Below are positions 1-50,082 of a stretch of 50,082 nucleotides of DNA, piece after piece. The stretch's first letter is position 1; each line of letters begins with the position of its first letter. Where the stretch lies: NCBI GenBank assembly GCA_025062245.1, contig JANXAD010000011.1:1-50082 (forward strand). The letters are read 5' to 3'. The notes under the pieces were generated by a model. It was given only the letters and a program-made list of their open reading frames with translations, did not search any database and was not told the DNA's origin. Made by a program: the position numbers and the translations under genes. Source of the stretch: Thermodesulfobacteriaceae bacterium (GTDB lineage Bacteria > Desulfobacterota > Thermodesulfobacteria > Thermodesulfobacteriales > Thermodesulfobacteriaceae).

Positions 1-92
1 TTATCTCTTAGAGCTATCCTTAAGAGATTCTCTCTTGCATCTTCAACTTTTTATTATAGCCTCAAAAAGACCAAAAAACCTAAAGAAAAGTC

Positions 93-131
93 CTTAAAAG
101 GGTGGCTATAAGAAGATAACCCTTTTTTAAG
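93..131 (+). terminator. Possible rho-independent terminator
   Basis: An inverted repeat has arms at 93-103 (CTTAAAAGGGT) and 119-131 (ACCCTTTTTTAAG). They pair except for two extra bases in the right arm, and a run of six T lies within the right arm. It could end transcription of a gene lying upstream of the window. The stem is AT-rich and no gene is visible on its left, so this is tentative. Confidence 0.35.
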
Positions 132-253
132 AGAGGAGGGGCAAGAGGTTAACTACAAGAGGGTTTTGAAGATATGGTGAGAAGAGAATTTTAACAGGTA
201 TAAATCTTTTTTAAGAAGAGGCATCGTAATAAAAGGAGAGGGGAACTTTTTAG

Positions 254-430
254 TGGGGTAGGGGCAAATTTGGCAGAAGGGATAAATGGGCTTGTAGAGA
301 GCTTTTTGTTGATCTAATTTCCGCAAGGTGTAGAATAAACGAATGGATAAGAAGCCATAACAGAGATAGGATGCTTTCTTCCTTAGGATATAGAGTACCT
401 GAAGAAAATCCCCACACCCTAACATTGTAA
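254..430 (+). pseudogene. Decayed transposase C-terminus (IS3-like remnant)
   Basis: An open stretch of 58 codons with no start codon ends at TAA 428-430. Its final part reads ARCRINEWIRSHNRDR followed by SSLGYRVPEE. This matches the end of IS3/IS481-type (rve, DDE) transposases, which typically read 'A...I..WI..YN..R.HS.LGY.TP.E'. A stop at 251-253 cuts it off upstream, no DDE core is recognisable and no inverted repeats were seen. It appears to be the relic of an insertion sequence. The family assignment rests only on this short tail. Confidence 0.55.
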
Positions 431-507
431 ATGTCCAAATTTTGGGAGCCTCTCAAAAATTTTTTAAAAAATTATTTCTAAATTTTTGGCTGAGATATTT
501 GGGCTTA

Positions 508-535
508 TTTACTTTTTATAAAAAGGTTCTATATT
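508..535 (+). promoter_or_regulatory. Probable sigma-70 promoter of the clpX-like operon
   Basis: TTTACT (508-513) and TATATT (530-535) are separated by 16 bases, about 35 bases upstream of the first gene of the 570-5256 run. A GGAG ribosome binding site follows at 554-557. In DNA this AT-rich such matches occur by chance, so confidence is moderate. Confidence 0.4.
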
Positions 536-569
536 AATTAAATTAAGAATCTAAGGAGAGGAAAAAGGT

Positions 570-2195
570 ATGTTTAAAAATCCTAAGGTTAAAGTAGATA
601 GGGTTTCTTATCAAAAATCTTATAAGCCTTTTTATGAGTTTGATTTAACTCCGGAGCAGTTAGAAAATTATTTAGATGAATATATTATCGGTCAGAAAGA
701 AGCTAAGGCCATCATAGCAACTAAAATTTGCACCCATTTTCATAAGGTTAAAAATTTTCTTTTAAGAGAAGGAAGAGATGAAGTAGTAGGTTTTATAAAA
801 AATAACATTTTTATTATTGGTCCCACGGGAGTGGGTAAAACCTACATGATAAAGCTTATTGCTAAAAAGATTGGAGTTCCCTTTGTAAAAGGAGATGCTA
901 CGAAATTTAGTGAAACAGGCTATGTAGGAGGAGATGTGGAAGACCTGATTAGAGACCTTTATTGGGAGGCAGATGGAGATTTAGAAAAAGCTCGTTTTGG
1001 AATTGTTTATTTGGATGAAATAGATAAAATTGCTTCCTCAGGGGACATAATAGGTCCTGATGTTTCAAGGACAGGGGTTCAGAGAGCTCTCTTAAAACCC
1101 TTAGAAGAAACAGATGTGGAAATTAAAGTTCCTCCAGATGCTTTAAATTTCTTAGAAATTCAAGATCCTCAGGGAAGAGGCAAGAGAAAAAAAATTGTTC
1201 TTAATACTAAATACATAATTTTTGTAGTAAGTGGAGCCTTTCATGGGTTAGAAGAGATCATTAAAAAGAGACTTAATAAACAGAAATTGGGATTTTTATC
1301 GGATATTGAAGGAAGAAAGGATGTAAAATTTAACTATATGAAATTAGTTAGTCCTGAAGACTTAGTAATTTATGGATTTGAAAGAGAATTTGTAGGAAGA
1401 TTCCCAGTAATAGCAGTTTTTGAGGCCTTAACGGAGGATGAACTTTTTAAAATTTTAGCCAATCCTAACAGTCCTATTATGATAAATAAAAAAAGAGATT
1501 TTAAAGTTTATAACATAGATATAGCCTTTACTAATGAGGCTTTGAAAGAAATTGCTAAAATGGCTTTAGAAGAAGGAACAGGTGCCAGAGCCTTAGCCAG
1601 AATCTTAGAAAAAGTTCTTATACCCTTTGAAAGAACCCTACCTTCCCTTTCCCTTAATTACTTAGGAGTAACTTCTGAAATAGTTAATAACCCTTATCAA
1701 GTTTTAAATTCCATAATTAATAATCCTCAGGACCCAAAATGGAGAGAATTTTATTATAAAGCCTTAAAAGAAGAAGAAGAAAGAGTTAAAGAGTATCTTT
1801 ATAATCGTCAAAAGGCCCTTATTAAGGATGTTTCCTTTGAAATTACCTCCGAAAGATTGAAATTCATTTTTGAGCTTTATAAAAAAGAGGATATAGAATT
1901 GTCTCAAGCTTTAGAAGAAATAATCTCTCTTTGGAAACAAATAAAAACCTACGAACAAAGCTTTGAGAGACGAAATCAAATTAGGATCCTTTTTACTGAG
2001 GATGCGATAGATACTATTTTAGAAGAGATTATAAAAACAGATTTTGGAGTCTTTGCCTACTGTGAAAAGGTTATGTCCCGTTTAGAGTATACCTTAAATA
2101 TTATTAAAGAATCTACGGGAAAAAATTTATTTTTTATTCCAGGTTGGGCTTTGAAAAACCCCGAAAAGTTTTTAAACCAGATTTTAGCTCTTTAA
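570..2195 (+). CDS. ClpX-like AAA+ unfoldase without zinc-binding domain
   Basis: This is a 541-residue AAA+ ATPase of the ClpX/HslU group, which unfolds proteins with ATP, usually for the ClpP protease. Visible motifs are the Walker A GPTGVGKT (84-91), the pore loop GYVG (117-120), the Walker B end DEID (149-152), an arginine-finger region with GR at 276-277, and sensor 2 GTGAR (336-340). The tripeptide LGF (240-242) sits where ClpX carries its IGF loop for binding ClpP, so coupling to ClpP is plausible. The N-terminal C4 zinc domain of ClpX is absent, and about 180 residues after sensor 2 are not recognised (ClpX ends soon after this point). It is therefore a ClpX paralogue rather than standard ClpX. 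It leads a five-gene run, with a pseudo-receiver only 15 bases downstream. No clpP is in the window. Confidence 0.85.
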   Translation: MFKNPKVKVDRVSYQKSYKPFYEFDLTPEQLENYLDEYIIGQKEAKAIIATKICTHFHKVKNFLLREGRDEVVGFIKNNIFIIGPTGVGKTYMIKLIAKKIGVPFVKGDATKFSETGYVGGDVEDLIRDLYWEADGDLEKARFGIVYLDEIDKIASSGDIIGPDVSRTGVQRALLKPLEETDVEIKVPPDALNFLEIQDPQGRGKRKKIVLNTKYIIFVVSGAFHGLEEIIKKRLNKQKLGFLSDIEGRKDVKFNYMKLVSPEDLVIYGFEREFVGRFPVIAVFEALTEDELFKILANPNSPIMINKKRDFKVYNIDIAFTNEALKEIAKMALEEGTGARALARILEKVLIPFERTLPSLSLNYLGVTSEIVNNPYQVLNSIINNPQDPKWREFYYKALKEEEERVKEYLYNRQKALIKDVSFEITSERLKFIFELYKKEDIELSQALEEIISLWKQIKTYEQSFERRNQIRILFTEDAIDTILEEIIKTDFGVFAYCEKVMSRLEYTLNIIKESTGKNLFFIPGWALKNPEKFLNQILAL

Positions 2196-2210
2196 AAGGA
2201 TTTAAACCAA

Positions 2211-2573
2211 ATGATATTTTTAGCTCTTTCAGAAGATATTTTTAACAAATTAAAAGAACTTTTAGAAAAAAATAAATTAAAATTTCAGAAAATAGATACA
2301 GGAGATAAACTTTTAAGTTTAGCTAAGAAAGAAAAACCAGATCTTATTATTTTGGAAAAGGATCTTCCTCTTTTAGACGGTTTTGCAGTAACTCTTCTTT
2401 TAAAGTCCGATGCTAAAACTCAAGATATCCCTGTAATTGCGGTTTGTAAGTGTAATTATAAAGAAGAAGAAATAAAAGCTAAGGATTGTGGATCCGATGA
2501 AATTGTAAGATATCCCTTTAAAGATCAGGAAATTATGGAAAAGATTTTAAAGTATCTAAGAAAAAAAAGATGA
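2211..2573 (+). CDS. Single-domain pseudo-receiver (degenerate response regulator)
   Basis: A 120-residue protein consisting of one CheY-like receiver fold and no output domain. The phosphorylation site is altered. The line PDLIILEKDLPLLDG places Glu49 where CheY has its phospho-acceptor Asp (confirmed by Pro at +4 and Asp-Gly at +7). Cys79 replaces the conserved Thr/Ser, and Tyr101 replaces the conserved Lys before Pro-Phe. The N-terminal acidic pair is only partly kept (Ser7, Glu8, Asp9). It probably cannot be phosphorylated normally and may be locked in one state. It lies between the ClpX-like gene and ahbC, overlapping ahbC by 4 bases, so translation is likely coupled. Single-domain receivers such as CpdR act as ClpXP adaptors, which makes that a reasonable guess for its role. 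Confidence 0.8.
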   Translation: MIFLALSEDIFNKLKELLEKNKLKFQKIDTGDKLLSLAKKEKPDLIILEKDLPLLDGFAVTLLLKSDAKTQDIPVIAVCKCNYKEEEIKAKDCGSDEIVRYPFKDQEIMEKILKYLRKKR

Positions 2574-3718
2574 TAAGTATTTCAAGGCTTTATTGTGGAG
2601 TTAAAGAGTTTGCAGAACATTTAAGGTATAGTAAAGAGGCTCACCGAAGACCAGTAGTAGTCTGGAATGTAACTAAGGCTTGTAATTTAAAATGTATTCA
2701 TTGCTATGCCTCTTCAGATTCAAGTCCTTCTTCTGAAGAGTTAACTACCAAGGAGGGTCTTTCACTTTTAGAGGATTTAGCTAAATTTAGAGTCCCTGTA
2801 ATTCTCTTTTCAGGTGGAGAACCTTTAATAAGACCAGACATTTTGGATTTAATTAAAAAAGCTGTAGATCTTAATTTAAGAACGGTAGTTTCTACTAATG
2901 GAACTCTTATAGATTTAAACTTAGCTAAGGAACTTAAAAAACTTGGAGTAAGTTATGTGGGAATAAGCTTAGATGGAGTTGGAGAGGTTCACGATAGATT
3001 TAGAGGAGAGAAGGGAGCCTTTGAAAAAGTTTTAAAAGCTGTTGAAAATTGTTTAAGAGAAAGTTTGAAGGTAGGTTTAAGATTCACTATAAATAGGTTT
3101 AATGTTTTAGAAATTCCTAAACTTTTTGATTTAGTAAAAGAAATGAAAATTCCCAGGCTCTGTTTTTATCACTTAGTTTATACTGGAAGAGGGCGCAATT
3201 TAATAAACCAGGACCTAACTTATGAGGAAAAAAGAAAATGGATGGACTTTATTATAGAAAGCACTAAAAAGCTTCATGAACAAGGATTAAAAACAGAGGT
3301 TTTAACCGTAGATAATCATGCCGATGGTCCCTATCTTTACTTGAAAATGAAAAAAGAGGGAAATCCAAGAGCTGAGGAAGTTTATGAACTTTTAAAATTA
3401 AACGGAGGGAATAAGTCTGGAGTAGGTATTGGTTGTATTTCTTGGGATGGAGCGGTTTTCGCAGATCAGTTCTGGAGGCACTATTCTTTCGGAAATGTAA
3501 GAAAAAGGCCCTTTAGTGAAATATGGATGGACACCTCAGAACCTCTAATGTTTAAACTTAAAAATAAAAAAAGATACCTTAAAGGTAGATGTAGTAAATG
3601 TAGATTTTTAGAGCTTTGCGGAGGCAATTTTAGAGTGCGTGCTGAAGCTGTCTTCGGAGATCTCTGGGCTCCTGACCCTGCTTGTTATTTAACAGAAGAA
3701 GAAATAGGTTTGGTATAA
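2570..3718 (+). CDS. ahbC: Radical SAM enzyme, probable 12,18-didecarboxysiroheme deacetylase (AhbC)
   Basis: A 382-residue radical SAM/SPASM protein. The CxxxCxxC loop is Cys38, Cys42, Cys45 (TKACNLKCIHCYA), followed by the SAM-binding SGGEP motif. C-terminal auxiliary-cluster cysteines are at 289, 341, 344, 350 and 372. The segment GNFRVRAEAVFGDLWAPDP and the ending CYLTEEEIG resemble AhbC, which removes acetate side chains from 12,18-didecarboxysiroheme in the siroheme-dependent heme pathway of sulfate reducers and archaea. NirJ (heme d1) and AhbD are the nearest alternatives; AhbD has a different tail. The start overlaps the end of the pseudo-receiver gene (ATGA), suggesting coupled translation. 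No other ahb gene is in the window. Confidence 0.75.
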   Translation: MISISRLYCGVKEFAEHLRYSKEAHRRPVVVWNVTKACNLKCIHCYASSDSSPSSEELTTKEGLSLLEDLAKFRVPVILFSGGEPLIRPDILDLIKKAVDLNLRTVVSTNGTLIDLNLAKELKKLGVSYVGISLDGVGEVHDRFRGEKGAFEKVLKAVENCLRESLKVGLRFTINRFNVLEIPKLFDLVKEMKIPRLCFYHLVYTGRGRNLINQDLTYEEKRKWMDFIIESTKKLHEQGLKTEVLTVDNHADGPYLYLKMKKEGNPRAEEVYELLKLNGGNKSGVGIGCISWDGAVFADQFWRHYSFGNVRKRPFSEIWMDTSEPLMFKLKNKKRYLKGRCSKCRFLELCGGNFRVRAEAVFGDLWAPDPACYLTEEEIGLV

Positions 3719-3739
3719 AAACAAAAAGGGGGTGGGGAG

Positions 3740-4654
3740 ATGAGAATTATTATAGTAGGACAGGGACCTTTCGGAGAAAAGGTGTGTGAAAGATTAATAA
3801 ATAAAGGAGAAAAAGTAGTAGGAATTTTTACCCCTCCTGGGGGAAGAGGAGATCCCTTAGAAAAGGTGGCTAAAGAATATAATATCCCTTGCTTTAGGGT
3901 TCCTAATATGAAAGAAGCCTGGATAGAAGAAGAATTTAAAAAATTAACTCCAGATTTGGTGATTTTAGCCTTTGTTACTGATATCCTACCAGAAAGACTT
4001 CTCTCCATTCCTAATATAGGAACCATATGTTATCATCCTTCTATTCTTCCAAGACATAGGGGAGCAAGTGCCATTAACTGGGCTTTAATTATGGGAGAAG
4101 AAAAAACTGGACTTACCATCTTTTGGGTAGAAAAGGGTATAGATACAGGTCCTATTCTTCTTCAAAAGGAAGTAGAGATTTTACCTACCGATACCGCTGG
4201 AAGCCTTTATTTTAGTAAACTTTTTCCTATGGGAATTGAGGCTATAGAGGAAGCTGTAGAACTTATTAAAGCTGGAAAGGCTCCTCGTATTCCTCAAGAT
4301 GATTCCTTAGCTACTTATGAACCCCCTTGTGATGATAAAGTAGCAGGTATAAAGTTTAACAAATCCTTAGATGAAATCTATAACCTGATTAGAGGATGTG
4401 ACCCTCAACCTGGGGCCTACGCTTTTTATAAAGGTAAAAAAATTAGATTTTACGGGGTTCAAAAAATAACTTCTTTTCATGATCATCCCCCAGGGAAAAT
4501 TATAGAAATAGATGAAAGTGGTTTAACCATAACAGTAAAGGGAGGTTTTATTAAGGTTTCAAAGTTTAGAATAGATAAAGGAGAAAAAATAGGAGCTTTA
4601 CAACTTAGAGAGATCCTCGAATTAAAAGAAGGAGATCAGTTAGAAGAAGCTTAG
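3740..4654 (+). CDS. Formyltransferase-family protein resembling the 10-formyl-THF hydrolase domain of ALDH1L1
   Basis: This 304-residue protein has an N-terminal formyl_trans domain (about 1-185) and a C-terminal Fmt-type domain (about 200-300). The core reads [17 protein letters not shown], then [12 protein letters not shown], and APRIPQ followed by ATYE. These phrases are much closer to the hydrolase domain of 10-formyltetrahydrofolate dehydrogenase than to methionyl-tRNA formyltransferase. His99 and Asp135 correspond to the catalytic His/Asp. The Asn of Fmt, two residues before the His, is Cys97 here, as expected for a non-Fmt member. It should handle 10-formyl-THF, but the acceptor (water, tRNA or a purine intermediate) cannot be read from sequence. 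It has a strong GGGGGTGGGGAG ribosome site and lies 11 bases upstream of the IMP cyclohydrolase. Confidence 0.75.
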
Positions 4655-4665
4655 GAGGAAAGAAA

Positions 4666-5256
4666 ATGTCAAAAATTGAAAGAGCTTTAATTAGCGTCAC
4701 CGATAAAACAGGGGTAGTTGAATTAGGAAGAGAACTTGAAAATTTAGGAATTGAAATCATATCTACAGGAGGAACAGCTAAAACTTTAAGAGAGGGAGGA
4801 ATTAAAGTTATAGATATTTCTGAAGTTACGGGATTTCCTGAAATTTTAGGGGGAAGAGTTAAAACTCTTCATCCTTTGATTCATGGAGGTATTCTTTTTA
4901 AAAGGGAAGATGAAGAACATTTAGAGACTATTAAAAAACATTCCATCAAACCTATAGATTTAATAGTGGTTAATCTCTATGCCTTTGAAAAAGTTGTTTC
5001 CTTGAAGGCTGATTTAGACACGGCTATAGAAAATATTGATATAGGAGGGCCAACTCTTCTTAGAGCTGCTGCTAAAAACTTCAAATATGTAACTGTAGTA
5101 GTTGATCCTAAGGATTATGCTCAGGTTTTAGAGGAAATTAAAAAAAATGGAAATACCTCTTTAAAAACTCGTTTTGAGCTGGCTAAAAAGGTTTTTAAAA
5201 TCACCAGCGAGTATGACCGAATGATTTTTGAATATCTTTCAACCCTTTCTCTATAG
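4666..5256 (+). CDS. purH: Stand-alone IMP cyclohydrolase (N-terminal half of PurH)
   Basis: A 196-residue protein matching only the MGS-like IMP cyclohydrolase domain of bifunctional PurH, which closes FAICAR to IMP in the last purine step. Conserved pieces are SVTDKTG near the start, [18 protein letters not shown] (62-70, then IHGG) and [17 protein letters not shown]. Normal PurH is about 510-530 residues. This protein stops just where the AICAR transformylase half would start, and that half's LRYGENPHQ-type motif occurs nowhere in the window. The sequence after the stop is not coding, so this looks like a genuine one-domain enzyme rather than a recent truncation. It is the last gene of the run starting at 570. 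A GGAGG site precedes the ATG. Confidence 0.85.
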
Positions 5257-5440
5257 ATAGTTAGAGACCTTTTAAAAATTTGGCTTAAATTAACTACCTA
5301 AGCTACTTTTTTTGCTATCTCCTATCTCTCACCCCCAATTTAATCCTTAAAGCACATTCATTTTAAATCTCTTGCTTCTTCTTATGTGTCAATACCTTTC
5401 TTACTCCTCCTTTGCGTCCCCACCAAGTCCTAAATCTTTA

Positions 5441-5481
5441 AGATACCCCCCTTGTTTTATGTAATTCTATTTTAAAATTTT
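5441..5481 (+). repeat. Imperfect direct repeat, copy A
   Basis: AGATACCCC, then TTGTTTTATGTAATTCTAT and TTAAAAT, is repeated at 5942-5984 in the same orientation with only a few substitutions and small insertions. Weaker similarity runs on to about 5506. The two copies bracket the CRISPR remnant. Both contain a promoter-like TTGTTT...TAAAAT pair. Confidence 0.65.
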
Positions 5482-5623
5482 TTAGAGCTTTGAATTTTTA
5501 AAAGGTCTCTTTAAAAGTTTAAATTTTGATAGTTCTTTGAAAGTTAAATAGGGAGGTTAAGAGCAGGGGTTCCCTTAAGTAAAAAAGGGCTTTTTATCTA
5601 AGACCCTTGCCTTTTGTGTAAGT

Positions 5624-5745
5624 GAGAAACCCCGCCCTGATGAATAAGGGATTGCATAGGGGGGTTGGCTTGATGAATAAGGGATTGCGACCCGTTGCAG
5701 TTTATGTCAGAGCGTTTGTCAAAGCTGATTGCCCTGATGAATAAG
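5624..5745 (+). CRISPR. Decayed CRISPR array remnant, three partial repeats
   Basis: Three copies of a repeat core are present. TGATGAATAAGGGATTGC occurs exactly at 5638-5655 and 5671-5688, and GCCCTGATGAATAAG, identical to 5634-5648 of copy 1, recurs at 5731-5745 and then breaks off. Copy 1 keeps the small CCCT...AGGG stem and a 5' part starting GAGAAACCCC, in the style of 36-37 base type I/III repeats with a CCCTGATGAATAAGGGATTG core. Copies 2 and 3 are 64 bases apart, a normal repeat-plus-spacer period. Copies 1 and 2 are only 33 apart, as if a spacer had been deleted. The strip between copies 2 and 3 (about 5692-5730) could be a surviving spacer. No cas gene is in the window. Confidence 0.5.
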
Positions 5746-5790
5746 CTTCCTTACTAACTTAAGCCCTACAAAGAAAGAAGGTCAGCAGGT

Positions 5791-5838
5791 TTACCTTAAG
5801 GTAAAAGCTTAGAGAAAACCCTCTCAAAAGGCTTTTAC
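5791..5838. repeat. Palindrome plus adjoining stem-loop
   Basis: TTACCTTAAGGTAA (5791-5804) is a perfect 14-base palindrome. It overlaps a second inverted repeat with GTAAAAGC (5801-5808) pairing with GCTTTTAC (5831-5838) and an inner AGAG (5811-5814) pairing with CTCT (5821-5824). No T-run follows, so a terminator is unlikely. It may be an end structure of a lost mobile element. Confidence 0.45.
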
Positions 5839-5941
5839 TCTAATGAGTTTATTCAACTTGGCTTAAGGTATCTTTAAAAAGCTCCTGATAGAAAAGATTT
5901 TCTCTTCCTAAAAATTGAAAAGTCTTTCTTCTATAACCTTG

Positions 5942-5984
5942 AGATACCCCTCTTGTTTTTTATGTAATTCTATCTTAAAATCTT
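5942..5984 (+). repeat. Imperfect direct repeat, copy B, probably carrying the aroD promoter
   Basis: This is the second copy of the element at 5441-5481. Within it TTGTTT (5953-5958) and TAAAAT (5976-5981) are 17 bases apart, a reasonable sigma-70 promoter about 40 bases upstream of the GTG start of aroD. The spacing is 15 in copy A, so only copy B has ideal geometry. Confidence 0.55.
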
Positions 5985-6020
5985 CTTTAAAACATTTAAA
6001 TTTGTAAAAGGTTTTCGTTA

Positions 6021-6716
6021 GTGTTTTGTATAACCATAGCTGAAAAAAGAATAGAAAATGTAAAGGAAAAACTTAAGCTTACTTCTCAAGTTTCATCTTT
6101 AGCAGAAATAAGGGCAGATTTTCTGGAAGAGTTGGAAGTAAAAAGGTTAGAGGAAATTTTTGAAGGGGAGCTAAGTTTATTGTGGACCTTTCGTAGTCCC
6201 AGGGAAGGAGGAGCAAAAAGGATTTCAGAAAAGGAAAGATTAAAGTGGATAAAGTGGGCTTTAGATAAAAATTTTAAATGGTTAGATGTAGAATGGTATT
6301 TTTTTAAAAAATTTAAAAAAGAATTGCAAAGCCATTCCTATTTTCCTCAAAAATTTTTAATTTCCTATCATAATTTTAAAAAAACTCCTTCTTTTAGGTT
6401 TTTAAGAGGCCTTTTAAAAAGTTTTAAAAAGGAAGGCATTAAATATGCTAAAATAGTTACTATGGTTGAAAGTTTTTATGAAGCCTTAAAACTTTTGGAA
6501 CTCATTTATGAAGCTAAAGAAAAAGATATTTCTTTAATTGCCTTTGGAATGGGAGAAAAGGGAATTTTAAGTAGAATTCTTTGTCTTTTCTGTGGAAGCC
6601 CTTTTACCTATGTGGTATTAAAAAAGGAAGAGGCTTTAGCTCCAGGGCAATTAGATTTTATCTCTGCTAAAAGACTCTATGAGGAACTTAAGTCATGTAT
6701 GAAGTCTATGGAGTAA
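6021..6716 (+). CDS. aroD: 3-Dehydroquinate dehydratase, type I
   Basis: A 231-residue class I dehydroquinase that makes 3-dehydroshikimate through a Schiff base. Key residues are visible: Glu29 and Arg31 in AEIRAD, Arg58 in FRSPREGG, catalytic His117 in SYHNF, Schiff-base Lys144 in AKIV, then GMGEKGILSRI and APGQL near the end. The gene starts with GTG; AAAAGG at about 6006-6011 serves as ribosome site at good spacing. It opens the aroD-aroE-aroA-aroK block and overlaps aroE by 22 bases. aroB and aroC are not in the window. Confidence 0.93.
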   Translation: MFCITIAEKRIENVKEKLKLTSQVSSLAEIRADFLEELEVKRLEEIFEGELSLLWTFRSPREGGAKRISEKERLKWIKWALDKNFKWLDVEWYFFKKFKKELQSHSYFPQKFLISYHNFKKTPSFRFLRGLLKSFKKEGIKYAKIVTMVESFYEALKLLELIYEAKEKDISLIAFGMGEKGILSRILCLFCGSPFTYVVLKKEEALAPGQLDFISAKRLYEELKSCMKSME

Positions 6717-7513
6717 TAGGGTATCCAGTGGGACATTCTCTTTCTCCCTTAATGCATAATTTAGCCTTTAGAGAACTTATGCTGAAAGCTGTTTATGGAG
6801 CCTTTGAAGTTAAGCCTAAGGATTTAGAAGTGGCTATTAAAGGAGTAAAAGCTTTAAATATTAAAGGGCTTTCGGTTACCGTGCCTCATAAGGAAGAAGT
6901 AATTAAATTCTTAGATGAAGTAGAAGACAAGGCCTTAGAAATCGGAGCAGTGAATACTATTTTAAATGAAGAGGGAAAACTTAAAGGTTTTAATACCGAT
7001 TGGATAGGATTTTTAAAGGCTTTAGAGGAAGAAGGAATTGAGGTAAAAAATAAAAAGGTGGTTATTTTAGGAGCAGGAGGGGCTTCTAAAGCTGTTGTCT
7101 ATGCAGTAAAGATGGCTCAAGCTTGCGAGATAGAAATTTTTAATCGAACCTATGAAAAAGCCTTAGAGTTAGCTCAAAAGTTCGGAATTAAAGCTAAACC
7201 ATGGGAAGATTTAAAAGAAGCTTTTGGAGATCTTATAATTCAGACTACCAGTGTGGGACTTAACTCTTGGGAAAGTCCTGTAGAGGAAGAAGTTTTAACT
7301 CGATTCAAAGTAGCCTTCGATTTGGTATATACTCCGTTAAAAACTAAGTTTTTGAGTTTAGCTGAAAAGGTAGGTTGTGTAGCCATTGATGGACTAAAGA
7401 TGCTTCTTTATCAAGGAGTTGAGCAGCTTAAAATTTGGACCAAAAAGGAACTTCCTCTAAATCTAATAAACTTAATAAAAGAGACTCTTTATAAAGAAGT
7501 TTCCCAAAGATAA
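6695..7513 (+). CDS. aroE: Shikimate dehydrogenase
   Basis: A 272-residue NADP-dependent enzyme reducing 3-dehydroshikimate to shikimate. The N-terminal substrate domain carries GYPVGHSLSPLMHN (9-22), catalytic Lys66 in VTVPHKE, Asn87 in AVNT and Asp102 in NTDWIGF. The nucleotide-binding loop GAGGASK is at 126-132, and the C-terminal DGLKMLLYQG motif is present. Length is normal for the family. The ATG lies inside the end of aroD (22-base overlap), and aroA follows 11 bases later, so the three are very likely co-transcribed and translationally linked. Confidence 0.95.
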   Translation: MYEVYGVIGYPVGHSLSPLMHNLAFRELMLKAVYGAFEVKPKDLEVAIKGVKALNIKGLSVTVPHKEEVIKFLDEVEDKALEIGAVNTILNEEGKLKGFNTDWIGFLKALEEEGIEVKNKKVVILGAGGASKAVVYAVKMAQACEIEIFNRTYEKALELAQKFGIKAKPWEDLKEAFGDLIIQTTSVGLNSWESPVEEEVLTRFKVAFDLVYTPLKTKFLSLAEKVGCVAIDGLKMLLYQGVEQLKIWTKKELPLNLINLIKETLYKEVSQR

Positions 7514-7524
7514 AAAAGACTAAA

Positions 7525-8823
7525 ATGAATTGGCAAGAAATCAAAAAACTTAAAAGTTTTAAAGAGGCTGTTTTAACTTTACCTACTTCTAAAAGTTTAA
7601 CCCAAAGAGCTTTGATTTGTGCTTCCTTAGCTGAGGGTATTTCAGTGATTAAAAATCCCCTCATAAGTGAGGATACCTTGTTGTTAAAGGAAGCTCTGGA
7701 AAAAGTGGGAGTAAAAATTGAAACTGAAAAGGGAAGTTGGAAGGTTGAAGGCGTTAAAGGGAAACCTCTTTTGTCTAAGGAAAAGGTTTATTTAGGAAAT
7801 AACGGAACAGGAGCCAGATTTTTTTTAGCTTTAAGTGTCTTAGGAAAAGGAGATTATGTAGAAATTTTCGGCAAAAAACGTTTACATGAAAGACCTATGG
7901 GTTCCTTGATCGAAGCTTTAAGAAAGCTTTTAGCTAAGGTTGAGTGTTTAGAAAAGGAAGGCTATCTTCCAGTTAGAGTAAAGGAAAGTGAACTTATCTC
8001 GCAGAAAATTAGTCTTCCTGGAAGGGTAAGTAGTCAATTCTTTTCAGCCCTTCTTCAAATAGCTCCCTATCTTCCTCAGGGTTTAGAAATAGAGATAGAA
8101 GGAGAGTTACTCTCTAAGAGTTATATAGATCTAACCTTAGAGGTGATGGAAAAATTTGGGGTTAAGGTAGAAAAAAGGGAAAAAGGGTATAGGGTTTGTT
8201 CCTCTTTTTTTAGAGCTACTTCTTACGAGATTGAAGCTGATGCTTCAAGTGCTTCTTACTTTTTAGCTCTTCCCTTGGTTTTAGGAAAAGGAAAAGTGGT
8301 CATAACCAATTATAATGGTTTTTCTCCTCAGGGAGATACTAAATTTTTAGATTTTATAAAGGAAATAGGGGCTAAGGTAGAGTTGAAAAAACCTTTAGGA
8401 GTGGAGGTAAGCTTTGAAGGAAGACCTAAGGGAGGGGTTTTTGATTTAGGAGATACTCCAGACCTATTTCCCACTATGTGTATTTTAGGAGCAGTAGCAG
8501 AAGGAAGGACCATTTTAAGAGGAGCTCCCCATCTTCGCTACAAAGAAACAGATCGTATAAAGGCCATGGCTGAAGGGCTTAAAAGTTTAGGAGTAAAGGT
8601 AGAAGAGTTGGAAGATGGTTTAATAATTGAAGGACAAGATAGCTTTAGACCTGCAACTATTTTTACCTATGAAGATCATCGGATTGCTATGTCTTTTGCC
8701 ATCTTAGGTTTAAAAATAGGAGAAGTTAAGATAGAAAATCCTGAGTGTGTTAAAAAATCCTTTCCAGAATTTTGGGATTACTTAGAAAGGATATATGAAC
8801 AAAATAGTGTTAATAGGTTTTAG
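7525..8823 (+). CDS. aroA: 3-Phosphoshikimate 1-carboxyvinyltransferase (EPSP synthase)
   Basis: A 432-residue enzyme joining shikimate-3-phosphate and phosphoenolpyruvate. The substrate loop TSKSLTQRAL (21-30, Lys23 and Arg28), the PEP-site loop GNNGTGARF (91-99), HERPMGSLIEAL, YKETDRIKAM and the terminal KSFPEFW are all in place. The loop keeps Gly94 in the position whose change to Ala marks glyphosate-tolerant class II enzymes, so it looks class I-like; this is inference. The end overlaps aroK by 29 bases. Confidence 0.95.
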   Translation: MNWQEIKKLKSFKEAVLTLPTSKSLTQRALICASLAEGISVIKNPLISEDTLLLKEALEKVGVKIETEKGSWKVEGVKGKPLLSKEKVYLGNNGTGARFFLALSVLGKGDYVEIFGKKRLHERPMGSLIEALRKLLAKVECLEKEGYLPVRVKESELISQKISLPGRVSSQFFSALLQIAPYLPQGLEIEIEGELLSKSYIDLTLEVMEKFGVKVEKREKGYRVCSSFFRATSYEIEADASSASYFLALPLVLGKGKVVITNYNGFSPQGDTKFLDFIKEIGAKVELKKPLGVEVSFEGRPKGGVFDLGDTPDLFPTMCILGAVAEGRTILRGAPHLRYKETDRIKAMAEGLKSLGVKVEELEDGLIIEGQDSFRPATIFTYEDHRIAMSFAILGLKIGEVKIENPECVKKSFPEFWDYLERIYEQNSVNRF

Positions 8824-9337
8824 AGCCACAGGTAAGACAAGTATTGGGGCAAGTTTAGCTCAAAAATTAAATTGGAAATTTTTAGATTTAGATGAGGAAA
8901 TCCAGAAAAGAACTCAAAAAAGTATAAGAGAGATAGTGGAAGAGGAAGGATGGGAAACCTTTAGAAGTCTTGAAAGAAAACTATTAGAGGAAATTAAAAA
9001 TTTGGAAAATATAGTTATAGCCTTAGGAGGGGGAAGTGTTTTACATCAAAAGGAAATGTCAGATTTAAAGCAAAGAAGTTTGGTTATATGGCTTTGGGCT
9101 TCTAAGGAGATTATTTTAGAAAGAATGAAAGGGGATTCTAAAACTTTATCTCAGAGACCCTCTCTTACTAATTTTCAAACCTTAGAGGAAGAGATAGAAA
9201 AACTTTTAAAAGAAAGAGAAAAGCTTTATAATAATTTTTCTCATGTTAAAATAGATACTTCAGAAAAGAATATTTCTGAGATAGTGGAAGAAATTTTAGC
9301 AAATTTTTTAAAATTAGGAGGAGGAATAAATGAGTAA
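8795..9337 (+). CDS. aroK: Shikimate kinase
   Basis: A 180-residue P-loop kinase that phosphorylates shikimate. The Walker A is GFRATGKTS (8-16). The shikimate-binding residues are Asp33 in DLDEEI, Arg57 in TFRSLE and the GGG of ALGGGSV (78-80). The lid region contains QRPSL. The start lies 29 bases inside aroA and the end overlaps the CheX-like gene by 8 bases, the tightest part of the aro block. Confidence 0.93.
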   Translation: MNKIVLIGFRATGKTSIGASLAQKLNWKFLDLDEEIQKRTQKSIREIVEEEGWETFRSLERKLLEEIKNLENIVIALGGGSVLHQKEMSDLKQRSLVIWLWASKEIILERMKGDSKTLSQRPSLTNFQTLEEEIEKLLKEREKLYNNFSHVKIDTSEKNISEIVEEILANFLKLGGGINE

Positions 9338-9806
9338 TCCTATAGCTGAGGCTATAAGAGAGGCTTTAGAGGAGGTAGTAAAAACCTATATAGGGATTGT
9401 TCCTAATTTACAACAAACTATAGTAAGAAAGGATGAGGATTCTACAGCCTTAGGAGACATTTCTGCTGTTATTGGTTTAACAGGAGAAAAGGTAAGTGGG
9501 GTTTTTGTAGTATCTTTTAAAAAAGAACTGATTTTTCACTTTATAAGATCTTTATTTGGGGAAGAACCTAAGGAAATAAACCAAGAGGTTTTAGATGCAG
9601 CTGGCGAAATTTCTAATATGATATGTGGAAGTTTTAGGAGAAGACTTGAAAATTTTGGTCCCTCTTTGAAAGCTTCTGTTCCCAGTATGGTAACTGGAGA
9701 AAATCATCGCATCCATTCCCTTTGTAAAAGTCCAAGGCTTAGTTTTATATATCGAGTAAATGAAAGTTTTTTAATTGTAGAGTTTTGTTTAGATAAAGTA
9801 GGATAG
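9330..9806 (+). CDS. CheX-like chemotaxis phosphatase-family protein
   Basis: A 158-residue protein of the CheX/CheC/FliY phosphatase group. The hallmark ExxN helix is visible as AAGEISNMICG with Glu93 and Asn96, the residues that attack phospho-CheY in CheX. The surrounding pattern is typical: an N-terminal helix of about 20 residues, then beta-rich GDISAVIGL and SGVFVVSF segments. It has a good GGAGG site and overlaps aroK by 8 bases. No other chemotaxis or flagellar gene is nearby, so its partner receiver is unknown. The pseudo-receiver at 2211-2573 is unlikely to be a substrate because it lacks the phosphorylated Asp. It converges on nfeD with a 5-base gap. Confidence 0.8.
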   Translation: MSNPIAEAIREALEEVVKTYIGIVPNLQQTIVRKDEDSTALGDISAVIGLTGEKVSGVFVVSFKKELIFHFIRSLFGEEPKEINQEVLDAAGEISNMICGSFRRRLENFGPSLKASVPSMVTGENHRIHSLCKSPRLSFIYRVNESFLIVEFCLDKVG

Positions 9807-9811
9807 AGTTT

Positions 9812-11110
9812 TCACTCTTTATGGGGTTTTACCTTTAAAGTAAAGCCCCTTTTTTCAATTACTTTTATTTGTTCTCCCTTAGGGATGGTTTCATCAGAGA
9901 TAGCTTCCCAGATTTCTCCTTCCACAAAAATTTTCCCTTTATGGGGAGAAATTTCTTCTAAAGCCTTTCCAACCTTTCCTACCAGAGCCTCTCCTCCTGA
10001 AACAGGTTTTTTCCTGAGAACTCTAACTGCCAAATAGGTAATTCCAGCAAAAATTATGGAAAAGGTAATAACTACTGTATAAAGAAAGGGTTGATAAACC
10101 TTTAAAGGAGGAGGATTTTTACCAAAAAGAATAATAGAACCTAAAAGAAGAGACACTGTTCCTGCTAAGGTAAGAAGTCCGTGGGAGGCAATCTGAGTTT
10201 CTAAAAAGAACAAAAGTCCTGCTAAAAGAATGAGAGCCAGTCCTGCATAATTTAAAGGTAAAATACTTAAGCCTAAAAAAGCCAGAATTAAACAAATGGC
10301 TCCAATTACACCCGGAAAAATACTTCCTGGATGGGAAAGTTCAAAGTAAATTCCAGCAAGTCCCAGCATTAACAAAAAATAAATAAGATTGGGATTAGTC
10401 AAAACTTTTAAAAATTTAGTTTTAAAATCTTCTTCAATAATCTCAACTTTAGAATTTTTGGTAAATATATTTACTTTTTGATGGTTTATCATAACAGTTT
10501 TTCCATCTATTTCTTTTAGAAGTTCGTCAAAATCCTTAGCGATAAGCTCAATGACTTTTAATTCCAGAGCCTCCTTTTCGGTAATACTTTTGCTTTTTAA
10601 AACAGCCTCTTCTATAAATTTAGGATTTCTGTTTCGCATTTGAGCTAAGTTTTTGCCCCAAGCTACCAGGTCTTGAGAAATTTTTTCCAGCACCTTTTCA
10701 TCTGCCTTACCTGTTAGTTCTACAGGATGGGCTGCTCCTACATGAGTTCCTGGAGCCATAGCTGCTAAATGGGAGGCTATTAAAATAAAAGTACCTGCTG
10801 AGGCAGCCCTGGCTCCAGAGGGACTTATATAAACTACTACCGGAATCTTACTTCTTAACATCTCCTTTACAATTTCTCGAGTAGATTCTACTAATCCCCC
10901 AGGGGTATCAAGCTCCACAATCAAAGCCTGAGCTTGCTTTTCTTCTGAAAGATTAATACAGTAAGCTAAAAAATTAGCTATCACCGGAGTGATAGCCCCT
11001 TCAATTCTAACCCTAAAAATTATTCTCTCTTCAGCAAAACTATTAGAAACCGAATGAAAAATTAAAAATAAAAAAAATAAACTGCTAAGAGTTTTTAAAA
11101 ATTTCTTCAT
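9812..11110 (-). CDS. nfeD: NfeD family membrane serine protease (ClpP-class)
   Basis: A 432-residue membrane protein of the long NfeD (1b) type. It has a signal peptide or first membrane segment (about 6-26). A ClpP-like protease domain follows, with GAGG-like motif DTPGGLVES, the nucleophile Ser104 in RAASAGTF and a candidate catalytic Lys at 139 or 143. Several membrane helices lie around 240-370, and a C-terminal OB-fold NfeD domain ends the protein. Archaeal homologues cleave stomatin. No stomatin gene is adjacent, which is unusual because the two are often paired. The start overlaps the upstream uracil-DNA glycosylase-like gene by 26 bases. Confidence 0.9.
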   Translation of the reverse strand: MKKFLKTLSSLFFLFLIFHSVSNSFAEERIIFRVRIEGAITPVIANFLAYCINLSEEKQAQALIVELDTPGGLVESTREIVKEMLRSKIPVVVYISPSGARAASAGTFILIASHLAAMAPGTHVGAAHPVELTGKADEKVLEKISQDLVAWGKNLAQMRNRNPKFIEEAVLKSKSITEKEALELKVIELIAKDFDELLKEIDGKTVMINHQKVNIFTKNSKVEIIEEDFKTKFLKVLTNPNLIYFLLMLGLAGIYFELSHPGSIFPGVIGAICLILAFLGLSILPLNYAGLALILLAGLLFFLETQIASHGLLTLAGTVSLLLGSIILFGKNPPPLKVYQPFLYTVVITFSIIFAGITYLAVRVLRKKPVSGGEALVGKVGKALEEISPHKGKIFVEGEIWEAISDETIPKGEQIKVIEKRGFTLKVKPHKE

Positions 11111-11768
11111 AAAGTTTTTTAAATTTTTGGAAATCCTCCCAAATTAATCTTCTGGCAGAAGGATTTTTAAATATATAATTAGGATGGTAAGTAAATACTA
11201 TCATACTTTCTTGGAAATTGAAAACCTGCCCTCTTATATGAGAAAAAATAACTTTATGCTCTAAGAAGACTTTAACAGGAGTAAAGCCTAAAGCCAGAAT
11301 GAGTTTGGGTTTAAGTAATTTTATTTGTTTTAAAAGATATTTTTTACAAGCCTGAATTTCTTCTGGTTCTGGAGGCCTTCCTCCTGGAGTTTTACACTTC
11401 ACAGTATGGGTAATAAAAAAGTGTTCCCAAGTAAGTTTAATACTTAAAAACATCTTTTTTAAAAATTCTCCTACCATTCCTACTAAAGGTCTTTCATAAA
11501 AATCTTCTTCTCGGTCAGGATATTCTGTGATTAACATAAGGAGAGCTTCAGGATTTCCATCTCCCCATATAGGTCTTTTACGGATCCTATGAAGAGCACA
11601 ATCCTTACAGTTTAAAACCCTTTCTTTTAAAGTTTCAAAGGTTTCTTGAGAATAAAAGGATTCTATTTGAAACAAATTTTTCCATTCCTGAGCATAAGGA
11701 ACCTCTGAAATTCCCAATTCCTTTAAATACCGAAGATAATTCTTAACTTCCTTAAATAAATTTTCCAT
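11085..11768 (-). CDS. Uracil-DNA glycosylase family 4-like protein
   Basis: A 227-residue protein similar to family 4/5 Fe-S uracil-DNA glycosylases, which remove uracil formed by cytosine deamination. Cluster cysteines appear as CKDC near the N-terminus and as the Cys residues of VKCKTPGGRPPEPEEIQAC. A C-terminal TYHPNYI fits the HPS-type motif. The usual first motif GEAPG is replaced by ITEYPD, so activity or specificity may differ. I start it at ATG 11766-11768 rather than at a longer upstream reading frame, because the extra 26 residues are hydrophobic and would run into the divergent icd promoter region. It overlaps nfeD by 26 bases. Confidence 0.75.
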   Translation of the reverse strand: MENLFKEVKNYLRYLKELGISEVPYAQEWKNLFQIESFYSQETFETLKERVLNCKDCALHRIRKRPIWGDGNPEALLMLITEYPDREEDFYERPLVGMVGEFLKKMFLSIKLTWEHFFITHTVKCKTPGGRPPEPEEIQACKKYLLKQIKLLKPKLILALGFTPVKVFLEHKVIFSHIRGQVFNFQESMIVFTYHPNYIFKNPSARRLIWEDFQKFKKLYEEIFKNS

Positions 11769-11797
11769 AATATACAATATAAAAGAAAATTTTGGTC

Positions 11798-11825
11798 TTG
11801 TCAAAAAGATGAAATATATTAGACT
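11798..11825 (+). promoter_or_regulatory. Possible icd promoter
   Basis: TTGTCA (11798-11803) and TAGACT (11820-11825) are 16 bases apart in the divergent gap between the uracil-DNA glycosylase-like gene and icd. A strong CAGGAGG ribosome site lies just before the icd ATG. The -10 is a weak match. Confidence 0.35.
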
Positions 11826-11869
11826 TATAAAGATTTTAAAGTTCAAAATACTTCTCTTCAGGAGGTTTT

Positions 11870-13096
11870 ATGGGAAAAATTGAATTAAGAGAGGATTTTT
11901 CTTTAAAAGTTCCAGATGAAGTTGAGATTCCCTATATAGAGGGAGATGGAATAGGACCCGATATTACTAAAGCGGTAATTAAAGTTATAAATGCTTCTCT
12001 TGACAAGGCCTATCAAGGAAAAAGAAAAATTCTTTGGAAGGAGGTTTTGGCTGGAGAGAAGGCTTATCAAGAAGTGGGAAATTATTTGCCTGAGGAAACT
12101 TTAAAAACTATAAAAGAGTGTGTGGTAGCTATTAAGGGACCTCTTACTACCCCTGTGGGAGGAGGGTTCAGAAGTATTAATGTAACCTTAAGACAAGTTT
12201 TAGATCTTTATGCCTGTATAAGACCAGTAAAGTGGATCCCTGGCACTCCTTCTCCTGTGAGATATCCTGAAAAAGTAAATATGGTAGTTTTTAGAGAAAA
12301 TACAGAAGATGTTTATGCAGGAATTGAATATCCTGCAAGTTCTTGGGAAGCTAAAAGACTTATAGAGTTTATAAAGGAGAATTTCAAAAAGGAGATAAGA
12401 GAAGATTCTGGAATAGGAATTAAACCGATAAGTGAATTTGGAAGTAAAAGACTTATAAGAAAGGCTATCAAGTATGCCTTAGAAAATGGATATCCAAGTG
12501 TAACTTTGGTTCATAAAGGAAATATTATGAAATTTACAGAAGGAGCCTTTAGAAACTGGGGATATGAATTAGCTAAGGAAGAATTTGGAGACCTAACGGT
12601 AGCAGAGGAGGAAATTCCTGTTAAATATCCTGAGGGTGTTCCAAAAGGGATAGTGATTATAAAAGATAGAATTGCAGATGCTATGTTTCAGTGGGTTCTT
12701 TTAAGACCGGAAGAGTTTAGTGTTCTTGCTACTCCTAATTTAAATGGGGATTATTTATCTGATGCTTTAGCTGCTCAGGTAGGAGGTTTAGGGATGGCGC
12801 CTGGAGCTAACATAGGAGATGGATACGCTGTTTTTGAAGCAACCCATGGTTCAGCTCCAAAATATGCAGGACTTGACAAAGCTAATCCCTCTTCTTTACT
12901 TCTTTCTGGAAAAATGATGTTAGAATACCTAGGATGGAAAGAAGCTGCAGACTTAATTTGGAAAGCCTTAGTTAAAACTATTCAGCAAAAGATAGTTACC
13001 TATGATCTGGCTCGTGAATTAAAAGGTGCTAAAGAAGTTAGATGCTCTGAATTTGCAGAATTTTTGATAAAAAACCTTTATGAGGAAGAGGAATAG
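11870..13096 (+). CDS. icd: Isocitrate dehydrogenase, NADP-type
   Basis: A 408-residue enzyme of the E. coli Icd class converting isocitrate to 2-oxoglutarate. The substrate loop [13 protein letters not shown] contains the serine equivalent to the regulatory Ser113 and conserved arginines. [12 protein letters not shown] and [13 protein letters not shown] are typical. [11 protein letters not shown] keeps the Lys-Tyr pair that selects NADP over NAD. With the aconitase at 43184-45130 it gives two consecutive TCA steps. leuS follows after 5 bases, suggesting one transcript. No AceK gene is seen. Confidence 0.95.
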
Positions 13097-13101
13097 TCTT
13101 T

Positions 13102-15690
13102 ATGAAAAAATACGAACCATCTTTTATAGAGCAGAAGTGGCAAAAGCTTTGGGAAGAAAAAAAGATTTTTGAAGTAAAAACCGATCCCAAGCTTTCTAAA
13201 TATTATGTTTTAGTAATGTTTCCCTATCCTTCAGGTAAAATCCATATGGGACATGTGAGAAATTATACCTTAGGGGACATTTTGGCTCGGGTTAAAAAAA
13301 TGAGAGGTTATAATGTGCTACACCCTATGGGTTGGGATGCTTTCGGACTTCCTGCAGAAAATGCAGCTTTAAAACACGGAGTTCACCCAGCTAAATGGAC
13401 TTACTCTAATATAGAGTATATGAAAAACCAACTTAAAAGACTTGGTTTTAGTTATGACTGGAGTAGAGAATTTGCTACCTGTGATCCCGAGTATTATAAA
13501 CATGAGCAAAGATTTTTTATAGAGATGTATGAAAGAGGATTAGCCTACAGAAAAAAGACTTTAGTTAATTGGTGTCCTTCTTGTGCTACAGTGCTTGCTG
13601 ATGAACAAGTGGAGGATGGAGGTTGTTGGAGATGTGGAACTGAGGTGACTCTTAAAGAAATGGAAGGATGGTTTTTAAAAATTACAGCTTATGCAGAAGA
13701 ACTTTTAGAAGGACTTGATAAACTTTCAGGACATTGGCCTGAAAAAGTGATTCTTATGCAAAAAAACTGGATTGGTAAAAGTGAAGGAGCAGAAATAAAG
13801 TTCTATCTTCCTGAGATTGAAGAAAATCTTATAGTTTACACTACCCGTCCCGATACCCTTTACGGAGCAACCTTTGTATGTTTATCCCCTGAGCATCCTA
13901 TAGCAAAAAGAATTGCTGAAAAAAAGGGGTTAACTGACAATTTAGAGAAATTTATAGAAAGGGTTAGAAAGGAAAGAAAAGAAATAGAAGCTGGAATGGC
14001 TGAAAAGGAAGGGCTTTTTTTAGGAAGCTATGCCCTTCATCCTTTAACTGGAGAAAAACTTCCCCTTTTTGTAGCTAATTTTGTTCTTATGGAATATGGA
14101 ACTGGAGCTATTATGTGTGTTCCTGCACATGACCAAAGGGACTTTGAATTTGCCAAAAAATACCAACTCCCCATTAAAGTAGTAATTAAACCTAAGAATA
14201 AAGATTTACGAGTTGAGGAAATGACCGAGGCTTATGAAGAACCAGGTATAATGGTAAATTCTGGAGCTTTCAGTGGACTTGAAAGCTTAGAAGGAAAAAT
14301 TAAAATTGTTAACTTTTTAGAAGAAAAAGACTTAGGAAAAAGAAAAATTACTTATAAGTTAAGAGACTGGGGAATTTCTCGTCAGAGATACTGGGGATGT
14401 CCTATTCCTATTATTTATTGTGAAAAATGTGGAATAGTTCCGGAAAAGTTAGAAAATCTTCCTGTAGTGTTACCTCTTTCAGCTCAAATAGATTCCTCTG
14501 GTAGATCCCCTCTTCCTTATTTATCTGAATTTGTAAATACCGTTTGTCCCAAGTGCAATTTTCCTGCTAAAAGAGAAACGGATACCTTTGATACTTTTTT
14601 TGAGTCTTCCTGGTATTTTGCTCGTTTTGCCTGTCCCAATTATCCTGAGCCTTTTAATTTAGAAGATATTAAGTACTGGCTTCCGGTAGATCAATACATA
14701 GGGGGAATTGAACACGCTATTTTACATCTTCTTTATGCCAGATTTTTTACCAAAGTGTTAAGAGATTTGGGCTATTTTGATTTGGATGAACCTTTTGTTA
14801 ATTTATTGACCCAAGGTATGGTAATAAAGGAGACCTATAGATGTCCTGTTCACGGATGGATTTATCCTGAAGAAGTTTCAGGGGAGGGAACCTGTTTAAA
14901 AAATAACTGTGGAGAAAAGATTCTTCTTGGTAAGCCAGAGAAAATGTCTAAAAGTAAATGCAATATTGTAGATCCTGATAAAATGATTGAAAAATATGGA
15001 GCTGATACTGTTCGACTTTTTATTGCCTTTGCCGCACCTCCTGAAAAGGATTTAGAATGGAGCGATCACGGAATAGAAGGTGCTTTCCGTTTTTTAAGAA
15101 GGATTTATCAATTGGTTAACGAGTATGCAGAAAGCCTCAAAGAAATAAAATATTGGCCTGAAGATTTTAAGGAACTTCCTCCTCACCTCTTAAAAATCAG
15201 AAGAAAGCTTCACCAAACTATTAAAAAGGTTTCCCAAGACTTAGAAGAGAGACTTCACTTTAATACTGCTATTGCAAGAATTATGGAATTTTTAAATTTC
15301 TTACAGGATTCCTTAAAAGAAATTTCCTTAGAAGAACTAATCTCTAAAAAGGTTTTGAAAGAAGCTTTAGAAAAGATGCTTTTAATTCTTTCTCCTATAT
15401 GTCCTCACTTGGCAGAAGAACTTTGGGAAAGTTTAGGAAATAAAAATTTTATTTCCTTGGAAAGTTTTCCTAAGTGGGAAGAGGCTCTAATAGAAGAAGA
15501 AACCTTTATTTTAGTAGTTCAAGTAAATGGAAAAGTAAGAGACCAAATAGAGCTTTCTATAGAACTTTCTAAGGAAGAAATTATTGGTATAGCTAAGGAG
15601 CTTCCCAAGATAAAAAAATATATAGAAGGAAAAAATATAAAAAATGTGGTTTTTGTTCCGAAAAAATTGGTTAATTTTGTGGTTCTTTAG
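13102..15690 (+). CDS. leuS: Leucyl-tRNA synthetase
   Basis: An 862-residue class I synthetase. The ATP motif HMGH is at 48-51 ([14 protein letters not shown]) and KMSKS at 614-618. CP1 editing-domain motifs such as [12 protein letters not shown] and the GTGAIM...PAHDQRD segment are present, as are zinc-type cysteine clusters (CPSC...CWRC). The C-terminal [10 protein letters not shown] motif is intact. It follows icd closely and overlaps lptE by 47 bases, a gene order (leuS-lptE) shared with many Gram-negative bacteria. Confidence 0.97.
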
Positions 15691-16171
15691 TCTTTTTTTG
15701 ATTTCCTGTGGTTACAGTTTTTATTTAAGACCTACCTATTTTAAAGCTGAGTGGAAGACCATTTACATTCCTCCCTGGAAAAATTTTACTTCTGAAACTT
15801 TTTTAGGGGAACTTTTAGCCTATGAACTTCGCCATAAATTGGCTCAAGGTAACCTTTTAATTCCTGTTTTCGACGAAAATAAAGCAGATTTAATCTTTAA
15901 AGGAGAAGTAATAAGGGTGTATTTAGAACCTATAGCTTATGAAACCTTTATCCAGACTAAGGAAAGAAAGGTGAGCTTTAAAGGAAGGTATCAGCTTATA
16001 GATCGAAAAGAAAATAAAGTTATTGCTGAAAATTTAGACTTAAATCGTTATGAAATTTATCGGGTTCCTATAGAGGGAATTACCGTTCTTGACCCAGGAA
16101 AGGAGGAAGCCTTAAGACTTTTAGTTAAAGACTTAGCAGAAGTTATCTTTCAAGAAATAATTTTTAAGTAG
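15644..16171 (+). CDS. lptE: LPS-assembly lipoprotein LptE-like
   Basis: A 175-residue outer membrane lipoprotein of the LptE type, which plugs the LptD barrel for lipopolysaccharide export. After a hydrophobic signal sequence the lipobox LISC places the lipidated Cys at 22, followed by GYSFYLRP, the usual LptE opening. [12 protein letters not shown] (next [10 protein letters not shown]) fits the family too. The gene starts inside leuS. It implies a diderm cell with LPS. It ends 4 bases before the convergent PIN gene. Confidence 0.85.
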
Positions 16172-16175
16172 AGTT

Positions 16176-16757
16176 TTACCAGCTTTTAAAACCTTCTAAG
16201 GTTTCCCTTATCTCCTTAGGTTCTAAAAATCTTAGTCCTAATTTATCTGCCATATTGAGAACTCCTCGGTCTGCGGAAAGCACAATGGCATCTAACTCTA
16301 AGGAAAGAAGTATGATTTCCAAGTCCTCTTTACTGTCTACTACTCCCTCTCTTAAAACTTCTCTATAACGTCTCCTTAAAAATTTTAAAACTTCTTCAGG
16401 TTTTTTATAGGTAGAAGCTTTAACCGCTTCTTCAGCTACTCTTAAACCTTTATTGATTCTATTTCTTATATCCTCAATAAATTCATACATTAAAAAAGCA
16501 GGAATATATAGCTCATACTTTTTAGGAGATCTTACTTTAAGAACTGAGCGGGCTTTAGGTGGAAGTTTAATTTCCCTTAGCATTCTTTTTAATTCTTCAA
16601 AAACCGAAGTAGGAATGTATACAGCTATTTCACCTTCCAATTCTGCTACCATAAGTAAGAAATTTTTGAAAGCCTCTACTGGGTCTTCACCAAATTGAAC
16701 ATATACATCAGGATTAGTAAAAATACTGGTATCTGGAACAAGTCTCTCCTTTTCCAA
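16176..16757 (-). CDS. PIN-domain 'RNA ligase partner' protein (UPF0278-like)
   Basis: A 193-residue PIN nuclease-fold protein. The opening VPDTSIFTNPDVYVQFGEDP, with Asp9 as the first metal ligand, and the later VDSKEDLEIILLSLELDA and LSADRGVLNMADKLG resemble the RNA ligase partner family. Members are shared between archaea and some thermophilic bacteria and are often encoded beside an RNA ligase. No ligase gene is in this window. The start is TTG at 16755-16757, supported by an AAGGGG site 5 bases before it. Its start region overlaps the -35 box of the divergent stt3 promoter. Confidence 0.75.
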   Translation of the reverse strand: MEKERLVPDTSIFTNPDVYVQFGEDPVEAFKNFLLMVAELEGEIAVYIPTSVFEELKRMLREIKLPPKARSVLKVRSPKKYELYIPAFLMYEFIEDIRNRINKGLRVAEEAVKASTYKKPEEVLKFLRRRYREVLREGVVDSKEDLEIILLSLELDAIVLSADRGVLNMADKLGLRFLEPKEIRETLEGFKSW

Positions 16758-16766
16758 TTTAACCCC

Positions 16767-16795
16767 TTGGCAAAATGTTTTTATTTCATTATAAT
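16767..16795 (+). promoter_or_regulatory. Strong sigma-70 promoter of stt3
   Basis: TTGGCA (16767-16772), a 17-base spacer and a perfect TATAAT (16790-16795) form one of the clearest promoters in the window. Transcription would start near 16802, about 23 bases upstream of the ATG at 16825. An AAGGGGA ribosome site lies in the first codons' region, so the untranslated leader is short. Confidence 0.65.
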
Positions 16796-16824
16796 ATAAT
16801 TTCCAAAAATTAAGACCAATTTTT

Positions 16825-18909
16825 ATGAAAGGGGAAAAATTTTTATATTTTTTTCTTTTTTTAATAGTTCTTTTTTGGGGAGTTTTTATCCGTTTTGATG
16901 ATACAAAAATTTGGCATCAAAATAGACCTTCCTTTTTTTATCAAGATAATATTCCCCTTTACAGTGAGTATGACTCCTTTTTCTTTGCTCGCTTAGCCTT
17001 AGACATCAAAGAAGGAATATATAAAAATGGTTCTGCAGATAATTTTCGTTTTTTTCCGGATAATTCCTCTTTAGTTCAAAAAGATTTTGAAGAAGATTTT
17101 ACCCCTAAGTATCAAATTTCAGGTCATTTTGTAAGTTTTGTTTGGGCCTATCTTTCCAAACTTACAGGACTTGACTTAGCTAAACTTACTTGGTGGCTGG
17201 TTCCTTTATTGGCTATTTCGGTAGTTTTTCCTCTTTATTTCTACTTTTATGATTTAAAGGTTCCTTGGGTAGGAATTCTGGGAGGATTAGTTGTAGTGAC
17301 TTCCCCCATGTATTGGGGGAGAACTAATCTTATGAGGCTTGATCATGATATCTTAAACTTAACTTTACCCTTTCTTATAGCCTATTTCTTTTATAAATTT
17401 TTTGAAGAAGTTTCTGAAAAGAAAAAGTATTTTTGGATTTCCTTAGCTTCTTTCGTTCTTATTTTTTATCAACTTTGGTATGGCCATCCCAATTTAAATT
17501 TTGTTTTAGTAAGTATGTTTTTGGTAAGATATTTTTGGGATAAAAGATGGACTTGGAGTAAAAAAGATTTGATTTTTACAGCTATTTTAATTTTACCTCA
17601 AAGTTGGTACCTTTACCACGGACCCTTTCATCTTTATCTTCAAGTTAAAACCTTAGTTTTTAACATAAAAAGTCCTACCTCAGCAGATATTTTGTTCAAA
17701 GATTTTCCCAATATTTATATGTCTATTTCTGAATTGCAAAAACTAACCTTTAAAGAAGTTTTTGACTTTGTGCTTTTAAATCCAGTCTTTGGGGTATTAG
17801 GACTTATAGGTTCTTTTTTGATTTTTCTTTTTTATTTTAAAAAACTTATTTTTATTTTTCCCTTTTTTGGAATCGGACTTTTAAGTTTTTTTTCTGGAGC
17901 AAGATTTACTATGTATTTGGCACCCTTTGTTGGAATAGGATTAGGTTTTATGGTTCACCTTATTTTTGAAAAACTTACTTCTTACGTTCAAGTATTTAAA
18001 GAGGAATATAAACAACGAATAACTAAGATAGTGGTAGGAATTTTTCTTTTTTTAGCAGTGTTTATCGTTCAAAAACCTGTTTGGGATTATTTAAGTACTC
18101 CTAAAATTTTTGCCTCCTTAGTGAAGGACATGGAATTTCTAAAGGAGAGCACCCCATCTAATGCAGTAATTTGGACTTGGTGGGATTATGGATATGCCTT
18201 TCAGCTCTATGCTCGAAGAGCTGTTTTTCATGATGGAGGTTCTCAAGGGAGTCCCAAGACTTACTTTATAGCCCGAAGTTTTACTACTACTTCTCCTGAA
18301 GAGGCTTGGAATATTACTTCTTTCATAAGTAATTACGGCTTATATGGAATAGCAAAGGTTTTAAAAACCGGTCTTTCAGCCAAAGAATTAGTGGAGAAAG
18401 TTAAAAAGGGGGAATATACCAAACCCATAGAAGTTCCTATTTATTGGGTCTTTACAGGAGATCTTATTCCTAAGTTTGCTTGGATTCATTATTTTGGAAG
18501 TTATAATTTTGACAAAAGGGAGGGAACTTTTGGGAGTTATATCACTCCTAATAATTGTCATATAATTACTAAGGATGTTCTTTCCTGCCCGGACTTAGGA
18601 GCACAAATAGATTTAGTTAATGGGTACATTACTACTCAAAAAGGAATATCTTCCATAAAAACTCTTTACTTAAGAGAAAAAAATCAACTTATAGAAAAAA
18701 AATTTAAAGAAAATGGAGATTATGTGGTGGAACTCATAAGAACAAATCCTAATAACTGGAGTATTTTTCTTATAGAATCTTTTTTAGAAAAAACTCTTTT
18801 TAATGAAATGTTTTTATTAAGAAAGTATGATTCTAAGTATTTTGAATTGGTATTAGATGATTTTCCGCACATGGTAGTTTATAAGGTTAAATCTCAGCCA
18901 GGAGGTTAA
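16825..18909 (+). CDS. STT3/PglB-type oligosaccharyltransferase
   Basis: A 694-residue polytopic membrane protein that should transfer a lipid-linked oligosaccharide to Asn in proteins. The catalytic signature WWDYG lies at 452-456 (WTWWDYGYAF), at the start of the soluble periplasmic C-terminal part. The metal-binding acidic residues Asp50 (EYDSFFFAR) and Asp173/Asp175 (RLDHD) match PglB Asp56 and Asp154/156. About a dozen hydrophobic segments fill residues 5-410. Bacterial STT3 is uncommon. No glycosyltransferase or flippase gene accompanies it here, so the glycan must be made elsewhere. It has its own promoter and is followed 5 bases later by a cupin gene. Confidence 0.9.
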   Translation: MKGEKFLYFFLFLIVLFWGVFIRFDDTKIWHQNRPSFFYQDNIPLYSEYDSFFFARLALDIKEGIYKNGSADNFRFFPDNSSLVQKDFEEDFTPKYQISGHFVSFVWAYLSKLTGLDLAKLTWWLVPLLAISVVFPLYFYFYDLKVPWVGILGGLVVVTSPMYWGRTNLMRLDHDILNLTLPFLIAYFFYKFFEEVSEKKKYFWISLASFVLIFYQLWYGHPNLNFVLVSMFLVRYFWDKRWTWSKKDLIFTAILILPQSWYLYHGPFHLYLQVKTLVFNIKSPTSADILFKDFPNIYMSISELQKLTFKEVFDFVLLNPVFGVLGLIGSFLIFLFYFKKLIFIFPFFGIGLLSFFSGARFTMYLAPFVGIGLGFMVHLIFEKLTSYVQVFKEEYKQRITKIVVGIFLFLAVFIVQKPVWDYLSTPKIFASLVKDMEFLKESTPSNAVIWTWWDYGYAFQLYARRAVFHDGGSQGSPKTYFIARSFTTTSPEEAWNITSFISNYGLYGIAKVLKTGLSAKELVEKVKKGEYTKPIEVPIYWVFTGDLIPKFAWIHYFGSYNFDKREGTFGSYITPNNCHIITKDVLSCPDLGAQIDLVNGYITTQKGISSIKTLYLREKNQLIEKKFKENGDYVVELIRTNPNNWSIFLIESFLEKTLFNEMFLLRKYDSKYFELVLDDFPHMVVYKVKSQPGG

Positions 18910-18914
18910 GTTTT

Positions 18915-19256
18915 ATGGCTTTTAAGGTTAATCTTGAAGAAATTGAAATGAAACCCCATCCCAAGTTTGAAGGGGTAAAGATCGGTTTTGTGATAACTAA
19001 GGAAAAACATCCTGAGTTGAGTATTACCTTATTAGAAATTCCACCTGGAGTTGAGATTCCTACCCATACTCATGAAAGGGAAGTAGATACTATTTTTATT
19101 TTAGAGGGAGAAGCTGAAGTTTTTTTAGATAATTCTTGGCAAAAAGTAAAAAAGGGAGATATAATCGTAGTTCCGCCTAAGGAAAATCATGGGGTGAAAG
19201 TGGTGGGAGAGAAGAGTTTAAAATGTTTTATAGTGCATGCTCCAGCCCTTTGGTAA
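18915..19256 (+). CDS. Small cupin-domain protein
   Basis: A 113-residue single cupin. Motif 1 (HTHEREVDTIFILEGEAEV) and motif 2 (GDIIVVPPKENHGV) supply the His and Glu residues that normally bind a metal ion. Single-domain cupins include isomerases, dioxygenases and sugar-binding proteins, and the substrate cannot be told from sequence. It lies between stt3 and argB with gaps of 5 and 6 bases, so it is probably co-expressed with them. Confidence 0.8.
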   Translation: MAFKVNLEEIEMKPHPKFEGVKIGFVITKEKHPELSITLLEIPPGVEIPTHTHEREVDTIFILEGEAEVFLDNSWQKVKKGDIIVVPPKENHGVKVVGEKSLKCFIVHAPALW

Positions 19257-19262
19257 GCTAAT

Positions 19263-20171
19263 ATGGATGTGTTACAAAAGGCTCACATTTTAATTTCTGC
19301 CCTTCCTTACTTTAAGGACTTTTACGGTAAAATTGTGGTAATAAAGTATGGCGGACATGCTATGGTAGATGAAAGTTTAAAAAGGGCTTTTTCTGAGGAT
19401 ATCGTTTTAATGAAGTATGTAGGAATAAGACCTGTCATTGTTCACGGAGGAGGACCTCAAATAAGTAAGGTTATGGAAAAAATGGGCCTAAAGCCTCTTT
19501 TTATTGAAGGTCAGAGGGTAACTGATGAAGAGACTATGAATGTGGTTGAAATGGTATTGGTTGGAACAGTTAACAAAGAAATCGTAAGTCTTATTAATCA
19601 AGCTGGAGGAAAGGCGGTAGGTCTTTCTGGAAGAGATGGAAATATGATTATAGCAGAAAAAATGACGGTTTATAAATATAAAGGAGAGGATCGTCCTCCT
19701 GAAATTATTGATATTGGAAGGGTAGGGAAGGTTCGAAAAGTAAATCCTGAAGTATTACTTACTCTTTTAGAGAAAGACTTTATACCTGTAGTAGCTCCTG
19801 TAGGGGTTGGTCCAGAGGGAGTAGCCTATAACATTAATGCAGACTTAGTGGCAGGAGCTTTAGCTTCAGCCCTTTCTGCAGAGAAACTTATCTATCTTTC
19901 TGATGTAGAAGGAGTTAAGGACAAAAATAATCAACTTATTTCTACCCTTTATGTCGAAGAAATAGAAGACCTTATCAAAGAAGAAATTGTAAAGGGCGGG
20001 ATGATTCCTAAGCTTAAGAGTGCTCGTAAAGCTCTATCCTTTGGAGTTAAAAAGGTCCATATTATAGACGGAAGGGTGGCCCATAGTTTAATTATAGAAC
20101 TTTTTACAGATGAAGGATTAGGGACACAAATCTTAATGAAAGATCCTTCAGAAAGGGGGGAGTTTTGTTGA
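19263..20171 (+). CDS. argB: Acetylglutamate kinase
   Basis: A 302-residue amino-acid kinase for the second step of arginine synthesis. VIKYGGHAM near the N-terminus, VHGGGPQISKVM, the substrate region with GRDGN and NINADLVAGALA, and GGMIPKLKSA are all typical. The family is often feedback-inhibited by arginine; an N-terminal helix of about 20 residues is present, as in arginine-sensitive members. argC and argD lie elsewhere in the window (25394 and 30463), so the pathway is scattered. The TGA stop overlaps the TTG start of valS. Confidence 0.95.
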   Translation: MDVLQKAHILISALPYFKDFYGKIVVIKYGGHAMVDESLKRAFSEDIVLMKYVGIRPVIVHGGGPQISKVMEKMGLKPLFIEGQRVTDEETMNVVEMVLVGTVNKEIVSLINQAGGKAVGLSGRDGNMIIAEKMTVYKYKGEDRPPEIIDIGRVGKVRKVNPEVLLTLLEKDFIPVVAPVGVGPEGVAYNINADLVAGALASALSAEKLIYLSDVEGVKDKNNQLISTLYVEEIEDLIKEEIVKGGMIPKLKSARKALSFGVKKVHIIDGRVAHSLIIELFTDEGLGTQILMKDPSERGEFC

Positions 20172-22813
20172 GTGAGGATTTCTTAGAAAAAAGTTATGAC
20201 CCTAAGAAGGTAGAAGAAAAATGGTATAAAATTTGGGAAGAAAAGGGGTTTTTTAACCCTACCTTTGATGAAAATAAGCCCAAGTTTTCTATGGTAATTC
20301 CTCCTCCTAATATTACGGGCTCCCTACATATAGGGCACGCTCTCAATAATACTATTCAAGATGTTCTGGCTCGTTATAAAAGAATGGATGGTTATGATGT
20401 TTTATGGATTCCAGGAACAGACCATGCAGGTATTGCTACTCAAAATGTGGTAGAAAAAGAATTAGCTAAAGAAGGGTTAAGTAGAGAGGGCTTGGGAAGA
20501 GAAGCATTTTTGGAAAGGGTCTGGAAGTGGAAGGAGGAGTACGGAAACAAAATTATTTTACAGCTCAAAAAGCTTGGAGCCAGTTGTAGTTGGAATTATC
20601 TAAGATTTACTATGGATGAAGGGTTATCTCAAGCAGTTAGAGAGGTTTTTGTGAGGCTATGGGAGGAAGGGTTAATTTATAAAGGAGACTATATTATTAA
20701 TTGGTGTCCAAGGTGTAAAACCGCCCTTGCGGACTTAGAGGTTGAATTTGAACCCACTAAAGGAAACCTCTGGTATATTAAGTATCCTTTAGAGGGAGAA
20801 GAGGGGTATATTTTAGTTGCCACTACCAGGCCTGAAACTATGTTAGGAGATACAGCGGTAGCAGTGAATCCTGAAGATGAAAGGTATAAAAGTTTTATAG
20901 GTAAAAAAGTGGTTCTCCCTATCTTAGAAAGAATTATTCCTGTAATTAAGGATAGGATAGTGGATCCCGAATTTGGAACTGGAGCAGTAAAGGTAACCCC
21001 TGCTCATGATTTTGTTGACTTTGAAATAGCCAAAAAACATTCCTTAGCTTTGGTAAAGGTTATAGATGAAGACGGAAAAATGACTGAAGAGGCAGGCCCT
21101 TATAGAAGACTTGATAGATTTGATTGTAGAAAAAAATTAGTTCAAGACTTAAAAGAGAAAGGCCTTTTAGAAAAAGAAGAGGAGTATGAAGTAATTTTGG
21201 GACACTGTTATAGATGTGGAACTGTAATTGAACCTTTACTTTCTAAGCAGTGGTTTGTGGCTACCAAACCACTTGCTCAACCAGCTATTTCTGCAGTAGA
21301 ATATGGATTTATTAAATTTGTTCCTGAAAATTGGACTAATCTTTATTTTGATTGGATGAGAAACATAAGAGACTGGTGTATTTCTCGACAGATTTGGTGG
21401 GGACATAGAATTCCCGTTTGGTATTGTAAAACCTGTCAAAGGGTTATAATAAGTAGAGAAGAGGTAGATAGTTGTGAAGAATGCGGATCTAAAGATTTAA
21501 TAAGGGATGAGGATGTTTTGGATACTTGGTTTTCTTCAGCCCTTTGGCCCTTTTCTACTATGGGTTGGCCTGAAAAAACTAAGACCTTAAGCACCTTTTA
21601 TCCCACTTCAGTTTTGGTTACCAGTTTTGATATCATTTTTTTCTGGGTTGCCCGTATGATTATGATGGGTCTTCATTTTATGGGTGAAATCCCCTTTAAA
21701 AAAGTCTATATTCACGCTTTAATAAGAGACGAAAAAGGACAAAAAATGAGCAAAAGCAGAGGAAATGTTATAGATCCCTTAGAGATGATAGAAAAGTATG
21801 GGACCGATGCTTTGAGATTTTCCCTAATAGCTCTTGCAGCTCAAGGAAGAGACATAAAACTTTCTGAAGCAAGAATAGAAGGATTTAAACATTTTATAAA
21901 TAAAATTTGGAACGCTGGAAGATTTGTTTTAATGAATCTTAAGAATTACTCAGCTGAAAATGAAGAATTGGACTATGAAAAACTTCCCCTATTTTCTAAA
22001 TGGATTTTATCTGAGCTTCAAAAGACTATTAAAAAAGTAAGAGAAAAACTTGAAGAATTTGAATTTGACCAAGCTGCTATGACGATTTATCATTTCTTTT
22101 GGGATAAATTCTGCGATTGGTATTTAGAAGTCTCTAAGGTTTATTTATCTAAACCTGAACTTAGAAGAGATACCCAAAGGGTACTTTTAGAGGTTTTTAA
22201 AACTTCTCTTAAACTTCTTCATCCTTTTATTCCCTTTGTTACCGAAGAGCTTTGGGAAAAACTTCTTGAAAAGGAAACAGAATATATTATAGTAGCTCCC
22301 TTTCCTATGGTAAAAGAAAGATATGTAAAAGAAGAGATAGAAAGAGAGGTGGGTCTAATTCAGGAGTTAATTGTGGCCATAAGAAATGTAAAGGCAGAAT
22401 ATAATATAGTTTCTAAAACAGACCTTAAGGTAGTTTACAAAAATTTGGATAGGAATTGGTTGAGGTTCTTAGAAGAGCAAGTGGAAGTTATAAAGAGCTT
22501 AGCTAAAGTGGAAGAGATTTTATTAGTAGAGGAATATTTTAAACAACCAGGAGAGGTCTCAATAGTGTTATCTTCTGGGGAACTTTTAATTAATCTTAAA
22601 AATTTAATTGATTTTGAAAAGGAAATAAACAGGTTAAAGAAGGAAAAGGAAAAATTGGAAAAAAAATTGGTATATATTGAAAATAAACTAAAAGATAATA
22701 ATTTTTTAGAAAAGGCTCCTGCAGAAATTATAGAAAAAGAGAGGATGATTTTTAAAGAACTTTATAATAGATTGGAAAGGATAAAAAACTATTTGGAAGA
22801 ACTAAAGAGATAA
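20168..22813 (+). CDS. valS: Valyl-tRNA synthetase
   Basis: An 881-residue class I synthetase with HIGH at 54-57 and KMSKS at 526-530. Editing-domain motifs TTRPETMLGDTAVAVNP and GTGAVKVTPAHD are present, and a C-terminal coiled coil rich in Lys and Glu covers about the last 70 residues. Two TTG codons stand in tandem at 20165 and 20168. I choose the second because the GGGGGGAG site (20155-20162) is then 5 bases away, and its TTGA overlaps the argB stop. It ends in TAATG, shared with the PilZ gene. Confidence 0.96.
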   Translation: MSEDFLEKSYDPKKVEEKWYKIWEEKGFFNPTFDENKPKFSMVIPPPNITGSLHIGHALNNTIQDVLARYKRMDGYDVLWIPGTDHAGIATQNVVEKELAKEGLSREGLGREAFLERVWKWKEEYGNKIILQLKKLGASCSWNYLRFTMDEGLSQAVREVFVRLWEEGLIYKGDYIINWCPRCKTALADLEVEFEPTKGNLWYIKYPLEGEEGYILVATTRPETMLGDTAVAVNPEDERYKSFIGKKVVLPILERIIPVIKDRIVDPEFGTGAVKVTPAHDFVDFEIAKKHSLALVKVIDEDGKMTEEAGPYRRLDRFDCRKKLVQDLKEKGLLEKEEEYEVILGHCYRCGTVIEPLLSKQWFVATKPLAQPAISAVEYGFIKFVPENWTNLYFDWMRNIRDWCISRQIWWGHRIPVWYCKTCQRVIISREEVDSCEECGSKDLIRDEDVLDTWFSSALWPFSTMGWPEKTKTLSTFYPTSVLVTSFDIIFFWVARMIMMGLHFMGEIPFKKVYIHALIRDEKGQKMSKSRGNVIDPLEMIEKYGTDALRFSLIALAAQGRDIKLSEARIEGFKHFINKIWNAGRFVLMNLKNYSAENEELDYEKLPLFSKWILSELQKTIKKVREKLEEFEFDQAAMTIYHFFWDKFCDWYLEVSKVYLSKPELRRDTQRVLLEVFKTSLKLLHPFIPFVTEELWEKLLEKETEYIIVAPFPMVKERYVKEEIEREVGLIQELIVAIRNVKAEYNIVSKTDLKVVYKNLDRNWLRFLEEQVEVIKSLAKVEEILLVEEYFKQPGEVSIVLSSGELLINLKNLIDFEKEINRLKKEKEKLEKKLVYIENKLKDNNFLEKAPAEIIEKERMIFKELYNRLERIKNYLEELKR

Positions 22814-23163
22814 TGGCTGAAGATAAGAGATTTTATAGTAGATATAGAGTTAATTTAGAGAGTAGAGCTTCTTTACCTTCAGGGACTAATTTTAATTTAG
22901 AGGTTTTAGATATAAGTGTAGAAGGAGCAAAACTTAGAGCAGATCGCGATTTATCAATTCAAAAGGGAGATATAGTGTTTCTTTTAATTAAGGCACCTAA
23001 AAAACTAAAAGTGAAGGGAGAAGTTAGGTGGACAAGGAAAGAAGGGAGAGGAGTTGAATTTGGGGTAAAATTCGTAGAGGTAGATATGGCAATTAGAGAG
23101 ACTTTAGCATCTATAATTTCAGAATATGCTCTCTCTTCTTTATCTGATGAATATTTTAAGTAA
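22813..23163 (+). CDS. PilZ-domain protein
   Basis: A 116-residue protein consisting of one PilZ domain, the common c-di-GMP receptor fold. The N-terminal RFYSRYRV supplies the RxxxR arginines, and DISVEGAKL supplies the D/N-x-S-x-x-G motif, so nucleotide binding looks intact. There is no fused YcgR or output domain. The ATG overlaps the valS stop (TAATG), so translation is coupled to a synthetase gene with no obvious functional link. No diguanylate cyclase is in the window. Confidence 0.85.
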   Translation: MAEDKRFYSRYRVNLESRASLPSGTNFNLEVLDISVEGAKLRADRDLSIQKGDIVFLLIKAPKKLKVKGEVRWTRKEGRGVEFGVKFVEVDMAIRETLASIISEYALSSLSDEYFK

Positions 23164-23222
23164 TCTTTTAAGTAGATTAAAAAAGTTGTCATAAGGCTAC
23201 CCTTAGAGAATTTGATAAAAGA

Positions 23223-24467
23223 ATGAAAAGAGTTTTACCTGCAGCCATTTTTTGGAATGAATCCCATCTTTGGGGGATTTGGTTATATAAGGCTTTAAGA
23301 AAGCTTAAAATTAAGGTTGAACTTTTATCAGTTGAGGAGCTTGAGACCCTTACCCCAAATAATTATTCAGTTTTTTTTATTCCTGGAGGTTGGTCCTCTA
23401 ATAAATTAAAAGCTCTGGATGAAGAAAGTAAGAAAAGAATCAGAAATTTTATAGAGGGTGGAGGAGTTTACTTTGGAATTTGTGGAGGAGCAGGTTTAGC
23501 TACTGAAGAAGGTTTAGGATTGGTAGAAGTAAAAAAAAATAAAAACAGAGTTCCGGGGTACAGTGGAACTTTTTTAGCTTTAATTGAAAAAACCCATCCC
23601 CTTTTTAAAGGTATAAAACAGCCCATATTTTATCTATTTTATCCTCCAGATTTTGAAATAAAAGATAAATCTATTAAAGTTTTGGCAAGTTTTTTAAAAC
23701 CTGGAAAGGATGCTTTTAGTTCAGATTTACCAGTAGTTGATTTTGAAGGATTTTGGGAAGAAGTAGAAGCTTTTTATGAAATTGCCCTTAATCCTGAACG
23801 CATGAAATATAAACCCCTTTTTATGGAAAGTGAATTGGGAAAGGGAAAGATTTATCTATCCCTTATACATGTAGATACTCCAAGGGATAAAAATGGGGCT
23901 AAAATTTTAGAGAATCTTTCCTTTTTACATTCAATTTCTAAAGTTTCAAATAAAGAAAATCTTTCAAGAGTTGAACTTAAAGGATTACAGAAAACCTTTT
24001 TTATAAATTTGCAATCCTTTGCCCAATCCTTAAATAATCTAATTCTTTTAGCTGAAAGAAATTTTCTTTTTTATAAAAGGTATCCCTTTTTATATCAGTG
24101 GAGAAGAGGAATTAGAGGGTTAGAATATCTAAATCTATGGGTAATATTTAAAGAGCTATTGGAACTTTTGCCTAAGGTTAAATTATCTGAAGATTTATTA
24201 AAGGTCTTATGGGAAAAATTTTTAGAAATTTTTTCTAAGTTACAATATTTTTTAGAATCAAGTTCTTTTTTGCTTATAAAAGAGAGATTAAGATTGAATA
24301 AAGAAAAACTTACCTATAAGGATACTCAAGATGAAGAGCTTAAAAATTTAAGAAAGGAACTTTTTGGAGAAAGTAAAAGTTATGGAGGACTTTATAAGGA
24401 AATTTTGGATACCATGGATTATATATTTTTAAAAATTTTGAAGGAATATAATAACTTGACTTCTTGA
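23223..24467 (+). CDS. GATase1-like (BPL_N) protein with unknown helical C-terminus
   Basis: A 414-residue protein in two parts. Residues 1-235 form a class I glutamine amidotransferase-like fold of the biotin-protein-ligase N-terminal (BPL_N) type, with FIPGGWSS and the nucleophile-elbow motif YFGICGGAG placing Cys87 at the active site. [12 protein letters not shown] stretch stands where a His/Glu would complete the site. Residues 240-414 look all-helical and rich in Leu, Lys and Glu, and I do not recognise them. No biotin ligase domain is attached. It stands alone between the PilZ gene and rplM. Confidence 0.65.
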
Positions 24468-24491
24468 CAAAAATTAAAACTGTCATAAAGT
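24464..24491 (+). promoter_or_regulatory. rplM-rpsI promoter
   Basis: A perfect -35 TTGACA (24464-24469) and TAAAGT (24486-24491) are 16 bases apart, about 40 bases upstream of the rplM ATG. The -35 box overlaps the 3' end of the preceding gene. This shows that the TTG at 24464 is promoter, not a start codon. Confidence 0.55.
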
Positions 24492-24529
24492 TAAAATGCT
24501 TAAAAAAACATAGGTGGAGGAATTTTTTT

Positions 24530-24976
24530 ATGAGTTCCATCTTTAGTTCTCAAACTTTATGGGTTAAGAAGGAAGAAGTTAAAAGAAATTGGTATTTAGT
24601 GGATGCTAAAGATAAAATTTTGGGAAGATTGGCTTCTAAGTTAGCCTGCCTTTTACAGGGGAAACATAGAGCAGATTACACACCTCATGTAGACCAGGCT
24701 GATTTTTTTGTAGTGATAAATGCTGAAAAGGTGAAACTTACGGGTAAAAAATTAGACCAAAAGGTTTATTGGCGTCATTCTGGTTATATGGGAGGATTAA
24801 AACTTGAGACTGCAAGAAAACTCTTAGAAAAAAAACCCGAGCAGTTATTATTTTTAGCTGTTAAGGGAATGCTTCCTAAGAACAGAATGAGAAATAAGCT
24901 TTTAAAAAAGCTCAAAATTTACGCAGGTCCTAACCATCCTCACCTAGCTCAAAATCCTAAATACTTAGAACTTTAA
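24530..24976 (+). CDS. rplM: 50S ribosomal protein L13
   Basis: A 148-residue L13. [16 protein letters not shown], the TPHVDQADF stretch, the GYMGGLK segment and [20 protein letters not shown] are diagnostic. A longer reading frame begins with TTG at 24464, but its extra 22 residues are not L13-like and cover the promoter. The ATG at 24530 is preceded by GGTGGAGG at 9 bases. rpsI follows after 14 bases in the standard order. Confidence 0.96.
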
Positions 24977-24990
24977 GGAGGTTTATAAAA

Positions 24991-25380
24991 ATGAAAAGAT
25001 TTTATGCTACAGGCCATAGAAAGACTTCCACAGCTCGAGTATGGATTTATCCAGGAAGTGGACAAGTTATGGTAAATGACAAGCCCTATAAAGAATATTT
25101 TTATGACCATATTGTAGCAGAGGATGTAATTTTGGCACCCTTTAAAGTAACTAATTTGTTGGGGCAATTTGATGTAAAGTGCACTGTAGAAGGTGGAGGT
25201 AAATCTGCTCAGGCAGAGGCTATAAGACATGGTATTGCTAAGGCTTTAGTAGTTTATTCCTCAGAATTAAAACCTATTTTAAAAAAGGTAGGTTTTATAA
25301 CTCGGGATGCTCGTGAAAAAGAAAGAAAAAAATATGGATTAAGAGGTGCCAGAAGAGGCCAGCAATACTCCAAACGCTAA
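24991..25380 (+). CDS. rpsI: 30S ribosomal protein S9
   Basis: A 129-residue S9. It opens with FYATGHRKTSTARVW and contains VEGGGKSAQAEAIRHGIAKA. Its end is the typical basic tail KYGLRGARRGQQYSKR, whose last Arg reaches the P-site tRNA. An AAGGAGG ribosome site precedes it. A minus-strand reading frame over the same bases is a shadow. Confidence 0.97.
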   Translation: MKRFYATGHRKTSTARVWIYPGSGQVMVNDKPYKEYFYDHIVAEDVILAPFKVTNLLGQFDVKCTVEGGGKSAQAEAIRHGIAKALVVYSSELKPILKKVGFITRDAREKERKKYGLRGARRGQQYSKR

Positions 25381-25393
25381 TTTTGAACCTTCA

Positions 25394-26428
25394 GTGATAA
25401 CTGCAGGAATAGTTGGTGCTACAGGTTACACAGGTTTAGAATTAATTAGACTTTCTGAATTTCATCCTTTTTTAAAAATTGAAAGTATCACCTCTCGAGA
25501 ACAGGCCGGAAAAACCTTAAAAGAACTTTTTGGCTGGAATGGAAAATATGCCCATTTAATTTTAGAAGAACCTAATCCAGAAAAGATAGCAGAAAAGGTT
25601 CAGGCCGTCTTTTTATGCGTTCCATCCGGTAAAGCTCAAGAATTAGCCTATTCCTTCTTAAAAAGAGGAATAAAAGTTATAGACTTTTCAGCAGACTTTA
25701 GATTTAAAAATCTTTCCCTTTATGAAAAGGTCTATGGAATTAAGCCTTCTTATCCTGATCTTTCTCAAAAAGCTATTTATGGTCTTTCTGAAATTTTTGA
25801 AAGAGAAATAAAAGAAGCTGATTTAGTAGCCAATCCAGGATGTTATCCAACCTCCATTCTTCTTCCTCTTATCCCACTCTTAAAGGAGGATTTAATTGAA
25901 AAAAATTATCTTATTGCTGACTCTAAGAGTGGAGTTTCAGGAGCAGGGAGAAAGTCAGAGGAATATTATAGTTTTTGTGAAATCTCTGAAGATTTTAAGG
26001 CTTATAAAATTGCTACCCATAGACATACTCCTGAGATAGAAGAAAAATTAAGTCTTTTAAAGGGAGAGGAGGTTCAAATAGTTTTTACCCCCCATCTTAT
26101 TCCTATTAATAGAGGAATTTTTTCAACTATTTACGTAAAATTTAGAAGTAGTTTACTGACCATTTATGAGTATTTGAAAGAGTTTTATCAAAATAAGACC
26201 TTTATTGAGGTAGTTCCTTTAGGACGAATTCCAAGGATTTCTGAAGTGGTAGGAACTAATTTATGTAAAATAGGACTTTTTGAAGATAAAAAGAGAGGAT
26301 GGGGTATTATTGTTTCTGTTATAGATAATTTAATAAAGGGAGCAAGTGGACAGGCTTTACAAAATTTTAACCTTATGTTTAATCTTCCTGAAGATATAGG
26401 TCTTCCTAAGACATCCTTTTTTGTTTAG
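25394..26428 (+). CDS. argC: N-acetyl-gamma-glutamyl-phosphate reductase
   Basis: An enzyme of about 344 residues for the third step of arginine synthesis. AGIVGATGYTGLELIRL is the NADP-binding start, and NPGCYPTS holds the catalytic Cys. SGVSGAGRK and HRHTPEIEE follow. Two GTG starts are possible. The one at 25346 overlaps rpsI by 35 bases and adds 16 residues not seen in the family. The one at 25394, 13 bases after the rpsI stop, gives the usual ArgC beginning and is preferred, although neither has a clear ribosome site. Confidence 0.93.
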   Translation: MITAGIVGATGYTGLELIRLSEFHPFLKIESITSREQAGKTLKELFGWNGKYAHLILEEPNPEKIAEKVQAVFLCVPSGKAQELAYSFLKRGIKVIDFSADFRFKNLSLYEKVYGIKPSYPDLSQKAIYGLSEIFEREIKEADLVANPGCYPTSILLPLIPLLKEDLIEKNYLIADSKSGVSGAGRKSEEYYSFCEISEDFKAYKIATHRHTPEIEEKLSLLKGEEVQIVFTPHLIPINRGIFSTIYVKFRSSLLTIYEYLKEFYQNKTFIEVVPLGRIPRISEVVGTNLCKIGLFEDKKRGWGIIVSVIDNLIKGASGQALQNFNLMFNLPEDIGLPKTSFFV

Positions 26429-26432
26429 GATA

Positions 26433-27239
26433 ATGGGAGAGGTAAATATAAGAAATATTCGCCTTTTTATAGCTTATGATGGAACTAATTATTTAGGGTG
26501 GCAAATTCAACCTAAGGGACCTACTATTCAGGGTGTTTTAGAGACTCTTCTTACTAAACTTCTGGGACATAAAGTGAGGCTTAAAGTTGCTGGAAGAACT
26601 GATACAGGAGTTCATGCTCTTTGTCAAGTAGCTCATTTTTTAACTCTTAGCCATAAACCTTTGGAAGTAATTTTTAAGGCTTTAAATGCTATGGTATCTC
26701 CAGACATATGTATTTGGAAAGTGGAAGAGGTAGATTTTAAATTCCATTCTCAAAGGGATACCTTAAAGAAAACCTATGTATATTATGTTTATAATTATCC
26801 TGTCAGAAATCCTTTAGTTAGACTTTATTCCCATTGGGTTCCAGAAAAACTTGATATTAACGCTATGAAAGCCTGTCTTCCTTTATTAATTGGAGAAAAA
26901 GACTTTGCTAGTTTTAGAAAATCAGGAACAGATATAAAAACTACTGTAAGAACTATATATTCAGCTTCCTTAAAAAGAGTGACTGGAATGAAACACATGT
27001 TAGCCTTTGAAATTGCTGGAAAGGGTTTTATGAGGTATATGGTTAGAAATATAGTCGGACTTTTAATTGAGGTAGGAAAAGGTAAACTTGGGATAGAGGA
27101 TGTTCAAAGAATTATAGAGTCTAAGGATAGAAAAGTAGCTCCTCCTCCTGCACCACCTCAAGGACTGGTTTTAAAAAAAATAGAATATCCACCGATAAAA
27201 GTAATTGATAGCTATCCTAAATTTAAAATAGAACTCTAA
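26433..27239 (+). CDS. truA: tRNA pseudouridine synthase A
   Basis: A 268-residue TruA, which makes pseudouridine at positions 38-40 of the tRNA anticodon arm. The catalytic Asp57 sits in AGRTDTGVHA. IAYDGTNYLGWQ at the start, KTYVYYV, and the late GKGFMRYMVRNIVG and APPPAPPQGL are typical. The open frame extends up to a TTG at 26421, but the ATG at 26433 just after the argC stop fits the family better. AGGA is very close to it, so initiation may be coupled to argC termination. Confidence 0.95.
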   Translation: MGEVNIRNIRLFIAYDGTNYLGWQIQPKGPTIQGVLETLLTKLLGHKVRLKVAGRTDTGVHALCQVAHFLTLSHKPLEVIFKALNAMVSPDICIWKVEEVDFKFHSQRDTLKKTYVYYVYNYPVRNPLVRLYSHWVPEKLDINAMKACLPLLIGEKDFASFRKSGTDIKTTVRTIYSASLKRVTGMKHMLAFEIAGKGFMRYMVRNIVGLLIEVGKGKLGIEDVQRIIESKDRKVAPPPAPPQGLVLKKIEYPPIKVIDSYPKFKIEL

Positions 27240-27255
27240 AAAAAGAGGTGAAACT

Positions 27256-28455
27256 ATGATAAGAAAGGCAGAGAGAGTTAAAACTTTAAAGCCTTCTGCA
27301 ACTTTAGCTGTAGATGCTAAAGCTAAAGCACTTATTAAAGAGGGAGTAGAAGTTATAAATCTTTCTATCGGAGAACCTGATTTTGATACCCCTTCTTATA
27401 TAAAAGAAGCTTGTAAAAAAGCCTTAGATGAAGGGCTTACTAAATACGTTCCTTCTCAGGGTATCTTAGGCTTAAGAGAAGCAGTATGTGAAACTTTAAA
27501 AAGGGATTATGGATTTGACTATAGCCCTGAAGAAGTTTTAATTACCTCTGGAGCCAAACAGGCTATTTTTAACTTCCTTTTAGCTTTGGTAAATCCTGGA
27601 GATGAAGTCTTAGTTCTTGCTCCCTATTGGGTTTCTTACCCTCCTATGATAGAAATAGCCCAAGGAATTCCAGTAATAATTAACTCTACTTTAGAAGAAA
27701 AATTTGAACCCTCTGTGGAAAAAATAGAAAAGGCTATTTCTCCCAAAACTGTAGGGATTATTTTGAATAGTCCCTCCAATCCTACGGGACTAATTTATTC
27801 AGAAAAATTTTTAAGGGACCTATCAGAAATAATAAAAAAATATCAGTTGTGGGTTTTAAGTGATGATATTTATGATAAACTTCGTTTTGATTTTAAACCT
27901 CCTCAAAACATTCTTTCCTTAGCTGAAGACTTAAAAGATAGAGTATTTATAGTAAATGGAGTTTCTAAGACTTATGCCATGACTGGTTGGAGGGTAGGGT
28001 GGTTAGTAGGACCTAAGGAAGTTGTTAAGGTTTGTACCGATATCCAAGGACAAAGCACTTCTCATGCTACTTCTTTTGCTCAAAAGGCTGCTGAAGTTGC
28101 TCTTAGAGGACCCCAAGAGGAAGTGGAAAGGATGTGTAAAATTTTTGCTAAAAGAGCCAATCTGGTTTCTGAACTTTTTAGTAATATTCCTGAAATACAG
28201 TTTATAGCACCTCAAGGAGCTTTTTACTTTTTTGCCAAAGTTTCAAGTTTTTACGGAAAGAAAACCTTAGAAGGAAAGGAGATAAAAAATTCCATTGACT
28301 TTGCTGAATTTCTTCTTGATTATGCTAAAGTAGCAGTGGTTCCTGGTTCAGCTTTTGGAGATGACGAATTTGTAAGATTTTCCTTTGCCAATTCAGAAGA
28401 AAATTTAGAAAAAGCCTATTTCAGAATAAAGGAAGCTTTAAATAAGCTTAATTAA
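27256..28455 (+). CDS. aspC: Aspartate (or aspartate/prephenate) aminotransferase, class I
   Basis: A 399-residue PLP enzyme of fold type I. PLP is held by Lys238 in VSKTYAMTGWRVGW. NSPSNPTG and SDDIYDKLRF are the usual cofactor contacts, and the Arg in VRFSFANSEE binds the substrate carboxylate. The N-terminal TLKPSATLAVDAKAKAL matches the I-beta aspartate aminotransferases, some of which also accept prephenate, which would link it to the aro genes; that remains inference. Its stop codon shares bases with the convergent phosphate transporter gene. Confidence 0.9.
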   Translation: MIRKAERVKTLKPSATLAVDAKAKALIKEGVEVINLSIGEPDFDTPSYIKEACKKALDEGLTKYVPSQGILGLREAVCETLKRDYGFDYSPEEVLITSGAKQAIFNFLLALVNPGDEVLVLAPYWVSYPPMIEIAQGIPVIINSTLEEKFEPSVEKIEKAISPKTVGIILNSPSNPTGLIYSEKFLRDLSEIIKKYQLWVLSDDIYDKLRFDFKPPQNILSLAEDLKDRVFIVNGVSKTYAMTGWRVGWLVGPKEVVKVCTDIQGQSTSHATSFAQKAAEVALRGPQEEVERMCKIFAKRANLVSELFSNIPEIQFIAPQGAFYFFAKVSSFYGKKTLEGKEIKNSIDFAEFLLDYAKVAVVPGSAFGDDEFVRFSFANSEENLEKAYFRIKEALNKLN

Positions 28456-29399
28456 TATTTTATATATTGAGATATAAAGATAGAAAAAAGATAAGAAATT
28501 ATAAAGGCAGAGATAGGAGCTAAAAACCAATTTAAAATTATTTTTTTAATAAGGCTTAATTTAATGGTTCGTAGACCCTTGGTTAATCCTACTCCACTTA
28601 TAGCCCCTATGATACAATAAGTAGTAGAAATAGGCATTCCTAAAAGAGTAAAAATAAAAATACAAATTCCAGCTCCTAATTGAGCTGTAAATCCAGAGAA
28701 GGGATCTAAACTGGTAATTCCTTTTCCAATAGTTTCTATTACTCTGTAACTTAATAAGAAGGCACCTAAAAAAACTATAAAAGAGGCTATAGCAAAGATT
28801 AAAGGTAAGTTAAGGGGGACACCAATATAAATTGCTGGACCAAGAACAGTAGCCAGCTCATTGGCTCCGGTGTTGTATGAAATTAATCCAGCACTTAAAA
28901 TTAAAAAAATTCGTAAAAGTTTTTCAAGTTTTAAAAAGGGTAGTTTGGAGAGAGTTTTTTCTAAAAAAAGATAAAGGCTAAAACTTATAAGGGTAGCCAT
29001 TAAAGGGGATATAATCCAAGAAAGAACTACCTTAAGAAGGGCCTCCCAATTTACTTTTAAATGATGAGCCACTCCAGCTCCAATTAAACTGCCAATAATT
29101 ACTTGGTGAGTGGAAAGAGGAACTCTTTTTAAATTAGAAGTCAGAATTAAAAAAGTTGAGATAGTTAAGGAATAAATAGTAGTCCAGGGAGAAGTTTCTA
29201 CTAAATCCTTTCCTACAGTTTTCATAACCTTTTCTCCATTTAGTAATATTCCTAAAAAAACTAAAATTCCGAAGAGAAAGATAGCTTTTTTAAATTTTAG
29301 AATTCCTGAGCCAATACATATTCCTAAGGCATTAGAAGCATCGTTGGAACCTATTCCAAAGGCAATAAGAAAACATACTATTAAAGCTATCTCTATCAT
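28452..29399 (-). CDS. pit: PiT-family inorganic phosphate transporter
   Basis: A 315-residue membrane protein with about nine hydrophobic segments. The duplicated PiT signature is visible as GSNDASNA (17-24) in the first half and GANELATVLGPA in the second, and STHQVIIGSLIGAGVAHH plus STTYCIIGAISGVGLTK are the matching internal repeats. It should import phosphate with H+ or Na+. It is the last gene after the CBS and DUF47 genes, a PiT-DUF47 pairing seen in many genomes. Confidence 0.9.
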   Translation of the reverse strand: MIEIALIVCFLIAFGIGSNDASNALGICIGSGILKFKKAIFLFGILVFLGILLNGEKVMKTVGKDLVETSPWTTIYSLTISTFLILTSNLKRVPLSTHQVIIGSLIGAGVAHHLKVNWEALLKVVLSWIISPLMATLISFSLYLFLEKTLSKLPFLKLEKLLRIFLILSAGLISYNTGANELATVLGPAIYIGVPLNLPLIFAIASFIVFLGAFLLSYRVIETIGKGITSLDPFSGFTAQLGAGICIFIFTLLGMPISTTYCIIGAISGVGLTKGLRTIKLSLIKKIILNWFLAPISAFIISYLFSIFISQYIKY

Positions 29400-29415
29400 G
29401 GGCTATTAAAGGAAA

Positions 29416-30045
29416 TTATTTTAAACTTAGTTCTAATATGTGAAGATGATCACTTGCGTCTTCAATTATGTCGCTAAAACTGGTTAGTAATTCCAAAAAA
29501 TCTGAAAGAATTTTTCCGTCCCAAAAGTTTTGAATTTCTAATTTCTTTAATTTTTCAATAAGGTCTAACTTAATTTCATCTATTTTTTTTTCATAAATTC
29601 TAATAGCTAAGTTTTTTTCTCTAAGATTGTCCTTTTCAAGGCTTTCAAAGGCTAATAACAGAATCTGGCAAATCTCTGTATTCATAAAAGCTATTTTAGA
29701 ACAATCTTCTTCTATTTTTTTATAAAGATTTAAATTTAAATATCTGAAATTAGAAGAAAGATGCTTTAAATTGTCAAAGGCTTTTTCAAGGATTTCTATA
29801 AATCTTAAAAGATTAGGTCTTATATAAGGAAGAAAGGCTCCTTCATATATTAAACTTATAATTTCTCTTTTTATAATATCGGCTTCTCTTTCAAAATTAC
29901 CTACACAGTAAGTTCCTTCTAAGTCATAATTTTTAAAGGTGTTAAGTAAACAATCTGCAGAATTACATAAAAGATGGATATATTTTTTAATTTTTTCTAT
30001 AACCTTTTTTTCTACCTTTCCGGTTCTAAATAGTTTGTCAAGCAT
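29416..30045 (-). CDS. DUF47 (PhoU-like) phosphate transport regulator
   Basis: A 209-residue all-helical protein of the DUF47/TIGR00153 type, related to PhoU. The metal-binding helix motifs appear as FEREADIIKREI and YEKKIDEIKLDLIEKL, and the C-terminal helix holds DIIEDASDHLHILEL. Such proteins accompany PiT carriers and are thought to adjust their activity. It is 16 bases upstream of the PiT gene and 8 bases downstream of the CBS gene, so all three are probably made together. Confidence 0.85.
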   Translation of the reverse strand: MLDKLFRTGKVEKKVIEKIKKYIHLLCNSADCLLNTFKNYDLEGTYCVGNFEREADIIKREIISLIYEGAFLPYIRPNLLRFIEILEKAFDNLKHLSSNFRYLNLNLYKKIEEDCSKIAFMNTEICQILLLAFESLEKDNLREKNLAIRIYEKKIDEIKLDLIEKLKKLEIQNFWDGKILSDFLELLTSFSDIIEDASDHLHILELSLK

Positions 30046-30053
30046 TTTGGATC

Positions 30054-30458
30054 TTAAATTTTATTTTTAGCTCTTTCAATAAGAACTGCAGAAAGTACAT
30101 CTAAAAGGGAAACTACACCTATAATTTTTCTATCCTCTTGAATAAAAAGTCTGGCTATATTAAACTTTTCCATTAAATTAACCAAATCCAAAAGTTCTGT
30201 TTCCTTATCAATACTTATTACTGGTTTGGAGGCTATATTTTCAACTTTTATTTGATGGGGATTTAAATTCTTAGCCAAAACCTTAAAAACTATATCTCTT
30301 ACCGTAACTACTCCATAAACATCCCTTTCATCCTTAGGTAACACAAGTAAAGACCTTATTCTTTTATCAATAAGCCTTTCTATAGCATCGTATACTGTGG
30401 CTTCAGGATGAATAGTTTCTAACTTAGTATTCATGATATGCTTTACCTTTAGAGACAT
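30054..30458 (-). CDS. CBS-domain pair protein
   Basis: A 134-residue protein made of two CBS motifs (about 8-60 and 72-130), a fold that binds adenine nucleotides and acts as an energy or ligand sensor. It has no fused channel or enzyme. Its GGAGG ribosome site is formed by the last codons of argD, 4 bases upstream. Because it precedes the DUF47 and PiT genes, a role in controlling phosphate uptake is a fair guess. Confidence 0.85.
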   Translation of the reverse strand: MSLKVKHIMNTKLETIHPEATVYDAIERLIDKRIRSLLVLPKDERDVYGVVTVRDIVFKVLAKNLNPHQIKVENIASKPVISIDKETELLDLVNLMEKFNIARLFIQEDRKIIGVVSLLDVLSAVLIERAKNKI

Positions 30459-30462
30459 TGAA

Positions 30463-31653
30463 TTAACCTCCTTCTTTTAAGATTTCATTTAAATTATTAA
30501 TAAAATAGTCAATTTCCCTATAATTTAAAATTAAGGGAGGAGTAAGTCTTATAATGTTAGGTTTAGGCCTATTAGTTAAAATTTTTCTTTTCAAGAGTTT
30601 GTCATAAATAGATTTAGCTTCTTGATAAAACTCTATAGCTAAAAGAAGTCCTAAACCTCTCACTTCTTTAATTAAGTTTGAATACCTATTTTTGAGTTCT
30701 TCTATTTTTTCCTTTAAAACCTTTCCTTTTAAAGTCACCTCTTTTAAAAAGGTAGGTTCAGAAACTATTTCTAAAACCTTAAGAGCCACTGCGCAAGCTA
30801 TAGGATTTCCTCCGAAAGTTGAGGCATGAGTTCCTGGTTTTAAAGCCGACATCACTTCTTCCTTAGCTAACATAGCTGAAAGAGGTAAACCATTAGCTAA
30901 AGCTTTAGCTAAACACATAATATCAGGTTCTACTTCCCAATGTTCATAAGCAAAAAGTTTTCCAGTTCTTCCTATCCCAGTTTGAATTTCATCCAGAATT
31001 AAAAGAGCTTTGTTTTTTAAGCAAAGTTCCTTAGCCAGTTCTACAAAATCTTTTTCTAAAGGATAAACTCCCCCTTCTCCTTGCACAAGTTCTAAAATTA
31101 TAGCACATATTTTTTCATTAAAAACTTCTTTTAAAGCCCTTTTGTCATTAGGGGGTATAAAAATTGTTCCTGGAACTAAGGGTTGAAAACCTTCCTGATA
31201 GTGGAGTTGTCCTGTAACAGAAAGGGCTCCGAGAGTCCTTCCATGAAAGGAGTTTTCTAAAGCGATAAACTGATATTTTCCATTTTCAAAGTTTTCGTAG
31301 CTCCAGCGTCTGGCTAATTTTAAGCTGGCCTCTATAGCTTCAGCACCACTGTTAGCAAAAAAGACCTTTTCGGCAAAGGAAAGTTCTACCAATTTTTTAG
31401 CTAATTTAGATTGAGGAGCAGTATAGTATAAATTAGAGGTATGCCAGAGAAGTTGAGCCTGAGTTTTAAGAACTTCCACAAGCTCTGGATGGGCATGCCC
31501 AAGATTGCATACCGCTATCCCTGAAGTAAAATCCAAATATTCCTCTCCATCTTCAGTAAAAAGTCTTGTTCCACTTCCCTTCACAAAGGCTAAAGGTTCT
31601 CTTCTATAATTACCTGCCAAATATAGCTCTCCCATTTCAACTAAGTATCCCAT
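30463..31653 (-). CDS. argD: Acetylornithine aminotransferase
   Basis: A 396-residue class III PLP aminotransferase for the fourth arginine step, perhaps also acting on succinyldiaminopimelate in lysine synthesis. FANSGAEAIEASLKLAR, FHGRTLGALSVTG, LDEIQTGIGRTGKLFA and the PLP-lysine region LAKALANGLP are clear. GGGAG stands 12 bases before the first ATG; an internal Met at residue 7 is a possible alternative start. It follows murI after 7 bases in the long minus-strand run. Confidence 0.92.
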   Translation of the reverse strand: MGYLVEMGELYLAGNYRREPLAFVKGSGTRLFTEDGEEYLDFTSGIAVCNLGHAHPELVEVLKTQAQLLWHTSNLYYTAPQSKLAKKLVELSFAEKVFFANSGAEAIEASLKLARRWSYENFENGKYQFIALENSFHGRTLGALSVTGQLHYQEGFQPLVPGTIFIPPNDKRALKEVFNEKICAIILELVQGEGGVYPLEKDFVELAKELCLKNKALLILDEIQTGIGRTGKLFAYEHWEVEPDIMCLAKALANGLPLSAMLAKEEVMSALKPGTHASTFGGNPIACAVALKVLEIVSEPTFLKEVTLKGKVLKEKIEELKNRYSNLIKEVRGLGLLLAIEFYQEAKSIYDKLLKRKILTNRPKPNIIRLTPPLILNYREIDYFINNLNEILKEGG

Positions 31654-31660
31654 TTTTACT

Positions 31661-32458
31661 TTACTCCCAGTTTATCTTTTTTAAGGTTACTCGCCTTCCT
31701 AAAAAAAGTTGAGCTATTTTAGCAAAGTGGATTGTAATATCAGAAACATATATTTCTAAATTTTGCTCAGTATTAAAGGAAAGTTTCTCTTTAAATTCCC
31801 CATGATTTTCTAAAAAGTTTTTAACTTCTATAGCCACTTCTTCTGAGGGATCAACAAGTTTAATTCTTTTTCCTGCCTTTTCTTGAATAAGTTTTTTAAT
31901 TAGTGGATAGTGGGTACAACCTAAAATGAGAGTATCAATTCCCTTCATTTTTAAAGAAATTAAGTATTTTTTAACTATTTTTCTGGTTTCTGGTTTATTA
32001 ACCCATCCTTCTTCAATAAGAGGAACTAAGAGGGGAGTAGGATTGGAATAAAGTTTAATTTCAGAATTAGCTTCTTTAAAAAGTTTATCATAAATATTAC
32101 TTTCCACAGTAGTTCTGGTACCTATTAATCCTATTTTTTTATTTTTAGTCAACTTTAAAGCTCTTTTCATAGAGGGAGTTACCACTTCAAAAAAGGGAAC
32201 TTCAAAAAATTTAGCCTTTAAAGCAGGTATAGCAGTGCTTGAAACTGTGTGACAAGCTACTACTATTATCTTAGCTCCCCTTTCTAATAAAAACTGAGTA
32301 TTTTCTATGGCATAACGGGTAACCGTTTCGGCACTTTTAGTTCCATAGGGAGTTCTTGCAGTATCCCCAAAATAAATAATTTTATAATGGGGAAGATTTT
32401 TTAAAATTTCTTTAACTACCGTAAGTCCTCCAAGCCCTGAATCAAAAACTCCTATCAT
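31661..32458 (-). CDS. murI: Glutamate racemase
   Basis: A 265-residue enzyme making D-glutamate for peptidoglycan. FDSGLGGLTVVKEI, GDTARTPYG and the two catalytic cysteines in VACHTVSS and LGCTHYPL are all visible. The first cysteine motif reads CHT, not the more common CNT. Together with dapB in the same run it serves cell-wall precursor supply. A small membrane protein gene lies 20 bases upstream. Confidence 0.93.
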   Translation of the reverse strand: MIGVFDSGLGGLTVVKEILKNLPHYKIIYFGDTARTPYGTKSAETVTRYAIENTQFLLERGAKIIVVACHTVSSTAIPALKAKFFEVPFFEVVTPSMKRALKLTKNKKIGLIGTRTTVESNIYDKLFKEANSEIKLYSNPTPLLVPLIEEGWVNKPETRKIVKKYLISLKMKGIDTLILGCTHYPLIKKLIQEKAGKRIKLVDPSEEVAIEVKNFLENHGEFKEKLSFNTEQNLEIYVSDITIHFAKIAQLFLGRRVTLKKINWE

Positions 32459-32478
32459 ATTTTTTATAAGTCCATTTT

Positions 32479-32778
32479 TTATTTAAATTTAGAACCTATT
32501 TTAAAATAATGTTCAAAAAAGCTTGTAGCAGCTGTAATGAGGGATAACCATAAAAAGATCTCTAAAAATTTGTATCTGGAAAAGGCAGTTTTCCCAAATT
32601 TTACTCTCAGGCCATTTAAAATAACAGTTAATCCTAATCCAAAAAGTCCTGAAGAAAAAAATAATCTTAAAGTTTCCCAAATATTTTTAGAAAAAGTAGG
32701 ATAATCGGTGCGTAAACTAAACAAAAACCAAAAAATAAAAAGCAAAAAATATTTAATAAATTTAAAATATTCTTTCAT
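32479..32778 (-). CDS. Small membrane protein of unknown function
   Basis: A 99-residue protein with three hydrophobic stretches (about 7-22, 37-56 and 72-86) separated by short charged loops, so probably two or three membrane helices. I do not recognise the family. It overlaps the upstream DUF364-like gene by 4 bases, which argues that it is truly translated and belongs to the same operon. Confidence 0.6.
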   Translation of the reverse strand: MKEYFKFIKYFLLFIFWFLFSLRTDYPTFSKNIWETLRLFFSSGLFGLGLTVILNGLRVKFGKTAFSRYKFLEIFLWLSLITAATSFFEHYFKIGSKFK

Positions 32779-33527
32779 TTTACTCTCAGGCTTATTTTTT
32801 CTATTAAACCTGCTTTTAAAAAAGAATTTAGGCCTTTACTTTCACATACTCTTTTGAAAAGTTCTTCGGAATTTTTTACTTTAAAACTTAAAAGATAGGT
32901 TACTGGAGTGTTTTTAAAAATTTCACCATTCAAAGGCACTTCAGGCCCTATAATGATAACTTCTGGAATACCTTCTATTTCTTTCCAAAGTTTTTCTAAA
33001 CTCTTAGTTAAAAGTAAATAGGAACTAATTATAGCTAACTTGAGTTTATTTTTTATCTGTGAAACTTTAAAATTAAAGGTTTTCCAATCTTTTTCTAAGA
33101 CCCAAATCTTTTTAACTTTACTTTTAAGTTTGTTAAAAAGATTTTCAAAATATCCTATCATAAGAATTTCATCTGAAGGTGAAAGTTCTATTTCGGAAAA
33201 GGGATCTTCTATGACCATCCTTTGGTAGGAATTTTCTCGAAATGAAAGGGAAAAAACTGCGTTAATAGTTGCTAAAGCAATAGAATTTTCTATAGGATGG
33301 GAAGAAAGATACTTTTTAATAACCATATCAGCAGGAATATTCCAAAAGTGTACTTCCTCTCCTAATTCTAAGAAACCTTGAGAGGAATCCCAAAGGGTAG
33401 ATACTAATCCTATTCCCTCCTTTTCAAGTTCTACTATAGTATAGTGAATTCCTACACAAACTCTTTTTATTCTTTTAGCCCGAGCTAAAGGTAAAGAAGT
33501 TTCTACTAATTTTTCGTAAAAATTCAT
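32775..33527 (-). CDS. DUF4213/DUF364-like putative heavy-metal chelation protein
   Basis: A 250-residue protein whose N-terminal part (VCVGIHYTIVELE, then GIGLVSTLWD, later LATINAVFSLSF) resembles the enolase-like DUF4213 domain, and whose second half (EILMIGYFENLF onward) resembles the Rossmann-like DUF364 domain. Family members are suggested to bind metals or tetrapyrrole-like cofactors, without firm proof. It lies between the Mrp-like ATPase and the small membrane protein, overlapping the latter by 4 bases. Confidence 0.65.
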   Translation of the reverse strand: MNFYEKLVETSLPLARAKRIKRVCVGIHYTIVELEKEGIGLVSTLWDSSQGFLELGEEVHFWNIPADMVIKKYLSSHPIENSIALATINAVFSLSFRENSYQRMVIEDPFSEIELSPSDEILMIGYFENLFNKLKSKVKKIWVLEKDWKTFNFKVSQIKNKLKLAIISSYLLLTKSLEKLWKEIEGIPEVIIIGPEVPLNGEIFKNTPVTYLLSFKVKNSEELFKRVCESKGLNSFLKAGLIEKISLRVK

Positions 33528-33532
33528 ATTAA

Positions 33533-34285
33533 TTAGTGAATTCTAAAAATTTTTTCTAAAATTTTACTACCTAAGGTTTTAAAAATTTCTTTTATTTCAG
33601 GAATTTGGGTTAAAGCTTCTAAATTTTCTTTTTCAGAAAGATTTTTTATAAAGGGAATACTTAAAAGAAAGGGAATTTTTTCTTCCTTTAAGAAGGACTC
33701 CCATTCCTTTTCTCCTTCCCAAAGATTGCTCATATTTTTAACTATGCCTAAAATAGGTACATTACTTTCTCTTAAAAGATTAAGAGTTCTCTTGGCATCA
33801 GAGAGGGACAATTTATGGGCCGTAGTGATTAAAATAAAACCATCCAAAGAAATCCAGTCTAAAACTGTGAGAAAAATATCTCCTGTTCCAGGAGGTAGGT
33901 CCAGAATTAAAAAATCTAAGGGTCCCCATTCTGTTTTTTCCATAAGTTCTTTAATTAAAGATTGAGCCATAGGTCCTCGCATAAAAATACCTTCTCTCTC
34001 TGAAGTAAAAAATGCCAAACTTAGGATTTTTATTCCCTTTACTATAACGGGTTTTATTTTCCCAAACTCTATTAAGGGTTTTTCCTTTTCAGCACCTAAT
34101 AAAATACCTATATTAGGTCCGTAAAAATCCAAATCCAAAATGCCTACCAAATACCCAGCCTCTCTTAAAGCTATAGATAACATAGCGCAAAGAGTAGATT
34201 TTCCAACCCCCCCTTTACCACTTCCTACAGCTAAAATAAAACGAACGTCTCGTAAACCTGAGTGCTTTTTTAATAAATTTCCCAT
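33533..34285 (-). CDS. Mrp/MinD-type P-loop ATPase lacking the CxxC motif
   Basis: A 250-residue deviant Walker A ATPase. GSGKGGVGKST (about 22-32) is the P-loop with the signature first Lys, and DLDFYGPNIG, FLILDLPPGTGD and GIVKNMSNL follow the Mrp/NBP35 pattern for Fe-S carrier proteins. After KNMS the usual CPxC pair that bridges a shared 4Fe-4S cluster is missing; the only Cys in the protein is beside the P-loop. It may not carry a cluster, or it may act in another MinD-like role. It is directly adjacent to dapB with no spacer. Confidence 0.8.
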   Translation of the reverse strand: MGNLLKKHSGLRDVRFILAVGSGKGGVGKSTLCAMLSIALREAGYLVGILDLDFYGPNIGILLGAEKEKPLIEFGKIKPVIVKGIKILSLAFFTSEREGIFMRGPMAQSLIKELMEKTEWGPLDFLILDLPPGTGDIFLTVLDWISLDGFILITTAHKLSLSDAKRTLNLLRESNVPILGIVKNMSNLWEGEKEWESFLKEEKIPFLLSIPFIKNLSEKENLEALTQIPEIKEIFKTLGSKILEKIFRIH

Positions 34286-35092
34286 TTATTTCAATCCCAA
34301 AACATCTTGCATATCATAGACTCCTGGATTTTTACCTACTACCCAAAGAGCAGCCCTGATAGCACCTCTGGCAAAGGTTTCACGGGAACTTGCCCTATGA
34401 ATAAGCTCAACTCTTTCTCCCATTCCAGCAAATAAAACCGTATGTTCTCCTACTATATCTCCACCCCTAACAGTTTGTATACCGATTTCCTTAGAAGTTC
34501 TTTCTCCAATTATTCCTTCTCTACAAAATTTAAATTCTTTCTCACTTCTTCCTAAGGTTTTAGCAATTACCTCGGCAAGTTTTAGAGCTGTCCCACTTGG
34601 GGCATCCTTTTTCATTCTGTGATGGGCTTCTACAATTTCAATATCATAATCTTCTCCCAAAGTTTTAGCTGTAATTTCCACTAATTTGTAAAGAAGATTC
34701 ACTCCCAGGCTCATGTTATAGGCTTGAACTAAAGGAAAATGCTTTTGAGCTAATTCATAAATTTCTGCTAACTCTTCCTTTTTAAATCCTGTAGTTCCTA
34801 TAACCATAGCTTTCTTATACTTAGCATTAATCCTTGCATGTTCTAAGGAGGCTTTGTGAAAAGTAAAGTCAATTATGACCTCTCCTTTTTCTATTACTTT
34901 TTCCAAAGCATTTTCAATTATAATTCCAGTTTTAGGAAGGCCAACTACTTCACCTACATCTTTTCCTACACTAGGATGTTCAGGATGTTCAAAAGCTCCT
35001 ACTAAATCTATATCCTTATTTTGAAAAATAAGGTTAATAATAGTTCTTCCCATTCTTCCTGCAGCGCCAGCTACTATAGCTTTTATAGCCAT
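34286..35092 (-). CDS. dapB: 4-Hydroxy-tetrahydrodipicolinate reductase
   Basis: A 268-residue enzyme of the lysine/diaminopimelate pathway. VAGAAGRMGRTI binds the nucleotide, the catalytic block EAHHRMKKDAPSGTALKLAE is complete, and the GERTSKEIGIQTVRGGDIVGEH segment is typical. It lies between sbcD (2-base gap) and the Mrp-like gene (adjacent). No other dap gene is in the window. Confidence 0.96.
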   Translation of the reverse strand: MAIKAIVAGAAGRMGRTIINLIFQNKDIDLVGAFEHPEHPSVGKDVGEVVGLPKTGIIIENALEKVIEKGEVIIDFTFHKASLEHARINAKYKKAMVIGTTGFKKEELAEIYELAQKHFPLVQAYNMSLGVNLLYKLVEITAKTLGEDYDIEIVEAHHRMKKDAPSGTALKLAEVIAKTLGRSEKEFKFCREGIIGERTSKEIGIQTVRGGDIVGEHTVLFAGMGERVELIHRASSRETFARGAIRAALWVVGKNPGVYDMQDVLGLK

Positions 35093-35094
35093 CT

Positions 35095-36288
35095 CTACTC
35101 ACCTCCTTCTCTTTTTTCCTTAAAATTACTTACATATTCCTTAAATAGGTTTAAAATTTTTAGATCTACCTCTTTTCCCTCCACAGTTCTGTAAAAGTTT
35201 ATAAAAAGAGTTTCTTCGTTAAGCTCCATTCTTTCCTTTTCTTGAAAATTTCCCTCTAACCAGAAAGAATTTTCTGTGCTTAGGGAGGAACTTTCTAAAC
35301 TGTTTTCGTATTCTAAAACCAATAAATTAGGAAAATTAGCTTTCAGTCTTTCAAAGGGATTATAAACGGGAGTACAATCTTTAAGAATTATTTTAGTATA
35401 GGCTGATTCTTGAGGATGGGAAAGAAGTTCTTTGAAAGATCCCTTAAGCACTTTAAGTTTTAAAGGAGAATTTAAGGTAATAGCTTCAGTTTTTAAAAGT
35501 TTACCTTCTTTAATTTCTATCAACCAAACTCCCTTTTTATATTGTGACTCTTCAAAACTATAAGGCATTATAGAACCTGAATAATAGATATGAGAATTAA
35601 CCTTTTGAAGACGGTGAAGATGTCCTAAGAGAACCAAATCAAAATCCTTTAAGAGAGAAAGAGGAAATAACTCTTCTCCTCCTAAACCTTTTAAAAAGAG
35701 CTCTTCTCCACTAAAAAGGCCTCTTTCTACAGCAAAGTGTCCTAAGAGGATGGCAGGTTTTTTAAGAGTTAAATTAGAAAATAAAAAAAAGATTAGGTCT
35801 TGAAGAAAAATTTGAATTTTGGAAGAAATAAAATTTTTAAAGGTATCTTTATAAAAACTTTCGGCTAACTCTTTTAGTTCAAAAGGAGAAAGATAGGGAA
35901 AAAGATAAAAATATAACTTTTCATTTTGAGAAGAGACAAATTCTAAAGGATTAAAAAAACAGGTTAATCCATCTTCAATGACAAAATTAAAAAATTTCAA
36001 AAATTCCTTATAAAGACTTACTCTCTTAGAATCGTGATTTCCAAGAATAATATAAGTAGGAATTTTAAGTTCGAAAAGTTGATATAAAATTTCTTCTAAG
36101 GTTTTTAAAGTTTCGTAATCTGGAATAGGTTTGTCTACCAAATCTCCTGTAACTACTAAAAGGTCTGGTTTAACCTCCCTTAGAAGGGGAAAAAAGTTAT
36201 TTTCAAAAAAGATTCTTTGTTCTTCCAAAATTTTTTTTCCAAAAAATACTTTACCCAAATGCCAATCAGAAGTATGAATAAGACGCAA
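35095..36288 (-). CDS. sbcD: Exonuclease SbcD/Mre11-type
   Basis: A 397-residue metallophosphoesterase. The metal-binding motifs HTSDWHLGK (5-13), VTGDLVD, ILGNHDS, LLGHFAVE and LLGHLHRLQ are all present in order, so the nuclease should be active. SbcD works with the SbcC ATPase to open hairpins and process DNA ends, but sbcC is not adjacent. dapB follows, and upstream is 700 bases of gene-free DNA. The last 100 residues match the usual divergent capping domain only loosely. Confidence 0.88.
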   Translation of the reverse strand: MRLIHTSDWHLGKVFFGKKILEEQRIFFENNFFPLLREVKPDLLVVTGDLVDKPIPDYETLKTLEEILYQLFELKIPTYIILGNHDSKRVSLYKEFLKFFNFVIEDGLTCFFNPLEFVSSQNEKLYFYLFPYLSPFELKELAESFYKDTFKNFISSKIQIFLQDLIFFLFSNLTLKKPAILLGHFAVERGLFSGEELFLKGLGGEELFPLSLLKDFDLVLLGHLHRLQKVNSHIYYSGSIMPYSFEESQYKKGVWLIEIKEGKLLKTEAITLNSPLKLKVLKGSFKELLSHPQESAYTKIILKDCTPVYNPFERLKANFPNLLVLEYENSLESSSLSTENSFWLEGNFQEKERMELNEETLFINFYRTVEGKEVDLKILNLFKEYVSNFKEKREGGE

Positions 36289-37024
36289 AAACTAACCTCA
36301 AATTTTTTTATTTTAGTTTAGCACTTATCTTAGTTTTTTAAAAGATAGTGTATAAGTCCAATAGGATTGGAGACTGTGGGTTATTTTTTATAAAAATTCT
36401 AAATTCTTTACAATAACTTAACCAATAACATCTTAACGCTAACTTATTATCTAATCTAGGAGGTCCACTTCTCCCCATGATACCATATCAAATCATCCAT
36501 TAATTTTTTCTTTATACTCTATAAAATCTTTCCTCTGAGCTTCTTTTTCTAATTTTTCCCTTAACCTTTCCCTTGGGATACTCTTTTAATTCAGTGTTAT
36601 ATTTATCTCAAAACTCTACAGCTTTAAACCTAAAGAGAATCTCTTCTTTAAAAGAGACCTCCTTATAGAGTTTAGCTTTTCTAAGCTTTTAGCCTCTGTC
36701 ATTTTTTAGTTTATAATAAAGGCATGTTTTACTTCAAAATTAGAGGGACAAGAACCCCTTGCTTCCTTAAGCTCTAAAGCTCCACAAGGAGGCTGTCCCT
36801 CAACTCCCCATAAGTTGGTTGGGCTTGAAATTAATGAATCCTCTCAAATCATCCTTACCCATAACTTTCCCCAAAACCTTAAATGGATTCACTAATTTCC
36901 TCTTTAGGAAAATTAGGAAAGATAGAAAAACATGAATAGATGCTTTGTTAAGAAGAATTTTTTGATTTTTAATTTTATTACTTTTTTATTTTCCCGAAAG
37001 AGACCGAACTTGTGCAGAAGATAG
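36289..37024. other. Gene-free interval with decayed reading frames
   Basis: About 735 bases between rlmE and sbcD hold no intact gene. On the minus strand short protein-like stretches interrupted by stops and frameshifts remain: an open frame at 36800-36985, another at about 36705-36828 that ends SNFEVKHAFIIN, and a third around 36530-36680 containing KEVSFKEEILFRFKAVEF. An inverted repeat AGGGACA (36744-36750) / TGTCCCT (36794-36800) lies among them. I suspect a dead mobile element, but no transposase motif is certain. Confidence 0.5.
36800..36985 (-). pseudogene. Decayed reading frame of unknown origin
   Basis: A 62-codon open stretch without a credible start or ribosome site. It reads protein-like phrases such as HVFLSFLIFLKRK and VNPFKVLGKVMGKDDLRG before stopping at 36800. 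A neighbouring frame continues with EGQPPCGALELKEARGS, which suggests one frameshifted gene. It may be a transposase remnant; the family was not recognised. Confidence 0.3.
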
Positions 37025-37624
37025 TTAGTTAGGTTTTCCTTGAAATTTTTGAGCAATAAAAAAGATTTCTTTACTTTCCCTTCGAGAACTTTTGGGTTTA
37101 AAAATTTTTACTTTCTGAAACATCTTTTCCATTTTCTTTTTAAGAAGAGGAGTTTGAGCTCCCTCAAATACCTTAGCTACTAAATGTCCTCCCTCTTTTA
37201 GCACTTCCAAAGAAAGTTCTAAAACCTTCTCTACTAATTCTACAGATCTTAAATGATCTACCCATTTATCTCCCATAGTTTTAGGAGCTAAGTCACTTAA
37301 AATTACATCTACTTTTTCAATTCCTAAGGATTTTATTTCCTCTGGGTTTAATTCTAAGACATCTCTTTTAAGGAAAAAGAGGTTAGGAAGTTTGACTTTA
37401 ATTTCTTCTAAGTCTACCCCTATAACTTTACCTTTTTCACCTATGATCTGAGAAGTGTATTTAGACCAGGAACCAGGGGAAGCTCCTAAGTCTAAAACGG
37501 TATCTCCTTTTTGAATAATTTTGAACTTTTCTTGAATTTCTATAAGTTTAAAAACTGAACGAGCAGGATACCCAAGTTCTTTGGCTTTCTTAGCCCACTT
37601 ATCAAACCAAGGATCAGGACTCAT
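37025..37624 (-). CDS. rlmE: 23S rRNA 2'-O-ribose methyltransferase RlmE (FtsJ/RrmJ)
   Basis: A 199-residue SAM-dependent methyltransferase acting on U2552 (E. coli numbering) of 23S rRNA, a heat-shock-linked assembly step. ARSVFKLIEIQEKF gives the first catalytic Lys. VLDLGASPGSWSKY binds SAM, and the KDKE tetrad continues with LSDLAP, VAKVFEG and SRRESKEIFFIA. It is the last gene of the minus-strand run from ispD, 8 bases after nadA. Confidence 0.93.
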   Translation of the reverse strand: MSPDPWFDKWAKKAKELGYPARSVFKLIEIQEKFKIIQKGDTVLDLGASPGSWSKYTSQIIGEKGKVIGVDLEEIKVKLPNLFFLKRDVLELNPEEIKSLGIEKVDVILSDLAPKTMGDKWVDHLRSVELVEKVLELSLEVLKEGGHLVAKVFEGAQTPLLKKKMEKMFQKVKIFKPKSSRRESKEIFFIAQKFQGKPN

Positions 37625-37632
37625 AAAGGTGT

Positions 37633-38559
37633 TTAAACTATTTCTAACATTCTTTTTACTGCTCTATAAGCTTTTTTTATTATTTCCTCAGGTAGAACTA
37701 CTTCATATTTAAGTTCTTCTAAGGATTCATAAAGTTCCTTTAAGCCTATTTTTTTCATAGAAGGACATACCATTTTATCTGGAGCAGGGTGATAAAACTT
37801 TTTTTCTGGATTTTCCTTAGCTAAGGGGTAAAGAAGACCAACTTCTGTGCCTATGATAAACTCTTTATAAGGCAACTCCTTAGCCAATCTTAACATACCA
37901 CTGGTTGAGGCTGTATAATCTGCTAAATCTATGACCTCCGGTTTACACTCTGGGTGAGCAATAAAAACTGCTGAGGGATACTTTTTTTTACATTCTAAAA
38001 CCTCTTTGGCAGTTAAAATATGATGAAAGGGACAAAAACCATCTCCAAAGATAATTTCTTTGTCAGGATAAAATCTTTGAGTATATTGAGCTAAATTCAT
38101 ATCTGGGAGCATAATAATTCTTTTTTCTTTGAAGGTGCCTACTACTTTTACAGCATTAGCTGAGGTGCAGCAAATATCACTTAAAGCTTTAACTTCTGCA
38201 GTAGAGTTAACATAGGTTACCACGGGAGCTTCAGGATATTTTTCTTTTAATTCTAAGAGATCTTCAGGAAGGATCATGTTTGCCATTTCACAAGGAACTT
38301 CTAATACTGGAAGAAGAACCTTTTTTTGAGGAGAAACTATTTTAGCCGTCTCCCCCATAAAAAATACTCCACAAAACACTATAACCTCTGCATCTGTCTG
38401 GCTGGCTTTAAGACTAAGTTCTAAGGAATCTCCCTTTAAATCTGCTATATCCTGAATCTCAGGAGGTTGATAGTTATGGGCTAAAATAATAGCCTTTCTT
38501 TTTTTCTTTAATTCTAAAATTTTTTCTATTAGTTTTTCCTTTTCCATATCTTTCCCCAT
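37633..38559 (-). CDS. nadA: Quinolinate synthase A
   Basis: A 308-residue 4Fe-4S enzyme that condenses iminoaspartate with dihydroxyacetone phosphate for NAD synthesis. ILAHNYQPPEIQD opens the protein. The cluster cysteines fall in VFCGVFFMGETAK, AHPECKPEV and KMVCPSMKKI, and the active-site MLPDMNLAQY segment is present. An internal ATG four codons in, preceded by GGGGAAAG, is a possible alternative start. nadB and nadC are not in the window. Confidence 0.93.
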   Translation of the reverse strand: MGKDMEKEKLIEKILELKKKRKAIILAHNYQPPEIQDIADLKGDSLELSLKASQTDAEVIVFCGVFFMGETAKIVSPQKKVLLPVLEVPCEMANMILPEDLLELKEKYPEAPVVTYVNSTAEVKALSDICCTSANAVKVVGTFKEKRIIMLPDMNLAQYTQRFYPDKEIIFGDGFCPFHHILTAKEVLECKKKYPSAVFIAHPECKPEVIDLADYTASTSGMLRLAKELPYKEFIIGTEVGLLYPLAKENPEKKFYHPAPDKMVCPSMKKIGLKELYESLEELKYEVVLPEEIIKKAYRAVKRMLEIV

Positions 38560-38594
38560 TATTCTTGAAAAAAATACTTATTTAGTATTTTAGT

Positions 38595-39443
38595 TTATAA
38601 TTTAAAATTTTCAAGTGCCTTAAATATTTTGGTATAGCATTCCAGGGGTATTTGAAGGTTCCCCTTTCCCTTTCCCAAAAGGATATGGGGTTTATTTTCA
38701 CCGTGAAAATCACTTCCTCCTGTAATCAAAAGACCCAACTCCTTAGCACATTCTATAAGAAATTTGGTATACTCCCGAGTGTGTTCAGTATAATAAGCTT
38801 CAATTCCTTTAAGCCCAGCTTCTTTTAATTCCTTTAAGTATTTTTTTAAGGCTAAGGGATTTAAGTTTAGGGTGAAGGGGTGGGCTATCACAGGTATACC
38901 TCGAGCCTTAAGAATAATTTCTATGGCCTCCTTAGGAGAAAGAAGAGCCTTAGGAACATAGGCAGGGGCTCCTTTTTTTAAATACCTTTCAAAGGCTTCT
39001 TCAAAGGTTTTAACCACTCCTTTTTTTACTAACAAATTAGCAATATGAGGCCTTCCAATTTCCCCCTTAGCAGTTTGCAAAAGTTCTTCTAAGGTAATAT
39101 CGATCTTTAAATTTTTAAGTTTTTCTATCATTTTAAGGTTTCTTTCCTTACGGGCTTTTTTAAGTTTTTCTAAAACCTCTTCAAGTTCAGTAAGTTCAGG
39201 AGTTAAAAAGTAACCCAAAAGATGAAAGTGTCCAGGGCCTTCAACTTTTACGCTAATTTCTACTCCACAAAGGAAGGGAAGTTTTTCTTCTAAGGCAGTA
39301 TCATAACCCTCTTTTAATCCACTTACCGTATCATGATCTGTAATAGCTAAAGCTAAAAGTCCCTCCTTTTTAGCAAGATAAACCAATTCAGAGGGAGAAA
39401 AGCTACCATCTGAAGCATTAGAGTGCACATGAAGGTCTATCAA
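38595..39443 (-). CDS. PHP-domain phosphatase (nucleoside bisphosphatase/RNase AM-like)
   Basis: A 282-residue PHP-family metal-dependent phosphoesterase. [16 protein letters not shown] (2-17) and [10 protein letters not shown] are the first metal motifs. [19 protein letters not shown] and GSDFHGENK complete the set. Homologues such as YciV (RNase AM) hydrolyse 3',5'-nucleoside bisphosphates and RNA 5' ends; the substrate here is inferred. The start overlaps the pyrG stop by 4 bases. Confidence 0.85.
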
Positions 39444-41110
39444 TTTCTTTCCTTTCTCTGTTTTTTATATTCGTAGGCTGCACGAATAAAATCTTTAAAA
39501 AGAGGATGGGCTGCAGAAGGTTTAGATTTAAATTCAGGATGGAACTGAACTCCTATAAACCAAGGATGGTCTTCTAATTCTACAATTTCTACTAATTTTT
39601 CATCAGGAGAGATTCCCACTACCTTAAGTCCAGCTTTTTCTAAAGCCTCTCTATAAACGAGATTAAACTCATATCTATGTCTATGTCTTTCAGAGATTTC
39701 ATCGCACCCGTAAGCCTTCCAAACTTTGGAACCTCTTAATAGTTTACAGGGATAACTGCCTAATCTCATGGTGCCACCAAGGTCACAAGTTTCATCTCTT
39801 TTTTCTATACATCCTTTACGAGGGTTATACCATTCCTTCATTAAATAAATAATTGGATAGGGAGTATTTTTATCAAATTCTGTAGAATGGGCCTCTTCCC
39901 ATTTTAGCACATTTCTTGTAAATTCGATTACCATAAGTTGCATTCCTAAACAAATTCCGAAGAAAGGTATCTTATGGGTGCGGGCATATTTAATAGCTAA
40001 AAATTTTCCCTCTATACCCCTTATACCAAAACCTCCTGGAACTAAAATCCCATCCACCTCCCTTAAAGTTTCTTCTATATTTTCTGGGGTTAGCTCATCT
40101 GCACTTACAAACTTTAAATCCACCCTCAAATCGTTAGCCAAGCCTCCATGGGTCAGAGCTTCATTAAGAGACTTATAAGAATCTTTCAAATTTACATATT
40201 TTCCCACTATAGCAATAGTTACGTTGTCTTTGGGATTTTTATACTTTCTTACAATTTCTTGCCAGACCGATAAGTCAGGTTCTCTGGTCCAGATATTAAG
40301 GAGTTCCACTATTTTTTCATCCAAACCCTCTTGATGAAATATGAGAGGAATTTCATAAATACAATCTACATCTTTGGCTGTAATAACTGCATCTTCATCT
40401 ACATTGCAAAAAAGAGCTATTTTCTTTTTAATTTCTGGAGGTAAAAATCTATCGGTTCTACAAAGAAGGATATCAGGTTGAATACCTATGGCTCTTAGTT
40501 CCTTTACACTATGTTGAGTAGGTTTAGTTTTTAATTCTCCTGCGGTTTTTATATAGGGAACAAAGGTTAAGTGAATATAAAGAGTATTTTCTCTTCCCAA
40601 ATCGTATCTTAACTGTCTTATAGCTTCTAAAAAGGGAAGACTTTCAATGTCTCCCACTGTTCCTCCTACTTCCACGATAGCTACATCAATTTGAGGGCCA
40701 GCCAAATCTAAAATGCAAGACTTTATTTCATCAGTTACATGGGGTATAATTTGGACTGTTCCACCTAAGTAGACCCCCTTTCTTTCCTTAGTAATCACAG
40801 AATAATATATTTTTCCAGAGGTATAATTATTTTTGGCATTCATAGAAGCTGAAGTAAATCTTTCATAGTGACCCAAGTCTAAATCCGTTTCTGCTCCATC
40901 TTCTGTAACATAAACTTCCCCGTGTTGAAAAGGATTCATAGTACCGGGATCTACATTGATGTAAGGGTCTAACTTTAAAAAGGTTACTCTAAGGCCACGA
41001 GCCTCTAAAAGTGCTCCCATTGAAGCTGCAGCCAAACCCTTTCCCAAGGAAGATAAAACTCCACCTGTTATAAAAATAAATTTAGTATGAAGTTTTTTAG
41101 ACCTTTTCAT
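39440..41110 (-). CDS. pyrG: CTP synthase
   Basis: A 556-residue enzyme amidating UTP to CTP. The synthetase domain opens with [20 protein letters not shown], and [19 protein letters not shown] and [14 protein letters not shown] are diagnostic. The glutaminase domain has the nucleophile Cys in FFGICLGMQ and the His-Glu pair in QFHPEF. Length is normal. It lies between the M24 peptidase and the PHP gene on the same strand. Confidence 0.97.
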
Positions 41111-41137
41111 ACTTAAACCCTTGCTTTTAAGAATTTT

Positions 41138-42295
41138 TTATAGATACACCCAATCTCTCGGAAAGGAATTAAGAGCTCTAAGTCCTCTCTTAGTTACCAA
41201 ATAGGTTTCTTCAATTCCAATTACTCCTAAGTTGGGTACATGAAACTTTGGTTCTAAAGCTAGGACCATATTTTCCTTTAAAACTGTTTTTTGATTTTTA
41301 GCTAAAGCTGGAGGTTCATCAATTTGTAGTCCCACTCCATGACCTACAAAATTTAATACTTCTCCGTGAGCCATAAAGTAATCTTTAAGTCCCTCTTGTT
41401 GAACTAAGTCCAAGGCTTTTTCATAAACCTCAGAAGCTGTAATTCCTTCCTTTACCTCTTTCTCAAGAACTTTTAAAAGGTTTAAAGCACATTTAAAGTA
41501 AGCCTCAGCTTGTGGAACTTTACCAAAGCTTACCATTCTGGTTTGGTCTATATAGTAACCTCTAAAGTACCCAGCAAAATCTATTAAAATGGGTTCTCTT
41601 CTTCTTAACCTTTTAGCTGTTGCTCCAGAAGGAAACCCAAGAATTCCCCTTCCTCCCTGCCCAGTAATAAAGTGAATAGGTTCTAAAGCTTCCTTTCCAG
41701 AAAGGAGGTGCCCATAGGTTAATTCAAATCCATAAAGAGAGCGCACCATACCAGGATGCCCTAAACTTCTTAGTTCTTTTTCTAAGAGGGCACTGGCTAA
41801 AAGTTCCGACATGCCTGGCTTAAATTTCTTAAGAGCTCTTCTCAAAGCCTTAGCTAAAAACTTTCCTGCTCTTTTAATACAAAAAATTTCATAAAAAGAT
41901 TTTAGCATTCTTTGTTCTAAAATAAGATAATCCACTTTTTTTATTTGGAAATCCTCTAAAAGTTCTTGATATTTAAAGTAAAGCTCAGGGGTTAGGGCAT
42001 TAATTTCTAAACCGAGAGCCTTTCCTCTCCAAGCTTTTAAAATAAGAGATAGATCTTTAAAGCTTTTTAAAGGTTCAAAAGGAACTAAACTTTCTTTTTT
42101 AGCCCTTTCCCAAGGCCTGTTAACTAAGAGTTTTACCTCCTCCGTTGAAATAATCAAGACTCCCCTAACAAAGGTATGGGTAAAGTAAAAAATATTTAAA
42201 GGTGAGAAAATAAGAACCACAGAAAGGCCTTGAGTTTTTATAGTTTCTTTAAATTTATTAAGCCTTAATTCGATTTCTCTTTTAATAACTTTCAT
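41138..42295 (-). CDS. pepP: M24-family metallopeptidase (Xaa-Pro aminopeptidase-like)
   Basis: A 385-residue two-domain peptidase. The N-terminal creatinase-like domain covers about 1-145. The pita-bread domain holds the five metal ligands: Asp in PILIDFAGY, Asp in YYIDQTRM, His in FVGHGVGLQIDEPP, Glu in LALEPKF and Glu in GVIGIEETYLV. Prolidase or Xaa-Pro aminopeptidase activity is likely; the exact specificity is not readable. It overlaps the MltB-like gene by 14 bases. Confidence 0.88.
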   Translation of the reverse strand: MKVIKREIELRLNKFKETIKTQGLSVVLIFSPLNIFYFTHTFVRGVLIISTEEVKLLVNRPWERAKKESLVPFEPLKSFKDLSLILKAWRGKALGLEINALTPELYFKYQELLEDFQIKKVDYLILEQRMLKSFYEIFCIKRAGKFLAKALRRALKKFKPGMSELLASALLEKELRSLGHPGMVRSLYGFELTYGHLLSGKEALEPIHFITGQGGRGILGFPSGATAKRLRRREPILIDFAGYFRGYYIDQTRMVSFGKVPQAEAYFKCALNLLKVLEKEVKEGITASEVYEKALDLVQQEGLKDYFMAHGEVLNFVGHGVGLQIDEPPALAKNQKTVLKENMVLALEPKFHVPNLGVIGIEETYLVTKRGLRALNSFPRDWVYL

Positions 42296-43187
42296 TTTTT
42301 AATTTATCAACTATAGCTAAGATTGTTTTAGCATAGGGTTCACTAATATTATATTTCATAATTATTTTCTTCTTTCCCTCATAAGAGAGTTCCCTTTTAT
42401 ACCCTTCCTTTTGGAGATAATTGGCTATACTGGCTAAGGCATCTTGAATTTCATAGAGGTCAATCTTTCCATCTCCATTCCAATCATATCCATAAATTAC
42501 ATAGCTTCTAGGAACAAATTGTGGATATCCAAAGGCTCCAAAAATAGAACCCTTTAAAGAGAAGGGATCCCAATGGTTTTTATAAGCTATTTCTATTAAA
42601 TAAAGAAGTTCTCTATAACCCCAATTGCTTCTTCTTTCCCATCTTTTTTTAATTAACTCATCCTCTAAGGAAAGATGGGGAGGGTTTATAAATTTTTCAT
42701 AAAGTTCTCTTTCTCCGGAGAGAGCTAAACTTAAAAAAACATTAAAAACATTATAATTTCCCGTATTTTTCCCTAAATCTGTTTCAACTAAAAAAATAGC
42801 TACTAAGGTTTCCTTTTCTACATCAAAAAAATTTTCTATTTTTTTTAATAGTTCTCTATTTTGCTCTATAAATTCCTTAGCCCTTTTTAAACGACTTTCT
42901 TCTAAAAATTGGTGATAGGGTAAAGCTGTTTCCCTCCAAGTAAGGCTCTTGTTCATAATTTCAGGAAGATAGGTTAGTTTTGAGGAACAAAATAGAGTTT
43001 CTATAAACTCTTCAGGAACCCTATCCTTCAGATCGGTTTTTACTCTTTCTTTGAGTTTTTTTAAATATATAGCCAACTCTCCTTCTTGACAGCTTAGAGA
43101 AATTTGAGGTTGAAAATTAGAGTGAAAAAGATATTTAATTTGGAAAAAACTTAAAATTATGAACAATCCTATTATAAAAAAGATCAT
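42282..43187 (-). CDS. MltB-like lytic murein transglycosylase
   Basis: A protein of about 301 residues that should cleave peptidoglycan glycan strands. The catalytic Glu lies in IFLVETDLGKNTG, and the SLT_2 signature continues with FGAFGYPQFVPRSYVIYG, DWNGDGKIDL (an EF-hand-like loop) and ALASIANYLQKEGY. One N-terminal membrane helix or signal (FFIIGLFIILSFF) places it in the envelope. A TTG start at 43235 would overlap acn by 52 bases. I prefer the ATG at 43187, which overlaps the acn stop as ATGA and begins directly at the signal segment. Confidence 0.85.
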   Translation of the reverse strand: MIFFIIGLFIILSFFQIKYLFHSNFQPQISLSCQEGELAIYLKKLKERVKTDLKDRVPEEFIETLFCSSKLTYLPEIMNKSLTWRETALPYHQFLEESRLKRAKEFIEQNRELLKKIENFFDVEKETLVAIFLVETDLGKNTGNYNVFNVFLSLALSGERELYEKFINPPHLSLEDELIKKRWERRSNWGYRELLYLIEIAYKNHWDPFSLKGSIFGAFGYPQFVPRSYVIYGYDWNGDGKIDLYEIQDALASIANYLQKEGYKRELSYEGKKKIIMKYNISEPYAKTILAIVDKLKNESY

Positions 43188-45130
43188 AAATTTTCTTCTT
43201 TGGCTAAGTTTAAAAGAGAACCTGCTAAAATACAAGCCCTTTCTCTTTCAGTAAGGTCTATTAAAGCCCATAGAGAGCCCTTTTTTTCTATAGTTATTTC
43301 AAGCTTTTTAGCCCCGCTTTCTAAGACTTTTCTAAGATTTCTTATTAAGAATTTATCTCCTACTTCTATTTTATTATAATCTTCTTTATTTTCAAAAAAG
43401 AGAGGTAAAATTCCAAAGTTTATAAGGTTACTTCTATGAATTCTGGCTAAACTTTTTACTAATTTTATTCTAACCCCCAAAAATCTGGGGGCTAAAGCTG
43501 CATGCTCTCTTGAAGAACCTTGTCCGTAATTTTCTCCTCCTACGATACCTATGGCTAAGTTTTTTTCTTTTATTTCTAAAGCTTTTCTAAAAAAATCGGG
43601 ATCTAAATTTTTATAAACATATTTACTAATAGCAGGTAAATTACTTCTTAAGGGAAGGATTTCAGCTCCAGCTGGCATGATATGATCCGTAGTAATATGG
43701 TCTTCAACTTTTAAAAGAAAAATTCCTTCTAAATCTTGAGGAAGAGGGTCAAAAGAGGGTAGGGGAGCAATGTTTGGTCCTCTTATAATTTCCACTTTTT
43801 GAGCTTCATCTTCTGGAAGGGGAGGAATTAGCATAGAGTCATTTATTATGAACTTCTCAGGAAGCTTTATCTGAGGAGGATCTCCCAGTTCTCTTGGATC
43901 GGTAATGACTCCTCTTATAGCAGAGGCTACAGCTGTTTCAGGAGAAATCAAATAAACAAAATCAGGATTTGTTCCTGAGCGTCCTGGAAAGTTTCTGGTA
44001 AAGGTTCTTAAAGAAATAGCGTTAGTAGGAGGAGCTTGTCCCATGCCAATACATCCTAAGCATCCACATTGATGAACTCTGGTTCCCCCTCTTAAAAGAC
44101 TTTGAAAAGCAGAAAGAGCTACTAAATTTTCTAATACTTGAAGAGAGCCAGGATTTATCTCCAAGGAAACTTGAGGATGAACTCTATGTTTTTCTAAAAC
44201 CTTAGCTACCATGAGTAAATCTTTTAAAGAAGAGTTAGCACAGGACCCTACTATTACTTGGGAGACAGGTTTTCCAGCTTCTTCAACTACTTTTTTAACT
44301 TTATCTGGAGAGGAAGGACAAGCACAGAGAGGTTCAAGTTTAGAAAGATCTACCTCTATTATTTCATCATACTGGCTATCTTCGTCAGAAGATAATTCAA
44401 CGAAGTCCTTTTCTCTCTCCTGAGCTCTAAGCCAGGCTAAGGTAATCTCATCTGAAGGAAAGATACTTGAAGTGGCTCCCATTTCAGTTCCTAAGTTACA
44501 AAGAGTGGCTCTTTCAGGAACACTAAGTTCTTTAACGCCAGGACCAAAATATTCCAAAATTTTTCCTACCCCCCCCTTTACTGTAAATTTAGACAAAAGA
44601 TAAAGGGCTAAGTCTCGAGCAGAAACCCAAGGCTTAAATTTTCCGTAAAGATATACTCCTACTACCTTAGGCATTTTTAGGTAAAAGGGCTTTCCAGCCA
44701 TAGCCATTGCTACATCAAGACCTCCAGCCCCTATAGCTAACATACTACAGCCACCTGCTGTAGGAGTGTGGCTATCGGAACCTAAAAGGGTTTTTCCAGG
44801 AATAGCAAACCTTTCTAAGTGAACTTGATGACAAATGCCATTTCCAGGTTTGGAAAACCAAATTCCATATCTCTGGGCTACACTTAGTAAATACCTGTGA
44901 TCATCTGCGTTTTTAAAATCGGTCTGTAAAATATTATGATCTACATAGGAAACCGAAAGCTCAGTTCTTACTCTTTTAATTCCAATGGTTTCAAATTCCA
45001 AATAGGTCATAGTTCCTGTAGCATCTTGAGTAAGGGTCTGATCAATCTTAATAGCAATTTCTTCTCCAGGTATCATTTTTCCTGAAACTAAATGACTTTC
45101 TATAATTTTATAAGTAAGATTTGGTTTCAT
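43184..45130 (-). CDS. acnA: Aconitate hydratase, one-piece 648-residue type
   Basis: A 648-residue aconitase interconverting citrate and isocitrate. LLGSDSHTPTAGG near the N-terminal third, the cluster cysteines in IVGSCANSS and CGCLGCIGMG, and the swivel-domain block NYGQGSSREHAALAPRFLG are all in one chain. It is much shorter than AcnA of about 890 residues and matches the compact form found in many anaerobes and thermophiles. The ribosome site AGGAGGGAGG is the strongest on this strand. Related 3-isopropylmalate dehydratases are usually split in two chains, so aconitase is preferred. Confidence 0.92.
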   Translation of the reverse strand: MKPNLTYKIIESHLVSGKMIPGEEIAIKIDQTLTQDATGTMTYLEFETIGIKRVRTELSVSYVDHNILQTDFKNADDHRYLLSVAQRYGIWFSKPGNGICHQVHLERFAIPGKTLLGSDSHTPTAGGCSMLAIGAGGLDVAMAMAGKPFYLKMPKVVGVYLYGKFKPWVSARDLALYLLSKFTVKGGVGKILEYFGPGVKELSVPERATLCNLGTEMGATSSIFPSDEITLAWLRAQEREKDFVELSSDEDSQYDEIIEVDLSKLEPLCACPSSPDKVKKVVEEAGKPVSQVIVGSCANSSLKDLLMVAKVLEKHRVHPQVSLEINPGSLQVLENLVALSAFQSLLRGGTRVHQCGCLGCIGMGQAPPTNAISLRTFTRNFPGRSGTNPDFVYLISPETAVASAIRGVITDPRELGDPPQIKLPEKFIINDSMLIPPLPEDEAQKVEIIRGPNIAPLPSFDPLPQDLEGIFLLKVEDHITTDHIMPAGAEILPLRSNLPAISKYVYKNLDPDFFRKALEIKEKNLAIGIVGGENYGQGSSREHAALAPRFLGVRIKLVKSLARIHRSNLINFGILPLFFENKEDYNKIEVGDKFLIRNLRKVLESGAKKLEITIEKKGSLWALIDLTERERACILAGSLLNLAKEENL

Positions 45131-45158
45131 AAAATTTTAACCTCCCTCCTAAATATTT

Positions 45159-45830
45159 TTAAATTTCAATAAAACAATCGGGATAGAAAGTTTTAACTTT
45201 TTCTAAGAGTTTTTCTATTTCATCCTTCAAAAGATTCTTCTCTTTGAGATTTAGTGAAAAAATAATAAACTCTGAAATGGAAAAGGAAGTTAAAATTCCA
45301 TAATAGTCTGAGTAATTTTTGATTACCAAAATTCCTAAAAAAGGGACTAAAGAAAGAAGTTCTTCACAACTTCCTCTTATTTGAAAAAGTAGGATCAAAT
45401 GTTTAGATTTTAAATGGGCTGGTAAAAAGTGTTTTTCCTCTTCAGTTAAGAGTTCTATAATTAGGTCTTGAGAAGTGATAATAGAGTGTTTAGGCATACA
45501 ATCTTTAAAGAAATCCTTAGGAAGTTTTTTAGAAAGAACTAAGAAAAGGGCCTTTACCAGCCTTAAATCCAAATGTTCCCTAAAAAGAATTCTTAAAGTA
45601 AACATCGGAAGAGTTAAAATAAACTCTCGTTTCCCTACTTCATCGAATTTTATATGGGGAGGAGTTCTTTCTAAAAATTTATAAATAGGACTATCACTTA
45701 GGGAGTTAATTTTTAAGGTTAAGTAGTAAAGTTTAGAAAGTTCTTCAAGAGAGAGTTTAAATTGAGTTTTAAAGTATTGTAAAAACTCTTTAGGTTTTGA
45801 AGGAAACTCATTTATCCAAGCTATCTTCAT
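45159..45830 (-). CDS. Hypothetical protein coupled to ispD
   Basis: A 223-residue soluble protein I do not recognise. It is rich in Leu, Lys, Phe and Glu, with no signal peptide, membrane segment or cysteine cluster. The middle (TLPMFTLRILFREHLD) and the late part (LILLFQIRGSCEELL) look like a helical region followed by alternating strands. It overlaps the end of ispD by 23 bases and precedes acn by 28, so it is surely expressed with them. Confidence 0.65.
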   Translation of the reverse strand: MKIAWINEFPSKPKEFLQYFKTQFKLSLEELSKLYYLTLKINSLSDSPIYKFLERTPPHIKFDEVGKREFILTLPMFTLRILFREHLDLRLVKALFLVLSKKLPKDFFKDCMPKHSIITSQDLIIELLTEEEKHFLPAHLKSKHLILLFQIRGSCEELLSLVPFLGILVIKNYSDYYGILTSFSISEFIIFSLNLKEKNLLKDEIEKLLEKVKTFYPDCFIEI

Positions 45831-46536
45831 CTGTTTTTAAACCTTCTAACAAAGAAATTATTTTACCTTCCATAAGTTTTTGGGTCAAGATCAAATCTTC
45901 TGGATAGGTAATTTTAAAGTTTAAAAGGGAACCCTCTACCATTTTAACAAAATAACCAAAATGGAGAAGTAGGGAGCTTTCGTCAGGAAAAAGCAAGTTT
46001 TCCTTTTCTGCTTGATTTAAACAAAACCTTAAAATTTCAGCTTTTATACCTTGAGGTGTTTGAACCTGGTATAGTCCTTCTCTGGGGAAATTTTTTTTAA
46101 GCCATCCTCCCTCCACTTGAGTTAAAGTATCTCTCACGGGAATAGCAGGAATAGCTGCTTGATACTTTAAGGTAGCCTCAATAATTTTAGTGATAAGATT
46201 AGCACTGATAAAAGGTCTTACTGCATCGTGAACCAAGAATATTTCAGTATTATAAGGAGCTGCCCTTACTCCAGCCCAAACAGAAGCTTGCCTGGTTTCT
46301 CCCCCCAAAATAATTTTTTTGACTTTTTTAAATCTATGTTGAATAACTAATTTCTCTAAATAGTTTAAATAATTGGAAGAAGTTGCAACTATAATTTCAT
46401 CTACTTGAGGATGATTTTCAAAGGTTTTTAAGGTATAAATGATAAGAGGAACATCCTTTATAGAAAAAAACTGTTTAGGAATGGTAAAACCTACCCTTTT
46501 ACCCTCACCAGCTGCAGGAATTATGGCTACAATCAT
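45808..46536 (-). CDS. ispD: 2-C-methyl-D-erythritol 4-phosphate cytidylyltransferase
   Basis: A 242-residue nucleotidyltransferase of the non-mevalonate isoprenoid pathway. IIPAAGEGKRVGFTIPKQF is the CTP-binding signature, with FLVHDAVRPFIS and AIPVRDTLTQVEGG further on, and LYQVQTPQGIK. An ispF-type domain is not fused and no ispF gene follows; the next gene is unknown. It heads the long minus-strand run and is divergent from the UvrD-like gene, 60 bases away. Confidence 0.93.
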   Translation of the reverse strand: MIVAIIPAAGEGKRVGFTIPKQFFSIKDVPLIIYTLKTFENHPQVDEIIVATSSNYLNYLEKLVIQHRFKKVKKIILGGETRQASVWAGVRAAPYNTEIFLVHDAVRPFISANLITKIIEATLKYQAAIPAIPVRDTLTQVEGGWLKKNFPREGLYQVQTPQGIKAEILRFCLNQAEKENLLFPDESSLLLHFGYFVKMVEGSLLNFKITYPEDLILTQKLMEGKIISLLEGLKTDEDSLDK

Positions 46537-46580
46537 TAAACCCTAATTCTATCAATTTTTCTTAATTTTTCAAAATAAAA

Positions 46581-46589
46581 TGCTATAAT
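46581..46589 (+). promoter_or_regulatory. Extended -10 promoter of a leaderless gene
   Basis: TGCTATAAT is a perfect extended -10 element. Its last T is 7 bases before the ATG at 46597, so transcription should start at or one base before the ATG. No ribosome site can exist in between. The -35 region (CTTAAT, 46561-46566) is poor, which is usual with an extended -10. Confidence 0.65.
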
Positions 46590-46596
46590 GTTACTC

Positions 46597-48090
46597 ATGT
46601 TTGAAAAATATACTGAAGAACAAAAAAAGATTATCTTAGAAAAGGAAGACCTTTTAGTAATAGCGGGTCCTGGTACAGGAAAGACCTACACCTTAATCGG
46701 AAAAATTAAACATCTTTTAGAAAAGGAAAAAGTTTTTCCTGAAAAAATTTCAATTTTAACCTATGCAGTTAAAACTTCTCAAGAACTTAAAGAAAAATTA
46801 AAGGGGGAGCATTTAGATTTTATAAAAGTAGATACCTTTCATGGATTAGCTTACGATCTTTGGAGAGATTACTATGGAAAGTCTCCTTCTATAATTTCTG
46901 AAGAGGAAAGAAAAAAAATCTGTGAAAAACTTTTTCCTAAACAAAAAAACCCCCTTAAAAACTTTCAAAACAAAGTTTTTTATTTTGAATATCTAAAAAA
47001 GAGGGGGATTTTAGATTTTGATCTTCTTTTTTATGAAATTAAGAAAATTCCTAAAAAATTTGAAAAAGGCTTTATTATAATTGATGAGTTTCAAGATCTA
47101 TCTCCTGATATTTTAAATTTTTTATCTAAGTTTAAAGAGGCAACCTTTACCTTTTTAGGAGATCCCTATCAATCTATCTACAGTTTTAAAGGAGTAAATT
47201 TGGAATATCTTAAGAATTTTTTAAATCTTTTTAAGCCTAAGCTTAAAGAATTAACCCTTTCTCTAAGTTTTAGGTGCCCTGAAGTTCTTCTTGAGTATGC
47301 TAAAAAGTTTAAAGTTTCTCCTTGGAAGGAAGTAAATTTTAAGGGACTTTCAAAGGGGGGAATAGTAGAAGGTTATTTTTTAGAAAATATATGGGAAGAA
47401 GCTAAATTTTTGAGCAAACTAATAAGGGAATTGATAGGAGGTTTAAGTTTAGAAGAGGCTAAGCAAACCTCTACTTCTCCCTCTCAAATTTTTGTTTTAA
47501 GTAGAATTAAAGAGGTATTTAAGGTTTTAAAGGAGAATTTAATCAAGGAAGGATTTCCGGTAAGCTTCCCTGAGGATGAAGCCAAAGAATATTTAAATCA
47601 AATTCAAAAAATTTTGGAAAATAATAATTTCAAAAAATTTCCCCAAATTTTTATTAAAAGGAATCCCTCTATAGAAATGGAAAGTTTTATAAAAAATATA
47701 TGGTATTTAAGTGGAGAGGAAGAAGAAAAATTCTGGTTCTATCTTAAAAAGTTAGAAACCTTAGATCTTATTTTTCCCAAAAGAGAAGGAATTAACTTTC
47801 TTTCCATTCACGGTTCTAAGGGTTTAGAAGCAGATTATGTTTTCTTGGTAGGAGCAGAGGAGGACCTTATTCCTTTAAAAATTTTTAAGGATACTTTAGA
47901 AGATGAGGAAAAAAGATTAGTTTATGTAGCTCTAACCAGGGCCAAAAAGGGATTTTACTTTACAGCTCTTAAAGAAAGAGAAATTTTAAATTTTTCTTTT
48001 AAAAAGGGGTTATCCTCTTATTTTAAAGATTTTCCTTTTAAAATTATAACTTCTCAACCCAAAAAGCCCAAACAAATTAAACTCTTTTAG
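46597..48090 (+). CDS. Compact UvrD/Rep-like superfamily 1 helicase
   Basis: A 497-residue SF1A helicase. The motifs are in order: Walker A GPGTGKT (24-30), Walker B DEFQD (163-167), motif III GDPYQSIYSFKG, motif IV-like LSFRCPEVLLEYA, motif V LSIHGSKGLEADYV and motif VI LVYVALTRAKKG. It is 200 residues or more shorter than UvrD or PcrA, with reduced 1B and 2B insertions and a short C-terminal tail. The start is taken at ATG 46597, because the ATG at 46588 overlaps the TATAAT box. This makes the mRNA leaderless. The stop shares bases with convergent rpoD. Confidence 0.88.
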   Translation: MFEKYTEEQKKIILEKEDLLVIAGPGTGKTYTLIGKIKHLLEKEKVFPEKISILTYAVKTSQELKEKLKGEHLDFIKVDTFHGLAYDLWRDYYGKSPSIISEEERKKICEKLFPKQKNPLKNFQNKVFYFEYLKKRGILDFDLLFYEIKKIPKKFEKGFIIIDEFQDLSPDILNFLSKFKEATFTFLGDPYQSIYSFKGVNLEYLKNFLNLFKPKLKELTLSLSFRCPEVLLEYAKKFKVSPWKEVNFKGLSKGGIVEGYFLENIWEEAKFLSKLIRELIGGLSLEEAKQTSTSPSQIFVLSRIKEVFKVLKENLIKEGFPVSFPEDEAKEYLNQIQKILENNNFKKFPQIFIKRNPSIEMESFIKNIWYLSGEEEEKFWFYLKKLETLDLIFPKREGINFLSIHGSKGLEADYVFLVGAEEDLIPLKIFKDTLEDEEKRLVYVALTRAKKGFYFTALKEREILNFSFKKGLSSYFKDFPFKIITSQPKKPKQIKLF

Positions 48091-49406
48091 TCTCTTAAGT
48101 CAAAATTTTCCTTTTTAGCTAATTGTTTCATTTTAGCTAAAGCTTTCTTCTCTATCTGTCTTATTCTTTCACGAGAGACCTTAAACATATATCCGATTTC
48201 CTCTAAGGTATAACCCTCATATTCTCCTAATCCAAATCTCATACGAATAATTTTTTCTTCTCGAGGAGAGAGGGTAGCTAAAAACTTTTTAATTTTTTCA
48301 GACACATTTTTTTTACGAGTGTTTTCGTAAGGAGAAGGACTCTTTTTATTTTCTATAAAATTACCCAAAGTACTTTCTTCATCCCCTATGGGAGTTTCTA
48401 AAGAAACGGGCTCTTTAGAGGTTTCAAAGATAACCAAAATTTTTTCATAAGGAACCCCTGTTTTTTGAGAAAGTTCTTCAGGAGTAGGTTCTCTTCCTAA
48501 CTCTTTAGAAAGTTCGTAAAAGGCTTTAAAAACATGATTTCTTAGTTCTAAAAAGTGCACCGGAAGCCTTATAGTGCGAGTTTTATCTAAGATAGCTCTG
48601 GTAATCGATTGTCTAATCCACCAAGAAGCATAGGTACTAAATTTATTACCCTTTCTATAATCAAACCGATATACCGCTCTCATTAAACCCAAGTTTCCTT
48701 CTTGAATAAGATCTGCTAAGGAAAGTCCCTGCTTTATGTATTTTTTAGCTATTGAAACTACCAATCTTAGATTAGCTCTTACCATCTCATCCTTAGCTTT
48801 TTCTATTTGAAAAATACAATCTTTAATTTTTTTACAAAATGATTTAACTTCGTTTTTGCTGTACTTTTTTTCACATTCACTTATCATTCTTTCCAAATAG
48901 TTTACATAAGTTTTTTTAGGTTTTAAATTGGGATCTCTTTTTTTCCATTCCCTAATTTGCTCTTTAAGTTCCTTTATTTCCTTACAATAAAGATTAGTAT
49001 TTTCTACAGTTTCAATAATAGTATAAAAACCTTCTCTAATCTGCTTAGAAAGTTCTTCCTCTCTTTCAGGAGTAAGTAATTCATATTTTCCCATTTCTTT
49101 AAGATACAAAGAGAGAAGTTCTTCACTCCCAGGTTCGCTAATGGATTCTTCCTCATCTAATTCACCTTCTATAAAGGAGGAAAGTTCTTTGATTTTATCC
49201 TGAGCTTTTTTTTCTATGTATTCCTCCCTTTCATAGGGATCAAGTTCCTTAAGTTCAATTCCATAACTTTCAAGTAAATCAAAAATTTCTTCCATTTTAT
49301 CAGGATCATTATATTCTTCTGGAAGAATACGATTTAATAAATCATAGGTAAGCTGTCCTGACTTGCCTAACTGTAAAATTTTTTCTTCTAAATCCTTAGT
49401 TGCCAT
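48087..49406 (-). CDS. rpoD: RNA polymerase primary sigma factor RpoD (sigma-70)
   Basis: A 439-residue group 1 sigma factor. An acidic N-terminal region 1.1 (about 1-95) is followed by region 1.2 (LLSLYLKEMGKYELLTPERE). Region 2 is nearly invariant (NLRLVVSIAKKY, DLIQEGNLGLMRAVYRFDY, FSTYASWWIRQ), region 3 opens with RTIRLPVH, and region 4 has IIRMRFGLGE and VSRERIRQIE. The non-conserved insert is short, about 60-70 residues. The preserved -10/-35 recognition regions agree with the consensus-like promoters seen in the window. A GAGGTGGG ribosome site precedes the ATG. Confidence 0.97.
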   Translation of the reverse strand: MATKDLEEKILQLGKSGQLTYDLLNRILPEEYNDPDKMEEIFDLLESYGIELKELDPYEREEYIEKKAQDKIKELSSFIEGELDEEESISEPGSEELLSLYLKEMGKYELLTPEREEELSKQIREGFYTIIETVENTNLYCKEIKELKEQIREWKKRDPNLKPKKTYVNYLERMISECEKKYSKNEVKSFCKKIKDCIFQIEKAKDEMVRANLRLVVSIAKKYIKQGLSLADLIQEGNLGLMRAVYRFDYRKGNKFSTYASWWIRQSITRAILDKTRTIRLPVHFLELRNHVFKAFYELSKELGREPTPEELSQKTGVPYEKILVIFETSKEPVSLETPIGDEESTLGNFIENKKSPSPYENTRKKNVSEKIKKFLATLSPREEKIIRMRFGLGEYEGYTLEEIGYMFKVSRERIRQIEKKALAKMKQLAKKENFDLRD

Positions 49407-50082
49407 TATAACTTACCCACCTCTTTTTATTGACTATTTTTTAAAATATACTTAAAATTTTAAATACCAAAAATTAATTGTTAAAATTTTCATTTTCTTT
49501 CAATGAAAAAGAAATTATAATAAAGATACTTTTAGATATTGTTCATTTAATTTTTTTTGGCAAGTTCCAATTTAAAGAAAAAAGTTTAATATTTAATAAA
49601 TTTCGAAATACAAAATATTTTATTTTAATTTTTATTAAAAATTTGGCAATTTTATTCAATTTTAAAATATTTTTTAAAAATTTATTTTTTAAAAATTTCA
49701 CCCCCTATTTTAAGTTCACCTAACAATATAATTAATATAAATATTTTTTAATTTTTTTCAAGTAAAGTTGAGATTATTTGAAAATTATTCAAATAGGAGA
49801 TCAATTTAGAGAAACAACAAAGATAAAGGTTTTTAAAGGTAATAGAACTAAAATGTTATTGCTCTCCCTTTTGGGGACATTTTAAATATTAGAGTAAAGT
49901 TAATTCAAGGGAGAAATTAGAAAACTTACCACAGAAGAAAAATTCCATACACGAAAAACCTCGACACTTTGCAGAGAGGTTAAAAAAATAAAAAATTAAA
50001 TCTCGGCGAAATATAGGAAAAGATTAATTCTTGAATTTATGACTTACTCAATTATTATAAAAATTATGAAGCTTCCTATTGG
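49407..50082. other. Extremely AT-rich gene-free interval upstream of rpoD
   Basis: This 676-base stretch has no supportable gene. The one longer open frame (49478-49723) is nearly all Phe, Leu, Ile, Lys and Asn codons, as expected from random AT-rich DNA. 49440-49760 is the most AT-biased part of the window. From about 49770 composition becomes more mixed, possibly the end of something outside the window. The rpoD promoter must lie next to 49407, but no good match stands out. Confidence 0.6.
49776..49794. repeat. Short inverted repeat
   Basis: ATTTGAA (49776-49782) and TTCAAAT (49788-49794) are perfect 7-base arms around a 5-base AT loop. It could be an operator for an unknown dimeric regulator, or chance in AT-rich DNA. 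Confidence 0.25.

Follow-up and report, generated by a model that had tools for sequence, protein, structure and literature searches.

A ClpX-paralogous AAA+ unfoldase with a second lid domain, and a non-phosphorylatable receiver encoded beside it, next to an AhbC-like heme-pathway gene

How could a ClpX-type unfoldase select its substrates when the zinc-binding domain, on which adaptors normally dock, is missing, and what could be the role of a neighbouring receiver domain that cannot be phosphorylated? This question is raised by a locus at the start of a 50,082-nucleotide stretch of DNA from a Thermodesulfobacteriaceae bacterium, referred to here as the window. A first-pass annotation had read two genes of this locus as an unfoldase with a possible dedicated, signal-independent adaptor. 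The observation behind this reading is confirmed by the present analysis, and the interpretation is partly supported: the pairing of the two genes is constant, and what had been left out are a duplicated lid domain, the AhbC-like heme gene next to the pair and a wider unfoldase family having other partners.

Organization of the locus

The genes for the 541-residue AAA+ protein and the 120-residue receiver are on the same strand, with the receiver gene starting 15 bases 3' of the unfoldase gene, as first annotated. The features of the locus are as follows.

570..2195, + strand: gene for the ClpX-paralogous AAA+ unfoldase, 541 residues, zinc-binding domain absent, with a C-terminal second lid domain (open reading frame list, profile matches, model)
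2196..2200, + strand: AAGGA, resembling a ribosome-binding site, 5' of the receiver gene (sequence inspection)
2211..2573, + strand: gene for the single-domain pseudo-receiver, 120 residues (Response_reg match, model, alignment)
2570..3718, + strand: AhbC-like radical SAM gene (12,18-didecarboxysiroheme deacetylase, heme pathway; TIGR04546, 2.2e-180)

The receiver gene and the AhbC-like gene share 4 bases (ATGA), and the latter is followed by a formyltransferase-like gene, beyond which there are frames named as PurH-type and aromatic-pathway genes by their look and order. The AhbC-like protein scores 599.6 bits with TIGR04546, which is below the 650-bit equivalog cut-off; the AhbC of genome G004 is also below it (638.5 bits), and this search gave scores above it for four further f1/f3 genomes. 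The window starts at a contig end, and the upstream side of this genome is thus cut at the contig edge. In the two relatives that were tested (L063 and L043) the gene upstream of the unfoldase is PriA, and in many other relatives frames of similar size, judged by size alone, are found at this place.

The comparisons described below use a set of 41 genomes of families f1–f3, being the genome of the window and 40 relatives, and a sample of 148 genomes from the phylum of the window; many genomes are in fragmentary form. Five close relatives found in a contig scan are metagenome assemblies, three of them labelled as Thermodesulfobacterium or Caldimicrobium and two as Thermodesulfobacteriota.

The unfoldase has an intact ClpX-type core

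Residues 26–374 of the unfoldase match two ClpX models (1e-91 and 1.2e-84), and the scores are below both curated ClpX equivalog cut-offs (307.9 versus 359 bits and 284.7 versus 370.75 bits). These alignments begin at model position 60 or 68, from which it follows that the N-terminal zinc domain is absent. This agrees with the motif analysis of 96 full unfoldase orthologue sequences, of which 0/96 have a double-CxxC (CxxC...CxxC) zinc motif close to the N-terminus, versus 16/20 canonical ClpX sequences; the four ClpX sequences lacking it are truncated (L145, L146, L148) or in the wrong frame (L152). When the model of the unfoldase is used for a structure search, all 50 matches listed are ClpX entries, with about 350–365 aligned columns. 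An HslU identity is rejected (169.4 bits versus the HslU cut-off of 362.45), and so is a decaying gene, since the frame is open and conserved in relatives.

An ordinary ClpX is encoded on another contig of the genome, where its gene adjoins the only strong ClpP match; the unfoldase is 42% identical to this ClpX over the core. The presence of a separate ordinary ClpX beside ClpP identifies the 570–2195 unfoldase as a ClpX paralogue. Two weaker ClpP-family matches in the genome are also above the Pfam cut-off, and a related frame on contig C20, matched in pieces, is taken for HslU.

The motifs of the core, with their conservation among the 96 orthologues, are as follows.

819..842, + strand: Walker A GPTGVGKT, residues 84–91 (G84, P85, G87, G89, K90 and T91 in 96/96; T86 and V88 in 95/96)
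918..929, + strand: pore-1 loop GYVG, residues 117–120 (96/96)
1002..1019, + strand: Walker B region ending in D149-E150 (D and E in 96/96)
1287..1295, + strand: LGF, the IGF-type (ClpP-docking) loop, residues 240–242 (GF in 96/96; aligned with the loop of ClpX chains)
1398..1400, + strand: Arg277 of the arginine-finger motif GR(F/L)PV (96/96)
1578..1589, + strand: sensor-2 TGAR, residues 337–340 (96/96)

Residue 240, the first of the IGF-type loop, is I in 46, L in 33, M in 14 and V in 3 orthologues. The roles of Arg277 as arginine finger and of TGAR as sensor-2 are presumed from ClpX. The near-invariance of the Walker, GYVG, GF, arginine and TGAR residues indicates that the unfoldase family is in all likelihood a working AAA+ motor, and the motor together with the GF loop points to ATP-driven unfolding, likely with docking on ClpP. 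The unfoldase would then form a ring and use the ClpP of the genome. The pore loop, the LGF and the missing zinc domain had all been noticed in the initial annotation; GYVG, GF and the lack of the zinc motif hold across the 96 orthologues.

A degenerate copy of the lid domain is added at the C-terminus

The part of the unfoldase past approximately residue 385 has no ClpX counterpart. It can be divided, together with the preceding small domain, in the following way.

1470..1733, + strand: first AAA+ small (lid) domain, approximately residues 301–388 (Pfam ClpB_D2-small; model)
1734..1976, + strand: helical linker, approximately residues 389–469 (model)
1977..2192, + strand: second, degenerate copy of the lid domain without TGAR, approximately residues 470–541 (hhalign, model)

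In the AlphaFold model (mean pLDDT 81, pTM 0.77) the strand-helix order of the lid domain appears twice, at approximately residues 315–384 and 470–540, and an hhalign comparison of the two lid stretches gives a probability of 98.2 (E 5.6e-14). The repeated order of strands and helices and the profile match show that a second, degenerate lid, without the TGAR arginine, has been added. Compared with canonical bacterial ClpX, the AAA+ core is thus alike, including GYVG, the GF of the ClpP loop and the Walker, arginine-finger and sensor-2 residues, whereas the zinc domain is absent, the RKH stretch is not retained and the linker and second lid domain are extra.

Distribution and phylogeny of the unfoldase family

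With a profile of the unfoldase family a member is found in 68 of the 148 genomes of the phylum sample, at 656–934 bits, versus 340–355 bits for ClpX itself, which reaches the limit in six genomes. A quick tree was calculated from 73 unfoldase-family rows and 17 ClpX rows, with SH-aLRT support and without bootstrap or mixture model; the ClpX sequences L145, L146 and L148 are too short and are omitted, and the wrong-frame L152 is retained as a long branch. Also outside the tree are L091, which lies at a contig end and is counted as "other" among the neighbours, and the unfoldase of L093 (genome G085), which is interrupted by one stop and present as fragments only; the latter is included in the neighbour counts and is not one of the 96 sequences.

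The unfoldase family is separate from ClpX in this tree with SH-aLRT 84, the split being disturbed by the wrong-frame row. All 16 receiver-bearing unfoldases of the tree (12 of the f1–f3 type and 4 followed by HemB) form one clade (SH-aLRT 95) with two members, L084 and L134, which do not have a receiver beside the unfoldase. Another clade, of 22 tree rows (SH-aLRT 99), consists of all 18 loci that adjoin DnaJ and four others. The proposal that the docking domain was lost in step with the gain of a receiver is not borne out, because the zinc domain is absent also from the members without a receiver.

The receiver has lost its phosphorylation site

The 120-residue protein matches Response_reg (2.6e-13), and its model has the (beta-alpha)5 fold of receivers (pLDDT 93), in agreement with the structure matches. 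The alignment comprises 42 orthologues, of which 38 are from f1–f3 and four from f50, f57, f63 and f67.

2355..2357, + strand: codon of Glu49, at the position of the phospho-acceptor Asp (column: E 37, R 3, S 1, Y 1 of 42)

The phospho-acceptor Asp is found in 0/42 orthologues and the Lys of the Lys column also in 0/42; the Thr column has C in 40, F in 1 and S in 1. The first reading of this receiver as non-phosphorylatable is therefore correct for the whole orthologue group, and the loss of the site in all orthologues means that the dead state is conserved and is not a recent decay. Among these orthologues alone, mean conservation per element peaks at beta3, alpha3 and the loop that follows beta3, and the beta4-alpha4 loop, beta2 and beta5 are the least conserved.

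The same fold is seen in the receiver of FrzS (entry 2i6f), which we take to be a pseudo-receiver, and in entry 2jb9, one of the structure matches, which is titled as constitutively active D10A/D53E PhoB and has a Glu at the same site. Glu in this position can imitate the phosphate. Unlike in such Asp-to-Glu receivers, the site has R, S or Y in 5/42 of the orthologues, and Glu49 is accordingly rejected as a general phosphate mimic. We know of no ClpX-type partner for the FrzS and mutant PhoB receivers.

The receiver gene is paired with the unfoldase gene

The co-occurrence of the two genes in related genomes, which the first-pass annotation had proposed as a check, is indeed constant. The unfoldase is matched in 38 of the 41 f1–f3 genomes, and in all 38 the receiver gene is directly next to it, followed by AhbC. 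In a 39th genome (G011) the end of the unfoldase lies at the contig edge and is followed by the receiver and AhbC, so that the pair is present in 39/41. As for the other two, no unfoldase, receiver or AhbC is found at comparable scores in G015, a 64%-complete genome, and in G037 the AhbC gene begins at base 1 of its contig. Outside this set, the phylum sample has 62 other genomes with the unfoldase, of which four, from four further families (f50, f57, f63 and f67), have an adjoining receiver, in these cases followed by HemB.

The converse search leads to the same loci. A receiver profile has 10 matches in the 148 genomes at E<=1e-24, and nine of these adjoin the unfoldase; the tenth (G167) is in a 939-residue frame away from the unfoldase. 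The receiver of the fourth HemB-type genome (G184) scores 4.4e-17 and is reached only at a laxer limit, which admits many ordinary receivers. Chance neighbourhood of the two genes is rejected on these counts, and the recurring pair and the nine of ten profile matches make it likely that the unfoldase and the receiver are partners. Such a partnership must work without phosphorylation at the usual site; it would involve physical contact between the two proteins.

Distance correlations across 29 genomes do not single out either neighbour of the receiver: the value is 0.75 with the unfoldase, 0.77 with the control PurH and 0.16 with AhbC, and the partial distance correlation is lower with the unfoldase (0.34) than with PurH (0.52). 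A displaced dead receiver was considered and rejected (L134, G175), as the best receiver match elsewhere in the genome is one of the ordinary kind that retains its Asp.

Heme genes and other neighbours of the unfoldase

The names of the neighbours rest on blastp comparisons with a few seed proteins, and curated models confirm L048 (HemB, AhbD), L049 and L052 (DnaJ). In 39/68 of the unfoldase genomes the next gene on the same strand, either immediately or beyond one small gene, belongs to the heme pathway (AhbC or HemB), and in 29/68 the unfoldase is not beside a heme gene. AhbC is next in 33/68 (in 26 directly, in 6 after a receiver and in 1 after an FKBP isomerase), HemB in 6/68 (in 4 of these after a receiver) and DnaJ in 18/68; in the remaining 11/68 the neighbour is something else or the contig ends. 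AhbC, HemB and AhbD follow the unfoldase in succession at several loci, for example L047, L048, L085, L087 and L088, of which L048 was checked with models.

AhbC matches at E<=1e-90 are found in 84 genomes of the phylum sample, 68 of them over the TIGR04546 cut-off. The unfoldase is present in 49/84 genomes with AhbC versus 19/64 without (Fisher p 0.0008, uncorrected for kinship). AhbC genomes without the unfoldase (35/84) and unfoldase genomes without an AhbC match (19/68) show that the family is neither needed for AhbC nor confined to AhbC. At the same E<=1e-90 limit, an AhbC match is found in 0/6 of the HemB-adjacent genomes.

In family f10, L052 (6172–11607) and, with the same layout, L092, L107, L121 and L132 have a row of unfoldase, DnaJ and a frame of 827–853 residues; in L052 this frame is a LonB/LonC-like protease. 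The FKBP isomerase between unfoldase and AhbC is at 6972–7451 of L120, and a SurA/PpiC-type isomerase is downstream of the unfoldase in L089 (6876–8744). The changing neighbour of the unfoldase fits the adaptor idea and also fits general proteostasis.

Possible function of the unfoldase and the receiver

The ClpX fold with catalytic residues that are intact, the loss of the phosphosite as a conserved state, the constant pairing and the heme-gene neighbourhood are the observations on which a mechanism can be built. Tentatively, we favour a ClpX-type unfoldase whose field is heme biosynthesis or its surroundings and which would have the dead receiver for a constitutive adaptor. The ATP-driven, ring-shaped unfoldase would probably dock on the ClpP of the genome, and its choice of substrates may be its own, as it lacks the zinc domain and has an additional lid domain and, at the place of the RKH loop, a different stretch. 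In the simplest reading, the receiver is a permanent module for binding the unfoldase; it would dock there independently of phosphorylation and bring the substrate, thereby acting as an adaptor. The heme genes are our best guess at the field of action, and the substrates may be AhbC, HemB or another enzyme of heme biosynthesis, or proteins close to this route, so that unfoldase and receiver would degrade or remodel heme enzymes. Counting against this reading are the 29/68 unfoldase genes away from heme genes, the frequent occurrence of unfoldase or AhbC without the other, the two members of the receiver clade that have no receiver (L084 and L134), the distance correlations and, in f1–f3, the unrelated purine and aromatic genes further along the row.

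The heme-gene neighbourhood can also be accommodated without proteolysis, and it is possible, if doubtful, that the paralogue is a remodelling chaperone for the partial unfolding or the maturation of a heme enzyme, such as the insertion of the cofactor or cluster of AhbC, being positioned by the receiver and working without ClpP. A precedent is mitochondrial ClpX, which, according to excerpts of PMC7077987, activates ALAS, the first heme enzyme, by a partial unfolding that opens it for its cofactor. Chaperone-type neighbours elsewhere in the family (DnaJ, the FKBP isomerase in L120 and the SurA-type isomerase in L089) are in line with such a role; however, 96/96 orthologues retain the GF of the ClpP loop, which would be superfluous without ClpP.

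The DnaJ neighbours, found in 18/68 genomes and inside one clade of 22 tree rows, and the additional LonB/LonC-like protease in L052 suggest a further reading, in which the unfoldase serves general proteostasis, the row with the heme gene is inherited without functional meaning and the receiver, as a subunit, stabilises or regulates the unfoldase. In f1–f3 the heme gene is moreover followed in the same row by unrelated purine and aromatic genes. This reading is unlikely, since the association with heme genes persists where HemB replaces AhbC, in genomes that have no AhbC match.

It is improbable that the receiver belongs to the heme enzyme, as a scaffold or regulator of AhbC or HemB that merely sits between both genes. 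The 4-base overlap of the receiver gene with AhbC in the window and receiver distances that follow neither partner specifically would be explained in this way, but the unfoldase is directly before AhbC in 26 genomes that have no receiver there, the unfoldase is kept where the gene after the receiver is HemB instead of AhbC, and the distance correlation with AhbC is very low. Least probable is an anti-adaptor or inhibitor role, in which the dead receiver blocks or gates the unfoldase instead of delivering substrate; the gene pairing speaks for inhibition as much as for delivery.

Returning to the constitutive adaptor, a more far-reaching version can be formulated, which we regard as speculative and rather unlikely as a whole: a bacterial ClpX paralogue with doubled lid, dedicated to the siroheme-dependent heme pathway and fed by a constitutive pseudo-receiver adaptor, would be the bacterial counterpart of mitochondrial ClpX-ALAS, and its lineages would have exchanged the partner that is encoded at one gene position, be it a receiver, a J-protein or an FKBP isomerase. 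If this holds, control of heme synthesis of the ClpX type, as known from mitochondria, would exist in bacteria as well, with an unfoldase of its own and an adaptor that has no switch, and a receiver domain would have been retained for a long time purely as an unfoldase-binding module. The two small genes offer a clear binding test.

Comparison with known systems

CpdR of Caulobacter is a lone receiver that is controlled by phosphorylation and docks on the N-terminal domain of ClpX. The present pair is similar in having a lone receiver with a ClpX-type unfoldase, and different in that the phosphorylation site and the ClpX N-terminal domain are both absent. CpdR is also named as a ClpX adaptor in excerpts of PMC8138137. 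RssB is, as described in excerpts of PMC7226468, a receiver-containing ClpXP adaptor of two domains with its phosphorylation site at Asp58, and its C-terminal domain, not the receiver, docks on the zinc domain of ClpX, which the unfoldase does not have. The analogy with RssB that had been drawn at first is thus a loose one: it holds for a receiver protein as ClpX adaptor and fails for the mode of docking (PMC7226468, excerpts). The mitochondrial ClpX that acts on ALAS is alike as a ClpX-type unfoldase tied to heme synthesis, whereas the tie here is one of gene order, to AhbC or HemB.

Searches of open-access full text returned nothing joining ClpX with AhbC, and nothing joining any three of ClpX, radical SAM, siroheme, AAA ATPase and Desulfobacterota. 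In the same text, ClpX with pseudo-receiver and adaptor gave only c-di-GMP work, by title, and Thermodesulfobacterium with ClpX only work on the root of the tree of life. No title on this unfoldase family is among the matches listed for open-access literature on ClpX paralogues, homologues or ClpX-like proteins, and the family is in no title among the matches listed for heme and ClpX, the Ahb route, CpdR/RssB and tetrapyrrole proteolysis.

Additional observations

At 300–430 of the window, just upstream of the unfoldase and near the contig end, there is, by eye, the apparent end of a broken transposase frame. In its place L062, a relative with 90% identity, has a 652-residue frame, cut by the contig start, which ends approximately 70 bases before the unfoldase. 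Further along the window, 10604–11050 on the - strand codes for an NfeD1b N-terminal domain (1.6e-21), which also matches the ClpP family weakly.

Two f40 genomes have a cysteine-rich frame of 67–73 residues that overlaps the unfoldase by 17 bases (L089, 6652–6870; L130, 4762–4962). From its weak matches, which are below cut-offs, this frame is a possible detached zinc-ribbon partner. A frame of approximately 420–447 residues, resembling a membrane transporter by eye, is located after HemB in L084, L099, L126 and L136 and recurs in HemB-type loci.
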